Shown: positions 1 through 64,000 of the stretch, piece after piece
How the letters are laid out: every line of letters begins with the position of its first letter
How positions within the stretch are numbered: position 1 is the first letter of the stretch
From: Methylobacterium sp. Leaf91
GTDB taxonomy: Bacteria > Pseudomonadota > Alphaproteobacteria > Rhizobiales > Beijerinckiaceae
DNA length: 64,000 nt
Assembly (NCBI RefSeq): GCF_001422815.1
Contig: NZ_LMMP01000050.1
Coordinates: 113 to 64,112 of the forward strand
Direction: 5' to 3'
Notes under the pieces: generated by a model
Database searches by the model: none
What the model was told of the DNA's origin: nothing
What the model saw: only the letters and a program-made list of their open reading frames with translations
Program-made: the position numbers and the translations under genes

Positions 1-188
1 TCGGCGGCCACCGGTCCGACGCTGGACAGGCCGATGCCGACGCCGACCATGTTGAGGATGACCTGGGTCACCAGGGCGGTGACGGCGCCGGCGAAGATCG
101 CGCCCCACGACACCTGGTTCAGCAGGACGGTGCGGGTGTCGGCGGCGGCCGGGGTGGATGAGGTCGCAAGAAGGGGGGAAGTGGACAC
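1..188 (-). CDS. Membrane protein, N-terminal fragment (PhnA-like type)
   Basis: The gene runs off the left edge, so only about the first 62 codons are present. The frame opens at a GTG at 188 with GGAG about 10 bases upstream. After a polar Ser/Thr/Ala-rich start comes a block reading NQVSWGAIFAGAVTALVTQ, then a hydrophobic glycine-rich helix, which looks like a first membrane segment. This pattern resembles small multi-pass proteins labelled PhnA-like in methylobacteria. That name is from memory and says nothing about phosphonate metabolism. It reads in the same direction as the stress genes that follow. The start is inferred because no ATG precedes it in frame. Confidence 0.6.
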   Translation of the reverse strand, partial: MSTSPLLATSSTPAAADTRTVLLNQVSWGAIFAGAVTALVTQVILNMVGVGIGLSSVGPVAA

Positions 189-308
189 GATACTGGTACT
201 CCGGGTCGTCGGTCGTCCGAGAAGCTCGGTCGTTCGGGGGTGGGTGAACTCATGGGTCCAACCGCGCGGTCACGGCGCGGTCGGACCGATCGATCGCAGC
301 GCTAAGCG

Positions 309-812
309 TCAGTCGCGGCCGTGGATGAGGAGGCCGATTCCGTAGCCGAGGAGGCCGGCGACCAGCAGGGCGGCGACAGGGTGCTCGGCGATCTGGTTGC
401 TGGCTTCGCGGCTGCCCTGGCGCAGATAATTGCCGCCGTTTTCGTAGGCGTCCTCGGCCCGGTCATAGGCCTCGCGGCCAGCGCTGCGGACGGAGCGCTC
501 GGCGCGGTCGTAGGTGTCGGCAGCGGCGCCCTGGGCGCGGCGCGCGCGGTCCTCGACGTCGTCGGACCCGATCAGGTTGCCGACCGTGTCGCGAACCTTA
601 CCGCCGATGTCGCGGGCGGTATCGACCACTTGGTCGGCCGCGTCGCGCACGGTGTCCTTGGCTTGGCCATAGAGGTTCTCGGCAGCACCCTGTGCCTCGC
701 GCGCACGGCCCTCCACCGAATCCCGCTTCGAACCGGTGAGGTCGCCCACCGTGCCCTGCACTTTGCCGCCGAGTTCCTTGGCGGCGCCCGTGATGCGATC
801 CGCATCGACCAT
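309..812 (-). CDS. CsbD-family stress protein with C-terminal membrane anchor
   Basis: A 167-residue protein. Residues 1-60 match the CsbD pattern (ITGAAKELGGKVQGTVGDLTG). A second degenerate copy follows at about 65-100 (DIGGKVRDTVGNLIGS), then a Tyr/Arg/Glu-rich linker. The C-terminus (HPVAALLVAGLLGYGIGLLI) is one membrane helix like that of DUF883/ElaB proteins. It therefore looks like a tandem CsbD protein tethered to the inner membrane. CsbD proteins are small, hydrophilic and induced by general stress, but their biochemical role is unknown. AGGAGAG lies just ahead of the ATG, and an EcfG-like promoter sits upstream. The opposite strand is also open across the gene but has no recognisable domain. 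Confidence 0.85.
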   Translation of the reverse strand: MVDADRITGAAKELGGKVQGTVGDLTGSKRDSVEGRAREAQGAAENLYGQAKDTVRDAADQVVDTARDIGGKVRDTVGNLIGSDDVEDRARRAQGAAADTYDRAERSVRSAGREAYDRAEDAYENGGNYLRQGSREASNQIAEHPVAALLVAGLLGYGIGLLIHGRD

Positions 813-836
813 GATGTCTCTCCTGTTCTTGTCGTG

Positions 837-863
837 AAGGATGTTCGTGAAGCGTGACGTTCC
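837..863 (-). promoter_or_regulatory. Possible EcfG-type (general stress sigma) promoter
   Basis: On the minus strand GGAAC (863-859) is followed after exactly 18 bases by CCTT (840-837). The alphaproteobacterial EcfG consensus is GGAAC-N18/19-CGTT. The -35 is therefore perfect and the -10 matches at three of four bases. It lies about 25 bases upstream of the ATG of the tandem CsbD gene, a typical target of this regulon, and an ECF15-like sigma factor is encoded 0.7 kb away. The functional link is inferred. Confidence 0.45.
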
Positions 864-870
864 GCCGAAG

Positions 871-1032
871 CTACGACTTTGGGGTGGTCTTCGGTTTCAC
901 GTCGGGTTTCAGTAATTTCTGCTGAGATCTGCCATCGGCTTCGACTTCTGGATCTCCGACCAGTTTACCGATGGCCTCTTTCACCGAGGCCTTGAGCTTG
1001 TCGGAAGCATCGGTCGTCTTTTGCGCGCTCAC
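871..1032 (-). CDS. Small CsbD-family protein
   Basis: A 53-residue hydrophilic protein with the CsbD core SDKLKASVKEAIGKLVGDPE followed by a lysine-rich tail. I place the start at the GTG at 1032 because GGAG stands 6 bases before it and the family homology begins just after. The frame stays open further upstream to an ATG at 1104, but that extension is unlike the family. It lies upstream of the tandem CsbD gene and is separated from it by the candidate EcfG promoter, so the two could be co-regulated. Function beyond stress association is unknown. Confidence 0.75.
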   Translation of the reverse strand: MSAQKTTDASDKLKASVKEAIGKLVGDPEVEADGRSQQKLLKPDVKPKTTPKS

Positions 1033-1512
1033 GGGATGCTCCAATGCCTCAGCGACTGACGCACCCCTCAAGTGGCCCGTGCTCACTGCCGAGCAATGAT
1101 GCAAATCTACTAGTAGAGTGATTTTTATTCGTCAGTTCAGAGCAAGGGGAAACTGTCGCTACGGCTCTGGACAACGTCTGCGGAATGCTCGTGCTCGTTG
1201 AGCTTCCGGCGGGCGGCCTCCGTGTGGCCGCCTGTCATGACGATCGAGACAAGACAGTCCTTGCGCCCGCCGACCCGCCGAAGCTCATGCCTGCCGCCGC
1301 CAACCACCTTCGACCGCCTTCCGTGCCGCCTGTATCAAGCCCGCCTCTAACAGGTGGGGGTGGCCGGCGGTTCCGATGTGTGAAAGCGAAAGACTGGTAT
1401 ATCTGGATCATTGACGTGAACGTGAGCGATCATCCAGAAGCGCGTACGTATTCTCAACCGTAGAAGCACGGCGACCTCCGGCCGCTATCCGGTACAAGGA
1501 CGTATCTGCGGA
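1033..1512. other. 480-base intergenic region between stress genes
   Basis: This divergent region separates the small CsbD gene from the sigma factor gene. It is AT-richer than its surroundings near 1100-1135 and contains a perfect 12-base palindrome, TCTACTAGTAGA, at 1106-1117, next to a T-rich stretch. An open frame at 1185-1463 on the plus strand has no recognisable features and I do not call it. No clear sigma-70 or EcfG promoter was found for either neighbour. Confidence 0.5.
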
Positions 1513-2181
1513 ATGTACGCCACCACAGAAGCTAAAGAATCTTCATATCCAGATGGCTCGAATCCCCCTGTGCAGGATGAGCTTGGACGAAGACTTGAAG
1601 AGCTCATTCCCAGAGCGGGCACGGTCGAGGCCGATACGCGGCTCGGTAGGGTTCTGCTCCGGCTCAGAGCCGCCCTGCTCGACGCGGAGGCGGAGCGGCA
1701 GGTCTCGAAGGCGTTCGGCGACGGGGTGATCGCCCTCGTGCCGCGCCTGCGCCGCTCCGCTCTCCTGCGCACCGGCAACATCGTGGAGGCCGACGACATG
1801 GTCCGGGCCACGCTGATGCGGGCTTGGGAACAGCGCTCCCAGTTCGCTGAGGGCACCAGCCTCGTGGCGTGGCTGTTCACGATCCTGCGCAATATCCACC
1901 ACAACAAGCACAGGCGCGTGAGGCGCCGGATCTTGGATTTCGACGGTGCCGTCGCGGCCGAACACTCGGCGGCTGCCAACCAGCAGCAAGGGGCCGCCCA
2001 TCTCGCATTACAGACTGCCCTGGATGCCGTTCCCATGGAGGAGCGAGAGACGTTGTTGCTGGTGACGGTGGATGGACTCACGCATGAGGAGGCGGCCGCC
2101 GTGCTCGAGTGCCCTGTCGGCACCGTGAGGGGCCGGGTGAGCCAGGCGCGTTACCGCCTCACCCTTGCGCTGGGCCAATGA
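1513..2181 (+). CDS. ECF RNA polymerase sigma factor, EcfG/ECF15-like
   Basis: A 222-residue sigma-70 family protein. Residues 1-65 are an unusual N-terminal extension. Region 2 lies at about 70-140 (EADDMVRATLMRAWEQRSQF, then GTSLVAWLFTILRN, close to the ECF15 signature). Region 4 lies at about 165-220, with the helix-turn-helix LTHEEAAAVLECPVGTVRGR. ECF15/EcfG factors drive the alphaproteobacterial general stress response and are held by NepR and released by PhyR. Neither gene is in this window, so this may be a paralogue. Its closeness to CsbD genes and a GGAAC promoter fits a stress role. Region 2 is more diverged than usual for EcfG proper. Confidence 0.85.
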   Translation: MYATTEAKESSYPDGSNPPVQDELGRRLEELIPRAGTVEADTRLGRVLLRLRAALLDAEAERQVSKAFGDGVIALVPRLRRSALLRTGNIVEADDMVRATLMRAWEQRSQFAEGTSLVAWLFTILRNIHHNKHRRVRRRILDFDGAVAAEHSAAANQQQGAAHLALQTALDAVPMEERETLLLVTVDGLTHEEAAAVLECPVGTVRGRVSQARYRLTLALGQ

Positions 2182-2291
2182 CGCCGATGTCCGCGCGCCC
2201 GCGCTGAGAGTGAGGAGTCGCCTGGCCGTTCGGTCCGGTGTCCGTCGCTCGGCTGGCCCTGTCGGGTCCCGGCGCTTTCGTCGCGCCGCGA

Positions 2292-3524
2292 TCAAACTGT
2301 CCGAAGCGTGGAGGATGGCCCCTCGTCAGCCGTGGGCGGAGGGTCGTAACGCGACATGTCGGGTGCCTTCGGCGCATTCGAGAACAGTTTTCCCGCGACA
2401 CGCCGTGTGATGGGCATGCTGGCGAACCGCAACGCACCGTGGAGGAGACGGATGCCGAGGCGACTTTTCGGGTTCGCCAATTTCGGGGCGATCTTCGGGA
2501 CGCCTTGGCCCTGCTCGACCATCGGTCGCATCGCCCTCTCGTAGGCATCGAAGCCCGAGCGAATATCGGCGGTCCGCGAGAACTCGTGGGCCAGCACGAA
2601 GGCGCCGGTGATGGCGAGGGTAGTGCCGATGCCCGCGAGCGGCGTGGCGCACCAGGCCGCATCACCCACCAGTGCGACGCGGCCCTTCGACCAGCGCGGC
2701 ATCCGGACCTGGCGAAGGACGTCGAAGTAGAAATCCTCCGTCGTGTCCAGGCCGGCGAGGACACGTCCGGTCTGCCAGCCGGCATCGGCGAAGCGCTCCC
2801 GCAGGAACGCCTTCTGCTGGTCGCTGTCCCAGCCTTGCTCGTTCCCCGGCGGCTGCCGGAGGGACAGCATCGCCCGTGTGGTGCCGTTGCGATCAGGTCG
2901 AAGCGAGACGCTCCGGCCACCGGTCGCATTGTACCAGCGCCAGAGCCGGTCGTCGTCGGCGACGCGCGGGATGGTGAAATAGGCGATGACGAGATCCATC
3001 CAGCGTGGATCGTTCTCGCCGGGGAAGACGAGCTCGCGCGTCGCCGAACCGACACCCTCGGCGATGACGACGGCGTCGTAGCGCTCGGTGCGACCGTTCG
3101 CGAAGGTGACGGTCGCCGCCTCCCCGTCCTGGTCGATCCTGTCGATGCTGTCACCGAAGCGAAACCGTGCCGTGTCGCGCCCGGCCTCGTAGAGGAGGCG
3201 GGCGAGGTCCCCGCGCAGGATCTCCATCTCGGCCGTCGGTCCGTCGCCGCCGTCCCTGTCCACGAGGAATTGAGCGGCGATCCGGCCCTCGCCATCGACC
3301 CAAGCGGTTCCGGTTTCGCCCGTTCCGCGTTCGAGGGCGATCTGTTCCAGCCCCATCCGGCGCAGCACGTCACGGCCGACGCCGCGCACGTCGATGTTCT
3401 GCCCGCCGTCCCGGAAGGTGGGTGCCCGTTCGACCACGGTGACCTCGTTTCCGAGATGGGCAAGCCACCATGCGAGGGTACAGCCGGCCACGCTTGCTCC
3501 GGTGACGAGGATGCGATGAGCCAT
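2292..3524 (-). CDS. FAD-dependent monooxygenase, PHBH/TetX-like
   Basis: A 410-residue single-component flavoprotein monooxygenase. The N-terminal Rossmann motif reads ILVTGASVAGCTLAWWLA, then VTVVERA for ribose binding. The second FAD signature (RVALVGDAAWCATPLAGIG) lies at about 285-305. A region near residue 155 (AVVIAEGVGSATR) corresponds to the DG/GD motif, weakly. Such enzymes hydroxylate aromatic or polycyclic substrates with NAD(P)H and O2. The substrate cannot be told from sequence. Its start lies 131 bases beyond the stop of the hybrid kinase on the same strand, so cotranscription is possible. It converges with the sigma factor gene. Confidence 0.85.
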   Translation of the reverse strand: MAHRILVTGASVAGCTLAWWLAHLGNEVTVVERAPTFRDGGQNIDVRGVGRDVLRRMGLEQIALERGTGETGTAWVDGEGRIAAQFLVDRDGGDGPTAEMEILRGDLARLLYEAGRDTARFRFGDSIDRIDQDGEAATVTFANGRTERYDAVVIAEGVGSATRELVFPGENDPRWMDLVIAYFTIPRVADDDRLWRWYNATGGRSVSLRPDRNGTTRAMLSLRQPPGNEQGWDSDQQKAFLRERFADAGWQTGRVLAGLDTTEDFYFDVLRQVRMPRWSKGRVALVGDAAWCATPLAGIGTTLAITGAFVLAHEFSRTADIRSGFDAYERAMRPMVEQGQGVPKIAPKLANPKSRLGIRLLHGALRFASMPITRRVAGKLFSNAPKAPDMSRYDPPPTADEGPSSTLRTV

Positions 3525-3655
3525 GAAATGTCCGGGAGCGTGGTGACGATGCGGGGCTGGATCTAGGTTCCGAGCACGGAATCACCAGCGGACGATCGAT
3601 GTCAGGGGGGAGGCTTCTTAAGTTTGCCGGGTGGAATTCGCGAATGCCGCTTCGA

Positions 3656-6166
3656 TCAGCCGACGAGCGCGTTCATCGGCTTCGTCGTCAATTGCCTTAG
3701 GATGCGCCCGAGCTGTTCGGCCGAGTACGGCTTGTGCAGAAGCTCGAAACCCTCCGTTCCATCCTGCGCCAGGACGTGGCTGTAGCCTGAAGCGAGCAGT
3801 ATCGGCAGGCTCGGCAGTTGCGCGCGCAATCGCTTGGCCAGGGCGATGCCGCCCATGCCCGGCATCACGACATCCGAGAACACGGCGTCGAATCCGTTGC
3901 CCTCGCTCCCCAACAGCTCCAGCGCTTCCTCGGCATTGACGGCCCAGGTGGTGCGGTAGCCGAGGTCTTCGAGGATCTGCGTGGCGAAGCGGCCCACCTC
4001 GATATTGTCCTCGACCACCAGGACGCGCTGGCCCGCACCCATCGGGGAGCCCGGGGCCGGCTGCGGTATCTCGCGGTCCGCGCCGTTCTGCTCGATCACG
4101 ATCTCGGGCAGGTAGAGTGTGAACGTCGTGCCGTGCCCGAGCCTGGTCGACACGTCGACATCGCCGCCCGACTGCTTGGCGAAACCGAACACCTGGCTGA
4201 GGCCGAGGCCGGTTCCCTTCCCCACCTCCTTGGTGGTGAAGAACGGCTCGACGATGCGGCCCAACTGCTCAGGCGCGATTCCGGTGCCCGTATCGGTGAG
4301 GGAGATCGCCGCGAAGGCTCCGAGGGCGACCGCATGCCCCCGGATCGGCGACAGCTTTCCCCGGCGCACCAGAGTCAGGGTCAGGGTCCCCTCCCCGTCC
4401 ATCGCATCGCGGGCATTCACCGCCATGTTGACGAGGGCGGTCTCGAACTGGCTCAGGTCCGCCTTCACGAAGCAGGGCTCGTCGGGCGTTTCCACCGTCA
4501 GGCGAATGCGGGCCCCCGTCACGGTGTCGATCATCTCGGAGACGGCGCGCAGGCGCTCGCCGACCTCGAACACTTCGGGCTTGAGGGCCTGGCGGCGGGC
4601 GAAGGCGAGGAGCTGCCCGGTCAGCTTCGCGGCGCGGTCGACCGTATCGGACACGGCATCGAGGTAGCGCCGCTTGCGCTCCTCGGGCAGCTCCGGCCGG
4701 CGTAGGAAATCGACGGATGAGCGGATGATGGTCAGGAGGTTGTTGAAATCGTGCGCCACGCCTCCGGTCAGCTGCCCGACGGCCTCCATCTTCTGCGATT
4801 GGCGCAACGCTTCCTGCGTGTCGGCGAGTGCGGTCTCGGCGCGCAGCCGCTCCGAGATATCCTTGGCGTAGTGGAACGCCCCGACGATGTGTCCCACCTC
4901 GTCGCGCAAGGGCGAGTAGGACACCTCCCAATAGGGCTTCGCCAGGTCGGGGTCGCCGAATTCCTCGGTGACGGTGAATGTCTCGCCCCGGAGCGCGCGC
5001 TCCATCAACCCGCGCATGACCGGGGCCTGGTCCGGCGGGAACAGGTCGGGGAACACCTCGCCGACCTGCACGCGGTGGGCGAAGATGCGGAAGAACTCGT
5101 CGCTATGGGCCTGATTGAAGGCGATGAGCCGGTACGCGGTGTCGAAGGCGCAGATGGGCGCGGCGCTGGATTGGAGGATGTCGCGCGACAGACGAAGCTC
5201 CGCCGTCCGCTCCGCGACCTGCCGCTCCAGGTCGTCGTTCAGGGCTTGCAGGGCCTCCGCCCCGGCTTGCCGCGCGGTCTCGGCCCGGTAGCGCTCGGTG
5301 ATGTCGCGGGAGATGCCGACGAGCTTGAGGGCACTGCCCTCGTCAGGCTGGAATGGCGCGAAGCTCACCTCCCACCAGCGGAGGTCGCCATCGGCCGTCT
5401 GGGCCTGCCCCTCGATGCGTGAGACCTCTCCGGCGGCCGCCCGCCGGACGGCATCGCGCAGCTTGGCGCGCTCGCTCTCCGGCCAGAGGCCGGCATATTC
5501 CTGCCCCACCACGTCCTGGAGCGATCCGATCTGGTTCAGTTCGAGCCCCCGCGCGCTCATGAATTCCAGCGTGCCGTTGGCGGAGAGCACCTTCACGCAA
5601 TCTGGGCTCGCCCTGAGGATGCCTCTGACGAAGGCGTCGCTGCGCCGGAGCGCCTCCCGGTCGGCGAGGCGCCTATGCGCGTCGAGATGGAAGCCGATGA
5701 GGTCGGCGAACATCCTGAACATGCCGACGGTCTCCGGCGTGTTCAGTCGGGCCGGACGAGGGTCGATGGCGCAGAGCGTGCCGAAGAAGCTGCCGTCCGG
5801 CAGCGTGATGGGCATCGAGATGTAGCTCTGGAAGCCGTACATCTCCGGGGTCGGATGCGCCTGGTACGCCGGGTCCTCGGACACGTGGTCGATGACCACG
5901 CCCGTCCCGGACGAGCGGATCGCGTCGCAGATCGTGGTGGCGACCGGCAGCTCGCCGCCCGGCGCCAGACCGAAGGCGATGTCGTCCTTGACGCTACAGG
6001 CGACCCAGCGGTCGTCCGTCACCCTGGCGATGGCGGCGAAGCCCATGCCCGTCGTCCGACAGACCACGTTCAGGATCGTCGGAACCGCGGCGATGCCCTC
6101 GACCGCAATGATATCCGCCTGGAAGTCGTGCGGGGCGGACGGAGCGGCAATCGAGGCGGTCATCAT
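3656..6166 (-). CDS. Hybrid sensor histidine kinase (GAF-PAS-PAS-HisKA-HATPase-REC)
   Basis: An 836-residue soluble kinase with no membrane segment. A GAF domain spans about 22-165, PAS domains about 175-295 and 325-445, with a short coiled coil between them. The HisKA domain carries the phosphoacceptor His472 in GGVAHDFNNLLT. The HATPase has an N box near Asn584, DTGTGI near 625 and a G2 box GTGLGLSQVFG near 651. A C-terminal receiver domain (about 713-830) has acidic residues 719-720, phosphoacceptor Asp765 and Lys812. The AHDFNN H-box with a C-terminal receiver is common in kinases that sense light, redox state or small ligands through GAF/PAS. The ligand is unknown. The ATG overlaps the stop of the ParD gene by four bases (ATGA), so translation is probably coupled. 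Confidence 0.9.
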   Translation of the reverse strand: MMTASIAAPSAPHDFQADIIAVEGIAAVPTILNVVCRTTGMGFAAIARVTDDRWVACSVKDDIAFGLAPGGELPVATTICDAIRSSGTGVVIDHVSEDPAYQAHPTPEMYGFQSYISMPITLPDGSFFGTLCAIDPRPARLNTPETVGMFRMFADLIGFHLDAHRRLADREALRRSDAFVRGILRASPDCVKVLSANGTLEFMSARGLELNQIGSLQDVVGQEYAGLWPESERAKLRDAVRRAAAGEVSRIEGQAQTADGDLRWWEVSFAPFQPDEGSALKLVGISRDITERYRAETARQAGAEALQALNDDLERQVAERTAELRLSRDILQSSAAPICAFDTAYRLIAFNQAHSDEFFRIFAHRVQVGEVFPDLFPPDQAPVMRGLMERALRGETFTVTEEFGDPDLAKPYWEVSYSPLRDEVGHIVGAFHYAKDISERLRAETALADTQEALRQSQKMEAVGQLTGGVAHDFNNLLTIIRSSVDFLRRPELPEERKRRYLDAVSDTVDRAAKLTGQLLAFARRQALKPEVFEVGERLRAVSEMIDTVTGARIRLTVETPDEPCFVKADLSQFETALVNMAVNARDAMDGEGTLTLTLVRRGKLSPIRGHAVALGAFAAISLTDTGTGIAPEQLGRIVEPFFTTKEVGKGTGLGLSQVFGFAKQSGGDVDVSTRLGHGTTFTLYLPEIVIEQNGADREIPQPAPGSPMGAGQRVLVVEDNIEVGRFATQILEDLGYRTTWAVNAEEALELLGSEGNGFDAVFSDVVMPGMGGIALAKRLRAQLPSLPILLASGYSHVLAQDGTEGFELLHKPYSAEQLGRILRQLTTKPMNALVG

Positions 6167-6354
6167 CTGTCCGCCGCTTTGGCGGAGCTATGGCCGCGGG
6201 AGCGAGGCACCGCGTGGTCACGCTCGATCAAAAGGCGAAGACCAGCGCGGACGACTTCGCTGGCATTTGCATAATGCCCACTCGCGACCTGACCCTTGAT
6301 GTAGCTCTCCAGCTCATGGGTCAGGGCGATGTTGCGGGTCGGCGTGCTCGACAT
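6163..6354 (-). CDS. parD: ParD-family antitoxin, without adjacent ParE
   Basis: A 63-residue ribbon-helix-helix protein. The sequence NIALTHELESYIKGQVASG followed by YANASEVVRAGLRLLIERD is the standard ParD pattern. ParD normally blocks the gyrase-targeting toxin ParE encoded immediately downstream. Here the four-base overlapping downstream gene is a hybrid histidine kinase instead, and no ParE frame lies on either side. The antitoxin may be an orphan left after toxin loss, or it may have been recruited as a DNA-binding autoregulator for the kinase operon. The C-terminal 15 residues are basic and lack the usual toxin-wrapping acidic tail, which fits loss of a partner. Confidence 0.8.
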   Translation of the reverse strand: MSSTPTRNIALTHELESYIKGQVASGHYANASEVVRAGLRLLIERDHAVPRSRGHSSAKAADR

Positions 6355-6576
6355 GACCGAACGGTGTCACAGGGACATGAAGCTGTCAAAAGTTAGCAAC
6401 TGTACCGGTCGCGGGGGCAGCGGCAGCGGTTCAATCAGCTCTGATCCCGCAGGCATCCGGGAGCGTGCCGAACCGGACGTTCGGCCACATCCGGGGCATC
6501 CCGATCCGTTCAGCGCAGGGGCTGGAAGGCCCCTACGAGGCAACGTCCCCTCCATCGAGCGAAACCGAACCCGTCG

Positions 6577-6604
6577 AAAAGCGGCGGGTCGCATGTCCCG
6601 CCGC
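6577..6604 (-). terminator. Rho-independent terminator after the SDR gene
   Basis: On the minus strand an 8-base perfect stem (GCGGCGGG with CCCGCCGC) and an 8-base loop are followed by TTTT. It begins 9 bases past the stop of the SDR gene and should separate it from the ParD-kinase operon on the same strand. Confidence 0.75.
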
Positions 6605-6612
6605 CTCATGTT

Positions 6613-7491
6613 TCAGATGACGTGTGCCATGCCCATGGCCCGAAGCATGTCGTTCTGGATCGGAGCCACCGCCTCATTGATGCGCGCGACGCCGAAATCC
6701 ACGCCCTCTGGCATGACCACCGTGCGCAGGGGACGCCGCTCCGTTGCCTCGACCAGCCCGGCGATCGCATCGGCGACGAGTTGCGGGCGCGGAGGATGGG
6801 CGGGGTCGTACGACTTGTCGGCGTTGTCCTTGATCTGGCCCGGGATCGACGCCACTGCGCCATAGGCGGTCAGTACGCCCGTATCGGACGGCTCGGGGCT
6901 GGACGAGATCAGGTTGCTGGGGAACGGGCCCGGCTCCACGATGACCGAATCGATCCCGAAGCCGCTCAGCTCGTAGCGATAAGTCTCCGCCAGGGCCTCG
7001 AGCGCGAACTTGGTCGCCGCATAGACACCGAAGAACGGGATGACGAAGCGTCCCATCAGCGACGTGACCTGCACGATCAGTCCGCTGCCGGCGTCGCGCA
7101 TATGCGGCAGGACGGCACGGTCGGCGCGGACCGCCCCGAAAACATTGACCGCGAACAGCCGTTCGACATCGGCGATCGTGTAGGCTTCCGTCACCCCGAT
7201 GGGCATCAGGCCGGCATTGTTGACCAGAACGTCGATCCTGCCGTGCTGCGCGATGACCCGAGCGATGGCGGCCTCGACCGAGTCGTCGCTGACCACATCC
7301 ATTTCGAGGACCTGCAGGGGTTTCCCCTCCGCCTTTGCGGCCTCGATCAGTTCGTTCCGGACCGCGCTGTTCCGGCCCTCGACATCCCGCATGGTCGCGA
7401 TGACGGTGTGACCGCGCCTTGCCAGTTCCAGGGCCGTGAGTTTTCCAAAGCCACTGCTCGCGCCGGTGACCACAACGACTTTCGCGCTCAT
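6613..7491 (-). CDS. Short-chain dehydrogenase/reductase
   Basis: A 292-residue classical SDR. The cofactor motif is VVVTGASSGFGKLTALELA at residues 5-23, with Arg and the ATMRDVEGR region favouring NADP(H). The structural motif NNAG lies near 95, the catalytic Ser in VTSLMG near 145, and Tyr/Lys in YAATK near 158-162. I chose the ATG at 7491 because the SDR fold begins there and GGAAG/GAGG precede it. The frame stays open for another 320 codons upstream, but that stretch is antisense to the LysR gene. The gene is divergent from that LysR gene, a common regulator-target layout. The substrate is unknown. Confidence 0.9.
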   Translation of the reverse strand: MSAKVVVVTGASSGFGKLTALELARRGHTVIATMRDVEGRNSAVRNELIEAAKAEGKPLQVLEMDVVSDDSVEAAIARVIAQHGRIDVLVNNAGLMPIGVTEAYTIADVERLFAVNVFGAVRADRAVLPHMRDAGSGLIVQVTSLMGRFVIPFFGVYAATKFALEALAETYRYELSGFGIDSVIVEPGPFPSNLISSSPEPSDTGVLTAYGAVASIPGQIKDNADKSYDPAHPPRPQLVADAIAGLVEATERRPLRTVVMPEGVDFGVARINEAVAPIQNDMLRAMGMAHVI

Positions 7492-7698
7492 CCTCAGTTC
7501 TTCCTTTTCCATCCGGGGCGTGCCTACGGGACTCGACCTCTGCCGCCCGTTGGGCGGGGCCGCTCCTGTCGGGGCCTCGCCGTCCGTCCGCCCTTCCTCT
7601 AGCGTAGATTTTTCTGCGGCTTCAGATCTGAGTATTCGCTTCTTTGTTGCCTGTGGCGCTACAATCGACGGATCAGGATCGGCAGGACTGGGCGACCG
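7492..7698. promoter_or_regulatory. Divergent SDR/LysR promoter region
   Basis: 207 bases separate the divergent SDR and LysR starts. A perfect 10-base palindrome, TCAGATCTGA, lies at 7622-7631 in an AT-richer patch and is a candidate LysR operator core. The assignment rests only on symmetry and position. Confidence 0.4.
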
Positions 7699-8616
7699 AT
7701 GCGGGACAAGTTCGACGGCGTACAGATCTTCGTGGAGGCGGTAGAGGCTGGCGGGTTCGCGCGGGCGGCCGACCGGCTGTCCCTGTCCCGGTCCGCCGTC
7801 GGCAAGGCCGTGGCCCGGCTCGAGGAGCGGCTCGGCGTGCGTCTGTTCCAGCGGACCACGCGCACCCAGAGCCTGACGGAAGCCGGGCAGCAATTCTACG
7901 AACATTGCCTGCGCGCCGTCGCGGAATTGCGGACCGGCGAGGCGCTCCTCGAATCGGGCCGCCAGGAGGTGGCGGGGCGATTGCGGATCTCGATGCCGGT
8001 TCTCCTCGGCCGGCGCTGCGCGGCGCCGATCCTGCTCGACTACGCCAAGGCGCATCCGAAGCTGGAACTCGACCTGAATTTCAGCGACCGGGTCATCGAT
8101 CTGATCGCCGACGGCTTCGACCTCGGGCTGCGCTTCGGCGCGCTCGGCAACAACAGCTCCCTGCGTGCCCGGCGGCTGGTGACGGAACGTATGGTGCTCT
8201 GCGCCTCCCCGTCCTACCTCGATGCGCGCGGACGCCCGGAGGAGCTCGCGGATCTCGCCGGGCACGACGCGCTCGCCTATGCGCGCGGCGACCGCGGCTA
8301 TGCTTGGCGCCTGCCGGATGCCAACGGCGTCCTCGTCCCGGTTTCCCCACATTCCAGGCTGCGGTTCGACGACGTCGAAGTCATCCTGAGCGCCGCCAAG
8401 GCGGGGCTCGGCCTCTGCTGGCTTCAACACTGGCTGATCCGCGACAGCCTGCAAAAGGGTGAACTCGTCCAGCTCTGGGCGGAGCGGCCCTACGCGACCA
8501 TGGATTGCTACGCCGTCTGGCCCGCGGCACGGTATCTGCCGTTGCGGTCACGCCTCGCCATCGATGCGCTCGCCAGCCGGATGCCGAGTGACGGTATCGT
8601 CAAGCACCCTGGGTAG
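7699..8616 (+). CDS. LysR-family transcriptional regulator
   Basis: A 305-residue LysR protein. The N-terminal winged helix-turn-helix (AVEAGGFARAADRLSLSRSA through LEERLGVRLFQRTTR) is followed by a linker helix and a substrate-binding domain from about residue 90 (GRLRISMPVLLGRR). The binding domain resembles the DsdC/AaeR-like subgroup that often controls a divergent oxidoreductase. It probably regulates the SDR gene on the other side of the 207-base region and itself. The inducer is not predictable. Confidence 0.9.
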   Translation: MRDKFDGVQIFVEAVEAGGFARAADRLSLSRSAVGKAVARLEERLGVRLFQRTTRTQSLTEAGQQFYEHCLRAVAELRTGEALLESGRQEVAGRLRISMPVLLGRRCAAPILLDYAKAHPKLELDLNFSDRVIDLIADGFDLGLRFGALGNNSSLRARRLVTERMVLCASPSYLDARGRPEELADLAGHDALAYARGDRGYAWRLPDANGVLVPVSPHSRLRFDDVEVILSAAKAGLGLCWLQHWLIRDSLQKGELVQLWAERPYATMDCYAVWPAARYLPLRSRLAIDALASRMPSDGIVKHPG

Positions 8617-8839
8617 GATCGCGGAGCCCCCCGGGAGATATGCGGGAGTGGGCCGTTCAGGGGGCGGCCCGATTCGGTTCATAGGCTATCGACCTGTCTT
8701 GCCGATTCATCACCGAGGAGCGGGCAGATCCCAACCTTGCCATAGACGGCGATTGACTGACTTCCCGAAAGCAGATGTCCACCGGCCCAAGACTGGCCGT
8801 GCTCCACGGGGATGCGGCTGTGATCGACGCACCCACGAG

Positions 8840-9742
8840 CTATGAGGTTTGCGCTTCGGTGAGATAGTCCCAAAGCTCGTCGGCGGCGTGATTGCGGCAC
8901 TCGAGCGAGCGGAACAGTCTGATCTCGATGGGCACGTCGAACTGTTCGTGCCCCGCGCGGACGAGGCGACCGCGCGTCTGATCGTCGGCCGCGACCGTTT
9001 GTGGGAGCCAGGCGACGCCGTGCCCCTCGCGCGCCATGGTCGTCAGCGTCGCGGCGAGATGCGAGGTGAAGCGGGTGTCGAGGTGGAACGAATCCCCGTT
9101 GCGGCAGCTCGCCAGGATGCGCCCGAGGCCCGAGGCCTGGCTGTAGGCCAGGTAGGGAACCGGCTCGGCGGACGATCCCGGCAACGACCACAGACCCGCG
9201 CCGTCTCCCGAGGGCGCGCAAAGCGGGATGAGACGATCGTCGCCGACCCGCACGCTCTCGAACCGGTCGGGCTCGAACCGTGTCGGGGCGTTCCCGTGGA
9301 AGTGGCAGAGCAGGAAGTGCACCTCGCCCGACAGCATGATCTGCTCGCACGCTTCCATGCTGTCCGAAATGAGATTGAGCGTGCCCAGGGTCCGGGATCG
9401 CATGACCCGGCGGACCCAACTCGGAAAGAACGTGAACGATAGAGCGTGGGTCGCGGCGATGGAGAGCGTCGCCGTATCCTGAGCGCCCACCGCCCGCGTC
9501 TCGCGGCGGGCCCGCTCCAGGCTGTGCAGCAGAGCCTGGGCTGCCGGGAGGAAGGTGACGCCGGCCGGGGTCAGCGCCGCCCCTTGCGCGCCCCGTGCGA
9601 AGAGCGGCGTCCCGACCCAATCCTCGAGAGCCCGGATGCGCCGGCTGAAGGCCGGCTGCGTCACGCTCCGGGCCTCCGCCGCCCGCGAGAACGTCTTCTG
9701 CTCCGCCAGCGCGAGGAAGTCCTTCAGCCAGTCCAGATCCAT
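8840..9742 (-). CDS. LysR-family regulator of the tartrate/C4-dicarboxylate island
   Basis: A 300-residue LysR protein with a clear helix-turn-helix (LALAEQKTFSRAAEARSVTQ, then PAFSRRIRALEDWVGTPLFA) and an effector domain from about residue 90. It is divergent from the dctA-type transporter, 190 bases away, and is the likely regulator of the catabolic genes 9933-14968, with a dicarboxylate or its product as inducer (inference from position). The start codon lies inside an imperfect 18-base tandem repeat that also creates a four-codon reading frame (ATG GAT CTG GGC TGA) just upstream. The 223 bases between this stop and the previous LysR gene hold no clear terminator. Confidence 0.9.
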   Translation of the reverse strand: MDLDWLKDFLALAEQKTFSRAAEARSVTQPAFSRRIRALEDWVGTPLFARGAQGAALTPAGVTFLPAAQALLHSLERARRETRAVGAQDTATLSIAATHALSFTFFPSWVRRVMRSRTLGTLNLISDSMEACEQIMLSGEVHFLLCHFHGNAPTRFEPDRFESVRVGDDRLIPLCAPSGDGAGLWSLPGSSAEPVPYLAYSQASGLGRILASCRNGDSFHLDTRFTSHLAATLTTMAREGHGVAWLPQTVAADDQTRGRLVRAGHEQFDVPIEIRLFRSLECRNHAADELWDYLTEAQTS

Positions 9743-9779
9743 CGATCAGCCCAGATCCATCGGTCGGACCATGTCCATC
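9726..9779 (-). repeat. Three imperfect 18-base tandem units over the LysR start codon
   Basis: Reading the minus strand, units start at 9779 (GATGGACATGGTCCGACC), 9761 (GATGGATCTGGGCTGATC) and 9743 (GATGGATCTGGACTGGCT). The last unit contains the LysR start ATG. Units 2 and 3 agree at 14 of 18 positions. The array copies the translation start region and could affect initiation or operator spacing. Confidence 0.75.
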
Positions 9780-9932
9780 CGTCCGTCCAGCCCGATGCCG
9801 TTCGCGCATAGCCCGAACCGAACATGGCATTGGCCGGACGAGGGTGTCCAGGCGTACCCACAGCATCAAGCCCCACAAGAGGGATCACTAATCAAGCTGC
9901 CCGCTAAGTGGCAGATCAGGAGGAAACAGATC

Positions 9933-11264
<1,332 letters not shown>

Positions 11265-11338
11265 ACCTTCCGGGTGCTTTCGTCCGCTTCCATCCCTTCC
11301 CCCCGCGCGAATCCCTTCGCATCTCAAGGAGAGCCACC

Positions 11339-12502
11339 ATGCGTATCGTCGACGTCTGCGAGATCACCAAGCCGATCTCCTCGCCCATCCGCAACGCCTA
11401 TATCGACTTCTCGAAGATGACCGCCAGCCTCGTGGCCGTGGTCACGGACGTGGAGCGCGACGGCCGCCGGGTGGTGGGCTACGGCTTCAATTCCAACGGC
11501 CGCTACGGCCAGGGCGGCCTGATCCGCGAGCGCTTCAAGAACCGCATCCTCGAGGCCGAGCCCGCGAGCGTGCTCAACGAGGCCGGTGACAATCTCGACC
11601 CGCACAAGCTCTGGGCGGCGATGATGACCAACGAGAAGCCCGGCGGCCACGGCGAGCGCTCGGTGGCGGTGGGCACCCTCGACATGGCCATCTGGGACGC
11701 CACCGCCAAGATCGCCGGCAAGCCGCTGTTCCGGATGCTCGCCGAGCAGAAGGGCGTCGAGGCCAATCCGCGCGTCTTCGTCTACGCGGCCGGCGGCTAT
11801 TACTATCCCGGCAAGGACGACACCCAGCTGCGCGCCGAGATGCGCGGCTACCTCGACCGTGGCTACAACGTCGTGAAGATGAAGATCGGCGGCGTGCCGA
11901 TCGAGGAGGACCAGCGCCGCATCGAGGCCGTGCTGAAGGAGATCGGCTCGCAGGCGCAGCTCGCCGTCGACGTGAACGGCCGCTTCAACCTCGAACAGGG
12001 CATCGCCTACGCCAAGATGCTGCGCCAGTATCCGCTGTTCTGGTACGAGGAGATCGGCGATCCCCTCGACTACGCCCTGCAGGCCGCGATCTCCGAGTTC
12101 TATCCCGGCCCGATGGCGACCGGCGAGAACCTGTTCTCGCACCAGGATGCCCGCAACCTCCTGCGCTACGGCGGCATGCGGCCCGACCGCGACTACCTGC
12201 AGTTCGACTGCGCCCTGTCCTACGGACTCGTCGAGTACCTGCGCACCCTCGACGTGCTGGAGCAGTTCGGCTGGTCGCCCAAACGCTGCATCCCGCATGG
12301 CGGTCACCAGATGTCGCTCAACATTGCGGCCGGCCTCGGGCTGGGTGGCAACGAGAGCTACCCGGACCTGTTCCAGCCCTATGGCGGCTTCCCGGACGGG
12401 GTGAAGGTCGAGGACGGCCACATCGTCATGCCGGAGCTTCCCGGCATCGGCTTCGAGGGCAAGTCGGACCTGATCAAGGTCATGCGCGAACTCGCCGAGT
12501 AA
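11339..12502 (+). CDS. tarD: D(-)-tartrate dehydratase, enolase superfamily
   Basis: A 387-residue enzyme of the mandelate racemase/muconate lactonizing group that dehydrates D-tartrate to oxaloacetate (EC 4.2.1.81) with Mg2+. The sequence follows the Bradyrhizobium TarD that I remember, offset by two residues. The expected catalytic set is present: Lys100, Lys180-x-Lys182 (VVKMKIGG), metal ligands Asp211, Glu237 and Glu263, and the base His320 (CIPHGGHQMS). N-terminal and 20s-loop residues (SPIRNAYIDFSKM, FNSNGRYGQGG) also match. The start ATG follows AAGGAG. It sits 74 bases after dctA, almost certainly in the same transcript. This is the gene that best defines the island as tartrate catabolism. 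Confidence 0.92.
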   Translation: MRIVDVCEITKPISSPIRNAYIDFSKMTASLVAVVTDVERDGRRVVGYGFNSNGRYGQGGLIRERFKNRILEAEPASVLNEAGDNLDPHKLWAAMMTNEKPGGHGERSVAVGTLDMAIWDATAKIAGKPLFRMLAEQKGVEANPRVFVYAAGGYYYPGKDDTQLRAEMRGYLDRGYNVVKMKIGGVPIEEDQRRIEAVLKEIGSQAQLAVDVNGRFNLEQGIAYAKMLRQYPLFWYEEIGDPLDYALQAAISEFYPGPMATGENLFSHQDARNLLRYGGMRPDRDYLQFDCALSYGLVEYLRTLDVLEQFGWSPKRCIPHGGHQMSLNIAAGLGLGGNESYPDLFQPYGGFPDGVKVEDGHIVMPELPGIGFEGKSDLIKVMRELAE

Positions 12503-12514
12503 GCGGCGACCGAT

Positions 12515-12544
12515 CCGTGCGGGGCGCGATCCGGCCCCGCACGG
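12515..12544 (+). other. Strong intercistronic hairpin after tarD
   Basis: An 11-base perfect inverted repeat (CCGTGCGGGGC with GCCCCGCACGG, 8-base loop) starts 12 bases after the tarD stop. It lacks a T-run, so it looks less like a rho-independent terminator than an mRNA-stabilising or processing hairpin that could set tarD expression above that of the downstream genes. Confidence 0.6.
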
Positions 12545-12616
12545 CTTCCACCGCCGTCGCCCGGCTCCGGGCGGCGGCCGTCTCCCGGGAATCGACGTGC
12601 CGAGGAAATCCGTACG

Positions 12617-12892
12617 ATGCGACCGCTCAGTGATGAGGAGCGAGCCGTTCTGTCCGCTTTGACCGAAGATTTCGTCAGCGCCACGGTGGTCAAGGTCAGG
12701 TCCGGCCTTCCGCGCGGCCAGAGGAACGAGACAGTCCTCGCGGCCTGTATGGGATTGGCGCAACGCGGTCTTGCCGAGCGGGTCGGCTCCGGGTTGCGGT
12801 CCACCCTCCGTTGGCGGAAAGCACAAGGTGGCTTCGCCCCGGAGCGGGAGCGCCACCTCCACGGAACACGCAACCGCGAAGAGGCCCCATGA
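12617..12892 (+). CDS. Uncharacterised 91-residue protein coupled to the 2-hydroxyacid dehydrogenase
   Basis: I do not recognise a family. The first 65 residues are predicted helical (LSDEERAVLSALTEDFVSAT, then NETVLAACMGLAQRGLAERV), ending in a short strand-like SGLRSTLRWRK, which resembles a small winged-helix layout. The last 25 residues are charged and probably disordered. Its TGA overlaps the ATG of the following dehydrogenase (ATGA), a strong sign of real translation and coupling. It lies inside the tartrate operon between tarD and the dehydrogenases. It could be a small regulator or accessory protein. The coding call rests on context and helical periodicity. Confidence 0.55.
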   Translation: MRPLSDEERAVLSALTEDFVSATVVKVRSGLPRGQRNETVLAACMGLAQRGLAERVGSGLRSTLRWRKAQGGFAPERERHLHGTRNREEAP

Positions 12893-13863
12893 CAGCGCAT
12901 GCGAAGGCGGAGATCCTGCTGCTGAAGGCGATCCTGCCCGATACGATCCGGGCCCTCGACGAGCGCTTCGTCCTCCACCGCCTCGATCGGGCCACCGACC
13001 GGGACGCGTTCCTGGCGGAGGTCGGCCCGGCCATTCGCGGCGTGGTGGTGGGAGGACAGGCGCCGGCGGAAGCCGATCTCTTCGCGCGCCTCCCCGCCCT
13101 GGAGATCGTCGCCAATTTCGGTGTCGGCTACGACACGATCGACGTCGCGGCCGCCAAGGACCGGGGCGCCGTCGTCACCAACACCCCGGACGTGCTCACC
13201 GAGGAGGTCGCCGACCTCGCCCTCGGCCTGCTCCTCGCCACCGTCCGCCGCCTCCCACAGGCCGACCGCTATCTCCGCGCGGGCGCCTGGCCGAAAGCCC
13301 CGTTTCCGCTCTCGCCCTCCCTGCGCGGGCGCCGCATCGGCATCCTCGGCCTCGGGCGGATCGGGCACGCCATCGCCACGCGCCTCGACGGATTCGGCTG
13401 CGCCATCGCCTATCACGGCCGCCGCAGGCAAACCGAGGTGGCCTATGACTACCACCCGAGCGCGGTTGAATTGGCGCGGGCCTGCGACATCCTCGTAGTC
13501 GTGGCGCCCGGCGGCGGAGCCGGGCCCCTCGTCACCGCGGAGGTGCTGGGCGCCCTCGGCCCGGAGGGCATCCTCATCAACGTGGCGCGCGGCAGCCTCA
13601 TCGACGAGCCGGCCCTGATCGCGGCCCTCCAGCAGGGTGTGATCCACTCGGCCGGCCTCGACGTATTCGCGAACGAACCTCGGGTTCCCGATGCCCTCAT
13701 GGCCTTGGACAACGTCGTTCTTTTGCCCCATGTCGGCTCGGCCACCCATTACACCCGCCGCGCCATGGGAAACCTCCTCGTGGACAATCTGGTCTCCTGG
13801 TTCGAGGGTCGGGGACCGGTGACGCCTGTCGCCGAGACGCCGTGGCCATCGAGCGCCGACTAA
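12889..13863 (+). CDS. D-isomer-specific 2-hydroxyacid dehydrogenase (glyoxylate/hydroxypyruvate reductase-like)
   Basis: A 324-residue NAD(P)-dependent enzyme. The catalytic triad is visible: Arg234 (NVARGSLID), Glu263 (FANEP) and His281 (LPHVGSATHYTR). The Rossmann motif GLGRIG is at 154-159, and HGRRR near residue 176 carries arginines that favour NADPH. The early block VANFGVGYDTID is typical of plant-type HPR2/GHRB enzymes. In this setting it probably reduces hydroxypyruvate, tartronate semialdehyde or oxaloglycolate-derived products to D-glycerate, completing tartrate breakdown (inference). The start overlaps the 91-residue gene. An upstream in-frame start exists but would overlap that gene more deeply. 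Confidence 0.88.
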   Translation: MTAHAKAEILLLKAILPDTIRALDERFVLHRLDRATDRDAFLAEVGPAIRGVVVGGQAPAEADLFARLPALEIVANFGVGYDTIDVAAAKDRGAVVTNTPDVLTEEVADLALGLLLATVRRLPQADRYLRAGAWPKAPFPLSPSLRGRRIGILGLGRIGHAIATRLDGFGCAIAYHGRRRQTEVAYDYHPSAVELARACDILVVVAPGGGAGPLVTAEVLGALGPEGILINVARGSLIDEPALIAALQQGVIHSAGLDVFANEPRVPDALMALDNVVLLPHVGSATHYTRRAMGNLLVDNLVSWFEGRGPVTPVAETPWPSSAD

Positions 13864-13894
13864 TCCCCAAACCCCTCCGCGGAGTTCCATTTCC

Positions 13895-14968
13895 ATGACA
13901 TCACGCAGCTATCGCATCGCCGTCATTCCGGGCGACGGGATCGGCAAGGAGGTCGTGCCGGAGGGCGTGCGCGTCCTCGAGAAGGCGGCCAAGCGCCACG
14001 GCTTTAGCCTCGAGTTCGACTGGTTCGACTTCGCGAGCTGCGATTATTACGAGCGGCACAACCGGATGATGCCGGAGGACTGGAAGGCGCAGATCGGCGG
14101 CCACGACGCGATCTTCTTCGGGGCCGTCGGCATGCCGGACAGGGTGCCCGATCACGTCTCGCTCTGGGGCTCGCTGATCCTGTTCCGGCGTGAGTTTGAC
14201 CAATACGCCAACCTGCGCCCCGTGCGCCTGATGCCGGGCGTGAAGAGCCCGCTCGCTGACCGCAAGCCCGGCGACATCGATTTCTGGGTGGTCCGCGAGA
14301 ACACGGAAGGGGAATACTCGAATGCGGGCGGGCGCATGTTCGCCGGCACGGACCGCGAATTCGCCCTGCAGGAGACGATCATGACGCGCCACGGCGTCGA
14401 CCGCATCCTGAAATTCGCCTTCGAGCTGGCCCAGAGCCGCCCGAAAAAGCACCTGACCTCGGCCACCAAGTCCAACGGCATCTCGATCACGATGCCCTAT
14501 TGGGACGAGCGGGTGAAGGAGATGGCCAAGGCCTACCCGGACGTGGCCTGGGACCAGTACCATATCGACATTCTGACGGCCCATTTCGTGCTGAACCCGG
14601 ACCGGTTCGACGTGGTTGTCGCCTCGAACCTGTTCGGCGACATCCTCTCCGACCTCGGACCCGCCTGCACGGGCACGATCGGCATCGCGCCCTCCGGCAA
14701 CATCAACCCGGAGCGGCTCTTCCCCTCGGTGTTCGAGCCGGTGCACGGCTCGGCCCCCGACATCGCCGGCCAGGGCATCGCCAACCCCATCGGCCAGATC
14801 TGGTCCGGCTCGATGATGCTGGAGCATCTCGGCGAGCCCGAGGCCGCCCGGGAGATCGTCACAGGTATCGAGCGCGTCCTCTCCGAGCGGACCCTGCGCA
14901 CCCGCGATCTCGGCGGCAACGCCGATACCGAAGCCTGCGGCAGGGCGGTGGAAGAAGCCCTCGGATAA
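13895..14968 (+). CDS. ttuC: Tartrate dehydrogenase/decarboxylase, TtuC type
   Basis: A 357-residue member of the isopropylmalate/isocitrate dehydrogenase family. The N-terminus IAVIPGDGIGKEVVPEGVRV, the substrate block with Arg residues at FRREFDQYANLRPVR, VRENTEGEYSNAGGR, the Lys in LTSATKSNGISITMPYWDER and the metal site SNLFGDILSDLGP are in the expected order. TtuC enzymes oxidise (+)-tartrate to oxaloglycolate, decarboxylate meso-tartrate to D-glycerate and D-malate to pyruvate, using NAD+ with Mn2+ and K+. D-malate/leucine paralogues (DmlA) cannot be excluded, but the tarD context favours tartrate. It lies 31 bases after the dehydrogenase and closes the operon. Confidence 0.9.
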   Translation: MTSRSYRIAVIPGDGIGKEVVPEGVRVLEKAAKRHGFSLEFDWFDFASCDYYERHNRMMPEDWKAQIGGHDAIFFGAVGMPDRVPDHVSLWGSLILFRREFDQYANLRPVRLMPGVKSPLADRKPGDIDFWVVRENTEGEYSNAGGRMFAGTDREFALQETIMTRHGVDRILKFAFELAQSRPKKHLTSATKSNGISITMPYWDERVKEMAKAYPDVAWDQYHIDILTAHFVLNPDRFDVVVASNLFGDILSDLGPACTGTIGIAPSGNINPERLFPSVFEPVHGSAPDIAGQGIANPIGQIWSGSMMLEHLGEPEAAREIVTGIERVLSERTLRTRDLGGNADTEACGRAVEEALG

Positions 14969-15384
14969 GGGCATCCGGCTGGAACGGCAGGACGCGGCCA
15001 CCGACGCCGAAGGCCGCATACTCGATCAGACCGGCGTCGGACCTTCCGGCGCCGGTACTTTCGTCGTCCGCTCCCGGCAAACAGCCGGTTGAAGTCCACC
15101 TGTGACTTCCATTCGGGGCGACGACCGAGCGTCCGGTTCCCGCGATCAAGATCAATCTACACTAAGGTCGACCTAGCCCTCCGTACCGAACGAGGTCGTG
15201 GCCTCCCGATTGCGCCGATGAGTGGCGAGTGGGGACGAAGCGCCATGGGATCATCGCTGAGGAGCATCGCGAGCGAGACTGAGGATACCAGGCAGGGGCC
15301 ACGCAAAAACTGCTCATCGATGCCGTCAGGTGGACACCACGTCCCGATTGTTCGCGCTGTCCGGCAGATACCTCTCAGAGAACC
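14969..15384. other. Intergenic region after the tartrate operon
   Basis: About 415 bases with no convincing gene. An imperfect hairpin at 15030-15056 (ACCGGCGTCGG with CCGGCGCCGGT, one mismatch) followed by ACTTTC may end the operon. An open frame at 15089-15433 on the plus strand has unbiased codons and runs through the terminator of the tRNA, so I do not call it. Confidence 0.45.
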
Positions 15385-15414
15385 AAAAAGCCCCGGACCA
15401 GGGGTCCAGGGCTC
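15385..15414 (-). terminator. Rho-independent terminator of the tRNA-Met transcript
   Basis: On the minus strand GCCCTGGACC pairs with GGTCCGGGGC (one G-U pair) across a short loop and is followed by TTTTT. It lies 34 bases past the tRNA 3' end. Confidence 0.85.
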
Positions 15415-15447
15415 AAAGGCTAGGTCGATCTAACGACTAGGAATGAT

Positions 15448-15524
15448 TGGTAGCGAGGGAGAGATTTGAACTCCCGACACAAGGATTATGATTCCTCTGC
15501 TCTAACCAACTGAGCTACCCCGCC
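15448..15524 (-). tRNA. tRNA-Met (anticodon CAT, elongator type)
   Basis: A 77-base cloverleaf. The acceptor stem GGCGGGG pairs with CCTCGCT (two G-U pairs), the discriminator is A and CCA is encoded. The D arm contains AGCTCAGTTGGTTAGAGC. The anticodon loop ATCATAA gives anticodon CAT on a GAGGA/TCCTT stem, and the T arm includes GTTCAAATC. Body and stem bases match alphaproteobacterial elongator tRNA-Met rather than initiator, which would have a mismatched first pair and GGG/CCC in the anticodon stem. It also differs from the CAT-bearing isoleucine tRNA. Confidence 0.93.
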
Positions 15525-15571
15525 ACAACAAAGGAACCCGCGCGGTGCAGGCGCCCCTGAAGAGATCGGCG

Positions 15572-15600
15572 GTATAAAGAAATCCGCCTTCGGGTGTCAA
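15572..15600 (-). promoter_or_regulatory. Near-consensus sigma-70 promoter for tRNA-Met
   Basis: Minus strand TTGACA (15600-15595) is separated by exactly 17 bases from TTATAC (15577-15572). Transcription would start near 15565, about 40 bases upstream of the tRNA. The -35 overlaps the hairpin behind trpB, so the tRNA has its own promoter. Confidence 0.8.
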
Positions 15601-15632
15601 CGGGGAGTTTGCCACTTGCGAGCTCCCCGTTG
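15598..15632 (-). other. Hairpin immediately downstream of trpB
   Basis: A perfect 10-base inverted repeat, CAACGGGGAG (15598-15607) and CTCCCCGTTG (15623-15632), with a 15-base loop lies 8 bases after the trpB stop. No U-run follows. It may stabilise the trp mRNA end or stop transcription with help before the tRNA promoter. Confidence 0.6.
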
Positions 15633-15640
15633 CGGTTTTC

Positions 15641-16882
15641 TCAGAGGCGGGTTCCCAGGATTTCGGCCACCTGCGGGATGTCCTTGTCGCCACGGCCCGA
15701 GAGATTGAGCACCATCAGGTGTTCGGCCGGCTTCGTCGGCGCGATTTCGAACACCTTGGCGAGGGCGTGAGCCGGCTCCAGGGCCGGGATGATGCCCTCC
15801 AGCATCGAGCACAGCTTGAACGCTTCCAGCGTCTCGGAATCCGTCGCCGAGAGGTAGGTGACGCGCTTGGCCTCGTGCAGCCAAGCGTGTTCGGGGCCGA
15901 TGCCGGGATAATCGAGGCCGGCGGAGATCGAGTGGGCGTCGGCGATCTGGCCGTCCTCGTTCTGAAGAAGGTAGGTTCGGTTGCCATGGAGCACTCCCGG
16001 CTTCCCGCCGGAGAGGGAGGCGGCGTGCAGGCCCGACGAGATGCCGTGGCCGGCGGCCTCGACGCCGTAGATCTCCACCTCGCGGTCGTCGAGGAACGGG
16101 TGGAACAACCCCATGGCGTTGGAGCCGCCGCCGATACAGGCGATGAGCGAGTCGGGCAGTCGCCCTTCCATCTCCAGCATCTGCTCCTTCGTCTCCCGGC
16201 CAATGATCGATTGGAAATCGCGCACCATCGCCGGATAGGGATGCGGGCCGGCCACCGTGCCGATGCAGTAGAACGTATCTGCGACGTTGGTGACCCAGTC
16301 GCGCAACGCCTCGTTCATGGCGTCCTTGAGGGTCTTGGTGCCGGATTCCACCGGGATCACCTCGGCGCCGAGCATCTTCATGCGGAAGACGTTGGGCGCT
16401 TGGCGCGCTACGTCGACGGCGCCCATGTAGACGACGCATTTCAAGCCGAACCGGGCGCAGAGGGTGGCGGTGGCGACCCCGTGCTGCCCGGCGCCCGTCT
16501 CGGCGATGATCCGGGGCTTGCCCATGCGGCGGGCCAGCATGATCTGACCGAGCACGTTGTTCACCTTGTGCGAACCGGTATGGTTCAACTCCTCGCGCTT
16601 GAAGAAGACCTTGGCTCCGTGACCCGGGGCCGATGCCGCGCGCAGGTGCTCGGTCAGGCGCTCGGCATAGTAGAGCGGGCTCGGACGGCCGACATAATGG
16701 GTCAGATGGCCGTTCATCTCCTGCTGGAAGGACGGATCTGCCTTCGCTTCCGTATAGGCCTTCTCGAGATCGAGGATGAGCGGCATCAGCGTCTCGGCGA
16801 CGAAGCGTCCGCCAAAGATGCCGAAGCGGCCGCGCTCGTCCGGTCCGTTGCGGAACGAGTTCGGAGAGGGGGCGATGGTCAA
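15641..16882 (-). CDS. trpB: Tryptophan synthase beta subunit
   Basis: A 413-residue PLP enzyme that condenses indole (channelled from TrpA) with serine. It has the opening [19 protein letters not shown], the PLP lysine in [10 protein letters not shown], the [20 protein letters not shown] loop and the phosphate-binding GGGSNAMG. I place the start at the TTG at 16882 because AAGGA precedes it at normal distance and TrpB homology starts within a few residues. No ATG is available until residue 34, and the longer upstream frame has no family likeness. It follows trpF by 136 bases. No trpA follows, which is unusual because trpB and trpA are normally adjacent. Confidence 0.95.
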
Positions 16883-17018
16883 GGTCAGTCGTCCTTCACG
16901 TCGTCGGCTGGCGGATCGCCGCCGGGCCTGTGCGTTCGGTATGGGGTTGCGCCAATGCCTAGACCCGTGCGGGGGGCGGCTACAATGCGGCGAACGCGTC
17001 GATTTGTGAAATCGGACG

Positions 17019-17663
17019 CTATTCGCCAGTCCGAACCGCCGCAATGAAGGCTCCGATGCGCTCGGAACTCTTTTCTCCCGGCCGGGTCTCGACCCCCGAA
17101 GAGACGTCGACAGCGCGAAGGCCCGTCCGACGGAGGGCCTCGGCAACATTGCCGGGAGCGAGGCCGCCGGACAGCATCGTCCCCGCCGGCAGGTCCAGCC
17201 CCGCGAGGATGTCCCAATCAAAGGCAATGCCGTTGCCGCCCGGCAGGGCCGCGTCGGGCGGAGGCTTCGCGTCGAGGAGAATGCGGTCGGCCGCTTCATA
17301 GGCGGAGAGAACGTCGAGATCCGAACGCGTCGAGACGCCGAGCGCCTTCATCACGGGGCGATTGCTGTGGGCACGGATGGCCGCGACCCGCTCCGGGGTC
17401 TCATGGCCGTGAAGTTGGATCCAATCCGGATCGACGGCCCTCAGGGCCGCATCGATCAGAGCATCGTCGGGATCGACGAGAAGGATGACCCGCTCCGCCC
17501 TGCCCTTCGCCTGTTCCGACAGCCGACCCGCCGTCTCGAAGTCGACATGACGCGGGCTCTTCGCGAAATGCACGAGGCCGACAAGGTCAGCCCCCGCCAA
17601 GAGCGCTGCGTCGAGGGCCGCGGGGGTACTGAGCCCGCAGATCTTGACGCGGATCGACGACAT
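17019..17663 (-). CDS. trpF: Phosphoribosylanthranilate isomerase
   Basis: A 214-residue single-domain TIM barrel that catalyses the third step of tryptophan synthesis. Catalytic Cys is in VKICGLST at residue 9, and the general acid Asp is in LLDAKPP near residue 131. The phosphate-binding C-terminal loops [10 protein letters not shown] and [15 protein letters not shown] are intact. Length is typical. It lies 15 bases downstream of the lapA-like gene and upstream of trpB in the order common to Rhizobiales (ihfB-lapA-trpF-trpB). Confidence 0.95.
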
Positions 17664-17678
17664 GGCTGCGCTTGGCCT

Positions 17679-18050
17679 CTAGCGCGGGGCGGGGAGCGCG
17701 ACGCGGCCGTCCTGGCCGGGATAACGCTCGGCCGGCGTGGGCTCGCTGGCCGCGACGCGGGATTTCAGACGCTCGGTCTCGCCCTCCAGGCGACGGATCT
17801 CACGGCGGCGGGCGGCGCTCGTGCGCCGGGTGCCGGACTGGCCGAGCCAGGTGCCGATACCGCCGCAGAGAATGCCGATGGCGACAGAGGCGAAGATCAG
17901 GACGTAGAGTGGCAATGGCAGGCTGAAGGCCGGCGTGTCCGCCGTGAACGGATCGAAGGACAGGCGGACGACCTCCCGGTTCGCCACGGCCAGGGCCACG
18001 ACCACGATCGCGACGGGAAGCAGCACCAAACCCTTGAAGAAGCGGATCAT
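17679..18050 (-). CDS. lapA: LapA/DUF1049-domain membrane protein
   Basis: A 123-residue protein with two membrane helices (about 7-24 and 43-66) and a cytoplasmic basic coiled-coil tail (ARRREIRRLEGETERLKSRV). This is the LapA (YciS) layout. In E. coli LapA works with LapB to control LpxC turnover and LPS synthesis. No lapB is nearby and the alphaproteobacterial role is less clear. It sits between ihfB and trpF with short gaps. Confidence 0.85.
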   Translation of the reverse strand: MIRFFKGLVLLPVAIVVVALAVANREVVRLSFDPFTADTPAFSLPLPLYVLIFASVAIGILCGGIGTWLGQSGTRRTSAARRREIRRLEGETERLKSRVAASEPTPAERYPGQDGRVALPAPR

Positions 18051-18089
18051 CGAGACACTCCGGTCGGTAGGACGAGGCTTTGCATGGGC

Positions 18090-18410
18090 TCAGGATTCCT
18101 CATTCTCGGAGGGCTCCTCTGCGCCGATGCCGGCCTCGTTGAGTCGCTGGCGCATCTCCTTGCCCGTCTTGAACACGGGGATGGCCTTCTCGGAGACGGC
18201 AACGGGCTCACCGGTGCGCGGGTTGCGCCCGCGGCGCGCATCACGACGCTTGACCGAGAAAGCGCCGAAGCCGCGCAACTCGACCCGGTCGCCGCGTGAC
18301 AAGGCTTCCGCGATCGTGTCGAGGATCGCCTTCACGAGGGTTTCCACGTCGCGCTGGTAGAGATGCGGGTTCTGCTCTGCGATCCTGAGCACGAGCTCCG
18401 ACTTGATCAT
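18090..18410 (-). CDS. ihfB: Integration host factor subunit beta
   Basis: A 106-residue HU/IHF family DNA-bending protein. The start [20 protein letters not shown] and the flexible-arm signature [16 protein letters not shown] with [12 protein letters not shown] match IhfB, including the proline that intercalates in bent DNA. I chose the ATG at 18410 over one 12 codons upstream because IhfB proteins begin there. It has an acidic C-terminal tail of about ten residues. It lies in a cluster with sppA upstream and lapA downstream. Confidence 0.93.
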
Positions 18411-18488
18411 GCGGCGGTCTTCCCTGACTTCATGCGGTTCCGGCACCCCTGCGGACGTGATCCAGGCAGGGGTGATTCGGCGTCGCCC

Positions 18489-19469
18489 TCAAGGCGCATC
18501 GGTTGAGGCCGGACGCCAGAGAGCCAGCATTCCCCCTTGCGCGATGCTCGCCGTCTCGTCGCCGACCTGACGCAGGCGCGTCGCGAGACCGCCCATGCCA
18601 AGGAGATCGGCGCCCGTGCCGAGAGCCGACCAGAGTTTGAAGTCGCTCTCGGATTTGGGCTTCCAATCACGGATGGGCAGGCCCTTGGCGACGTTGCGCT
18701 CCGCCTCGAGCCAAGTCACCGCCTGACGTTCGCCGCCGACGCTATCCACCAGCTTCAACGGAACGCTCTGGCGGCCGCTGAAGACGCGCCCGTCGGAAAC
18801 GGTCGCCAATTCCTTCTCGGAGAGTTTGCGCCGCTCGGAGACGAGGCCTTTGAACCAGGCGTAGGTGTCGCCCACAACGGAGGCCAGGGCGGCCCGTGCC
18901 TCGGGCGAGGTCGGGGTGAAGCCGGATGGCTCGGCCTTCAGGGGCGACGACTTCACCGACTCGACCTTGACGCCGACCTTGTCGAGCAGCCCGGACAGAT
19001 CGGGATATTGGAACAGCACGCCGATGGAGCCGACCAGGGCGGTTTCCCGAGCGACGATATGATCGGCCGCGATGGCGGCGATATAGGCGCCGGAGGCCGC
19101 CGTGCCATCGACGAAGGCCACCATCGGCTTCTTCTCGGACAGCGAGCGTAGGTTGCGGTAGAGTTCCTCAGAGCCGGTGGTTGTGCCGCCCGGCGAGGAG
19201 ATCGAGACGATGACGCCCTGCACGGCGCTGGCATCGCGGACGCGCTCGATCAGCTTCGTCGTCGATTCGCTGCCGGCGATGAAGCCACCGATGGAAATTC
19301 GCGCGATCTGTGGTTTCACGGCTGGGAAACCGAACCCGTCATTGCCCCGGACACGGTAGCCCACCGCACCGACGGCGACGATCAACCCGCCGATTCCCAC
19401 GACGCGCCAGAGGGAGAGCTTGCGGCGCAGGCGCCGACGATCGATCAGAAGTTCGGCGTCTGCAGCCAT
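18489..19469 (-). CDS. sppA: Signal peptide peptidase SppA, short form
   Basis: A 326-residue inner-membrane serine protease of family S49 with one N-terminal membrane helix (about 20-38). The catalytic dyad is Ser126 (DGTAASGAYIAA) and Lys178 (KSSPLKAEPSG), spaced 52 residues as in the Bacillus enzyme. The oxyanion region SISSPGGTTTGSEELYR is intact. It is the half-size form with one protease domain, which would assemble as an oligomer and clear cleaved signal peptides. It lies 78 bases upstream of ihfB on the same strand. Confidence 0.93.
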   Translation of the reverse strand: MAADAELLIDRRRLRRKLSLWRVVGIGGLIVAVGAVGYRVRGNDGFGFPAVKPQIARISIGGFIAGSESTTKLIERVRDASAVQGVIVSISSPGGTTTGSEELYRNLRSLSEKKPMVAFVDGTAASGAYIAAIAADHIVARETALVGSIGVLFQYPDLSGLLDKVGVKVESVKSSPLKAEPSGFTPTSPEARAALASVVGDTYAWFKGLVSERRKLSEKELATVSDGRVFSGRQSVPLKLVDSVGGERQAVTWLEAERNVAKGLPIRDWKPKSESDFKLWSALGTGADLLGMGGLATRLRQVGDETASIAQGGMLALWRPASTDAP

Positions 19470-19843
19470 GCGATCGTCCCGTTCCCTTAACGTTTCCGCC
19501 CGTTTCGGCCGGTTCTTCGCTCATGGGCAAGGAGGCGTGCATCCATGGTGCACCCCTCCGCCCGTCAAGACTTGTTTCACACCCGCCGGTGGTTTGCACC
19601 AAACCTTTGGGAGCTCACACGTCCTTCCGCCGGAAGGTCGCCGAAGCCCGGGGGGACGCGAAAGCAGGGCCGTGTTCTAGCGCTCCCTTCTGCGGACCGG
19701 CAAGAGCACTCGTTGGCCGGATGCGCGGCGTCAGGACACTGCCTCAAGGGATACGGGGCCCGATGGGTGGTTTAGGATTGGTCGAAGCCGAGGCGTCGTG
19801 CCGGCGCGGCGACGGGTTTTCGCTTCGATCGTTCAACCCAAGC
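19470..19843. other. Intergenic region between mqo and sppA
   Basis: About 370 bases upstream of sppA. I see no convincing gene. A TTGACG in the minus strand near 19560 could be a -35 box for sppA, but no good -10 follows. Open frames here have no domain or composition support. Confidence 0.4.
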
Positions 19844-19882
19844 AAAATCCTCCGATGGCGAACGGGCGACATCGGAGGATTT
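19844..19882 (-). terminator. Rho-independent terminator of mqo
   Basis: A perfect 13-base stem, AAATCCTCCGATG (19845-19857) and CATCGGAGGATTT (19870-19882), encloses a 12-base loop and runs into TTTTGC on the minus strand. It begins 20 bases past the mqo stop. Confidence 0.85.
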
Positions 19883-19902
19883 CAGCGCTTGGCTTCGCTC
19901 GT

Positions 19903-21633
19903 TCAGGGAGCGAGGTCGTGGACCGGCTTCGTCGTGGTGGTAGGGTTGCTGTTGAGGACGGTGTTGCTGACCGGCGTCTGCTTCAGTGCCTCGACGTCGA
20001 TCTGCGGAGGAGACGGCAGCTGCAACTGCTCGCTCGTATAGGCCCAGGCCTGCGCGACCCGTTCCGGATCGTCGTTCAGCTTCAATCCGTAGCTCGGGAC
20101 GATCTGCCGAAGCTTCGACTGCCATTCAGGGGACGAAACCTTCGAGGCGAACACCTTCTCCAGCACCTTCAGCATGATCGGAGCGGCCGTGGACGCGCCC
20201 GGGGAGGCGCCGAGCAGCGCCGCGATGCTGCCGTCCTTCGCGCTGACGATCTCCGTGCCGAGTTTCAGAACGCCACCCTTGTCCTTGTCGCGCTTGATGA
20301 TCTGCACGCGCTGGCCCGCCTGCCACAGGCGCCATTCTTCCTTCTTGGCCTTGGGGAAATACTCACGCAGGGCGGCGATGCGGTCATCGTCCGAGAGCAT
20401 CAGCTGACCGGCCAGATACTCCACCAACGGATATTCATCCACGCCCACGCGAACCATCGGCCAGACGTTGCTGGTGGTCGTCGAGGAGAGGAGGTCGAAA
20501 TAGGAGCCCTCCTTCAGGAACTTGGTGGAGAAGGTCGCAAAGGGACCGAATAGCAGGACGCGCTTGCCGTCGAGGACGCGCGTGTCCAGATGCGGAACGG
20601 ACATCGGCGGCGAGCCGACCGAGGCCTTGCCGTAGGCCTTCGCCAGATGCTGCGTCGTCACATCCGGATTCTCATTGACGAGGAACGAGCCGCCGACGGG
20701 GAAGCCCGCGTAATCCTCGCCTTCCGGAATGCCGGATTTCTGCAGGAGATGCAGGGATCCGCCGCCAGCGCCGATGAAGACGAACTTGGCGTCGATACTC
20801 TGCTCGGACCCGTCCTTGAGGTTCCGAGAGACCACGCGCCAGGAGCCGTCGGGGTTCTTGTCGATGGTCCGGACCTCGGACGAGGCCTGCAGGTGGAAAT
20901 TCGGCTGGCTCTGCAGATGCGCGACGAACTGGCGGGTGATCTCGCCGAACTCCACGTCGGTACCCAAAGAGGTCCAGGTGGCTGCGATCTTCTGCTTGGG
21001 ATCGCGGCCCTCCATCATCAGGGGAACCCATTTCCGGATCTGCTCGGGATCGGTCGAATAATCCATGCCGGCGAAGAGGGGGCTCGCCTTGAGCGCGGCA
21101 TGACGCTTCTCGAGAAAGGCGATGTTCTCGTCGCCCCACACGAAGCTCATATGTGGGGTGTAGTTGATGAAGGAGCGCGGGTTCTTCAGGACGCCGTTGC
21201 GAACCTGCCACGCCAGGAACTGGCGGGTGACCTGGAAGGCCTCGTTGATCTCGACGGCCTTGGCGATCTCGATCTGCCCATCTTTCTTCTCGGGCGTGTA
21301 GTTGAGTTCCGCGAGGGCGGAATGACCCGTGCCGGCGTTGTTCCAGCCGTTGGAGCTCTCCTTCGCCACGCCATCGAGACGCTCGATCATCTGGATCGAC
21401 CAGTTGGGTTCGAGTTCGCGCAGCCAGACGCCGAGGGTGGCGCTCATGATGCCGCCGCCGATCAGAAGGACATCAACCTTCTTTGCTGGAGGGGCAGCGA
21501 GGACCAGGGAGCCGGGCATTGCCACGGCCGCCATTCCGGTCAGGGCCGTGCCAAGAATCTGCCTGCGGTTCAGGGCAGGCGTAGTGGAGGAAGCGCCGTT
21601 GGACGGGCTCGTATCGTTATTATCGGCGCTCAT
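19903..21633 (-). CDS. mqo: Malate:quinone oxidoreductase with Tat-like leader
   Basis: A 576-residue FAD enzyme that oxidises malate to oxaloacetate and reduces the quinone pool. The FAD motif [16 protein letters not shown] begins at residue 53, followed by the strongly conserved [33 protein letters not shown] and [19 protein letters not shown]. The gene-family body matches E. coli-type Mqo throughout. The leader has [13 protein letters not shown] followed by a hydrophobic stretch to AAPPAK, which is a twin-arginine-like signal. I chose the ATG at 21633 because GAGG is 8 bases away; an ATG two codons earlier is too close to it. The C-terminal 30 residues are Pro/Thr/Asn-rich. It lies between rpsA and sppA. 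Confidence 0.93.
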
Positions 21634-22237
21634 CGCCATACCTCGTTCTGCAGAACACGTCCGGAGGACCCTCATCGGACGTCTGTCCGTCCAGGGCATC
21701 GGATCGAGAGGATCGGAGGAGCGCTTCTTCCCATGGGCATTCTTGCCCGGTGTGCTGGCTTGACCAGTCTGCCGGATCGATGCCTCGCTGACCCTGGTCG
21801 GTAAAGGGATCGGCGATAGTCTTCCAGCTATTATTTATCAGTCTCGTCGAACGTTTCGGTGTTCCGATTTTCTCTCTGGAACACTTATAGAACAGGCCTC
21901 GATGCGACGTCTTGAGATGGGGCTATGTGTCCAAGGCCCGAAGAGGTCCGAATCATGGCGAGCCGGCACAAGCTTATGGCCGACCACCGCCGATGAAACG
22001 TGAGTGCTGTTTTCAGCTGATTAAAGTGCGACCCGAATGTCATACGTGGCTGCCACTGCAGACGAGTGTCTGGCACCGGCTATGTCTCGAAAAGTGGCGT
22101 GTGCAGTTCGAGCCGTTTCTTCGGTCGCCGGGTTCCTAGCCGATGGGCCGGCGGTCAACAATCTGCCGGATGCCGCAATCCGTTCAAACGTCGCGTTTTG
22201 AAACCGTCCTGTCATGAGGTCTCGTACCAAGACACGA
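21634..22237. promoter_or_regulatory. mqo upstream region with inverted repeat
   Basis: About 600 bases between the mqo start and the rpsA terminator. A perfect 7-base inverted repeat GTGTTCC (21859-21865) / GGAACAC (21878-21884) with a 12-base AT-rich spacer lies about 230 bases upstream of mqo, next to a TATTATTTATC stretch. It could be an operator. Open frames here have no recognisable content, and I call no gene. Confidence 0.4.
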
Positions 22238-22275
22238 AAACGCCCGCGCGAGAGACGATCCCGCGCGGGCGTTTC
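22238..22275 (-). terminator. Rho-independent terminator of rpsA
   Basis: On the minus strand AAACGCCCGCGCG... pairs with ...CGCGCGGGCGTTT around a loop that includes ATCGTCTCT, and continues into TTTTCG. It is the second of two hairpins after rpsA and is the one with a T-run. Confidence 0.85.
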
Positions 22276-22281
22276 GAGATA

Positions 22282-22313
22282 TGGCGTCCAGCTCGAACGA
22301 GCTGGACGCCATT
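22282..22313 (-). other. 15-base perfect hairpin between rpsA and its terminator
   Basis: ATGGCGTCCAGCTCG, two bases (AA), then CGAGCTGGACGCCAT form a 32-base perfect palindrome with almost no loop. It lies 17 bases past the rpsA stop and just before the terminator. It may be a cruciform, an RNA-processing site or a protein target. Confidence 0.7.
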
Positions 22314-22329
22314 CGTATCTGCGCGGGGC

Positions 22330-24060
22330 CTAGTCCTGCGCGTCGTCCTTGTCGTCGCTGGTGCGGGCCTTCTTGAAGGCAGCACCGAGGATCTCGCCGA
22401 GGGAGGCGCCGGAATCGGCGGAGCCGAACTGGGCCATCGCCTCCTTCTCCTCGGCCATTTCCAGGGCCTTGATCGAGAGCTGAACCCGACGGGCCTTGCG
22501 ATCGAACTGGATCACGCGGGCATCGAACTTCTCGCCGGCGGCGAAACGCTCGGGACGCTGATCACCACGATCGCGGGCGAGTTCGGCCCGGCGGATGAAG
22601 GTGGAGAGATCGGTGTCGACGATCTTAACTTCGACCCCCGAATCCTTCACTTCCACCACTTCGCAGGTCACGATCTGACCCTTCTTGAGTTCGCCGGCTT
22701 CCGTGAAGGGGTCGCCGCCGAGCTGCTTCACGCCGAGCGAGATGCGCTCCTTCTCGACATCGACGTCCAGAACCTGGGCGCGCAGCATATCGCCCTTCTT
22801 GAACTCTTCGATGACCTGCTCGCCGGGGCGGTTCCAGTCGAGATCCGACAGGTGAACCATGCCGTCGACGTCGCCGTCGAGACCAATGAACAGACCGAAC
22901 TCGGTCTTGTTCTTGACCTCGCCTTCGACCTCGGAGCCGACCGGATGCTGCTCGGCGAAGGCCTCCCAGGGGTTCTGGAGGGTCTGCTTGAGGCCGAGCG
23001 AGATGCGGCGCTTGACCGGATCGACTTCGAGGATCTGCACTTCCACTTCCTGCGAGGTGGAGACGATCTTGCCCGGATGGACGTTCTTCTTCGTCCAGGA
23101 CATCTCGGAAACGTGGATCAGGCCTTCGATGCCCGGCTCCAGCTCCACGAAGGCACCGTAATCGGTGATGTTGGTGACACGGCCCTTGAGCTTGGCGTCG
23201 ACCGGGTAGCGCTGGGCGATACCCTCCCACGGATCCGCGAGCAGCTGCTTGATGCCGAGCGAGATGCGGTGGGTCTCGTGGTTGATCTTGATGATCTTGA
23301 CCTTGACCGTCTGGCCGATGGTCACGACCTCGGACGGGTGGTTCACACGACGCCATGCCATGTCGGTGACGTGGAGCAGGCCGTCGATGCCGCCGAGGTC
23401 GACGAACGCGCCGTACTCGGTGATGTTCTTGACGACGCCGTCGATGACCTGGCCTTCTTCAAGGTTGGCCACGAGCTCGGAGCGCTGCTCGGCGCGGCTC
23501 TCTTCGAGGACGGTGCGGCGCGACACGACGATGTTGCCGCGGCGACGATCCATCTTGAGGATCTGGAACGGCTGCGGGGTGCCAAGGAGGGGCGTGACGT
23601 CGCGCACGGGACGGATATCGACCTGCGAGCGCGGCAGGAAGGCCACGGCGCCATCGAGATCGACGGTGTAGCCGCCCTTGACCTGATTGAAGATCGCGCC
23701 CGTGACGCGCTCATTGGCCTCGAAGGCCTTCTCGAGCTTGACCCAGCTCTCCTCGCGGCGTGCCTTATCGCGCGAGATGACGGCCTCGCCGAGGGCGTTC
23801 TCGATGCGGTCGACATAGACCTCGACCTCGTCGCCGACGGCAAGTTCGCCTTCGCGGCCGGGGCCGTTGAATTCCTTGAGGGCGACACGGCCTTCCGTCT
23901 TGGCGCCGATGTCGATGACGGCCACGTCCTTTTCGATCGCGACGACGCGACCCTTGACGACGGACCCTTCGGTGATCTCGTGCTCGAGGAAGCTCTCCTC
24001 GAGGAGAGCCGCGAAGTCGTCGCGGCTCGGGCTACGCTGCAGGGCGTTACCAGCGGTCAT
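22330..24060 (-). CDS. rpsA: 30S ribosomal protein S1
   Basis: A 576-residue protein of six S1 OB-fold repeats (about residues 30-96, 114-180, 200-268, 285-355, 372-442, 460-528), shown by recurring motifs such as GAFVDLGGIDGLLHVTDMAW and GAFVELEPGIEGLIHVSEMS. It binds mRNA leader sequences and brings them to the 30S subunit. The ATG at 24060 has AGGAG at the right distance. The C-terminus is charged and less conserved. In many alphaproteobacteria cmk precedes rpsA. Here the upstream gene is an unrelated small protein, so that linkage is lost. Confidence 0.96.
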   Translation of the reverse strand: MTAGNALQRSPSRDDFAALLEESFLEHEITEGSVVKGRVVAIEKDVAVIDIGAKTEGRVALKEFNGPGREGELAVGDEVEVYVDRIENALGEAVISRDKARREESWVKLEKAFEANERVTGAIFNQVKGGYTVDLDGAVAFLPRSQVDIRPVRDVTPLLGTPQPFQILKMDRRRGNIVVSRRTVLEESRAEQRSELVANLEEGQVIDGVVKNITEYGAFVDLGGIDGLLHVTDMAWRRVNHPSEVVTIGQTVKVKIIKINHETHRISLGIKQLLADPWEGIAQRYPVDAKLKGRVTNITDYGAFVELEPGIEGLIHVSEMSWTKKNVHPGKIVSTSQEVEVQILEVDPVKRRISLGLKQTLQNPWEAFAEQHPVGSEVEGEVKNKTEFGLFIGLDGDVDGMVHLSDLDWNRPGEQVIEEFKKGDMLRAQVLDVDVEKERISLGVKQLGGDPFTEAGELKKGQIVTCEVVEVKDSGVEVKIVDTDLSTFIRRAELARDRGDQRPERFAAGEKFDARVIQFDRKARRVQLSIKALEMAEEKEAMAQFGSADSGASLGEILGAAFKKARTSDDKDDAQD

Positions 24061-24343
24061 TCTGTCTCCTGACAGGCCTCTCGTGCGAGGCCGGCGTCGG
24101 CGGTTCGTGTGACGGGGCACCCTCGGCGATCACCGCCCGCGGCCCCTGATGGGATCCGACAGGCTCACCCCCCGTAGGAGGGCCAACGCAATATGAAGCG
24201 ATGGTCGAGGGCCATTCTCCAACGGGCCGGTGACGGGACGAGACGCCCGCGCGCAGTCGAATCCGATTGGAGGACGGCGCTCCCATACCTGATCTCGTGC
24301 GTTTCGGCAACATAACGCTTCGGATCGTTGGTGGGTGGGGCGA

Positions 24344-24919
24344 TCAGGTGAGCATCCAGCGAGGCGTCTCGGCGTGGCGCAGCCAGATCGCGGAGGCGAT
24401 CGAGAGTGCCTCGAGTGGAAGAACTACATCGCCCCGGCCCTTATCCCAGAGTTCGATGCCGGAAAATCCAACCTTGCGGATCGTAAGCCAAGCGCCGAAC
24501 GGGAATGTCGCGTCGGTCCCCTCGCCAGGGCCGAAACATTCCTCGAAGGCGAGCGGATCAATCATCATCTGATCGTATTTCCGCAAATGCTCGGCCATCG
24601 AAACCTTGGATCGGAACAGGATGCGATCCCGGCTATACGACGAAAAACACGGCTCATATTCCGTCAGCGTCATCGAGAGCTTGCCGCCGATGCGTAAGTA
24701 GGGCGGGTTTGGGCCAGTCTCGTCGAAATTCAGCGGGCTCCAGCCCTCCTCGCTCATCAACGACTCCGCCAGGGTCACAGGCTCCGACGCTGCCATGCGC
24801 GGGACAACATCCCCGGTCGCCGCGTCAGGGAGTGATCCTGTCACCAGGATGTCCGGTCCGAATCCGTGGCTGCCCGGCTGGTGCTCCGCCACATCGTGTC
24901 CTGTCTCGCGAGAGGCCAT
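24344..24919 (-). CDS. Hypothetical protein
   Basis: I do not recognise a family. The region from about residue 60 (NFDETGPNPPYLRIGGKL, then YEPCFSSYSRDRILFRSK) to the end looks like a folded mixed alpha/beta domain rich in aromatic residues, with no membrane segment or signal. The first 54 residues are less protein-like. A second possible start is the ATG at 24757, which has GGAG at a good distance and would give 137 residues. The gene stands alone between rpsA and trcR, 284 bases upstream of the rpsA start. No function is proposed. Confidence 0.6.
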   Translation of the reverse strand: MASRETGHDVAEHQPGSHGFGPDILVTGSLPDAATGDVVPRMAASEPVTLAESLMSEEGWSPLNFDETGPNPPYLRIGGKLSMTLTEYEPCFSSYSRDRILFRSKVSMAEHLRKYDQMMIDPLAFEECFGPGEGTDATFPFGAWLTIRKVGFSGIELWDKGRGDVVLPLEALSIASAIWLRHAETPRWMLT

Positions 24920-25013
24920 TATCCGCCCCGAAAAAGTGTCCCCGTGGATCGAGGAGGATCAATATTACGCATTTTCTTATGGTTGGCGATCATGCGGTGC
25001 ACCAACACGAAGA

Positions 25014-25037
25014 AGGGCGCTGCAACAGCAGCGCCCT
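25014..25037 (-). terminator. Terminator-like hairpin after trcR
   Basis: A perfect 10-base stem (AGGGCGCTGC with GCAGCGCCCT) and a 4-base loop are followed on the minus strand by TCTTCG. It lies 41 bases downstream of the trcR stop. The T-run is weak. Confidence 0.6.
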
Positions 25038-25078
25038 CGGGAAGATTCGATTGGGTTGTGGTGTCGTCGAGGTGACGA

Positions 25079-25789
25079 TTATTCCTCGTCGTCATCCTCA
25101 GTGTTGCGCATGCCCTTGAGTTTGGCGAAGACCGAATCCGCGTTGAGCTTCTCGTCGCGTTCGTTGCGATGATGCTCGTCCGCCTCTTCGTAGCTGCCTG
25201 CGGTGGACACCTCTGTGGGCAACAGGGTTGCGCCGGCATCGGTCGGCAGAACGGCCGGTCGGTCCTTGGCGGCGCGCTGAACCTCGAAGTCGAGATCAAT
25301 CTGCGTGCAGAGACCAAGGGTCACCGGGTCCATCGGCTGCAGCGAGCTCGAATTCCAGTGGGTGCGCTCACGGATCTGCTGGATCGTCGATTTGGTGGTG
25401 CCGACGAGGCGGATGACCTGCGCATCCTTCAACTCCGGGTGGTTGCGGAGCAGCCAGAGGATGGCGTTCGGCCGGTCCTGGCGCCGTGACAGAGGGGTGT
25501 AGCGCGGACCCTTGGTGGTGCGCTTGACCTCCGGCAACTTCACCTTCGAGACGGCAACCTTCAGCTTGTAATTAGGAGATTTCTGCGCTTTCTCGATCTC
25601 GTCGCGGGTAAGCTGACCCGTGGTGATCGGGTCGAGGCCTTTGATCCCGGCAGCGACTTCGCCGTCGGCAATACCCTTCACTTCGAGCGGGTGAAGCTTA
25701 CAGAAATCGGCGATCTGCTCGAAGGCGAGCGAGGTATTCTCGACCAGCCAGACGGCGGTCGCCTTCGGCATTAGCGGACCTTGGGACAT
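25079..25789 (-). CDS. trcR: DUF1013 cell-cycle transcription factor TrcR
   Basis: A 236-residue alphaproteobacterial DUF1013 protein. Family marks are PLMPKATAVWLVENTSLAFE, QIADFCKLHPLEVKGIADGE, LWLLRNHPELKDAQVIRLVG and STIQQIRERTHWNSSSLQPM, which include a helix-turn-helix-like core. In Caulobacter the DUF1013 protein TrcR associates with RNA polymerase and controls cell-cycle genes. The same role is probable here by family. I use the ATG at 25789; an internal ATG six codons later is also usable. A longer upstream frame is unlike the family. The C-terminal tail is acidic. Confidence 0.88.
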   Translation of the reverse strand: MSQGPLMPKATAVWLVENTSLAFEQIADFCKLHPLEVKGIADGEVAAGIKGLDPITTGQLTRDEIEKAQKSPNYKLKVAVSKVKLPEVKRTTKGPRYTPLSRRQDRPNAILWLLRNHPELKDAQVIRLVGTTKSTIQQIRERTHWNSSSLQPMDPVTLGLCTQIDLDFEVQRAAKDRPAVLPTDAGATLLPTEVSTAGSYEEADEHHRNERDEKLNADSVFAKLKGMRNTEDDDEE

Positions 25790-26058
25790 GCTCTGTGGCT
25801 CCGACGTTAGCGGGGAACGGGCGGCGCCGGGCATCGGTCCGCAGGCTCCGGATGAATCGATCCGGAAGTCCCGTCTCACGCTCTCAAAAGGGGATCAGCG
25901 TATATAGGCGGCGGCAGAAGAGCGCGCAATTGCCTTCGCGTCCGGTCACCGCCGACGGAGGACCCGCGCGACGCGAGGTCCCTGAGATTTTGGCGTCGAG
26001 CGCCGTAACTTGGCCAGCGGACGATGACCGCTGCCGTATCGGTCAGGCATCGGGCCAA

Positions 26059-27003
26059 TCAGACGAACAAGCTCGACACACTCGATTCTGTCGCGGTCCG
26101 ACCGATGGCCTCGCCGAGCAGCGGCGCGATGGTGGCCACGCGAATATTGCGGGCGAGCTTGACCGCCTGTGTCGGCTGGATCGAATCGGTAATCACCAGC
26201 TCTTTCATCCGCGAAGCCGCGATGCGGGAGACGGCGCCGCCCGAGAGCACCCCGTGGGTGATGTAGGCTGACACATCCTTGGCGCCGGCGTTCAGCAGGG
26301 CTTCTGCGGCGTTCACGAGCGTACCGCCGGAATCGACGATGTCGTCGACGAGGATGCACGAACGGCCCTCGACCTCGCCGATGATGTTCATCACTTCCGA
26401 TTCACCGGGGCGCTCGCGGCGTTTGTCGACAATGGCCAGTGTCGCGTCGATGCGCTTGGCGATGGCGCGGGCGCGGACCACACCACCGACATCGGGCGAG
26501 ACCACCATCCATTCCTTCGGGTCGAGACGCTCCTTGATGTCGCGCACGATCACCGGCGCGGCGAAGAGGTTGTCGGTTGGGATGTCGAAGAAGCCTTGGA
26601 TCTGGCCTGCATGGAGGTCCAGTGTCATCACGCGGTCGGCGCCGGCTTCGGTGATGAGGTTGGCGACAAGCTTAGCCGAAATCGGCGTGCGGCCGGAGGT
26701 GCGACGGTCCTGTCGGGCATAGCCGAAATAGGGGATCACCGCCGTGATGCGCCGCGCCGAGGAGCGCCGCGCCGCATCGATCATGATGAGCAGCTCCATC
26801 AAGTGGTCATTGGCGGGGAACGAGGTCGATTGAACGATGAAGACGTCCTCGCCGCGGACATTCTCCTGAAGCTCGACGAAGATTTCCATGTCCGCAAAGC
26901 GACGGACCATGCATTTGGCCAGGGGAAGCTCGAGATAGGCGGAGATCGCCTCCGCAAGCGGACGGCTGGCATTTCCAGCGATGATCTTGATCGAGGACTT
27001 CAT
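26059..27003 (-). CDS. prs: Ribose-phosphate pyrophosphokinase (PRPP synthetase)
   Basis: A 314-residue class I enzyme that makes PRPP from ribose 5-phosphate and ATP for purine, pyrimidine, histidine and tryptophan synthesis. It carries the ATP-binding region [18 protein letters not shown], the Mg site [16 protein letters not shown], the flexible loop with [13 protein letters not shown] and the PRPP signature [20 protein letters not shown]. Length is standard. It stands as a single gene 56 aa-equivalents away from neighbours on the same strand, upstream of trcR. Confidence 0.96.
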
Positions 27004-27128
27004 GCCGCCGTCTTCATCTCACATTTTCCAGCCGCGCCAGATACCGGCCCATCGGCGCGGCACCCATTACAACCCCCGCCCCGGCGTCACAATGCCTTCA
27101 CTTATGATTGGGGGATGCCCTGCACAGA

Positions 27129-27356
27129 TCATGGCTCCAGCAGGCGATGGAGATGGACGATGAAATAGCGCGTCTGAGCGCTGTCGACGGTGGCCTGTGC
27201 CTTCGATTTCCAGGCGCTCTGCGCGGAGGCATAGTCCGGAAAGATTCCGACGATGTCGAGCCCCTTCACGTCACGGAAGTTGACTCCGTCGAGGTTCTCG
27301 AGCTCGCCGCCGAAGACGAGGTGTAGCTTCTGTCCGCTGTCGATCGTGGTGGTCAT
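27129..27356 (-). CDS. DUF4170-domain protein
   Basis: A 75-residue cytoplasmic protein. The pattern KLHLVFGGELENLDGVNFRD, IVGIFPDYASAQSAWKSKAQ and RYFIVHLHRLLEP matches the small alphaproteobacterial DUF4170 family, which has no known biochemical role. The ATG at 27356 is favoured over a longer frame because AAGGAGAGACG precedes it. It lies 125 bases upstream of prs on the same strand and may be cotranscribed. Confidence 0.85.
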   Translation of the reverse strand: MTTTIDSGQKLHLVFGGELENLDGVNFRDVKGLDIVGIFPDYASAQSAWKSKAQATVDSAQTRYFIVHLHRLLEP

Positions 27357-27627
27357 CGTCTCTCCTTGGCAAGCCTGCGCAGGGCCGATACCGGCGGTGT
27401 TGAGGTCGTGTTTCGACGCGCCGCCATGCATTTCAACCGTTTCTCAGGAAAATCCCTCCGTTGGCGGCTTTGCTCCCCAGCGGCGAGACTTCAGCGGATG
27501 CCTTTAGCGGTGTTCTCGACGGCTTGCGAGCCACGGCGGGCCAAGACGCATCGCTCGCGCCAAGGTTCACGGCCATGCCATGCGTCTGCGGCGGGACTTG
27601 CTCGACAGGACCCACGGCGTGATCGGG

Positions 27628-29253
27628 TCATAGCTCGAACAGGGATTGCTGCGGTGGTGTTTCCACCGTTTTCCGCGACTGTCGCTTGCGCTTCGGAGGC
27701 TCTGCTCCTCCCGGCGTCGGAGCATCCGAAGCCTCCGTCCGGGCGAGAAGCGTGCCGTCGGCGAATTCGAGGCTCAGGCGCTGCCCCTGCATCGCCGATG
27801 CGGCGGCGCGGATCGGCGCTCCCTCCTCGTCGCGCACGAGGGCAAAACCTCGCGCAAGAACCGCGCGATAGCTCAACGACCCGAGGAGCGATGCGAAACT
27901 TGCGAGCCGGTCGGCTCGCCGCTCGAGCAGGCGACGGGCTGCCTGTCCCAGGCGAGCGTCGAGTGCGCCGAGCCGCTCCTGTCGGCGAACCGCCTCCGAC
28001 CGAGCACGCACGAGGGTTTGCTCACGGGCGACCACGAGGCGGCGGCCGAGATAGGCTAGGGCCTCTCCTTTGCGCGCCGCGTAGTTCCGCAGGGCTGAAT
28101 GGGGACGATCGGCCACCAGGGCGAGCCGAACACGCGCCTGGGTCAGGCGCAATTCCGGCGGATGACGCCCGAGCCTGTCGAGCAGGCGGCCGAAACGAAC
28201 CCGGTAATCGCGCGCATTGCCAGCGAGCGCCGGCATGAGCCGGGCCTCGGCAAGGTCGAGGCGTTGGCGTTTTGCCGACAGGAACGCATCCGCGCCCGGC
28301 ATGGCGCGGAGAAGCGCGCGCAGGTCTGAACCCTCACGGTCGAGCCTGCGCTGGACGGCTTCGCGTTGACGATGACCAAGGTCGCGGATCTCGGCGACGA
28401 GATCAGCGCGCACGGGAACGGCCATCTCGGCGGCTCCGGTGGGAGTCGGTGCACGTCGGTCCGAGACGAAATCGATGAGGGTGGTGTCGGTCTCGTGGCC
28501 TACCGCCGAGATCAGGGGAATGGCGCTTTCCGCGGCGGCACGGACCACGATTTCCTCATTGAACGGCCAGAGATCTTCGATCGAGCCGCCACCTCTGGCG
28601 ACGATGAGCACGTCCGGCCGTGGGATGGCGCCGTTCGGGAGAAGCGCATTGAAGCCGCGGATGGCGGTCGCGATTTCCTCGGCCGCGCCCTCCCCCTGGA
28701 CGCGTACGGGCCAGACGAGGACCGGCCTCCGAAAGCGGTCTTCCAGCCGGTGAAGGATGTCCCGAATGACGGCACCGGTGGGAGAGGTCACGACCCCGAC
28801 GACCCGGGGTAGGTAGGGAATCGCGCGCTTGCGCTCGGCCGCGAACAGCCCCTCCGCCGAGAGGACACGCTTGCGCTCCTCCAGCAAGGCCATCCAGGCG
28901 CCGATCCCCGCCGGCTCGAGGGTCTCGACGACGATCTGGTAGGAGGACTTACCGGCGAAGGTGGTGATACGGCCGGTGGCGACCACCTCCAAGCCTTCCT
29001 GCGGCCGTTGGCGCAGGCGGTTGAAAGTCCCCTTCCACACCACCGCGTCGATCCTGGCGGTCCCGTCCTTCAGCGAGAAATAGGCGTGGCCCGAGCCATG
29101 CTGGCCGCGATAGCCGGAAATCTCGCCGCGCAGCCGGACATGACCGAACGCGTCCTCGAGCGTTCGCTTCAGGGCCGAGGCGAGATCCCCCACCGACCAT
29201 TCGGGAGCATTGGAGATCGGCGGAGACGTTGATGGAGGAGGAACGAGGGCCAT
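27628..29253 (-). CDS. xseA: Exodeoxyribonuclease VII large subunit
   Basis: A 541-residue subunit of the exonuclease that cuts single-stranded DNA from both ends. An N-terminal OB-fold (about 20-115, WSVGDLASALKRTLEDAFGH) is followed by the catalytic core (RAIPYLPRVVGVVTSPTGAV, DVLIVARGGGSIEDLWPFNE, SAVGHETDTTLIDFVSDRRA), long coiled-coil helices (about 290-450) and the C-terminal domain with RGFALVRDEEG. The tail past residue 510 is basic and less conserved. The partner xseB is not in the window. The gene is about 270 bases upstream of the DUF4170 gene. Confidence 0.95.
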   Translation of the reverse strand: MALVPPPSTSPPISNAPEWSVGDLASALKRTLEDAFGHVRLRGEISGYRGQHGSGHAYFSLKDGTARIDAVVWKGTFNRLRQRPQEGLEVVATGRITTFAGKSSYQIVVETLEPAGIGAWMALLEERKRVLSAEGLFAAERKRAIPYLPRVVGVVTSPTGAVIRDILHRLEDRFRRPVLVWPVRVQGEGAAEEIATAIRGFNALLPNGAIPRPDVLIVARGGGSIEDLWPFNEEIVVRAAAESAIPLISAVGHETDTTLIDFVSDRRAPTPTGAAEMAVPVRADLVAEIRDLGHRQREAVQRRLDREGSDLRALLRAMPGADAFLSAKRQRLDLAEARLMPALAGNARDYRVRFGRLLDRLGRHPPELRLTQARVRLALVADRPHSALRNYAARKGEALAYLGRRLVVAREQTLVRARSEAVRRQERLGALDARLGQAARRLLERRADRLASFASLLGSLSYRAVLARGFALVRDEEGAPIRAAASAMQGQRLSLEFADGTLLARTEASDAPTPGGAEPPKRKRQSRKTVETPPQQSLFEL

Positions 29254-29313
29254 GTCGCGGCGGACGCTAGGCTCGGCACGGACGCAGGTAAACCCCGGAG
29301 CGAGCAGGCAGCG

Positions 29314-29574
29314 TCAGAAGATCAGGGCCAGGAGTAGGATGCCCGACAGCACCGGTGCGACACCAATAGCCACGGCCCAAGGCCAAAACGCCGGAATATG
29401 GGATGGGCGATTGTCATTGGCGGCCTTGACGGTGACGCGACCGCTTTGAAGAAACTGCGACAAACGCACTCCCGACCCCGGCGTCGGGGCCATTGGCGGG
29501 GAAGCGGAGTGGCGACATCCTGGCATGACGATATTCAACTCGGGGACAGCCGGCATCGTTCCTCCGATTATCAT
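29314..29574 (-). CDS. Small protein with C-terminal membrane helix
   Basis: An 86-residue frame ending in WPWAVAIGVAPVLSGILLLA, one membrane helix at the extreme C-terminus. A central KAANDNRP motif occurs in many short rhizobial proteins. The N-terminal 45 residues are Pro/Ser-rich and uncertain, and the true start may be internal. It lies just upstream of xseA on the same strand. It resembles tail-anchored small proteins of unknown role. Confidence 0.5.
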   Translation of the reverse strand: MIIGGTMPAVPELNIVMPGCRHSASPPMAPTPGSGVRLSQFLQSGRVTVKAANDNRPSHIPAFWPWAVAIGVAPVLSGILLLALIF

Positions 29575-29830
29575 CGATCATATGCGGTTGGGGAATGAAT
29601 TTCGTGCGTGCCAAGCATCCTCGAAATCACGGGAATCCGCGACCGGGACCGTGGCCGGGACTTTCCATCCCCTGCTTTTCGGGGGAAACGCCATGCCGGG
29701 ATGCTTAGGGGGCGGCGCTGCGAGGCCGGGACAATGCTATGATGGAGAGCCATTCGGCGCATTGTGCAGGCTCTTGTCCATACCGGTTCGGCATCTCGCC
29801 ATGCCTTCCGTGTCCTTCGAAGCGTGACTT

Positions 29831-31114
29831 ATGAACATCCTCCTCATCGGCTCCGGCGGACGCGAACATGCGCTGGCTTATGCGATCGCCAAAAGTCCGC
29901 TTTGCACCCGCCTGTTCACGGCCCCGGGCAATCCGGGTACGGCCGAGTACGGCGAGAACCGTCCCGATCTCGCTGTCGCCGATCATGAGGCGGTGAAGAA
30001 GTTCTGCGAGACCTCCGGGATCGGCCTCGTGGTGGTCGGGCCGGAAGCGCCGCTGGTTGCGGGCTTAGTCGACGATCTCCAGGCGGCCGGTATCCGTGCC
30101 TTCGGACCTACCAAGGCCGCGGCGCAGCTCGAAGGCTCGAAGGGATTCACCAAGGATCTGTGCACGGAACGCGGCATCCCGACCGCCGCCTTCGCCCGGT
30201 TCACCGATCAGGACGCTGCCCTCGCCTATCTGGCGCAATCCGGCGCGCCCATCGTGGTGAAGGCCGATGGGCTCGCCGCCGGCAAGGGCGTCGTGGTGGC
30301 GGAGACCTTGGATCAGGCGGAGAACGCTGTCCGCTCCATGCTTGGCGAACCGGGTGGTGAGATCGTCATCGAGGAGTGCCTGTTCGGCGAGGAGGCGAGC
30401 TTCTTTGCCCTCTGCGACGGGACGAGCGCCGTGCCGATCGGAACGGCGCAGGACCATAAGCGCGTCTTCGACGGGGATCGCGGCCCGAATACCGGCGGCA
30501 TGGGCGCCTATTCCCCGGCCACCATCCTGACGCCCGCCATCGAACGGGAGGTGATGGAGACGATCATCGCCCCGACCCTGGCGGGAATGCGCGAGCGCGG
30601 GACGCCCTTCACCGGCATCCTCTATGCCGGCCTGATGCTGACGGCCGATGGCCCGAAGCTCATCGAGTACAACACCCGGTTCGGCGATCCCGAGGCGCAG
30701 GTGCTGATGCCCCGTCTCGCTTCCGATCTGGTGCCGGCCCTGCTCGCCGCCTGCGAGGGCGACGTCACTGGCATCACCCTGCAGTTCGACGCTCATCGCG
30801 CCGCACTGACCGTCGTGATGGCGGCAGCCGGCTACCCCGGCGCGGTGATGCGCGGTTCGACGATCCGGGGGATCGCCGAAGCCGGCGCCAACAACGCGGT
30901 CATCGTCTTCCAGGCCGGCACGCGGGCGGAGAATGGCCGTATCGTCGCCGATGGCGGCCGGGTGCTGGCGGTGACAGCCACCGGCGACAGCATGATGGAG
31001 GCTCAGGCTCGCGCCTATGCGGCGGTGTCGCGGATCGACTGGCCCGAGGGCTTCTGCCGCCGGGACATCGGCCGGCGGGCCGTGGCCCGCGAAGTGGCGG
31101 GGGACGGCATCTGA
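29831..31114 (+). CDS. purD: Phosphoribosylamine-glycine ligase
   Basis: A 427-residue ATP-grasp enzyme of purine synthesis joining phosphoribosylamine and glycine. The N-terminal motif [18 protein letters not shown], the ATP-grasp elements [20 protein letters not shown] and [20 protein letters not shown], and the metal site [20 protein letters not shown] are all present and in order. Length is typical. It is divergent from xseA and the small membrane protein gene, with about 256 bases between. Confidence 0.96.
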
Positions 31115-31198
31115 CGAAGCCGCGCCCTTGAAATTCCGGGCGCTCGCTCATCTTGCACGGTGACGGCCGGTATCGCGCCGGCGCGGAGGAATCGATCG

Positions 31199-31369
31199 AT
31201 GGGCTACGTCTCGAAGACCGTGATGGAAGAGGGCAAGGCCGCCAAGATTGCCGGCCAGACGGATGCGTCAAACCCCTACCCCGCCGGATCGCAGAACAGC
31301 GCCGACTGGCTCGAAGGGTACACCTACGACGAGGCGGAGCAGAACGTCGACAACGAGTCGGACGAGTAG
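31199..31369 (+). CDS. Small Rmf/CrpP-like protein
   Basis: A 56-residue protein starting at the ATG at 31199, which follows GGAGGA. The central NPYPAGSQNSADWLEGYTYD resembles the short Rmf/CrpP fold proteins (pattern NPYP-x-GS-x3-S-x-W-x2-GY). Rmf helps dimerise ribosomes in stationary phase; many alphaproteobacterial paralogues have unknown roles. The tail is acidic. It lies 84 bases after purD and could be cotranscribed. The family link is by motif only. Confidence 0.6.
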   Translation: MGYVSKTVMEEGKAAKIAGQTDASNPYPAGSQNSADWLEGYTYDEAEQNVDNESDE

Positions 31370-31378
31370 CCGCCCGGA

Positions 31379-32389
31379 TCAGTCCTCGGTCCAGACCTGC
31401 CCGTGATACACGAACACCTCGGGCCGGTTGGCCAGGGCGGCGAGACCGGAAAAGGCTGGATCTTGGACGGAAATCACGCTGGTGGGGATCGCCTCCATCT
31501 GCGTGACGAAGGGCGGCTTATGCTCAAAGGACCGCCGGAAATCGCCCTTTTTCAGGATGGGCAGGATTCGCGGGGCGATGCCGCCGCCGACATAGACGCC
31601 GCCCGTGGCGAGGAAGGTCAGGGCGAGGTCGCCGCAGACTCGGCCGAGCAGCTTGGCGAACAGTGTGACGGCCTCGGCCGCAACCGGGTCGCTGCCGTCG
31701 ATACCCGTATCGGTCACTTTGGCGGGCTCGGCATCCGCCGCCTCTCGCCCGGTTCGCGCGAGATGGATGGCCTTGTAGAGCCGCGCGAGGCCGGGTCCCG
31801 AGAGCAGCGCCTCCACCGTCACCCGTCCCTCGATACGCTCCACATGCCGCCAGATCTCTTCCTCGGCCGCATCGGCGGGGCCGAAATCCACGTGGCCGGC
31901 CTCTGTAGAGACGATGGCGAGATGATCTGCGTAAGCGATCACGGCCGCTGCGCCGAACCCGGTTCCGGGGCCGAGGACGAGCCTCGTCCCCTGGTCGCCC
32001 TTCAGCCCGCCATCACGATAGGGGCCGATCGGCGTCAGGTCGGTGGGGGCGATATCCACGGCGCCGGCGGCGACGGGGACGTAATCGTTGACGACCACCG
32101 CGCGCGAGAGGCCGAAATCCCGGCCGATCCGCGCGCCTTCGATGACCCAGTTCGCATTGGTGAGACGGACGGCGGGGCCATCGATCCGGGCGGCGACCGC
32201 CAGGATCGTCGAGCGCGGCGCCGGTCCGTCATACTTTTCGAGAACGGACCGGATCGCGGCGCTCGGGTCGGGGAAGGCGTTGGTCGGGACATGGCCGACG
32301 ATCTCCGCCCCGGCGCCCGCCTCCGGCACGAGCGCGAAGCGGGCATTGGTGCCGCCGATATCGCCGACGAGGACCGGGAACTCGAACAT
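31379..32389 (-). CDS. glk: Glucokinase
   Basis: A 336-residue ASKHA-fold sugar kinase of the proteobacterial Glk family. The phosphate-1 motif VLVGDIGGTNARFALVPE opens the protein, RLVLGPGTGFGAAAVIAY is the ATP-binding region, the catalytic region includes VVNDY, and STEAGHVDFGPADAAEE is the conserved Glk sugar-binding segment. The ATG at 32389 is chosen because the fold starts there; the frame stays open 25 codons upstream. It would phosphorylate glucose released by the trehalose enzymes in this region. It converges with the Rmf-like gene. Confidence 0.93.
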   Translation of the reverse strand: MFEFPVLVGDIGGTNARFALVPEAGAGAEIVGHVPTNAFPDPSAAIRSVLEKYDGPAPRSTILAVAARIDGPAVRLTNANWVIEGARIGRDFGLSRAVVVNDYVPVAAGAVDIAPTDLTPIGPYRDGGLKGDQGTRLVLGPGTGFGAAAVIAYADHLAIVSTEAGHVDFGPADAAEEEIWRHVERIEGRVTVEALLSGPGLARLYKAIHLARTGREAADAEPAKVTDTGIDGSDPVAAEAVTLFAKLLGRVCGDLALTFLATGGVYVGGGIAPRILPILKKGDFRRSFEHKPPFVTQMEAIPTSVISVQDPAFSGLAALANRPEVFVYHGQVWTED

Positions 32390-32515
32390 GCGTGCGGTTG
32401 TCCTTCGCGCTGGAATCCGGAATTTCACATCTCGCCCGCCCTCGATGCGGGTGCGGGGCGTCACGGTCTGGTCTGCGGCACCGGCCCCGATGCGGGATCG
32501 CGGCCAGTCGCGCCC

Positions 32516-33268
32516 TCAGGCGGGCGGCAGGGCGTCGGGATCGATCGGCGCGCCGTCGGCCCAGGCATAGATCAGCGCGCGCACCGCATCGGGATCGGTG
32601 AGGCGCCGCGTGGCGATGGTGTCGCTGCCGCCGATGCGGACGCTGACGCCGCCCTCCTCGTTGACCACGGCGAAGGCCTTCTCGTCGGTGAGGTCGTCGC
32701 CCAGAAACATCGCGCGGCGGCCGGCATAGGGCGGCGCCTCGGACAGGGCGCGGATGGCATGGCCCTTGGTCGCAGAAGCCGGGACGATCTCGCCGACCGC
32801 CTTGCCCAGCTGCAGCCGATAGGCGTCACCGAGATCGGCCGCGGCCGCCTTCACGGCCTCCTCCGCCTGCGCGGCGTCGGTGGGCGTGGCGAGGCGCCAA
32901 TGCACCGCGACGGAGGCGCCCTTGTCCTCGATCAGTACGGATTCGAGGTCGCGCACGGCGTCCTTCAACCCCGTGATGCGGGCGCGCAGGGCAGGATGAT
33001 CCTCGGCGCTGCCTCCCGACACCACCCCGTCGACCCGCCGCTCGACCCCGTGAAGGCCCGCCACATCGAACCTGGCGGGCGAGAGGAAGTCGTCGATCAC
33101 CGCGATGGGGCGGCCGGTGACGATGGCGAGCGCTCCGCCGAGCCGGTCCCGCAGGCGCAGGAGCGCGGGCGCGAGCTCCGGGGGCACCACCACCTGGTCG
33201 GGTCGGGGAGCGATCTCCACGAGGGTGCCGTCGAAATCGAGAAAGAGGGCGAAATCCGTCACAGGCAT
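32516..33268 (-). CDS. otsB: Trehalose-6-phosphate phosphatase
   Basis: A 250-residue HAD phosphatase that dephosphorylates trehalose 6-phosphate. HAD motif I is FLDFDGTLVEIAPRPD, motif II is AIVTGRP and motif IV is FLGDDLTDEKAFAVVN, and the OtsB marks GLHGVERR and GEIVPASATKGHAIRAL are present. The ATG at 33268 fits family length. The synthase gene otsA, often adjacent, is not in the window. The gene lies about 125 bases upstream of glk on the same strand, so it could be cotranscribed with it. Confidence 0.92.
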   Translation of the reverse strand: MPVTDFALFLDFDGTLVEIAPRPDQVVVPPELAPALLRLRDRLGGALAIVTGRPIAVIDDFLSPARFDVAGLHGVERRVDGVVSGGSAEDHPALRARITGLKDAVRDLESVLIEDKGASVAVHWRLATPTDAAQAEEAVKAAAADLGDAYRLQLGKAVGEIVPASATKGHAIRALSEAPPYAGRRAMFLGDDLTDEKAFAVVNEEGGVSVRIGGSDTIATRRLTDPDAVRALIYAWADGAPIDPDALPPA

Positions 33269-33494
33269 TGTCCCAGGGTGTCTGGCTCGGGATGGCCGGC
33301 TCACCGAGACGGCCGATCCATCGGAGCGGCCGAATTTCTATCATCCGCGTCGCGAGCCGGGCTAGCATGGCCCGCGCCACGCGCAAACGCCGCGTCTCGA
33401 ATATCGCCTGCGTGCCGGCCCCCATCGCGAAAACGGTCTCCCGTTTCCGGAAGGGTGTTCTCCCGGTAACCCATTGATACGCCTTAGAAGTTGG

Positions 33495-33998
33495 ATGATT
33501 CCGATGCACCCCACCCCCCTGCCCTTCGGCCCCGGCCAGGAAAGCGTGTGGAATTATCCGCGCCCGCCGCGGCTGGAGCGCGTGGCCCGGCGCCTGCGCG
33601 TGGTGTTCGCCGGTGCGACCGTCGCCGACACGGTGGCCGGGTACCGCGTGCTGGAGACCAGCCATCCGCCGACCTATTACCTGCCCCCCGGCGATGTGGC
33701 CGATGGCGTGCTCGGGCCGCCCATCATGGCGGGGATCTGCGAATGGAAGGGCCGCGCCGTCCTCCACGATGTCCTAGCCGGCGGCCATCGGGCGCCGGGC
33801 GCGGCCTGGGCCTACCCGGAACCCACACCGGATTTCACGGCCATTGCCGGCTTCGTCGCCTTTTATGCCGGGGCGATGGAGGCCTGTTTCGTCGGCGACG
33901 TGAAGGCCGAGCCGCAGCCCGGCGGCTTCTATGGCGGCTGGATCACGCCGGAGGTCGTCGGCCCGTTCAAGGGCGGACCGGGCAGCATGGGCTGGTGA
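33495..33998 (+). CDS. DUF427-domain protein
   Basis: A 167-residue protein of the DUF427 family: GPGQESVWNYPRPPRLERVA, RVLETSHPPTYYLPPGDV and CEWKGRAVLHDV, followed by a Trp/Gly-rich C-terminus with GGFYGGWITPEVVGPFKGGP. The fold is a small beta barrel of unknown biochemical role, often near redox or aldehyde-related genes. The first ATG is at 33495 and a second ATG three codons later (33504) is equally possible. It is divergent from otsB. Confidence 0.88.
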   Translation: MIPMHPTPLPFGPGQESVWNYPRPPRLERVARRLRVVFAGATVADTVAGYRVLETSHPPTYYLPPGDVADGVLGPPIMAGICEWKGRAVLHDVLAGGHRAPGAAWAYPEPTPDFTAIAGFVAFYAGAMEACFVGDVKAEPQPGGFYGGWITPEVVGPFKGGPGSMGW

Positions 33999-34181
33999 GT
34001 GCCACGTCCCGCGCTTTCCATGCGTTACGCGACGGCCCTTCGATGCGCCATGCGACGGCTCTTCGGCGTTTGACCGACAGCCGGCAAATACCGGTACCCA
34101 TGGCGCCGAACGATGCTCTAAAGGCCGGGGTCAGGTTCGACGAGACGGCCGCGCGAGGGCGGTAAAGGCGGAGAAGCGCGC

Positions 34182-35423
34182 ATGCAGGACACCCCGGTAC
34201 AGGACTTGCCCGTAACCGACCCGAAGGCCCTCGGTCTCTGCCCCGAGCGGCTCGAGCGCGTCGACGGCTGGATGCGCAGGCTGGTGGACGATGGCAAGCT
34301 CGCCGGCCTCTCGGTGATGCTGTCGCGGCGGGGGGAGACCGCGTTCTTCCGCGCCCATGGCCTGGCCGACATCGCCCGCGCGACGCCGTTTGCCGCCGAT
34401 ACGATCACCCGCATCTACTCGATGACGAAGCCGCTGACCTCGGTAGCGGTGATGATGCTCTACGAGGAAGGGCGCTTCCAGCTCGACGACCCGATCACCC
34501 GCTTCCTGCCCGAATTTACCGACATGCGGGTTTTCACCGGAGGCAACCGGGTGAAGGCCGAGACCGTGCCGGCCCAGCGCCCGATCACCATTCGCGACCT
34601 CCTCACCCATACGGCGGGCTTCACCTACGGCTTCATGGAGGCGACCCTCGTCGATGCGCTCTACCGGCAGAACGGCGTCGATTTCGGCGAGAATCAGGAT
34701 GCGAGCCTCGCCGAGGTGGTCGCCCGGCTGGCGCGGCAGCCCCTCCTCGCCCAGCCCGGCGTGGAATGGAACTACAGCGTCGCCACCGACCTCCTCGGCC
34801 ACCTCGTCGCGGTGGTCTCGGGCCAGGAGTTCGGCGATTTCCTGAAGACCAGGGTCATCGACCCGCTCGGCATGGTCGACACGGATTTCTTCGTGCCCGC
34901 CGACAAGGTCTCCCGGCTGGCGGCCAATTACAGCCTGTTCCGCGACCGCAGCCTCAAGCTCTACGACGACGCGGTGGGAAGCCGCTTCGCCACCAAGCCC
35001 GCGATCGCCTCCGGCGGGGGCGGCCTCGTCTCGACGGCGTCGGATTACATGCGCTTCTGCCGCTTCATCCTCGGGCGCGGCGCCCTCGACGGCGTTCGGC
35101 TCCTTGGGCGCAAGACCGTGGAGCTGATGCTGATGAACCATCTGGGCGGCGACCTCGCCTCGATGGGCCAGCCGCGCTTCTCGGAATCCTCCTATACCGG
35201 AATCGGCTTCGGGCTCGGCTTCTCGGTCATGCTCGACCCGGCGCGGGCGCAGATCGTCGGCACCCCCGGCGAGGTCGCCTGGGGCGGCTTGGCCAGCACC
35301 TCGTTCTGGATCGACCCGGCCGAAGACCTCGCCGTGGTGATGCTGGCCCAGCTCATCCCCTCCTCGGCCCTGCCGATCAGGCGGGAATTGCGGGTGCTGA
35401 CCTACGCCGCCCTGGTGGAGTGA
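34182..35423 (+). CDS. Serine hydrolase, class C beta-lactamase/esterase fold
   Basis: A 413-residue protein. The nucleophile is Ser80 with Lys83 in IYSMTKPLTSVAV, and the conserved tyrosine lies in GVEWNYSVATDLLGHLVA near 204. The LTHTAGFTYGF loop is typical of esterase-type members. A C-terminal GEVAWGGLASTSFWIDP block replaces the lactamase KTG. There is no signal peptide, so it probably acts in the cytoplasm as an esterase, amidase or carboxypeptidase and not as a resistance enzyme. It follows the DUF427 gene by 183 bases. Confidence 0.88.
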   Translation: MQDTPVQDLPVTDPKALGLCPERLERVDGWMRRLVDDGKLAGLSVMLSRRGETAFFRAHGLADIARATPFAADTITRIYSMTKPLTSVAVMMLYEEGRFQLDDPITRFLPEFTDMRVFTGGNRVKAETVPAQRPITIRDLLTHTAGFTYGFMEATLVDALYRQNGVDFGENQDASLAEVVARLARQPLLAQPGVEWNYSVATDLLGHLVAVVSGQEFGDFLKTRVIDPLGMVDTDFFVPADKVSRLAANYSLFRDRSLKLYDDAVGSRFATKPAIASGGGGLVSTASDYMRFCRFILGRGALDGVRLLGRKTVELMLMNHLGGDLASMGQPRFSESSYTGIGFGLGFSVMLDPARAQIVGTPGEVAWGGLASTSFWIDPAEDLAVVMLAQLIPSSALPIRRELRVLTYAALVE

Positions 35424-35444
35424 CGGGGCTTTAAACGATGCGTC

Positions 35445-35467
35445 GCCCCGGACCTGAGATCCGGGGC
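35445..35467. repeat. Short inverted repeat between convergent genes
   Basis: GCCCCGGA, seven bases, TCCGGGGC form a perfect 8-base stem between the converging serine hydrolase and secreted protein genes. It may be a bidirectional terminator-like hairpin. No T-run follows. Confidence 0.5.
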
Positions 35468-35541
35468 AGCGCGAGCCGGTATCGACCGGCGTGACGAAAG
35501 ACCCATCTCGGCCGCCCCGGTGTCGAGGTCGCGCAGAGACG

Positions 35542-37611
35542 TCAGCGGCAGAGGCTTTGCCGCGCGAGGCAGGGCAGCAGGCTGTCTTCGGGGAAAGGCA
35601 GCGCCACCTCCCCTGTCTTGGATTCGAGCCTGGAGATCGCCCATTCTCCCTTCGCATCGGCGACAGGCTCGATGAGCCAGCGTAGGGCGCGGACCTGGTC
35701 GCGGCCTCTCTCGGCCGGAAGCCGCGCCTCGACATATTGCTTGGACCACCACAACATGCCGGAGGTGGGGAAGGTGACCGTGACCTTCTGCCTGGCCGCT
35801 TCGCAGACGAGCTGACGGACCCGGAAGCTGTTGCCCGCTGCGGCCTTCGGCCTGATCGCAGCGTCCAGCAGGCCGGAGCCGCCGCCGGATGCCTTGAGGG
35901 CTTCCTGGCACCGGAGCTCGTCGCGCCGGGCGGCCAAGGCGCGGCTTCCCTCCTGGCAGGCCTGAACGAGGGGCCTGAGACTCTCATGCGACGGAATCGT
36001 GCCGCGCCCGCATTGCAGGAGGGGCGACGTCGTGACGTCCGACACAGGATCGGCGGCGGCGAAGGCTTTGTCGACTTCGCCCGTCGCAATGCGGACGGCC
36101 TCGGCCCGGGCGTCGGCGACCTTGCCGTTGAACTCCGTGACGAGGGCCGTCGGCGGATAGATCCCGCGCACATCGCCCGTGCCCATCAGGAACCAGTTGT
36201 TGGCCTCCAGCCCTGCGAACGTCCTCGGTGCGGCCTCGATCCGCCCGACCTGCTCCTGGAAGACCTGCCGGACGCTTCTCGCCACGTAGTCTTCCGCCAT
36301 TCCGGTGCAGGTCTTGTGGAGGCGCGACAGGGCCTCGTTGCCCCATGGCGTGCCGACGAGCCGGTCACATTGCGAGCGAGCCTCGTTGAGGGGGAGGCTC
36401 TTGAGGCTGTCGCCGCCGAACACCTCCTGAAGCTCCCGAGCGGCGGCCTGCTCCATCTCGGTGCGACGGGTTTCGAGCGGGGCTCCGAGGAAGCGGTCAT
36501 AGGCCATTCGCGACACGTCGTTTCGGCGGAGTTCGTCCCTGCTGAGCTGCAACCCGTTCGTGTCACGGAACGACGTCAGGGTCAGGGGAAGGGCGAGGAG
36601 ACGCTCCCGCTCCTCGCGCAGCCAGAGGGCGGCCTTCCGGCGCTTCTCGATGTCGGGATAGGATTGAGACAGCAACCGCCCGATGGTCCTGCCGTCCTTG
36701 CAGGACTGGGCTTTCTGGAGAAGGTCCTCCGTGAAGGCACGGTCCCAGTATTCGACCGGTAGACCGACCGCCAGTTCGAGCCGCTCGACGTCGATAGAGC
36801 CGAACGTCGACATTCGCTCGCACAAGGTATCCCCGGGCAGGGCCTCGAGCGGTCGCCCGCTCGCCGCGAGGCGGTCGGCGACGATGCGCAGGAAGTCCAG
36901 GGCAGCCTGGCGGGCTGCCCCGTTTCGGTCGAGCGACCCCTCGGGCGCCAGCGTGAGGCTCGTCACCGCACGCATTTCCTCGACGGCCCGATCACGGGCG
37001 TCCGGCGGTGCGACGGGAAGTTCCGCGAGCCGCTTGCGCTCGGCGTCGTAAAAGCGCCTCCAGAAGCTCGGCGCGGCCTCGGCGTAGCGCTGGCGATAGG
37101 CTTGCTGGTCCAGATCCGGCAGCAGGTCGATCGGCGGGAGTTTCTGCTGTTCCTCGGCGACGGTCCGCACCGTTTCGACGGTCGGATGGGCCTCGCCAAG
37201 CAGACCGAAGTGGCGATCCATGCGAGCCTTCGCGCTCTCGCTCCGGGAGAGCGTGAACGGCTCGCAATCGGATTGCGGCTTGCCCTGGCCGGTGAGCCAC
37301 CGCCCCTGGAGGCTATCGCCGTTCTGCCCGAATCGCACCGCGATCCAAGGGCGACCGCGCCGATCGACGAGGAGAAGACCACCATCCGTATCCTGAGCGA
37401 CCAACTCCAGCTTTTGGAAGGAAGACGCCGTCGTCTTGCGAAAGAAGACGTCGAATGACGACCCTTCCTGTCGGAATTCCCAGTCGTCCAGCGTCAACGC
37501 GCCGTTGCAAACATGGCTGCCATTGTAGAAGCCGGAATCGATTGCCTTGGCCTCCCCGGATAGTGCTCCGGAAATCGCAAGGATGACAAGGGATTTCAAG
37601 CTGAAATTCAT
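35542..37611 (-). CDS. Large secreted cysteine-containing protein of unknown family
   Basis: A 689-residue protein with a clear signal peptide (MNFSLKSLVILAISGALSGE, cleavage after AKA near residue 23). I recognise no domain. The first 100 mature residues are beta-rich and look like a small barrel (NGSHVCNGALTLDDWEFRQE, then PWIAVRFGQNGDSLQGRWL). The remaining 550 residues are largely alpha-helical and charged. Twelve cysteines are spread through the protein (for example LCERM, SCKDG, QCDRL, TCTGM, VCEAA), an even number that suggests disulphides in the periplasm. The start at 37611 was chosen for the signal peptide, with no strong ribosome site. It is a lone gene. It might be an envelope or toxin-like protein, but there is no evidence for either. 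Confidence 0.8.
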   Translation of the reverse strand: MNFSLKSLVILAISGALSGEAKAIDSGFYNGSHVCNGALTLDDWEFRQEGSSFDVFFRKTTASSFQKLELVAQDTDGGLLLVDRRGRPWIAVRFGQNGDSLQGRWLTGQGKPQSDCEPFTLSRSESAKARMDRHFGLLGEAHPTVETVRTVAEEQQKLPPIDLLPDLDQQAYRQRYAEAAPSFWRRFYDAERKRLAELPVAPPDARDRAVEEMRAVTSLTLAPEGSLDRNGAARQAALDFLRIVADRLAASGRPLEALPGDTLCERMSTFGSIDVERLELAVGLPVEYWDRAFTEDLLQKAQSCKDGRTIGRLLSQSYPDIEKRRKAALWLREERERLLALPLTLTSFRDTNGLQLSRDELRRNDVSRMAYDRFLGAPLETRRTEMEQAAARELQEVFGGDSLKSLPLNEARSQCDRLVGTPWGNEALSRLHKTCTGMAEDYVARSVRQVFQEQVGRIEAAPRTFAGLEANNWFLMGTGDVRGIYPPTALVTEFNGKVADARAEAVRIATGEVDKAFAAADPVSDVTTSPLLQCGRGTIPSHESLRPLVQACQEGSRALAARRDELRCQEALKASGGGSGLLDAAIRPKAAAGNSFRVRQLVCEAARQKVTVTFPTSGMLWWSKQYVEARLPAERGRDQVRALRWLIEPVADAKGEWAISRLESKTGEVALPFPEDSLLPCLARQSLCR

Positions 37612-37815
37612 GGATTGACTTGGATCTCCGCAATGCCGATCCATCGATCGACCCCTCTACAAAGGTCGACCGATGTCTTGGACAAGCAAAGTCTATGTCG
37701 AGCCTGCGGCGCACTCAACGTTTGGCCGAATGGGGCCCTGTTCGATGGAAACAGACCGGCTCCGGGCGGTCGTTCCCGACCGGACGTGGCGCAGACGCGC
37801 AGCGTCGAGTGTCCC

Positions 37816-38100
37816 TCACACGATGAAGCCGGCCACGCGCACCGTCGGGCGCTCGTGGGTGGCTTCGTTGTCGAGGGTCTTGGGGATCGGTCGAGGGTCT
37901 TGGGGATCGAACGTCGGAGGTGCGGCTCCGGTGTGGCTGCAGCCGCTCGGGCCTGCCGGAACCGCTACGTCGAGCGCCGAGTGATCCCGGTCGCCTCGTC
38001 CGCCGTGCGCCTGGTTCGGGGGGACGTCCCCGGACGGCTCGAAGACGGTCAGGGGTGGCAGCTTCGCGATGATGCCGGTGGGCAACGGCTCCCTGGCCAA
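37816..38100 (-). CDS. Possible small proline-rich protein
   Basis: A 94-codon frame starting at a TTG, with about 80% G/C at third positions, which supports coding. The product begins LPTGIIAKLPPLTVFEPSGD, continues Pro/Asp/His-rich and ends RPTVRVAGFIV. It contains a perfect 20-base tandem duplication; since 20 is not a multiple of three, the two copies are read in different frames (DPQDPR and PIPKTLD), so the duplication shifted the frame. No signal, membrane segment or family is visible. It lies between the secreted protein gene and the DUF2147 gene on the same strand. Confidence 0.4.
   Translation of the reverse strand: MAREPLPTGIIAKLPPLTVFEPSGDVPPNQAHGGRGDRDHSALDVAVPAGPSGCSHTGAAPPTFDPQDPRPIPKTLDNEATHERPTVRVAGFIV
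37870..37909. repeat. Perfect 20-base tandem duplication
   Basis: GTCGAGGGTCTTGGGGATCG occurs twice head to tail (37870-37889 and 37890-37909) with no mismatch, suggesting a recent slip. A nearby pair of TGATCCGAGGA copies with 18-base spacing (38111 and 38129) shows further repetition in this region. Confidence 0.9.
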
Positions 38101-38180
38101 GGGAGGGGCTTGATCCGAGGACGGGTCGTGATCCGAGGATAGGTCTTGTCGTGCAACCCGACTCCCGACGCCTGCTTACC

Positions 38181-38212
38181 GTGCGAACTCCCTGATCGTC
38201 AGGAGTTCGCAC
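38181..38212. other. 11-base hairpin downstream of the DUF2147 gene
   Basis: GTGCGAACTCC (38181-38191) pairs perfectly with GGAGTTCGCAC (38202-38212); three inner bases can also pair past a bulged C. It lies about 95 bases after the DUF2147 stop and lacks a T-run. Confidence 0.55.
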
Positions 38213-38306
38213 AGTAGCGGCACGATCCGGCCGTGCAGGACGTCATCGAGGGGCCGTCGATCATATCAACGACCCTCGGCCGGATCGAACGGTTCCGGCC
38301 GTCGTC

Positions 38307-38945
38307 TTACTCGGCCGGCTTGGCTGCCGGCTTCGGTGCCGTGGCGGCCGGTTTGGCGGAGGATGCGGCAGGCGTGCCGGCTCCCCCGGCCGGCGCGGCC
38401 TTCGGCGCCCATTCCGGATCGGAGCGGGGGCCGCCCGGGCCGTTGGTCGGGCCGGTGATCTGGCCCGGTGCCGTGTCCGTCACCTTGGTCCAGGCCTGCG
38501 ACATGCACATGAAGCGCAGCATGCAGCCGCGCACGGTGAGCTCGCCGGGCTTCTCGCTCCAGATCGTCACATCGTAGAACGACCCGTCCTCGGCGTTGTA
38601 GATCTTGCCCTCGTAATGGTTCTCGGCGTTCGGCTTGATGCCCATGATGAGCTGGTGGCCGAGGGAGGGGCGGGCCTGCTTCTTCGGGTCGGGATTCTTG
38701 AAATCGACCCGGGGCTGGCCCTTGTCGTTCAGCGGCACTTTCAGCCAGACGACGTAGCCGCAGACGTGATCGTTCTTGGCGCCGCATTTCTCGATGCGGA
38801 CCCGCGCCCGCCCGTCCTCGGTGAGCCAGGTTCCGCTCGGATCGTTGGGAGCGGCCACGGCGAAGCCCGATATCGCGCTGAGCGCGAGGCCGGCCATCGG
38901 GGCCAAGAGGCGCCCGGCCATTGCCGAAATGGGTCGATACGTCAT
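38307..38945 (-). CDS. DUF2147-domain exported protein
   Basis: A 212-residue protein. The N-terminus is a signal peptide (two Met candidates, hydrophobic LAPMAGLALSAISGFAVAA, cleavage near APN). The mature part starts DPSGTWLTEDGRARVRIEKC and continues VCGYVVWLKVPLNDKG and HYEGKIYNAEDGSFYDVTI, the DUF2147 pattern, with conserved cysteines. It ends in a Pro/Ala-rich tail of about 60 residues (AAPAGGAGTPAASSAKPAAT) likely to be disordered. DUF2147 proteins are periplasmic with unknown function. The start at 38945 was chosen for signal peptide length. Confidence 0.88.
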   Translation of the reverse strand: MTYRPISAMAGRLLAPMAGLALSAISGFAVAAPNDPSGTWLTEDGRARVRIEKCGAKNDHVCGYVVWLKVPLNDKGQPRVDFKNPDPKKQARPSLGHQLIMGIKPNAENHYEGKIYNAEDGSFYDVTIWSEKPGELTVRGCMLRFMCMSQAWTKVTDTAPGQITGPTNGPGGPRSDPEWAPKAAPAGGAGTPAASSAKPAATAPKPAAKPAE

Positions 38946-39184
38946 CCAGAAAAAATCCTTAACCCGCCCCGAAACGCAACCGCCCGTCCCTGTGCCGCCC
39001 ATCCATACGGAGGCGTGACACAGGACGCGATGGCAGGAGCCGCCCATCGTCTGAAGGTCCCCGCTTCGGACGCGAAGGTGACCGGATCATGACCGGCTCG
39101 CGGCGTCCTAACGGAATTCGGGACGCGTGCGAGAGAATTCTTCGTGAGGTTCGGGAAGAGACGCCACCGTATTCGACACATGAG
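38946..39184. other. Upstream region of the DUF2147 gene
   Basis: About 240 bases upstream of the exported protein gene and after the terminator of the next gene. No gene, repeat or recognisable promoter is visible beyond a run of A/T near 38946-38960 that precedes the start. Confidence 0.4.
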
Positions 39185-39211
39185 AAAGGGCCGGTGCTTC
39201 CGCACCGGCCC
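39185..39211 (-). terminator. Rho-independent terminator
   Basis: A perfect 10-base stem (GGGCCGGTGC with GCACCGGCCC, 4-base loop) is followed on the minus strand by TTTCTC. It lies about 95 bases after the stop of the small cysteine protein gene. Confidence 0.8.
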
Positions 39212-39306
39212 CGATCTCGCCCTTCGTGATGGAACCGACCTTGTGCCAACCCTCTCTAAGCTTGACCGATCGGTCTCGCCTGACGGGTCCGGCGGGCGGC
39301 TGGAGC

Positions 39307-39516
39307 TTACTCGGCGGCGGTCATGCCGGAGGTGAAGTGACCGCACCAATCCTTCGAGGCCACCACCGGCCACAGGCCAGGCGACTTCGGCTCGGGCTGG
39401 CTCACCGGCGGGTTGTAGCGGCAGAGGCCCTGATCGGCGGCAGCCTGGCCGCCATTGATCTTGTGGTCGTCGAAGAAGCGGCAGGCCTCGCAAGCTGCGC
39501 TGGTGATCTGTGCCAT
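39307..39516 (-). CDS. Small four-cysteine protein
   Basis: A 69-residue protein with ACEACRFFDDHKINGG near the start (a CxxC pair), then GLCRYNPPVSQPEPKSPG and SKDWCGHFTSGM, giving four cysteines in a C-x2-C, C, C pattern that could bind zinc or iron. I do not recognise the family; similar short proteins occur in related genomes. The ATG at 39516 has GGAGAG at good distance; an ATG four codons upstream does not. A near-consensus promoter is 63-91 bases upstream. Confidence 0.75.
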   Translation of the reverse strand: MAQITSAACEACRFFDDHKINGGQAAADQGLCRYNPPVSQPEPKSPGLWPVVASKDWCGHFTSGMTAAE

Positions 39517-39578
39517 CGGTCTCTCCAATATGTCCGGGCCGGCTCGGGACGCCCCCGATGCGCCTGCCCCTCAGTTAC

Positions 39579-39607
39579 TAATTAGAATAAGTCCAATCTG
39601 GCGTCAA
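39579..39607 (-). promoter_or_regulatory. Near-consensus sigma-70 promoter
   Basis: Minus strand TTGACG (39607-39602), exactly 17 bases, then TAATTA (39584-39579). It points to the four-cysteine protein gene about 60 bases downstream. Confidence 0.75.
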
Positions 39608-39888
39608 TGGTTCCTCGGACTACGGAAGGTCCGTTGCCGAGCACTGCGCCGGTGGAGGCGCCTGTGCCGGCGGACGTGATTCAGCGGCCGCGCGGCGGCG
39701 CCGAGGCTCGGTAAGTGGAGCCGGTGCAGACGCTTACGCTATCGGCAGTACGGAAAACGGGTGCCGCCAGCCGCCATCGCGCCCGGAGCGCGGGCTTCTT
39801 CGGCGGTGGTCGCTCGCAAGAAATGGGACATCCTGTCGCCTGCCTCGCGCCGGCGATGGAGAACTCGGCCGGGCTGGAGGACTGGCCC
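39608..39888. other. Short intergenic region without visible features
   Basis: About 280 bases between the promoter above and the stop of the next gene. GC-rich, with no recognisable gene or motif. Confidence 0.35.
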
Positions 39889-40209
39889 TCAGGCGATGCC
39901 CGGAGTGTCGTCGTCCTCGTCGATCAGGCTCAGCGTGCGAAGGATCGCGAGGGCGACCATCTCGGCATCCACTTCGCCCTCGGCCGTGGCCGGCAGGATC
40001 GCCACGGTGCTGACTTCCTGTCCGGAGAGACGCCCGACGACGACCTTGTAGACCTCCCCGCCGGGCGCGTCGTCGTCGCGGACGAGACAGACGCGGTGAT
40101 CGCCGGCCTCCCCGTAGACCCGCTGCGTCGTGACCTCGACCCGGTCGTCGTCACTGACGGGCTCGGGCCGACGCGGCTGACCGAAGGTCGGACGGATGAT
40201 GTTGCTCAT
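39889..40209 (-). CDS. Hypothetical protein downstream of gyrB
   Basis: A 106-residue acidic protein (RRPEPVSDDDRVEVTTQRVY, then VVVGRLSGQEVSTVAILPAT and ILRTLSLIDEDDD). It looks like a compact alpha/beta fold with no membrane segment, and I do not recognise a family. The ATG follows GGGAGGG. It begins 24 bases after the gyrB stop on the same strand and is probably cotranscribed with gyrB. Confidence 0.75.
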   Translation of the reverse strand: MSNIIRPTFGQPRRPEPVSDDDRVEVTTQRVYGEAGDHRVCLVRDDDAPGGEVYKVVVGRLSGQEVSTVAILPATAEGEVDAEMVALAILRTLSLIDEDDDTPGIA

Positions 40210-40233
40210 ATCGACCCTCCCGGTCGCGTTGGC

Positions 40234-42771
<2,538 letters not shown>

Positions 42772-42788
42772 TCAGTGGGCTATATATA

Positions 42789-42815
42789 AGCGGTGCGTCT
42801 TGAAAATGCACCGCT
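42789..42815 (-). promoter_or_regulatory. gyrB promoter region with inverted repeat
   Basis: A perfect 8-base inverted repeat, AGCGGTGC (42789-42796) and GCACCGCT (42808-42815), flanks an AT-rich spacer that reads on the minus strand as part of a candidate -35 (TTTTCA). TATATATA follows at 42781-42788 as an alternating -10 region. It lies about 90-120 bases upstream of gyrB. The alternating TA run next to a symmetrical element could make the promoter supercoil-sensitive. Confidence 0.5.
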
Positions 42816-42925
42816 CCAGCCCAGTTGTGGCGAACCGAGCCGATAGGGCGGCGGAAGATGTCCGAGCGTCGGGCAGGAGGCGAGAAAGGCAGGCCGTTTC
42901 GGAGCCCGAACGAGCCGAACTCACC

Positions 42926-43195
42926 TCACGGCCCGAGCACCTTTATGAAAGCCGCACCCGCGCCGAAGAACGCGGCGCCGGCAGCCATACCCGAAAGGGC
43001 GATCTGCCACGGGGCGAGCATCCGATCTCGCGCCAGCTTCGATGCTTCAGCGGCAAGTTTGCTCTGCTCGGCAGCGAATTTGCTCTGCTCGGCGATCAGT
43101 TTGTGCTGCTCGGCGACAAACTTGCGGGTCTCTTCCTGAGCTCGCTCGATTCGGGCGCGCTGCTCCTCGAGATCAAACCGCACTGTGTCCGACAT
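42926..43195 (-). CDS. Coiled-coil protein with heptad repeat and membrane anchor
   Basis: An 89-residue protein with a coiled coil at about 8-60 made of near-identical seven-residue units (KLIAEQS, KFAAEQS, KLAAEAS, KLARDRM), then one membrane helix (WQIALSGMAAGAAFFGAGAA) near the C-terminus. The matching 21-base units in the DNA show recent expansion. It has no known family and may be a membrane-tethered scaffold. The ATG at 43195 with AGGA upstream is used instead of a longer frame. It lies about 230 bases upstream of gyrB. Confidence 0.75.
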   Translation of the reverse strand: MSDTVRFDLEEQRARIERAQEETRKFVAEQHKLIAEQSKFAAEQSKLAAEASKLARDRMLAPWQIALSGMAAGAAFFGAGAAFIKVLGP

Positions 43196-43358
43196 CGATC
43201 CTGGTCCTCGAACGTGCAGGCGATCCATGATCGTCCGCCGCTAGGATATGAGGTGGCGCCGCGGGGAGTGGCAAGAGACAAGAGCCGACAGTCTCTCGCA
43301 GCCCCACAGCGTAGTCACGACGGGGCCAGGCGATGACGCTCTCACCCATCTCCGAAGT

Positions 43359-44003
43359 TCACTCCTGCAGGAACGGATTGGTCATCCGCTCCTCGCCCAG
43401 CGTGCTCGTGGGGCCGTGGCCGGGAATGAAGGCGATGTCGTCGCCCAGCGGCAGGACCTTGTCCTTGATGGCGCGGATGAGCTGGTCGTGGTTGCCGCCG
43501 GGCAGGTCGGTGCGGCCGACAGAGCCCTTGAACACCACGTCGCCCACCAGGGCGAAGCGCGCGTCGCGGCTGACGAAGACCACGCTGCCGGGCGAGTGGC
43601 CGGGCGCGTGCACGATGTCGAAGCCGAGTTCGCCCACGCTCACCGCGTCGCCCTCGGCGAGCCAGCGGTCGGGTGTCACCGCGCGAGCCCCGTCGATGCC
43701 GTAATTCGCGCCCGTCTCGGGAAGGCTGTCGAGGAGGTAGCGGTCGGCCTCGTGCGGGCCCTCGATCGGGACGCCGAGCCGCTCGCGCAGCTCGTCCGCG
43801 CCGCCGGCATGGTCGATATGGCCATGGGTGAGCAGGATCTTCTCGATGGTGATGCCCTGGTCGCGGATCGCGGCTTCGATCCGGTCGAGATCGCCACCGG
43901 GATCGACGACCGCGCCGATCTTGGTCTCGTCGGACCAGATCAGGGTGCAATTCTGCTGGAAGGGCGTCACCGGAATGATACCTGCGCGGGGCGTGCCTGC
44001 CAT
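43359..44003 (-). CDS. MBL-fold hydrolase, glyoxalase-II-like
   Basis: A 214-residue metallo-beta-lactamase fold protein. Metal ligands appear as LTHGHIDHAGG (near 59-69), HAPGHSPGSVVFV, the bridging Asp in LVGDVVFKGSVGRTDLPGG and the final His in FIPGHGPTSTLGEE. The order and length match the GloB-like subset with short C-termini (as in YcbL), which may hydrolyse S-lactoylglutathione or other thioesters. The exact substrate is unproven. It stands alone, divergent from ubiB. Confidence 0.9.
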   Translation of the reverse strand: MAGTPRAGIIPVTPFQQNCTLIWSDETKIGAVVDPGGDLDRIEAAIRDQGITIEKILLTHGHIDHAGGADELRERLGVPIEGPHEADRYLLDSLPETGANYGIDGARAVTPDRWLAEGDAVSVGELGFDIVHAPGHSPGSVVFVSRDARFALVGDVVFKGSVGRTDLPGGNHDQLIRAIKDKVLPLGDDIAFIPGHGPTSTLGEERMTNPFLQE

Positions 44004-44398
44004 CGGGACCGTGTCTCCGTTTCCGTGGAACTGCGTGTCTGAGGAGGCGCCCGTCCCCGCCGCGCGTTCGTTCGCGATCGGTGGGACGCCCGTGTCCGGT
44101 CCGCGTGTTTAGCTCATTTTCACGCGGAGGGGATGCCTCGCGTCGGCGATGTGCGCTTCCGGGGTCGCATGGGCTGAAAAGGCGTCTGGCGCCGGGCGTG
44201 TGGCGGCGCTAATCCCGTCGGAGGCTGCCGTCCCGGTCGAGGCTGCCGTCCTGGCAAATGCGACGGCGCTGCCAAATTTCGGCCTCGCCGTCACCCTAGA
44301 CGGAGCCGCGCCGCAGATCGGCACGATCCGAACAGGCGGGCCGATCTGACTTTTCAACGCGGCCACCTTCACGCCAGACGGGGCAGTCCCTTGCGCAC
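44004..44398. other. Intergenic region upstream of ubiB
   Basis: About 395 bases between the divergent hydrolase and UbiB genes. I see no gene, repeat or terminator. The region is GC-rich and includes GTC/GGC tracts without clear structure. Short open frames here have unbiased composition. Confidence 0.4.
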
Positions 44399-46033
44399 AT
44401 GCTGAAAACCGCCTTCGTCGCCGCTCGCGACAGGCAGCGCCTGAGCGAGATCGCCGCTGTCCTGATCGGATTCGGTGTCACCAAGGTCGTGGAGCGCCTC
44501 GGCCTCGGCCATCTGGCGCGGTTCGCCAAGCGCCGCCGGCCCCACGTTGACGTGGCCCGCCTGTCCCAGCCGCAGCGCGTGCGCCGCGCGATCGAGGCCC
44601 TGGGGCCGACCTTCATCAAGCTCGGCCAGATCCTCGCCAGCCGGCCGGACCTGCTGACGCCGGAATGGACGGAGGAGCTTGAGAAGCTCCACAGCCAGGT
44701 CCGGCCGATCGCCTGGGACAAGATCCGGCCGCAGCTGGAGGCCGATCTCGGGGCGCCGCCCTCGGAGATCTTCGCCGAGTTCGACACGGTGCCGTTGGCC
44801 GCGGCCTCCATCGCCCAGGTCTACCGCGCCCGTCTGATGTCGGGCGAGGAGGTGGTGGTGAAGGTCCTGCGCCCCGGCCTGCGCAAGATCATCGAGGCGG
44901 ATCTGCGTCTCCTCGCCCATGCCACCCGCATCGTGGTCGACGAGTGGCCGGAATTCGGGCGCTACCAGCCCCAGGAGCAGATGCGCCACCTCGCCGCCGG
45001 TCTCTACGGCGAGCTCGACCTCGTCAACGAGGCACGCAACTGCGAGACCATCGCGGCGATCTTCGCCGACCGGGACGACATCGTCATCCCCAAGATCCAC
45101 TGGGAGTTCACCTCCGAGCGCGTCCTCGTCCAGGAATTCATCCACGGCATCCCGCCCAACGACCATCCCCGCCTCGACGCGGCCGGGATCGACAAGGTCA
45201 AGGTCGCCCAGAAGGGCACCGACGCCTTCCTCAACATGGCGCTGATCGAGGGCGTGTTCCACGCCGATCCGCATCCCGGCAACATGCTGGTGATGCCGGG
45301 AAACCGCATCGGCTTCATCGATTTCGGCATCATCGGCCGCCTCTCCGAGCGTCGCCGCACCCAGCTTCTCATGCTGATCGGCGCCATGCTGAAGGAGGAT
45401 TCCGATGGGCTGATGGCCGTCCTCCTCGACTGGACCGGATCGAGCAACCCCGACCTCACCAAGCTCGAGACCTCGTCCCAGGCCTTCATCAACCGCCATG
45501 CCGGCTCGGTGCTGAACTTCGGTGACCTCCTCACCGATTTCATGACCATGGCCCGTGAGAACGACCTCGCCATGCCCACCGACCTCGCCATCCTGTTCAA
45601 GGGATTGGTGACCGCCGATGGCGTGATGCGCCATCTCGACCCGAAATTCGACCTCTTCACCGCCGCCGGCCCGACGGTGAAGAGCAAGCTCGCGTCCCAG
45701 TTCTCGATCAAGGGCATCAGCCGCAAGGTCGAGGCGGTGGGAGCGGGCCTGTTCGGAGCGGCCTCCGAACTGCCCACCCTGATTCACCTCATGCTGGTGC
45801 GCCTGAAACAGGGCCGCGTCACCGTCGAGATCGAGCTGAAGGGCATCGAGAAGCTCACCCGCGGCATCGAGCGCGCCGCCGCCCGCATCGCCGTGGCGCT
45901 CATCGTCGCCGCCTTCGCGACGCAGCTCGCCCCCCGCTTCATGGATCTCGGCACACCGGCCTTCATCACGGTGGGCGCGATGGTCTGCGTGATCGGAATC
46001 GGCTGGCTCGTGCTGCTGGGGCGGAACAAGTAG
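44399..46033 (+). CDS. ubiB: UbiB-family atypical kinase (ubiquinone biosynthesis)
   Basis: A 544-residue ABC1/UbiB protein. It shows the KxGQ block PTFIKLGQILASRPDLLTPE, AAASIAQVYRARLMSGEEVVV with VKVLRPG for ATP binding, GVFHADPHPGNMLVMPGNRI and IGFIDFGIIGRL for the catalytic loop and metal site, then two C-terminal membrane helices (about 500-520 and 523-542). UbiB supports ubiquinone synthesis, probably by extracting lipid precursors. Length and domains match standard UbiB. It starts just after an upstream region without visible operon partners. Confidence 0.92.
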   Translation: MLKTAFVAARDRQRLSEIAAVLIGFGVTKVVERLGLGHLARFAKRRRPHVDVARLSQPQRVRRAIEALGPTFIKLGQILASRPDLLTPEWTEELEKLHSQVRPIAWDKIRPQLEADLGAPPSEIFAEFDTVPLAAASIAQVYRARLMSGEEVVVKVLRPGLRKIIEADLRLLAHATRIVVDEWPEFGRYQPQEQMRHLAAGLYGELDLVNEARNCETIAAIFADRDDIVIPKIHWEFTSERVLVQEFIHGIPPNDHPRLDAAGIDKVKVAQKGTDAFLNMALIEGVFHADPHPGNMLVMPGNRIGFIDFGIIGRLSERRRTQLLMLIGAMLKEDSDGLMAVLLDWTGSSNPDLTKLETSSQAFINRHAGSVLNFGDLLTDFMTMARENDLAMPTDLAILFKGLVTADGVMRHLDPKFDLFTAAGPTVKSKLASQFSIKGISRKVEAVGAGLFGAASELPTLIHLMLVRLKQGRVTVEIELKGIEKLTRGIERAAARIAVALIVAAFATQLAPRFMDLGTPAFITVGAMVCVIGIGWLVLLGRNK

Positions 46034-46137
46034 GCGGAGCCTCTACGTAAATTTCCCTTAGGTTGAAAATTGTCGTGATGTGAATACCTCAAGTTTGCTG
46101 TCGGATATGTGCGGCAAACGGAAAGGAACCATGCATC

Positions 46138-46398
46138 ATGGCTGATCGTGCAGTGAGAAAGACGGGAAAGAATTCTCAGGGAGATATCACCTCCCTTTGC
46201 AATGATGGCGATTTCTGGTCACCCCGTTCCAAGCTGGATGCCATCGTCGACATCGAACGAGGGATTCATACCTATTACGTTCCTTGGACGAGCGGGCGGA
46301 CCGAGATACGGGTCGTACAGGGATCGAACGGGAAATACCTGCGCACGGATCGCGATCAGACCACCCGAAACAACCTGGACGATCTTCCGGATTGCTGA
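46138..46398 (+). CDS. DUF3892-domain protein
   Basis: An 86-residue protein: VRKTGKNSQGDITSLCNDG, then WSPRSKLDAIVDIERGIHTY and a C-terminal NGKYLRTDRDQTTRNNLDDL. This is the DUF3892 pattern, of unknown function, seen in small mobile or host-adaptation genes. Codons are visibly less GC-biased than neighbours, which fits transfer. AAAGGA precedes the ATG at normal distance. It lies about 105 bases after ubiB. A weak promoter (TTGAAA at 46063) is possible. Confidence 0.85.
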   Translation: MADRAVRKTGKNSQGDITSLCNDGDFWSPRSKLDAIVDIERGIHTYYVPWTSGRTEIRVVQGSNGKYLRTDRDQTTRNNLDDLPDC

Positions 46399-46487
46399 TC
46401 CGAGTTGAGGCTTCGATAGGGCATTCTCGCCGAGCGCGGCAGGCAGGATCGATAGTGTCCGCCGCGCTCTCGGCCTGAGACAGGCCT

Positions 46488-48155
46488 TCACCCAACCCGT
46501 CGCTTCAGCGGCGCGTCGAGGCCGCCGAGCCGGAACCAGTGGTAGCCGTAGCGCTCCATCATCAGGCAGTGCCGGCCATCGTCACCCGCCTCGCTGCGAC
46601 GGCCAGTGAGGAGATCGACCAGGACACGGCCCTCCGGTCCCTCTACCTCCGGTGAGAGGGAGATTTCCATCGGCGTTCCGCTGAGGTTGTGGACGCAGAG
46701 CACCGAGTTGCCCTCCCAGTCGTAACGGATCGCCAGGATCGCGGGTGAGGCCGTCTCGATCACTGCGAAATCGCCCCAGCCGATCTCCGGCACCTCCTTG
46801 CGGGTGCGGATGACGCTCTCCATCCAGTTGAGCAGCGAGCCGCGGTCATGGCGCTGGCTCGCCACGTTCACGTGGTCGAAGCCGTAGGCGCCGCTCCCGA
46901 TCACCGGCAGGGTCGGGGTTTCGCTCTTGGTGAAGCCTCCTTGCGCCTCGGCATTCCACTGCATCGGGGTGCGGGCGCAGTCGCGTTCCTTGAGCGAGAG
47001 GTCGTCGCCCATGCCGATCTCGTCGCCGTAGCGCAGCACCGGCGTGCCCGGCAGGGTGAACATCAGGGAATAGGCGAGCTCGATGCGCTGCTGGTCGCCG
47101 CCCAGCATCGGGGCGAGACGGCGCCGAATTCCGCGGTCGTAGAGTTGCATCCCCTTCTCCGGCCCGAACGCGGCAAAGACCGCCTGCCGTTGGGTCTCGG
47201 TGAGGCGTCCGAGATCGAGTTCGTCGTGATTGCGCAGGAACACCGCCCATTGCGCCGAATCCGGTCGGTTCCAGGTCTTGCGCATGGCCTTGGCGAGGGG
47301 ACGGCCGTCGCCGGAAGCCAGCCCGTAGAAGAGAGCCTGGTTGACCTGGAAGTTGAACAGCATGTGGAGCCGGTCGGCATCGTCGCCGAAATAGTCGAGG
47401 TCCTTCTTCGGCAGGATGTTGGCCTCGCCGAGAATGATGGCATCGCCCTGCCGCCATTGCAGGAACTCGCGAAAATCCCGCAGCATGTCGAATTGCTCTT
47501 CGGGCTCACCCGTGACCTCGGGTCCTTTCTTGGCAATGACGAAGGGCACCGCATCCATGCGGAAGCCCGAGACGCCGAGCTGGATCCAGAACCCCATGAT
47601 CTTCTGGATTTCGGCCCGCACCGCCGGATGGGCGGTGTTGAGATCGGGTTGGAACGGCATGAAACGGTGGAAGTAATAGGCTCCCGCCTTGGCGTCGCGA
47701 GTCCAGGTCGTGGTCTGGACGCCGGGGAACACCATGCCCTCGTCCGCATGCGGCGGCCTGGATTTCGACCAGACGTACCAGTCGCGGTGAGGGGAATCCG
47801 GGTCCGATCGTGCCGACTGGAACCAGGGATGCTGGTCCGACGTGTGGTTGACCACCAGATCGATGAGGACGCGCAGGCCCCTCTGCTTGGCCGCGTGGGT
47901 AAAAGCGACGAAGTCGCCGAGCGAGCCGTAATCCGGGTCGACGCCATAGTAATCGGTGATGTCGTAGCCGCCGTCGCGCTTCGGCGAAGGCTGGAACGGC
48001 ATCAGCCAGATCGCCGTGATGCCCATGCCCTGCAGGTAATCGAGCCGGCGCTCCAGTCCGACGAAGTCGCCGATGCCGTCGCCGTTGCCGTCGAGGAAGG
48101 ACCGGACGGACAGGCAGTAGACGACCGCGTTCTTGTACCAAAGGTCCTTGATCAT
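46488..48155 (-). CDS. GH13 enzyme, trehalose synthase (TreS)-like
   Basis: A 555-residue glycoside hydrolase family 13 protein. It has the TreS-like opening LDYLQGMGITAIWLMPFQPS and DGGYDITDYYGVDPDYGSLG, the four GH13 regions with nucleophile Asp201 (GFRMDAVPF), acid/base Glu244 (LGEANILPK) and Asp311 (FLRNHDELDL), and PGTPVLRYGDEIGMGDDLSL plus CARTPMQWNAEAQGGFTK. TreS interconverts maltose and trehalose. It lacks the C-terminal maltokinase module seen in fused forms. Alpha-amylase or maltose transferase activity cannot be excluded. I use the ATG at 48155. It is divergent from the penicillin-binding protein gene. Confidence 0.85.
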   Translation of the reverse strand: MIKDLWYKNAVVYCLSVRSFLDGNGDGIGDFVGLERRLDYLQGMGITAIWLMPFQPSPKRDGGYDITDYYGVDPDYGSLGDFVAFTHAAKQRGLRVLIDLVVNHTSDQHPWFQSARSDPDSPHRDWYVWSKSRPPHADEGMVFPGVQTTTWTRDAKAGAYYFHRFMPFQPDLNTAHPAVRAEIQKIMGFWIQLGVSGFRMDAVPFVIAKKGPEVTGEPEEQFDMLRDFREFLQWRQGDAIILGEANILPKKDLDYFGDDADRLHMLFNFQVNQALFYGLASGDGRPLAKAMRKTWNRPDSAQWAVFLRNHDELDLGRLTETQRQAVFAAFGPEKGMQLYDRGIRRRLAPMLGGDQQRIELAYSLMFTLPGTPVLRYGDEIGMGDDLSLKERDCARTPMQWNAEAQGGFTKSETPTLPVIGSGAYGFDHVNVASQRHDRGSLLNWMESVIRTRKEVPEIGWGDFAVIETASPAILAIRYDWEGNSVLCVHNLSGTPMEISLSPEVEGPEGRVLVDLLTGRRSEAGDDGRHCLMMERYGYHWFRLGGLDAPLKRRVG

Positions 48156-48361
48156 GCGACGCAGGTCTCCGGAGGGCCGCGCCGGCGGGCGCATCCGCCT
48201 GCAACGTCGCCGGGGACGGAAGCGTTGCGGGAGGCCGGTCCGGTGGCGGTCTCCTTAAATCAGCCGCCTTGTGCATCCCATCTTGGGCTGAGTGCGTTGC
48301 GGCTGCCGATCCTGTCGTCCGTGCCCTGTGACGCGTCCTGGATTTCGGTGCCCGCTCCTCG

Positions 48362-51300
48362 ATGAACATCATCCTGATCAAGCTGTTCGCGACGGCGCTG
48401 ACGCTCAGTCAGGTGACGACGCGGCCGGATGCCGTGAAGACGCAGTTCGATCCGGTGGCCGACAAGGGCCAAGTGGTGCAGATCCTGCGCGACGGCTGCG
48501 CCCATATGCGGAAAGCCTTCGACATCGAGGACATCAACCTCGACGAGCTGATCTCCACCGCGATGGAGGACCCCTCGGCCATCGCCGGTGCCTCCGCGCC
48601 GAAGCTCCTGCACGGGCTCGATATCGGCGAGCTCAACACGAGCTACCGGCAGTTCTGCAAGGGCGAGAACCCGGCGAACTCGCCCTTCGACGCGGGTGAA
48701 GTGATCGCCTTCTACAACAAGGCCGTGGCCGACCTGCCCTCGGCCCAGGACTTGAAGGACCGCAAGCTGCCCGGCGCCAGCCTGATCCTCGACGGGGCGG
48801 GCAAGCGCTACGCCGAGGCGTTCGAGGCCAATGGGCGCCGTCTCAGTGTGCCGATCTCCGACGTGCCGGTGATGGTGCAGAAGGCGTTCGTGGCGGCCGA
48901 GGACAAGCGCTTCGAGACCCACAAGGGCATCGACGAGCGCGGCGTCATCCGGGCCTTCATCGGCAACCTCGCCTCGCCGGGGCGGCCGGCCGGCGGCTCC
49001 ACCATCACCCAGCAGGTGGTCAAGAACCTGTCGGTGGGCGACGACGTCACCTATGAGCGCAAGATCCGCGAGATGATCGTGGCCTCGCGCCTGGAGCGGA
49101 TCCTCGGCAAACCGCAGATCCTCGAACTCTACCTCAACGGGATCTATCTCGGCCGCGGCTCCTACGGGATCGAGATGGCCGCGCGGAGCTATTTCGGGAA
49201 ATCGGTGGGGCAGCTCACCGTGCCGGAGGCGGCGCTGTTGGGCGGCATGCCGAAGGGGCCGAACTTCTACAATCCGGACAAGTATCCCGACCGCGCCAAG
49301 GAGCGGCGCGCCTATGTGCTGGCGCGGATGAAGGACGAGGGCGTCATCACCGAGGCGCAGCTGACCGAGGCGGCCAACGCCCCCCTCGGATTGAAGCCGA
49401 TCGAGACCACGCGGCGGGATTCGGGTTTCTACTTCGTCGATCACCTCACGCGCGAGGCGCGCACCTTCGCGGGCATCGACTCGCTCACCTCCGCCTCCCA
49501 CGTGGTCCGCTCGACCATCAATGCCGGCCTCCAGACCGCCGTGGAATCCGCCCTGCAGGACGGGCTCGCCACTTACGAGCGCGCCACCGGGCGCCAGCGC
49601 TACGAGGGGCCGGAATTCAACCTCGCCGACAGCATCGCCAAGCTCGGCGGGGCGACGCCCGCCGTGGAGGGATCGGTCCAGTCGGTGCCGCTCGTCGGCG
49701 GCGGCGAGGCGAAGCCCAGATCGGCCACGGACAAGCCTGCTGCCGCGAAGTCCGCGCCGGCGGCCGCCGGGCCGAAGCCGCTGGCGCAGAAACCCGTCTG
49801 GCAGCGCGCCCTGGAGAGCGCGCGGCCGGTGCTCTACGACGTGCATTGGCCGCTCGCCGTGGTGCTCGAATCCGGGCGCGGACCGGTGAAGGCGGGGCTC
49901 GCCGACGGGCGCATCGTCAGCCTCGATCCCGGCATCGCCAAGGGCCGTCTGCAGACATACGACGTGGTGCGGGTGAAGCTGCGCGACCCGAAGGCCAAGG
50001 CTCTCCGCGCGGAGCTGCGCGTGCGCCCCTCGGTCCAGGGCGCGGCCCTGGTGCTGGAGAACCGCACCGGGCGCATCCTCGCCATGGATGGGGGCTTCTC
50101 CTACCCACTGAGCCAGCTCAACCGGGTGACGCAGACCGTGCGCCAGCCCGGCTCGACCCTGAAGCCGCTGACCTATCTCGCCGCGCTGAACGCCGGCCTG
50201 CAGCCCAATACCCTGGTGATGGATGCCAGCGTGACCCTGCCGCCCATCGGCGGTGTCGGCCAGTCCTGGAGCCCGAAGAACTACGATGGCGGCGGGTCGG
50301 GCGCGACGACCCTTCGGCGCGGGCTCGAATTCTCGAAGAACCTCGTCACCGCGCGCCTGCTCCAGGGCGGCATCGCCGATACGCCGCCGGCGAGCCTCAC
50401 CCGCGTCTGCGACCTCGCGCTCGAAGCGCAGCTCTATGCCGAATGCGAGCGCTACTATCCCTTCGTCCTCGGCTCGCAGCCGGTCCGCATGGTCGATCTC
50501 GCCGCCTTCTACGCGGCCGTGGCCAACGAGGGCGCGCGGCCGGCGCCCTACGCGCTGGAGGCGGTGGAGCGCGACGGCACGGTTCTGTACAAGCGCGAGC
50601 CGAAGGAGCCGGTGCGGATCGGCTCGGCCGACAGGGTGGCCTTCTATCAGCTGAAGACCATGCTGCAGGGTGTCACCAACCACGGCACCGCGGCGGCCCT
50701 CGCCCGCTTCTCCGGCTCGATCGCCGGCAAGACCGGCACGTCCGAGAACGAGAACGACGCGTGGTTCGCCGGTTTCACCAACGAGATCACCATCGTGGTC
50801 TGGGTCGGCTACGACAATGCCGATGGTACCCGCCGGACCCTGGGACGCGGCCAGACCGGCGGGCATCTCGCGGTGCCGATCGCCGGCACCATCCTGCAGG
50901 CTGCCTGGGCCAACGGCGTGGCGCGCACTCCCCTCGCCCCGCCCTCCCCGGAGGCGAAACGTGACCTCGCCGACCTGCCCATCGACGCCCGCAGCGGTGA
51001 GCGTGTCGCGGGTGGCGGCTTCCTCGAGCATTTCCGGCTGAGCAACGGTCGCGTGGCCGACACGCAGTACCAGTTGCTGCCGCGCGAGGTGCAGACCGCC
51101 ATGCGGCCGGATTCCGAGGACGGCGACACTGGCGGCCTCGACGACGGCGCCGACGTGGTGGGCGACCTGTACGGCAACCTCACCACCCGGCGCGGGGCCG
51201 AGCCGGACCCCCTCGACCCCTTCGGCGAGAGGCCGGCGCAGCCGCGCGGCCGTCGGGCGCAGGGGGATGGCTATGGCTACGAGGGGTCGCGGAGCCCGGC

Positions 51301-51400
51301 ATGGCCCGGCACCCAGCGCTCGCCCTTCGGCGAGGACGAGCCTCCCCGCGCTCGCCGCCGCGATCCCGACTACCTGTTCGGCGACGACCCGCGCTACTGA
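48362..51400 (+). CDS. Class A penicillin-binding protein (PBP1 family)
   Basis: A 1012-residue bifunctional murein synthase. The N-terminal 130 residues form an unusual leader domain with a hydrophobic start and no classical membrane anchor. GT51 transglycosylase spans about 150-320, with catalytic Glu180 (VAAEDKRFETHKGID) and the GGSTITQQVVKNLSVGDD motif. A spacer follows (about 430-560), including a Lys/Ala/Pro-rich stretch at 450-480. The transpeptidase has SxxK at Ser598-Lys601 (QPGSTLKPL), SxN at 658-660 and KTG at 790-792 (GKTGTSENENDAWF). The C-terminal 130 residues are Asp/Arg/Gly-rich and probably disordered. A PBP1A-like role in septal or side-wall synthesis is inferred. Confidence 0.93.
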   Translation: MNIILIKLFATALTLSQVTTRPDAVKTQFDPVADKGQVVQILRDGCAHMRKAFDIEDINLDELISTAMEDPSAIAGASAPKLLHGLDIGELNTSYRQFCKGENPANSPFDAGEVIAFYNKAVADLPSAQDLKDRKLPGASLILDGAGKRYAEAFEANGRRLSVPISDVPVMVQKAFVAAEDKRFETHKGIDERGVIRAFIGNLASPGRPAGGSTITQQVVKNLSVGDDVTYERKIREMIVASRLERILGKPQILELYLNGIYLGRGSYGIEMAARSYFGKSVGQLTVPEAALLGGMPKGPNFYNPDKYPDRAKERRAYVLARMKDEGVITEAQLTEAANAPLGLKPIETTRRDSGFYFVDHLTREARTFAGIDSLTSASHVVRSTINAGLQTAVESALQDGLATYERATGRQRYEGPEFNLADSIAKLGGATPAVEGSVQSVPLVGGGEAKPRSATDKPAAAKSAPAAAGPKPLAQKPVWQRALESARPVLYDVHWPLAVVLESGRGPVKAGLADGRIVSLDPGIAKGRLQTYDVVRVKLRDPKAKALRAELRVRPSVQGAALVLENRTGRILAMDGGFSYPLSQLNRVTQTVRQPGSTLKPLTYLAALNAGLQPNTLVMDASVTLPPIGGVGQSWSPKNYDGGGSGATTLRRGLEFSKNLVTARLLQGGIADTPPASLTRVCDLALEAQLYAECERYYPFVLGSQPVRMVDLAAFYAAVANEGARPAPYALEAVERDGTVLYKREPKEPVRIGSADRVAFYQLKTMLQGVTNHGTAAALARFSGSIAGKTGTSENENDAWFAGFTNEITIVVWVGYDNADGTRRTLGRGQTGGHLAVPIAGTILQAAWANGVARTPLAPPSPEAKRDLADLPIDARSGERVAGGGFLEHFRLSNGRVADTQYQLLPREVQTAMRPDSEDGDTGGLDDGADVVGDLYGNLTTRRGAEPDPLDPFGERPAQPRGRRAQGDGYGYEGSRSPAWPGTQRSPFGEDEPPRARRRDPDYLFGDDPRY

Positions 51401-51439
51401 AGGCGCGGATCCCCCTTCATCAGCAATCGAGGCCCCGAC

Positions 51440-52507
51440 GTGAAGACGCAGCTTCCGGCGACACGTGTCCTTGTCCAGATTCTCAGCTTCCTGCCCGTCC
51501 TGGCACTCGGCCTCCCCGCCTCCGCGCAGGAAGGGATGAAGGTCCAGGTCCCCGCCGACCGGATCAAGGAGGTTCCCGCCATCGAGCCGTCGGGCCTTGC
51601 CGCCCTCAAGCCGGGCACGATCCTGTTCACCGACCACCGGGACAATCCGGCGAACCCCGAGAGCGGCCTCACGCCCTATCTCGAATGGCGAAAGCTGCGC
51701 CCGGCCGAGCAGGCGGCCCTGGCGCCCTACCCCGCCTATGCCGAGCCCGATTACAGCGTGACGCTCAACGGCGTCTCGAAGCAGCGGCACGAGACCCTGA
51801 AGGTCTATGTGGCGCAGGGGCGGTTCGTGGTGGCCAAGCCCGCGGACTCCATCGACCTGTCGGCCTTCGCCAATCTCGGCTTCGTGTCCAAGATGGACCC
51901 CGTCATCAAGCACAAGACCCTGAGCCCCGCCGAGGTGACGCCCACCAAGGACCCGGCCGCCGCCTTCGCCCGCCGCCCGGACCGGGCCTGGTGCGAGGGC
52001 GCCGCCGCCTGCATCGAATCCCGCTACGACCTCGAGGGCAAGCTGCCGCTGGGCGTGAAGCTCGCCAACAAGCTGGAGGACGGCGCCTCGAAGAAGGTGG
52101 CCGAGTTCGTCTCGTTCCAGAGCGAGTTGCGGACCCTGCCGGCGGCCGAAGCGGCCTCGCTCGCGGCGCTCACGCGGGTCGACACGCCGGTGGCCGGCGG
52201 CCTCGAACAGACGATCTTCTGGGTCAACCAGATCCTGCGCTTCGGCAAGTTCCTCGCCGTGTTCCAACCCATGCCGAACGACCCCGGCAAGACGGTGGTG
52301 ACGACCTATATGGCGCTGGCGATCAAGGCCGATGTCCTCGACCGCAAGCAGGAATATGCCCGCGTGCCGGTTCTGAAGAACCTGCTCCCGGCCCAGGTGC
52401 TGATGGGCAATTCGTCCTTCAACACCGGCACGTCGATCAGTGCCGGCCTGCCGACCTATGCCCGCAACCGCATGATCGCCTTCGCGGACGCCCTGGCCAA
52501 GAACTGA
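51440..52507 (+). CDS. Exported protein of unknown family, downstream of the PBP
   Basis: A 355-residue protein starting at a GTG at 51440 that follows GAGG. A signal peptide (QILSFLPVLALGLPASA, cleavage near AQE) precedes a mature domain that I do not recognise, with IEPSGLAALKPGTILFTDHR near 50, a Cys pair in RAWCEGAAACIE and ends with VLMGNSSFNTGTSISAGLPT. It begins 39 bases after the PBP stop on the same strand, so it is likely cotranscribed. A periplasmic cell-wall accessory role is possible from context but is not shown by sequence. Confidence 0.8.
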   Translation: MKTQLPATRVLVQILSFLPVLALGLPASAQEGMKVQVPADRIKEVPAIEPSGLAALKPGTILFTDHRDNPANPESGLTPYLEWRKLRPAEQAALAPYPAYAEPDYSVTLNGVSKQRHETLKVYVAQGRFVVAKPADSIDLSAFANLGFVSKMDPVIKHKTLSPAEVTPTKDPAAAFARRPDRAWCEGAAACIESRYDLEGKLPLGVKLANKLEDGASKKVAEFVSFQSELRTLPAAEAASLAALTRVDTPVAGGLEQTIFWVNQILRFGKFLAVFQPMPNDPGKTVVTTYMALAIKADVLDRKQEYARVPVLKNLLPAQVLMGNSSFNTGTSISAGLPTYARNRMIAFADALAKN

Positions 52508-52583
52508 ATGGCGAGTGTCGGAGCCTGTTCGATTGGATTTTTCGACGAATTTCCATTCCAGAATCGATCATCCAATCAGACCT

Positions 52584-52690
52584 CCTCATCCTGAGGTGCC
52601 CGCATCAGTGGGCCTTGAAGGAGCCCTCCAGTGCTCGCGTGATCCCTGGAGGGCTCCTTCGAGGCCGCTCCGCGGCGCCTCAGGATGAGG
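52584..52690. repeat. Large palindromic intergenic repeat
   Basis: A 107-base element with mirrored ends CCTCATCCTGAGG (52584-52596) and CCTCAGGATGAGG (52678-52690), and an inner pair GAAGGAGCCCTCCAG and CTGGAGGGCTCCTTC. The whole could form one long stem. Similar palindromes are common in Rhizobiales genomes as dispersed repeats. Copy number here is unknown. Confidence 0.85.
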
Positions 52691-52722
52691 TAAGGCCTTG
52701 GACAAGCAACGCGAGCAGGCTC

Positions 52723-52929
52723 TCAGTTGCCGCGGCTGACGATGGAGGGCATCGATGGGGCGGTGTAGGCGCGGTTCACGTCGCGGCGGGTCTGCGTGCC
52801 GTTGGTGTCGTTGGAGCGGCGGAAATTCTCGGTGCTGAAACTGTCCGAGAAGCCGCTGCGGTCGGCGCTGTTGCAGGCCCCGAGGGCACAGAGCAGGCCG
52901 ACGGCGAAGAGGACGGGGATGGGACGCAT
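52723..52929 (-). CDS. Small lipoprotein
   Basis: A 68-residue precursor with a signal sequence and lipobox LLCALGACNSADRSG, so the mature protein starts at Cys19 as a lipid-anchored Ser/Asn/Arg-rich peptide of about 50 residues. AGGAA precedes the ATG. Entericidin-like or envelope-stress lipoproteins of similar size exist, but the family is not clear. The gene lies alone between the repeat and a divergent small protein gene. Confidence 0.8.
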   Translation of the reverse strand: MRPIPVLFAVGLLCALGACNSADRSGFSDSFSTENFRRSNDTNGTQTRRDVNRAYTAPSMPSIVSRGN

Positions 52930-53167
52930 CGGAAGTTCCTGGGAGTCTGGTCCGGTTGGACCGATCGGGTCTTTCGTGGTGCCGGGTTGGCCCTCGCGTC
53001 AAGCACAAGGATAACGAACCGTCTCAGCTTACGGGCAGAGTGATGTTCTCGCGCCACGAAAACGCTCACTACGCTTGACGGCTTTCGGGCATGGGGGCCG
53101 CAATCACGCGGATTTAGCCTCCTTGGATCTGGTGCTCGGGCCGGCCTTGGGCGACACCTTGTCCAAC

Positions 53168-53413
53168 ATGAGCAACGTGGTCCCCTTCTCCCGCCCCCCC
53201 GCCGCCGCACCACAGATCTCCAATGTGGTCGCCGTCGCCGACGATCTGTTCGCCGCCCTGGAGCTGCTTCAGGGCGTCGCCCACCGTGCCGCCGCCATGG
53301 GCCGTCCCCGCAGGGAGATGGAGCTCACCGTCCGCAACCTGCGCGAAGCGGTCAGCGCCGTGGAGCGGGCCCTCGACTGCATCGGCGAAGGCGACGAGGC
53401 CGGCCAGGGCTGA
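53168..53413 (+). CDS. Small hypothetical helical protein
   Basis: An 81-residue protein starting MSNVVPFSRPP, followed by helices (ISNVVAVADDLFAALELLQG and RREMELTVRNLREAVSAVER). It has no known family. The N-terminal NVVPFSRP is seen in short rhizobial proteins. The start was chosen at the ATG at 53168 with no strong ribosome site; a 31-codon longer frame is possible. It lies upstream of the Crp/Fnr gene. Confidence 0.55.
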   Translation: MSNVVPFSRPPAAAPQISNVVAVADDLFAALELLQGVAHRAAAMGRPRREMELTVRNLREAVSAVERALDCIGEGDEAGQG

Positions 53414-53699
53414 ACCGACACCGCGCCCGGGCGTGATGCGCGCGGGCGCCTTCTTGCCTGCGGCTACGGCATTCTACATTTTTCGCGGGAAGCTCCGTCC
53501 CGCCCTCCTCCCCACAAGGGGGAGAGGGACGCGCTATGTCTGTAAATGCAGATGTGTGAATCCAGTCGCTCGTGACAGGCGGAAGGCGCGCGGCATCCGC
53601 CGCGACGACAAGATTTTTCGCTACCTTCGTCAACTAGTGGACAGACGCCTTGGCGGTGATAAGCTAAGCGCGAGACAGAAGGTGAACACAGCGCATCAG

Positions 53700-54500
53700 A
53701 TGCTCCCGTCGACAGAGTCCTTCATCGAAGGCAATCTCCTGCTGAAGGCGCTGTCCCGAGAGGATCGCGGGCTTCTCATGCCCCATTTCGAGCCGACCGT
53801 CGTTCGGCGCGGGGAGGTTCTGTTCTCCGTCGGGTCCCGGGTCTCGTACATCTCCTTTCCTTGCGATCAGACGGTCATCAACCTGATCGTCTCCATGCGG
53901 GACGGCCGGAGCGCCGAGACGGCCACGATCGGCCGGGAGGGCGCCGTGGGCGGCGTCGTCAGTCACGGCAGCCTTCCGGCGTTCAGCACGGCCCTGGTGC
54001 AGATCGGCGGACCGGTCCTCAGGCTCGATGCCGCGAAATTGCAGGACGCCAAGCTTCGCTCGACTACGCTCCGCAACCTCTTCACCCGTTACGCCGATTG
54101 CCTCCTCGGCCAGGTGCTGCAATCCGTGGCGTGCAACGCCCTCCACCCGATCGAGGAGCGATGCCTGCGCTGGCTGCTGACGCTGCAGGACAGGATCGGC
54201 ACCGAAACGCTTCCCGTGACCCACGAACTCCTGGCCAACATGCTGGGCGTGCAGCGGACCTACCTGACCCGGATCCTGCGCACCCTGCAGGTGCAGGGGC
54301 TGATCGAGGTGGGGCGCGGCCGTATCACCATTCTCGACCGGGCCAAGATCCAGGAGGCGGCCTGCGAGTGCCATGGCGCCGTGGTGAGCCATTTTGAGAC
54401 CGTGCTCGGGGCCGTCTACGATGCCGACGGGCGGATGCTCTTCGTCGATCCTCCGACGCAGCCGAGCCAGGACGATCCCGTCCCGGCAGCGGCTGTCTGA
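53700..54500 (+). CDS. Crp/Fnr-family transcriptional regulator
   Basis: A 266-residue protein. A cyclic-nucleotide-like sensory beta roll spans about 15-135 (MPHFEPTVVRRGEVLFSVGS, then GREGAVGGVVSHGSLPAFST), a dimer helix about 140-160, and the winged helix-turn-helix about 175-215 (LPVTHELLANMLGVQRTYLT, then RILRTLQVQGLIEVGRGRIT). It lacks the N-terminal cysteine set of Fnr, so it is not an oxygen sensor of that type. The cAMP-binding residues are not clearly conserved. The start is the ATG at 53700; GTG at 53682 is an alternative. It lies 196 bases upstream of the HWE kinase and may regulate it. Confidence 0.88.
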   Translation: MLPSTESFIEGNLLLKALSREDRGLLMPHFEPTVVRRGEVLFSVGSRVSYISFPCDQTVINLIVSMRDGRSAETATIGREGAVGGVVSHGSLPAFSTALVQIGGPVLRLDAAKLQDAKLRSTTLRNLFTRYADCLLGQVLQSVACNALHPIEERCLRWLLTLQDRIGTETLPVTHELLANMLGVQRTYLTRILRTLQVQGLIEVGRGRITILDRAKIQEAACECHGAVVSHFETVLGAVYDADGRMLFVDPPTQPSQDDPVPAAAV

Positions 54501-54696
54501 GGCGGCATCGCTCGATGTCCGCTCGGGAGGACGAGGCTTTCCGATCCCGGGCACAGGTGCCGGGTCAAGTCTCCGATCCGAGTTCGATACGCTGTGGGTG
54601 GGGAGGATCTCGCGAAATCTCGTGGCGAGACTTGTTCGTTGCGAGGTCCGACTGCATTTCATGTGATGGCGATCGACGGAATCAGACCCGCATCCG

Positions 54697-56661
54697 ATGA
54701 CCACTGCGAATGTACCTCCACCCCTCCGAGGGAGTCGTCGCGATCTTCCTTCGCCGGTAAGGACGGCGGCCGGTGGTATGACCGACGGTGCCGTTGGCAT
54801 CGGCGATGGTGCCGCCTCCCTCGATCGGTGGTCGACCGACGAGCGCTATCGCCTCGTGGCCAGGGCGACCAACGATGTCGTCTGGGATTGGGACCTGCTG
54901 CGCGACGCCATCCTGTGGAACGAGGCGCTCGAGACGTCCTATGGCTGGCGGCCTGCCCATATCGGTCCCGGCTCCGACTGGTGGCTCGGCAACATCCATC
55001 CCGATGACCGCGCCATCGTCTCCGCCGGGCTGAATGCCTTTCTCGACGGAGGCTCGGACAGGTGGAGCTGCCAGTACCGTTTCCTCAAGGGAGACGGGGC
55101 CTATGCCGATGTGCTGGACCGCGCATATCTCGTCCGCGATGCTTTGGGCGCGCCGGTGCGGATGGTCGGCGCGATGCTCGACGTCACCGTCAGAAGCCAG
55201 TTGGAGGCTCAGTTCCGCGCGGTCTTCGAGGGCGCCAATATCGGGATCGTCCAGTTCGATCCCCGCAGCGTCCTGGCGCTCAGGGTCAACGCCAAGCTCT
55301 GCGAGATCTGGGGTGCGCCGGAATCCGAGATCGTCGGTCGCTCCCTCGCCCAATGGACCCCCGCCGAGGATGCGGATGCGCGCGACGACCTGCATCGCCG
55401 CCTCGCCACCGGCGAGACCCTGCAGGACCGGTTCGAGAAGCGCTACCGGAGACGCGACGGCCGGATCATCTGGGCGAGGGTGAACCTCGTCTCCCAGACC
55501 CTGGGTGACGCCGTTCACGCCATGGCGATGATCGAGGACATCACCGAGGAGAAACGCGCGGATGCCCGTCGCGAGGCGCTGATCAGCTTAGGCGACCGCC
55601 TGCGTGAATTGCGCTCGAACGCCGATGTCGTGGCCATGACGGCGGAGATCCTGGGCCGCGCCCTCGGGGCGACGCGGGCCGGCTACGGCATGGTCGACCT
55701 TCCGGCGGGGCTGGTGACGGTGGCGCATTCCTGGTCCTCGGACGGACAGACTTTTCCGAGCCGGACCCTGCGGCTCGAGGAATTTCCCGCGAGTATCGCC
55801 GGCCTGCGGCGCGGCGAGATCCTCGCGGTGGACGATCTCGCGACCTCCCCCGACCTCGAAAGCGATGCGGAACTCTACATCGCGGAGGGTGTGCAGGCGG
55901 TGATCTCCGTCCCCCTGCTCCAGCGCGGCCGCCTCGTCGGCGTGCTCTATGCGACGGAGGCCTCGCCACGCTCCTGGACGCCGCACGAGATCGCCTTCGT
56001 CCGCGAAGTGGCGGAACGGGCCTGGAGCAGCCTGATCCGGATCGAGGCGGACGAGCAGCAGCGGATTCTCAACCGCGAACTCAGCCACCGCATGAAGAAC
56101 ACCCTCGCGATGGTTCAGGCGATCGCCTCGCAGAGTCTGCGCAACGTCACCGATGTGGAAGCGGCCAAGCATGCCTTGGCCGCGCGCCTGATCGCCCTCG
56201 GGAATGCCCACGACATCCTGCTGACCGGAGAGCGCGAGAGCGCCGCCATCTCGGCTGTGCTGAAGAGCGCCCTGTCCCTTCACGACGACCAGCAGCCGGG
56301 GCGGTTCGATCTGTCGGGGCCCGAGATCGTCATCGGCTCCAAGGCGGCCCTGTCGCTCGCCCTGATGATGCACGAACTCGCCACCAATGCCGCCAAATAC
56401 GGCGCCCTTTCCAGGCCGGACGGCCGCGTCGTCGTGGAATGGCGGGTGGTCGCGGTGGGAGACGACGACACGATCCACCTCACATGGTCCGAGCATGGCG
56501 GGCCACCCGTGAGCCCCCCGACGCGGAAGGGCTTCGGCTCACGGCTCATCGAACGCGGGCTCGCCGGCGCCGTCGGCGGCGAGGTCTCCCTCGCCTACGA
56601 GCCCGATGGGCTGATCTGCCGGGTCGTCGCGCCCCTCGGCGGGTTCCAGACGAGCGTCTAG
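54697..56661 (+). CDS. HWE-family sensor histidine kinase (PAS-PAS-GAF)
   Basis: A 654-residue soluble kinase. A PAS/PAC spans about 48-165, a second PAS about 170-285, GAF about 295-445, and the kinase core is of the HWE type: His464 in [20 protein letters not shown], the N region [17 protein letters not shown], and the diagnostic LTWSEHGGP with Trp597 and Glu599. HWE kinases are abundant in alphaproteobacteria and often signal to PhyR-type stress or light regulators. It has no receiver domain and its partner regulator is not adjacent. The start at 54697 is tentative; ATG at 54778 is possible. Confidence 0.9.
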
Positions 56662-57063
56662 GGCGTTCTGCGCCGAACCGGATGGCGGTTCGGCGAGCAG
56701 GAGCGCGGCAGACGAAGGCCTGGAAATGCGTGCCGACCCACCGCGGTCGGGTGCCGCTCCAGCAGAGGAGCGTGTCCCACTTCCATGGTGCGTTCGGTCG
56801 CGAGAGCTTGGCGAGCGTCCGCCCGAGCGCGGAATTCAGCGCCGATATTGTAGCTGTACGCTTTTTGTTCTAGCTGGGTGGCGGATATGCGTGGCGTGCG
56901 TCTTGCCCGCCCGGCCCGTGCGCCCGACATGGCGACCGGTGGCGGGACCGTTGTCTTCGACCTCGCCGCATGACGTCCCGGAGACGATCCCAGCGCGTCG
57001 TCGCCGATCTTCCTTTCCGCCAAGTCCTTCCTTTCCGCCAAGTCCTGCCGCCGAAGAGACCCA
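56662..57063. other. Intergenic region upstream of uvrA with tandem repeat
   Basis: About 400 bases. A perfect 18-base tandem duplication, TTCCTTTCCGCCAAGTCC, lies at 57010-57027 and 57028-57045, ending 18 bases before the uvrA ATG and within the expected leader. No Shine-Dalgarno is clear. A GAACCGGATGGCGGTTC segment near 56677-56693 can form a hairpin behind the HWE kinase gene. No gene or LexA-type box was seen. Confidence 0.5.
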
Positions 57064-60066
<3,003 letters not shown>

Positions 60067-60440
60067 GCAGTCTTCACGCGCCGGCCGAGCGTGATTCGTT
60101 CGCGCGGGGAACCGGGGCTCTGTTGCGGCGCACAGGCTGCCTGCGATCAGGAATTGCGATGCGCAAACCGCCTGCCGCGTTTGCGCAATCGTCCCGTTGA
60201 TACGGTCGCTCGCAACAGCTTGATGGCCCAGCGTTATTTTGCCGATGCGTTGCTCAATGCGACGCCATGCCCAAGGCAATTCTGCCGAGAAAGTTAACAA
60301 AACCTTGCGCTGCAGCGCGCCCAAATTGCGGCTTTTCCGCAACGGTGGATTTGGAACTGCCTCGATCCGAAGCATTGGACTGTCATTCCGATCCGACCTG
60401 TAGAATAGTTCTCAGCGTTGAGACACGAATTCGGGCCGCA
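60067..60440. other. Upstream region of the outer-membrane protein gene
   Basis: About 375 bases after the uvrA stop. No gene is visible. AT-rich segments near 60285-60305 (AAGTTAACAAAACC) and 60400-60420 may hold a promoter, for example TTGGAC at 60375 with TAGAAT at 60401, though that spacing (20) is long. Confidence 0.35.
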
Positions 60441-60550
60441 AGGGGGGCCCTACGCACAAAAAGCCAGGAAGCCGCAAGAATGCGGCGCTCGGCAAGATGG
60501 TGCGTAGGTCTGCGCGGCGAGTGCCTGAAATCCTTGGGAAGGACTAGAAA
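60441..60550 (+). other. Structured mRNA leader of the outer-membrane protein gene
   Basis: CCTACGCAC (60449-60457) pairs perfectly with GTGCGTAGG (60500-60508), enclosing a second hairpin GCCGCA (60471-60476) / TGCGGC (60481-60486), about 40 bases upstream of the start. The nested arms suggest a structured 5' leader, perhaps for stability or translational control. GGAAGGA precedes the ATG. Confidence 0.5.
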
Positions 60551-61504
60551 ATGACGAAGAACTGGCTCGCCACCGGCGCACTCGCGCTGACCATGGGCAT
60601 GACCGCCTCGGCTTCCTACGCACAGACCACGACGATCCCCGGCGAGCAGGTCGGCCTCGCCACCGGCGCGCCGCTTCCCGAGGGCATCTACGCCCTGAAC
60701 ACCTTCGTCTACCAGTCGCGTGACAACTCGGCTCTGGACGTCGGGATCAACATCCCCGTGCTGGTCTGGTCGACCCCGCTGGTTCCGCTCGGCGGCCGCA
60801 TCGAGCTCCTCGTCGCTCCCCCGACCGTGTTCACCTTCGGCAAGAGCGGTGCGTCCGGCCTGCGTGACACGTCGATCAACGTCGGTACCTTCGTCGGCGG
60901 CATCTGGGCCTTCGACCTCGGCAACAACTTCGGCGTCAGCTTGCTCGGCGGTGTCTACCTGAACGAGCTGAACGGTGATCGTGGTGTCCTGCGCACGAAC
61001 GCCGGCGCTCTCGCCAGCACTGCCGTGCTGCCCCAGCTTTCGTCGAACACCTACCGCGTCGGCGTTGCCGCCAGCTACACCGGCGATGGCTACAATCTGA
61101 CTGCAAACCTCACCGCCAACATCTACGATTCGCCGTCCTCCTTCGGCAGTGGCCGTGACTTCGGCACGGTCTACTCCCTCTCTGACTCCCTCAACCTCGA
61201 CCTGACCGCGACCAAGAAGTTCGGCAAGTTCGAGATCGGCGCCATCGCCTACGGCACCGTCAACTTCGACACCGGCGCCAAGGCTGGCGGCATCATCAAC
61301 GCCGCCCTCAACGATCGTGGCCGGTTCCTGATGGGTGGCCTCGTCGGCTACGACTTCGGCTTCGCCACCGCGCAGGTCTACGTCGCCCGCACCGTCGCGA
61401 CCACCAGCTTCGACAGCACCGAGATCTCGGGCCGCCTGATCGTGCCGCTGTACTCGCCGACCCCGGTCGCCGCTGCTCCGGCCCCGATCATCCGCAAGTA
61501 CTGA
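60551..61504 (+). CDS. Outer-membrane beta-barrel transporter (MetA-pathway type)
   Basis: A 317-residue protein with a signal peptide (NWLATGALALTMGMTASASY, cleavage near YAQ), then a run of amphipathic beta strands with YALNTFVYQSRDNSALDVG, LGGRIELLVAPPTVFTFGKS and FEIGAIAYGTVNFDTGA. The last residue is aromatic (RKY), typical of an outer-membrane barrel. The family resembles the phenol/MetA-pathway transporter proteins, whose substrates are hydrophobic or aromatic compounds. The substrate is unknown. Strong translation signals (GGAAGGA) and a terminator suggest high expression. Confidence 0.85.
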   Translation: MTKNWLATGALALTMGMTASASYAQTTTIPGEQVGLATGAPLPEGIYALNTFVYQSRDNSALDVGINIPVLVWSTPLVPLGGRIELLVAPPTVFTFGKSGASGLRDTSINVGTFVGGIWAFDLGNNFGVSLLGGVYLNELNGDRGVLRTNAGALASTAVLPQLSSNTYRVGVAASYTGDGYNLTANLTANIYDSPSSFGSGRDFGTVYSLSDSLNLDLTATKKFGKFEIGAIAYGTVNFDTGAKAGGIINAALNDRGRFLMGGLVGYDFGFATAQVYVARTVATTSFDSTEISGRLIVPLYSPTPVAAAPAPIIRKY

Positions 61505-61549
61505 TCTTACTCAGTGGCGAGGGTTGTCCTCGCCGCTGCTCGGATCACG

Positions 61550-61584
61550 AAAGCCCGTCCGACCTCCTGGTCGGGCGGGCTTTT
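61550..61584 (+). terminator. Rho-independent terminator
   Basis: AAGCCCGTCCGACC pairs with GGTCGGGCGGGCTT (one G-U) around TCCT and is followed by TTTT. It lies 46 bases past the stop of the outer-membrane protein gene. Confidence 0.9.
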
Positions 61585-61722
61585 GCTTGGGAGCAGGTGC
61601 TCGCTTCCCGCCGTATCTAACACGACCACGACTTTCTGCAGCTTTCCCGAAACTTTCCTCTTCCGGGCTCCGTAACGAGCGATGACCCCCTCCGAAGGGG
61701 CATGACTCAAGAGGAACGCTCC

Positions 61723-62295
61723 ATGACCAACGCCCGTCGCCCCGTGGCCTCCACCTTCGCCGCCGTCGCCCTCGCCTTCAGCATGGGCGCCGCGTTCCCG
61801 GTTGCCGCACTCGCCAAGAACCCGATGGTCGGCGGCGCTCCGATGTATGCGTCGAAGACCATCGTCGAGAACGCGGTGAACTCGAAGGATCACACCACCC
61901 TCGTCGCCGCCGTGAAGGCTGCCGGCCTCGTCGAGACCCTCTCGGGTCCTGGCCCCTTCACCGTCTTCGCGCCCACCGATGCCGCCTTCGCCAAGCTGCC
62001 GGCCGGCACCGTCGAGACCCTGGTGAAGCCCGAGAACAAGGCGACGCTGACCGCGATCCTGACCTACCACGTCGTGCCCGGCACCCTGACCGCCAAGGAC
62101 CTCATGAAGATCGCCAAGGATAGCGGCGGCGAGGGCCAGATCAAGACCGTACAGGGCGCGCCGCTCGTGGTTCAGACCAAGGGCAAGGCTGTGTTTCTCA
62201 CGGATGCGAAGGGCAACACCGCCAAGGTGACCATCGCCAACGTGATGCAGTCGAACGGCGTGATCCACGTCATCAACAGCGTGCTGCAGCCGTAA
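61723..62295 (+). CDS. Fasciclin-domain exported protein
   Basis: A 190-residue protein with a signal peptide ([20 protein letters not shown], cleavage near ALA) and one FAS1 domain (about 45-190): [55 protein letters not shown] and the C-terminal [16 protein letters not shown]1 domains mediate adhesion or ligand binding in periplasm or surface proteins. I use the ATG at 61723 because GAGGAAC is at proper distance. Confidence 0.92.
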
Positions 62296-62327
62296 GACGT
62301 TTCTTCAGACCCGAAACTGACTCCCTC

Positions 62328-62356
62328 CCCCGGCTCGACGAGAGCCGGGGTTTTTT
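62328..62356 (+). terminator. Rho-independent terminator
   Basis: CCCCGGCTC, five-base loop GACGA, GAGCCGGGG, then TTTTTT. It ends the fasciclin gene transcript, 32 bases after the stop, and lies just before the convergent hflX stop. Confidence 0.93.
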
Positions 62357-62412
62357 ATCGAGTCCGCTCGCGCTGAAGCGTCCCGATCGGGACGCGAGTA
62401 CTGAATGACCGG

Positions 62413-63822
62413 CTACTCTGCCCGGCTCAGCTTGCGTGCACTGGCGAAGCGGTTGAGGAAGCGCGGCTCTTTCTCGGGTGCCACGCGGATGGCCAAGTGG
62501 ATCGTGCCCGCCTCCTCGGCGCGCCGGTCGAGGACCTCGGCATTCTCGTACAGCCAATTGAGCGCTGCCCCATCCTCCGGCGCCAGGGTCACGGCGAAGG
62601 TGGAACGACGCTTGGCGATCCGCGCCTCGATCCGACCGGACAGGGCCGCCAGACCCTCGCCGGTGAGGGCGGAGACCAGGATCGGCACGTCGCTGTCCCG
62701 GTCGTTGCGCCCCTGGGCGCTGAGGTTGAGGAGGCGTGTCCGCTCCGAATCGTCGAGCAGGTCGGCCTTGTTCCAGACCTCGATGATTCGCTCGGCCGTC
62801 GTCTCGATCCCGAGTTCCCGCAGGACCTCGCCGACATCCTCCGCCTGCGCTTCCGAATCGACGTGGCTGACATCGCGGACATGGAGCAGGATATCCGCTT
62901 CGATCACGTCCTCCAGCGTGGCGCGGAAGGCGGCGATGAGGGCGGTGGGCAGTTCCGAGATGAAGCCTACCGTGTCCGAGAGGATCACCGTCTCGCCATG
63001 CGGCAGCTTCGTCGCGCGCGCGGTCGGGTCGAGGGTGGCGAACAGCATGTCCTTGGCCATCACTTCGGCCTTGGTCAGCGCATTGAACAGGGTCGATTTG
63101 CCGGCATTGGTGTAGCCGACGAGGGCGACGATCGGGTACGGCACCCGCGCGCGGCTCTCCCGGTGGAGACCGCGTGTGCGCGTGACGCTGTCGAGCTCGC
63201 GCTCGATCTTCGTCATCCGCTCCTGGATCATCCGGCGATCGGCCTCGATCTGCGTCTCGCCGGGGCCGCCGAGGAAGCCGAAGCCGCCGCGCTGCCGTTC
63301 CAAGTGGGTCCAGGACCGTACGAGCCGGCTCCGCTGATAGGCCAGGTGGGCATGCTCGACCTGTAGCGTGCCCTCGCGGGTCGAGGCACGACGGCCGAAA
63401 ATTTCGAGGATCAGGCCGGTGCGGTCGATGACCTTGCAGCCGAACGCCTTTTCCAGGTTGCGCTGCTGCACCGGCGAGAGTGCGCAATCCATCACGACGA
63501 GCCCGATCTCCTCGGCCTTGATCCGCCCGGCCAGTTCCTCGACGCGGCCCTTGCCGAGATAGGTCGAGGGGCGGATGCGGGAGACGGGCGCGATGATCGC
63601 TTCGGTGACGTCCAGTTCGATGGCCACGGCGAGACCCGCCGCCTCGTCGATCCGCGCCTCGCTGGAACGCATCGGCTCCTGCGTCTGGCTGCCGTTCCTC
63701 GAGAGAGAAGTACGGGTGAGATACGGCCCCACGACGAGCGTATGGGTTGCCGCCGCGATGTCTCCCTCGGGGGCGGCCATCGCCTGCAGCCGTGCCTCTC
63801 CGGGAAGCATAGGTTCGCTCAT
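62413..63822 (-). CDS. hflX: Ribosome-splitting GTPase HflX
   Basis: A 469-residue GTPase. The N-terminal HflX domain (about 60-215) has [20 protein letters not shown] and [17 protein letters not shown], then a coiled-coil helix ending in [10 protein letters not shown]. The G domain (about 225-400) has G1 [17 protein letters not shown]3 [10 protein letters not shown] and G4 [11 protein letters not shown]. It rescues stalled 70S ribosomes after heat stress. The ATG follows AAGGGAA. In alphaproteobacteria hfq usually lies upstream; here the window ends before it can be seen. Confidence 0.95.
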
Positions 63823-64000
63823 GAAGTTCCCTTGCCCATCGGGCTTAGAGCGCTCTCCGCCGACGGGGATGCCGGGTCGGCGAAAAAAGCGCGGATCTCG
63901 TGTCTCTCACAAAACTCCCGCTGCGCCATCCTGCTCGGAGGAGAAGCACTCACTCATCGCGAGTGTCATGAGATCTACTCATATGGGGGAGCCGGGGCTC
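63823..64000. other. Upstream region of hflX at the window edge
   Basis: The last 178 bases hold no complete gene. An imperfect CACTCATCGCGAGTG-type hairpin lies near 63950-63966. A hairpin CGCCGAC...GTCGGCG at 63858-63882 precedes an A-run on the plus strand, so it is not a terminator in the hflX direction. The 3' end of an upstream minus-strand gene (possibly hfq) may begin here but cannot be assigned. Confidence 0.35.

Follow-up and report, generated by a model that had tools for sequence, protein, structure and literature searches.

Comparison with relatives shows that the small open reading frame (ORF) at positions 12617–12892 (plus strand) of the window, by which we mean the whole 64,000-nucleotide stretch of Methylobacterium sp. 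Leaf91 DNA that was analysed, is a protein-coding gene. It is a member of an as yet nameless family that our searches found in no other genus. Profile comparisons make it very probable that the product folds as a winged helix. The further reading, that this small basic winged-helix protein is an accessory, operon-encoded regulator that binds DNA, we regard as an even call; both DNA binding and regulation are inferred from the fold, the charge, and the neighbourhood of the gene.

A small gene in a D-tartrate operon

The ORF is part of a tartrate operon. A divergent LysR-type regulator is encoded on the minus strand (8840–9742; Pfam HTH_1, 4e-20; LysR_substrate, 2e-19). On the plus strand follow dctA, for a C4-dicarboxylate transporter (9876–11264; NF002461, 596 bits for a cut-off of 513), tarD, for a D-tartrate dehydratase of the enolase superfamily (11339–12502), the ORF, a gene for a D-isomer-type 2-hydroxyacid dehydrogenase (12889–13863; Pfam 2-Hacid_dh_C, 1e-45; PDB 5j23 group, E = 1e-94), and a gene for tartrate dehydrogenase (TDH; 13895–14968; TIGR02089, 594 bits for a cut-off of 470). 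TarD matches PDB entries 1tzz/2dw6/2dw7 (E ~ 1e-231), the Bll6730 protein, which we take to be a D-tartrate dehydratase. The 2-hydroxyacid dehydrogenase resembles glyoxylate/hydroxypyruvate reductases and is called the reductase below. A tRNA gene, the sole Rfam match in 8500–15800, lies shortly 3′ of the operon (15451–15524, minus strand). The initial annotation had described a 91-residue ORF at 12617–12892, placed between the tartrate dehydratase and 2-hydroxyacid dehydrogenase genes and overlapping the next start by ATGA, and all of this is borne out.

The ORF, predicted to encode a winged-helix protein, consists of 91 codons and a stop. From the tarD stop to the conserved core, the frame contains no ATG, GTG, or TTG other than ATG 12617, and a Shine-Dalgarno-like AGGA lies 10 nt 5′ of this start (12603–12606, plus strand). 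Because the stop of the ORF and the start of the reductase gene (12889) share ATGA, translational coupling of the two is plausible; GAAGAGG, a Shine-Dalgarno-like sequence for the reductase gene, falls within the 3′ end of the ORF (12878–12884, plus strand). Alignment divides the protein into a conserved core of residues 1–69 (12617–12823, plus strand), which ends in STLRWRKA and is the family-wide part, and a C-terminal tail of 22 residues (12824–12889, plus strand), which is not conserved in the family and runs into the reductase start. Residues 31–69 have a charge of +5.8 and a pI of 11.9.

The 114-nt gap between tarD and the ORF can fold into two GC-rich hairpins of 11 pairs each on the plus strand, both without a T-run, one directly 3′ of tarD (12515–12544; −28.1 kcal/mol and z −2.29 for 12500–12550) and one 5′ of the ORF (12553–12578); the z of the whole 117-nt stretch is weak (−1.65). 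The first is a possible mRNA-stabilising or attenuating element. Scans for terminators and promoters gave no more matches than expected by chance and called neither hairpin a terminator. Upstream, the intergenic region of LysR and dctA (9743–9875) contains blocks, CGCATAG... and CCGAACATGGCATTGGCC, that by eye are kept with few changes in 20 TarD operons, the ORF being present in 8 of these, reduced to a remnant in 2, and absent from 10. These are the TarD operons that have LysR and dctA matches, and 7 further TarD stretches lack such a pair. The blocks are likely the LysR operator. Since they are conserved with or without the ORF, basic induction of the operon is probably independent of it, and no extra site tracking the presence of the ORF was seen by eye in the LysR/dctA regions of the 20 operons.

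The substitution pattern is that of a protein gene with a constrained core. Between the window and two Methylobacterium bullatum records, dN of the core is well below dS (0.007–0.013 and 0.095–0.116), which is why we regard the core as constrained. Against M. bullatum L104, the core differs by 6 synonymous and 2 non-synonymous changes (dN 0.013, dS 0.116) and the tail by 0 and 3; against M. bullatum LR743510, the corresponding counts are 5 and 1 in the core and 0 and 2 in the tail. The changes in the tail are few and therefore weak evidence for absent constraint there. Genome G007 differs at three positions (core, 0 synonymous and 1 non-synonymous; tail, 1 and 1), too few to tell. In the more distant G016, dN is 0.27 and dS 0.75, and the first, second, and third codon positions differ at 15, 22, and 40 sites, respectively. 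The ORF is fast-evolving: in the same pair of genomes (G000, the window genome, and G016), dN of TarD is 0.041. Its GC3 is 0.74, against 0.87–0.94 in neighbour genes.

Family and fold

We define the family by a core of about 67 aa that matches profile A1; most members end in RWRR or similar. The ORF matches this profile at 6.5e-30 (A1 contains the ORF itself) and, as a lone query, finds homologues in G016 at 1e-28 and in G005 at 3e-23. After matches under 55 aa were dropped, counts were made and a tree was inferred (36 rows, few columns, midpoint root; L022 left out of 37 unique sequences). One group, clade A (22 members, 98/94), holds the window ORF and every member found in an acid operon.

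The family was found in a single genus. A single-sequence search was positive for 23 of 149 genomes, counting that of the window, all in one of 57 genera and none in the other 56, and the 22-row profile matched 36 of the 111 genomes of this genus, some of them with fragments only. Several full and fragmentary copies each occur in G018, G076, G085, and G087. GTDB here places Methylobacterium and Methylorubrum carriers in one genus; the named carriers are two M. bullatum records and one plasmid of Methylorubrum populi, where the product is a "hypothetical protein". Across the order, 2 of 397 genomes match, both of the window's genus (to which nine of the 397 are listed as belonging), a weak negative given that 15 candidates were scored per genome. 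We rejected a phage or plasmid origin: the phage collection contains no match to the family, and the only plasmid matches are in a 2.8-Mb M. bullatum record and in M. populi pMPPM03. The many fragments and the up to six matches per genome point to frequent duplication and decay within the family.

The initial annotation had stated that the protein matches no family known to its author, which holds for Pfam and NCBIfam at their curated cut-offs. Below them, Pfam gives only DprA_WH (0.077) and HATPase_c_4 (0.18). The members scanned against Pfam are likewise not covered above cut-off, neither HTH_20 nor MarR_2 nor DprA_WH scores above its curated cut-off, and six of the seven clade-A members scanned singly have no Pfam match at 0.01. 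One member of clade B, the sister of clade A, matches HTH_20 at 1.5e-5 (25.3 bits, against a cut-off of 27), MarR_2 at 3e-5, and DprA_WH at 1.5e-4, all below cut-off, and two others match such models more weakly. A PHROG named transcriptional regulator is matched by 7 of 22 members (best, 1.7e-5).

We compared the profiles of clade A (21 rows, window included) and clade B (14 rows) by hhalign with each other and with 28 HTH_20 and 28 MarR_2 domains taken from relatives, using column shuffles as the control; G082b (clade A), two of 30 HTH_20 loci, and one of 29 MarR_2 loci were dropped. Clade A matches clade B at 99.3%, and clade B matches HTH_20 at 93.7% and MarR_2 at 89.9%. Compared directly, clade A matches HTH_20 at 28% and MarR_2 at 9.6% over 17 columns, with scores of 21.5 and 18.7, while 40 column shuffles reached at most 13.5 and 14.4, respectively. 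The similarity to winged-helix superfamily profiles is thus reached through homology with clade B, and it is because this sister clade links clade A to HTH_20- and MarR-type profiles that a winged helix is supported. A PDB sequence search with the profile gave a best E of 0.4, and AlphaFold2 on the single sequence gave two helices and no wing (mean pLDDT 69.5 and 72.5, pTM 0.40–0.42). Of the "winged-helix-like" layout put forward in the initial annotation, which had named a sensitive profile search as one way to check it, the profile comparison supports the fold, mainly by way of clade B; the direct clade-A match is weak and the single-sequence model contained two helices only.

The family appears to have the order of helices and a GLxER-type start of the wing in common with ArsR/HTH_20 (PF12840) and MarR_2 (PF12802), but its members are shorter, we noticed no dimerisation helices or metal/ligand motif in them, and all their matches to these models are below curated cut-offs, those of clade A being weak. 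DprA_WH (PF17782) is matched weakly by 8 of 22 members (best, 1.2e-4), again below cut-off, and the ORF encodes a stand-alone small protein rather than the end of a DprA.

Losses, fusions, and genomic contexts

Of the 111 genomes of the genus, 52 contain TarD, at 54 places in all. Downstream DNA was compared at 30 of them, one per genome: the ORF is intact at 8, reduced to a remnant at 2 (G033 and G001), and absent at 20, two of which had chance-level matches (E 1.6 and 2). Comparing the list of the remaining 24 places with that of the profile matches, we found no match adjoining any. The initial annotation had held that absence from close relatives with the same operon would argue against a gene; the ORF is indeed missing beside most TarD genes, but it is intact in eight genomes that represent eight species. 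On the well-supported branches of the TarD tree, at least three changes are needed to account for its presence. This tree is poorly resolved and does not fix the order of gains and losses of the vicinal oxygen chelate (VOC) domain described below. The ORF is dispensable and often lost.

Several gene orders occur. The order dctA-tarD-ORF-reductase-TDH is found in the window, G007, and M. bullatum LR743510, and G074 has the same order with the ORF joined to a VOC domain. In G045, dctA, tarD, and the joined gene are followed by a fragment of the reductase, and no TDH was found in the stretch examined; in G005 and G155, the series dctA-tarD-[ORF+VOC] ends near the contig end. G016 has dctA-tarD-ORF alone. 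Its ORF ends in APWPSSAS, which resembles the end of the window's reductase (TPWPSSAD), so the reductase seems to have been lost there and the ORF kept. G029 has tarD-reductase-TDH without the ORF. In G033, some 240 bases are missing from the ORF region and some 800 from the reductase. VOC follows tarD without the ORF in G032, G164, and a second copy in G045, and remnants of both ORF and VOC occur in G001.

The fusion is found 3′ of tarD in four genomes (G005, G074, G045, and G155; loci L067, L070, L071, and L135), where the ORF homologue runs in frame, through a linker of roughly ten residues and without a stop, into a domain of the VOC/glyoxalase superfamily (PF00903; 7.5e-13 and 6e-15 in both fusions scanned, with no NCBIfam family above cut-off). 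No stop precedes the VOC part, so if the ORF part is made into protein, and its conservation points that way, the product must be a fusion, about 206 aa long in the G074 type. Internal initiation at the methionine of VOC could yield VOC alone as well, since VOC homologues elsewhere stand without the ORF. VOC proteins are as a rule metal enzymes; the fusion could be a ligand-sensing version of the ORF protein. The ORF of the window ends where the reductase gene begins, has no VOC domain, and does not belong to this fused type.

Beyond tarD, relatives adjoin other genes for related acids. In a raw count, 14 of the 22 clade-A members lie directly 3′ of genes through which 2-hydroxy or dicarboxylic acids are taken up or broken down; eight of these are the tarD genomes, which are not independent, and six are other cases with gaps of about 25 to 300 nt. 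A relative follows lldP (permease above cut-off) and an lldD-like gene (protein below cut-off) in G002, M. populi pMPPM03 (G156), and G158. In G031 it follows dctA-leuC-leuD with a divergent LysR, the LysR and DctA being 48–49% identical to those of the window. In G020, the relative comes after genes for YdiJ (a D-2-hydroxyglutarate dehydrogenase), for a DUF1932 dehydrogenase that matches 2-Hacid_dh_C weakly, and for an amidohydrolase, the last being read as two ORFs. G016 has two tartrate-type operons with one ORF copy after each; the second (L206/L076) comprises genes for an MFS transporter and a glycerate-2-kinase-like protein (both below cut-off), tartrate dehydrogenase and pyruvate kinase (both above), and enolase, in the order MFS, tartrate dehydrogenase, glycerate-2-kinase-like, pyruvate kinase, enolase, ORF paralogue. 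It recalls ttuABCDE, reportedly the tartrate operon of Agrobacterium vitis, in its tartrate dehydrogenase, pyruvate kinase, and glycerate-2-kinase-like genes, but adds enolase and the small gene behind it; ttuABCDE is not known to include such a small gene.

By eye, no acid operon is present near the other 8 of the 22 clade-A members (G042, G065, G009, G070, G010, G071, G031b, and G082b). Some copies outside operons, e.g., those of G042 and G018b, have transposase-like genes no more than a few kb away (by eye), and G082b lies 5′ of an MFS transporter gene. A divergent, longer paralogue in L152 (G082; match 4479–4694) lies 5′ of genes that by eye encode an MFS transporter and an amidohydrolase, a position that resembles more that of a classical regulator.

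Role of the protein and its meaning

In the regulator reading, tartrate would act by way of the divergently encoded LysR protein to induce the operon, and the small protein would be produced together with the enzymes. It would contact DNA with the basic half at its C terminus, i.e., helix 3 and the wing, and would tune its own operon or related hydroxy-acid operons, most simply by negative feedback. Because the ORF is dispensable and often lost, the protein would supplement the control exerted by LysR. Speaking against this reading, some relatives are only slightly basic or not basic (pI 6.8 in G074; charge of the C-terminal half +0.7 in G016). The "small regulator" of the initial annotation is the role best supported by fold, charge, and neighbourhood, a support that is inferential rather than experimental. 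A more speculative extension, which we consider rather unlikely, is that of a portable winged-helix add-on: a single family, limited to Methylobacterium and its close kin, would have been placed repeatedly at the 3′ end of varied 2-hydroxy-acid operons or close to it, would link these pathways by feedback regulation, and would have gained a VOC metabolite sensor in part of the D-tartrate lineage. In tarD operons, the window's included, the ORF is often not the last gene.

The main rival to the regulator reading is a hitchhiking gene, mobile, fast-changing, and slowly decaying, that settles behind expressed genes and has no role in tartrate metabolism. We judge it unlikely, if clearly the strongest of the alternatives. 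It would account for the patchy distribution, the many fragments, the deletion or reduction in G033 and G001, the deviating GC3, the high dN relative to TarD, and the transposase-like genes near some non-operon copies. It would also fit the comparison of G002 with G156, whose lldD-like genes are 93% identical while the small genes are 54% identical and fall in different supported groups of the tree, a mismatch that could reflect replacement, separate arrival, or fast divergence. Yet dN of the core is below dS, and the six hydroxy-acid/dicarboxylate contexts (the two lldD lineages being counted apart) seem, by raw count, too coherent for random capture.

It is quite improbable that the protein binds no DNA and is instead a partner of an operon enzyme, be it TarD, the reductase, or the VOC enzyme. 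The position between enzyme genes, the overlap with the reductase start, and the in-frame VOC fusion in four genomes would fit such a partner, but they are countered by the winged-helix profile and the basic C-terminal half. Synteny argues specifically against a dedicated reductase partner, which is unlikely, and disfavours the binding partner of the dehydrogenase that the initial annotation had hinted at: the reductase is absent in G016, the ORF is absent in G029, and relatives lie behind unrelated enzymes (lldD-like, LeuD, enolase, and amidohydrolase). No reductase was recognised in these last contexts, of which G031 was searched by tblastn; G020 has its weak match.

An RNA-binding or translational regulator acting on the tarD-ORF hairpins or the coupled start is more doubtful still. 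The protein is small and basic, and stable hairpins are found directly 3′ of tarD in the window genome, G029, and G045, but G029 has its hairpin without the ORF, and the z of the whole window gap is only −1.65. Finally, a chance reading frame in a GC-rich genome, for which one might cite the lack of a family match above cut-off (the missing annotation under the M. bullatum match has no weight, as that record's gene table holds one feature), is contradicted by dN well under dS and by in-frame homologues of 50–70% identity; the M. populi homologue has a protein annotation (WP_157914323.1).

Small winged-helix proteins encoded within operons are of an ordinary kind; what makes this family interesting is its common location behind hydroxy-acid genes, together with the VOC fusion. 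In the titles and abstract openings of the literature searched, we found nothing on this gene and no transcriptional regulator combining a vicinal oxygen chelate domain with a winged helix. Even as a mere hitchhiker, the gene would exemplify a fast-moving family settling behind metabolic genes. Methylobacterium lives on leaves, where tartrate, lactate, glycerate, and glycolate probably serve as carbon sources. If the regulator reading is true, a shared small regulator would offer a simple handle on the genus-wide coordination of hydroxy-acid operons, a group of "hypothetical proteins" would gain a name, and the VOC fusions would be a testable one-protein metabolite sensor.
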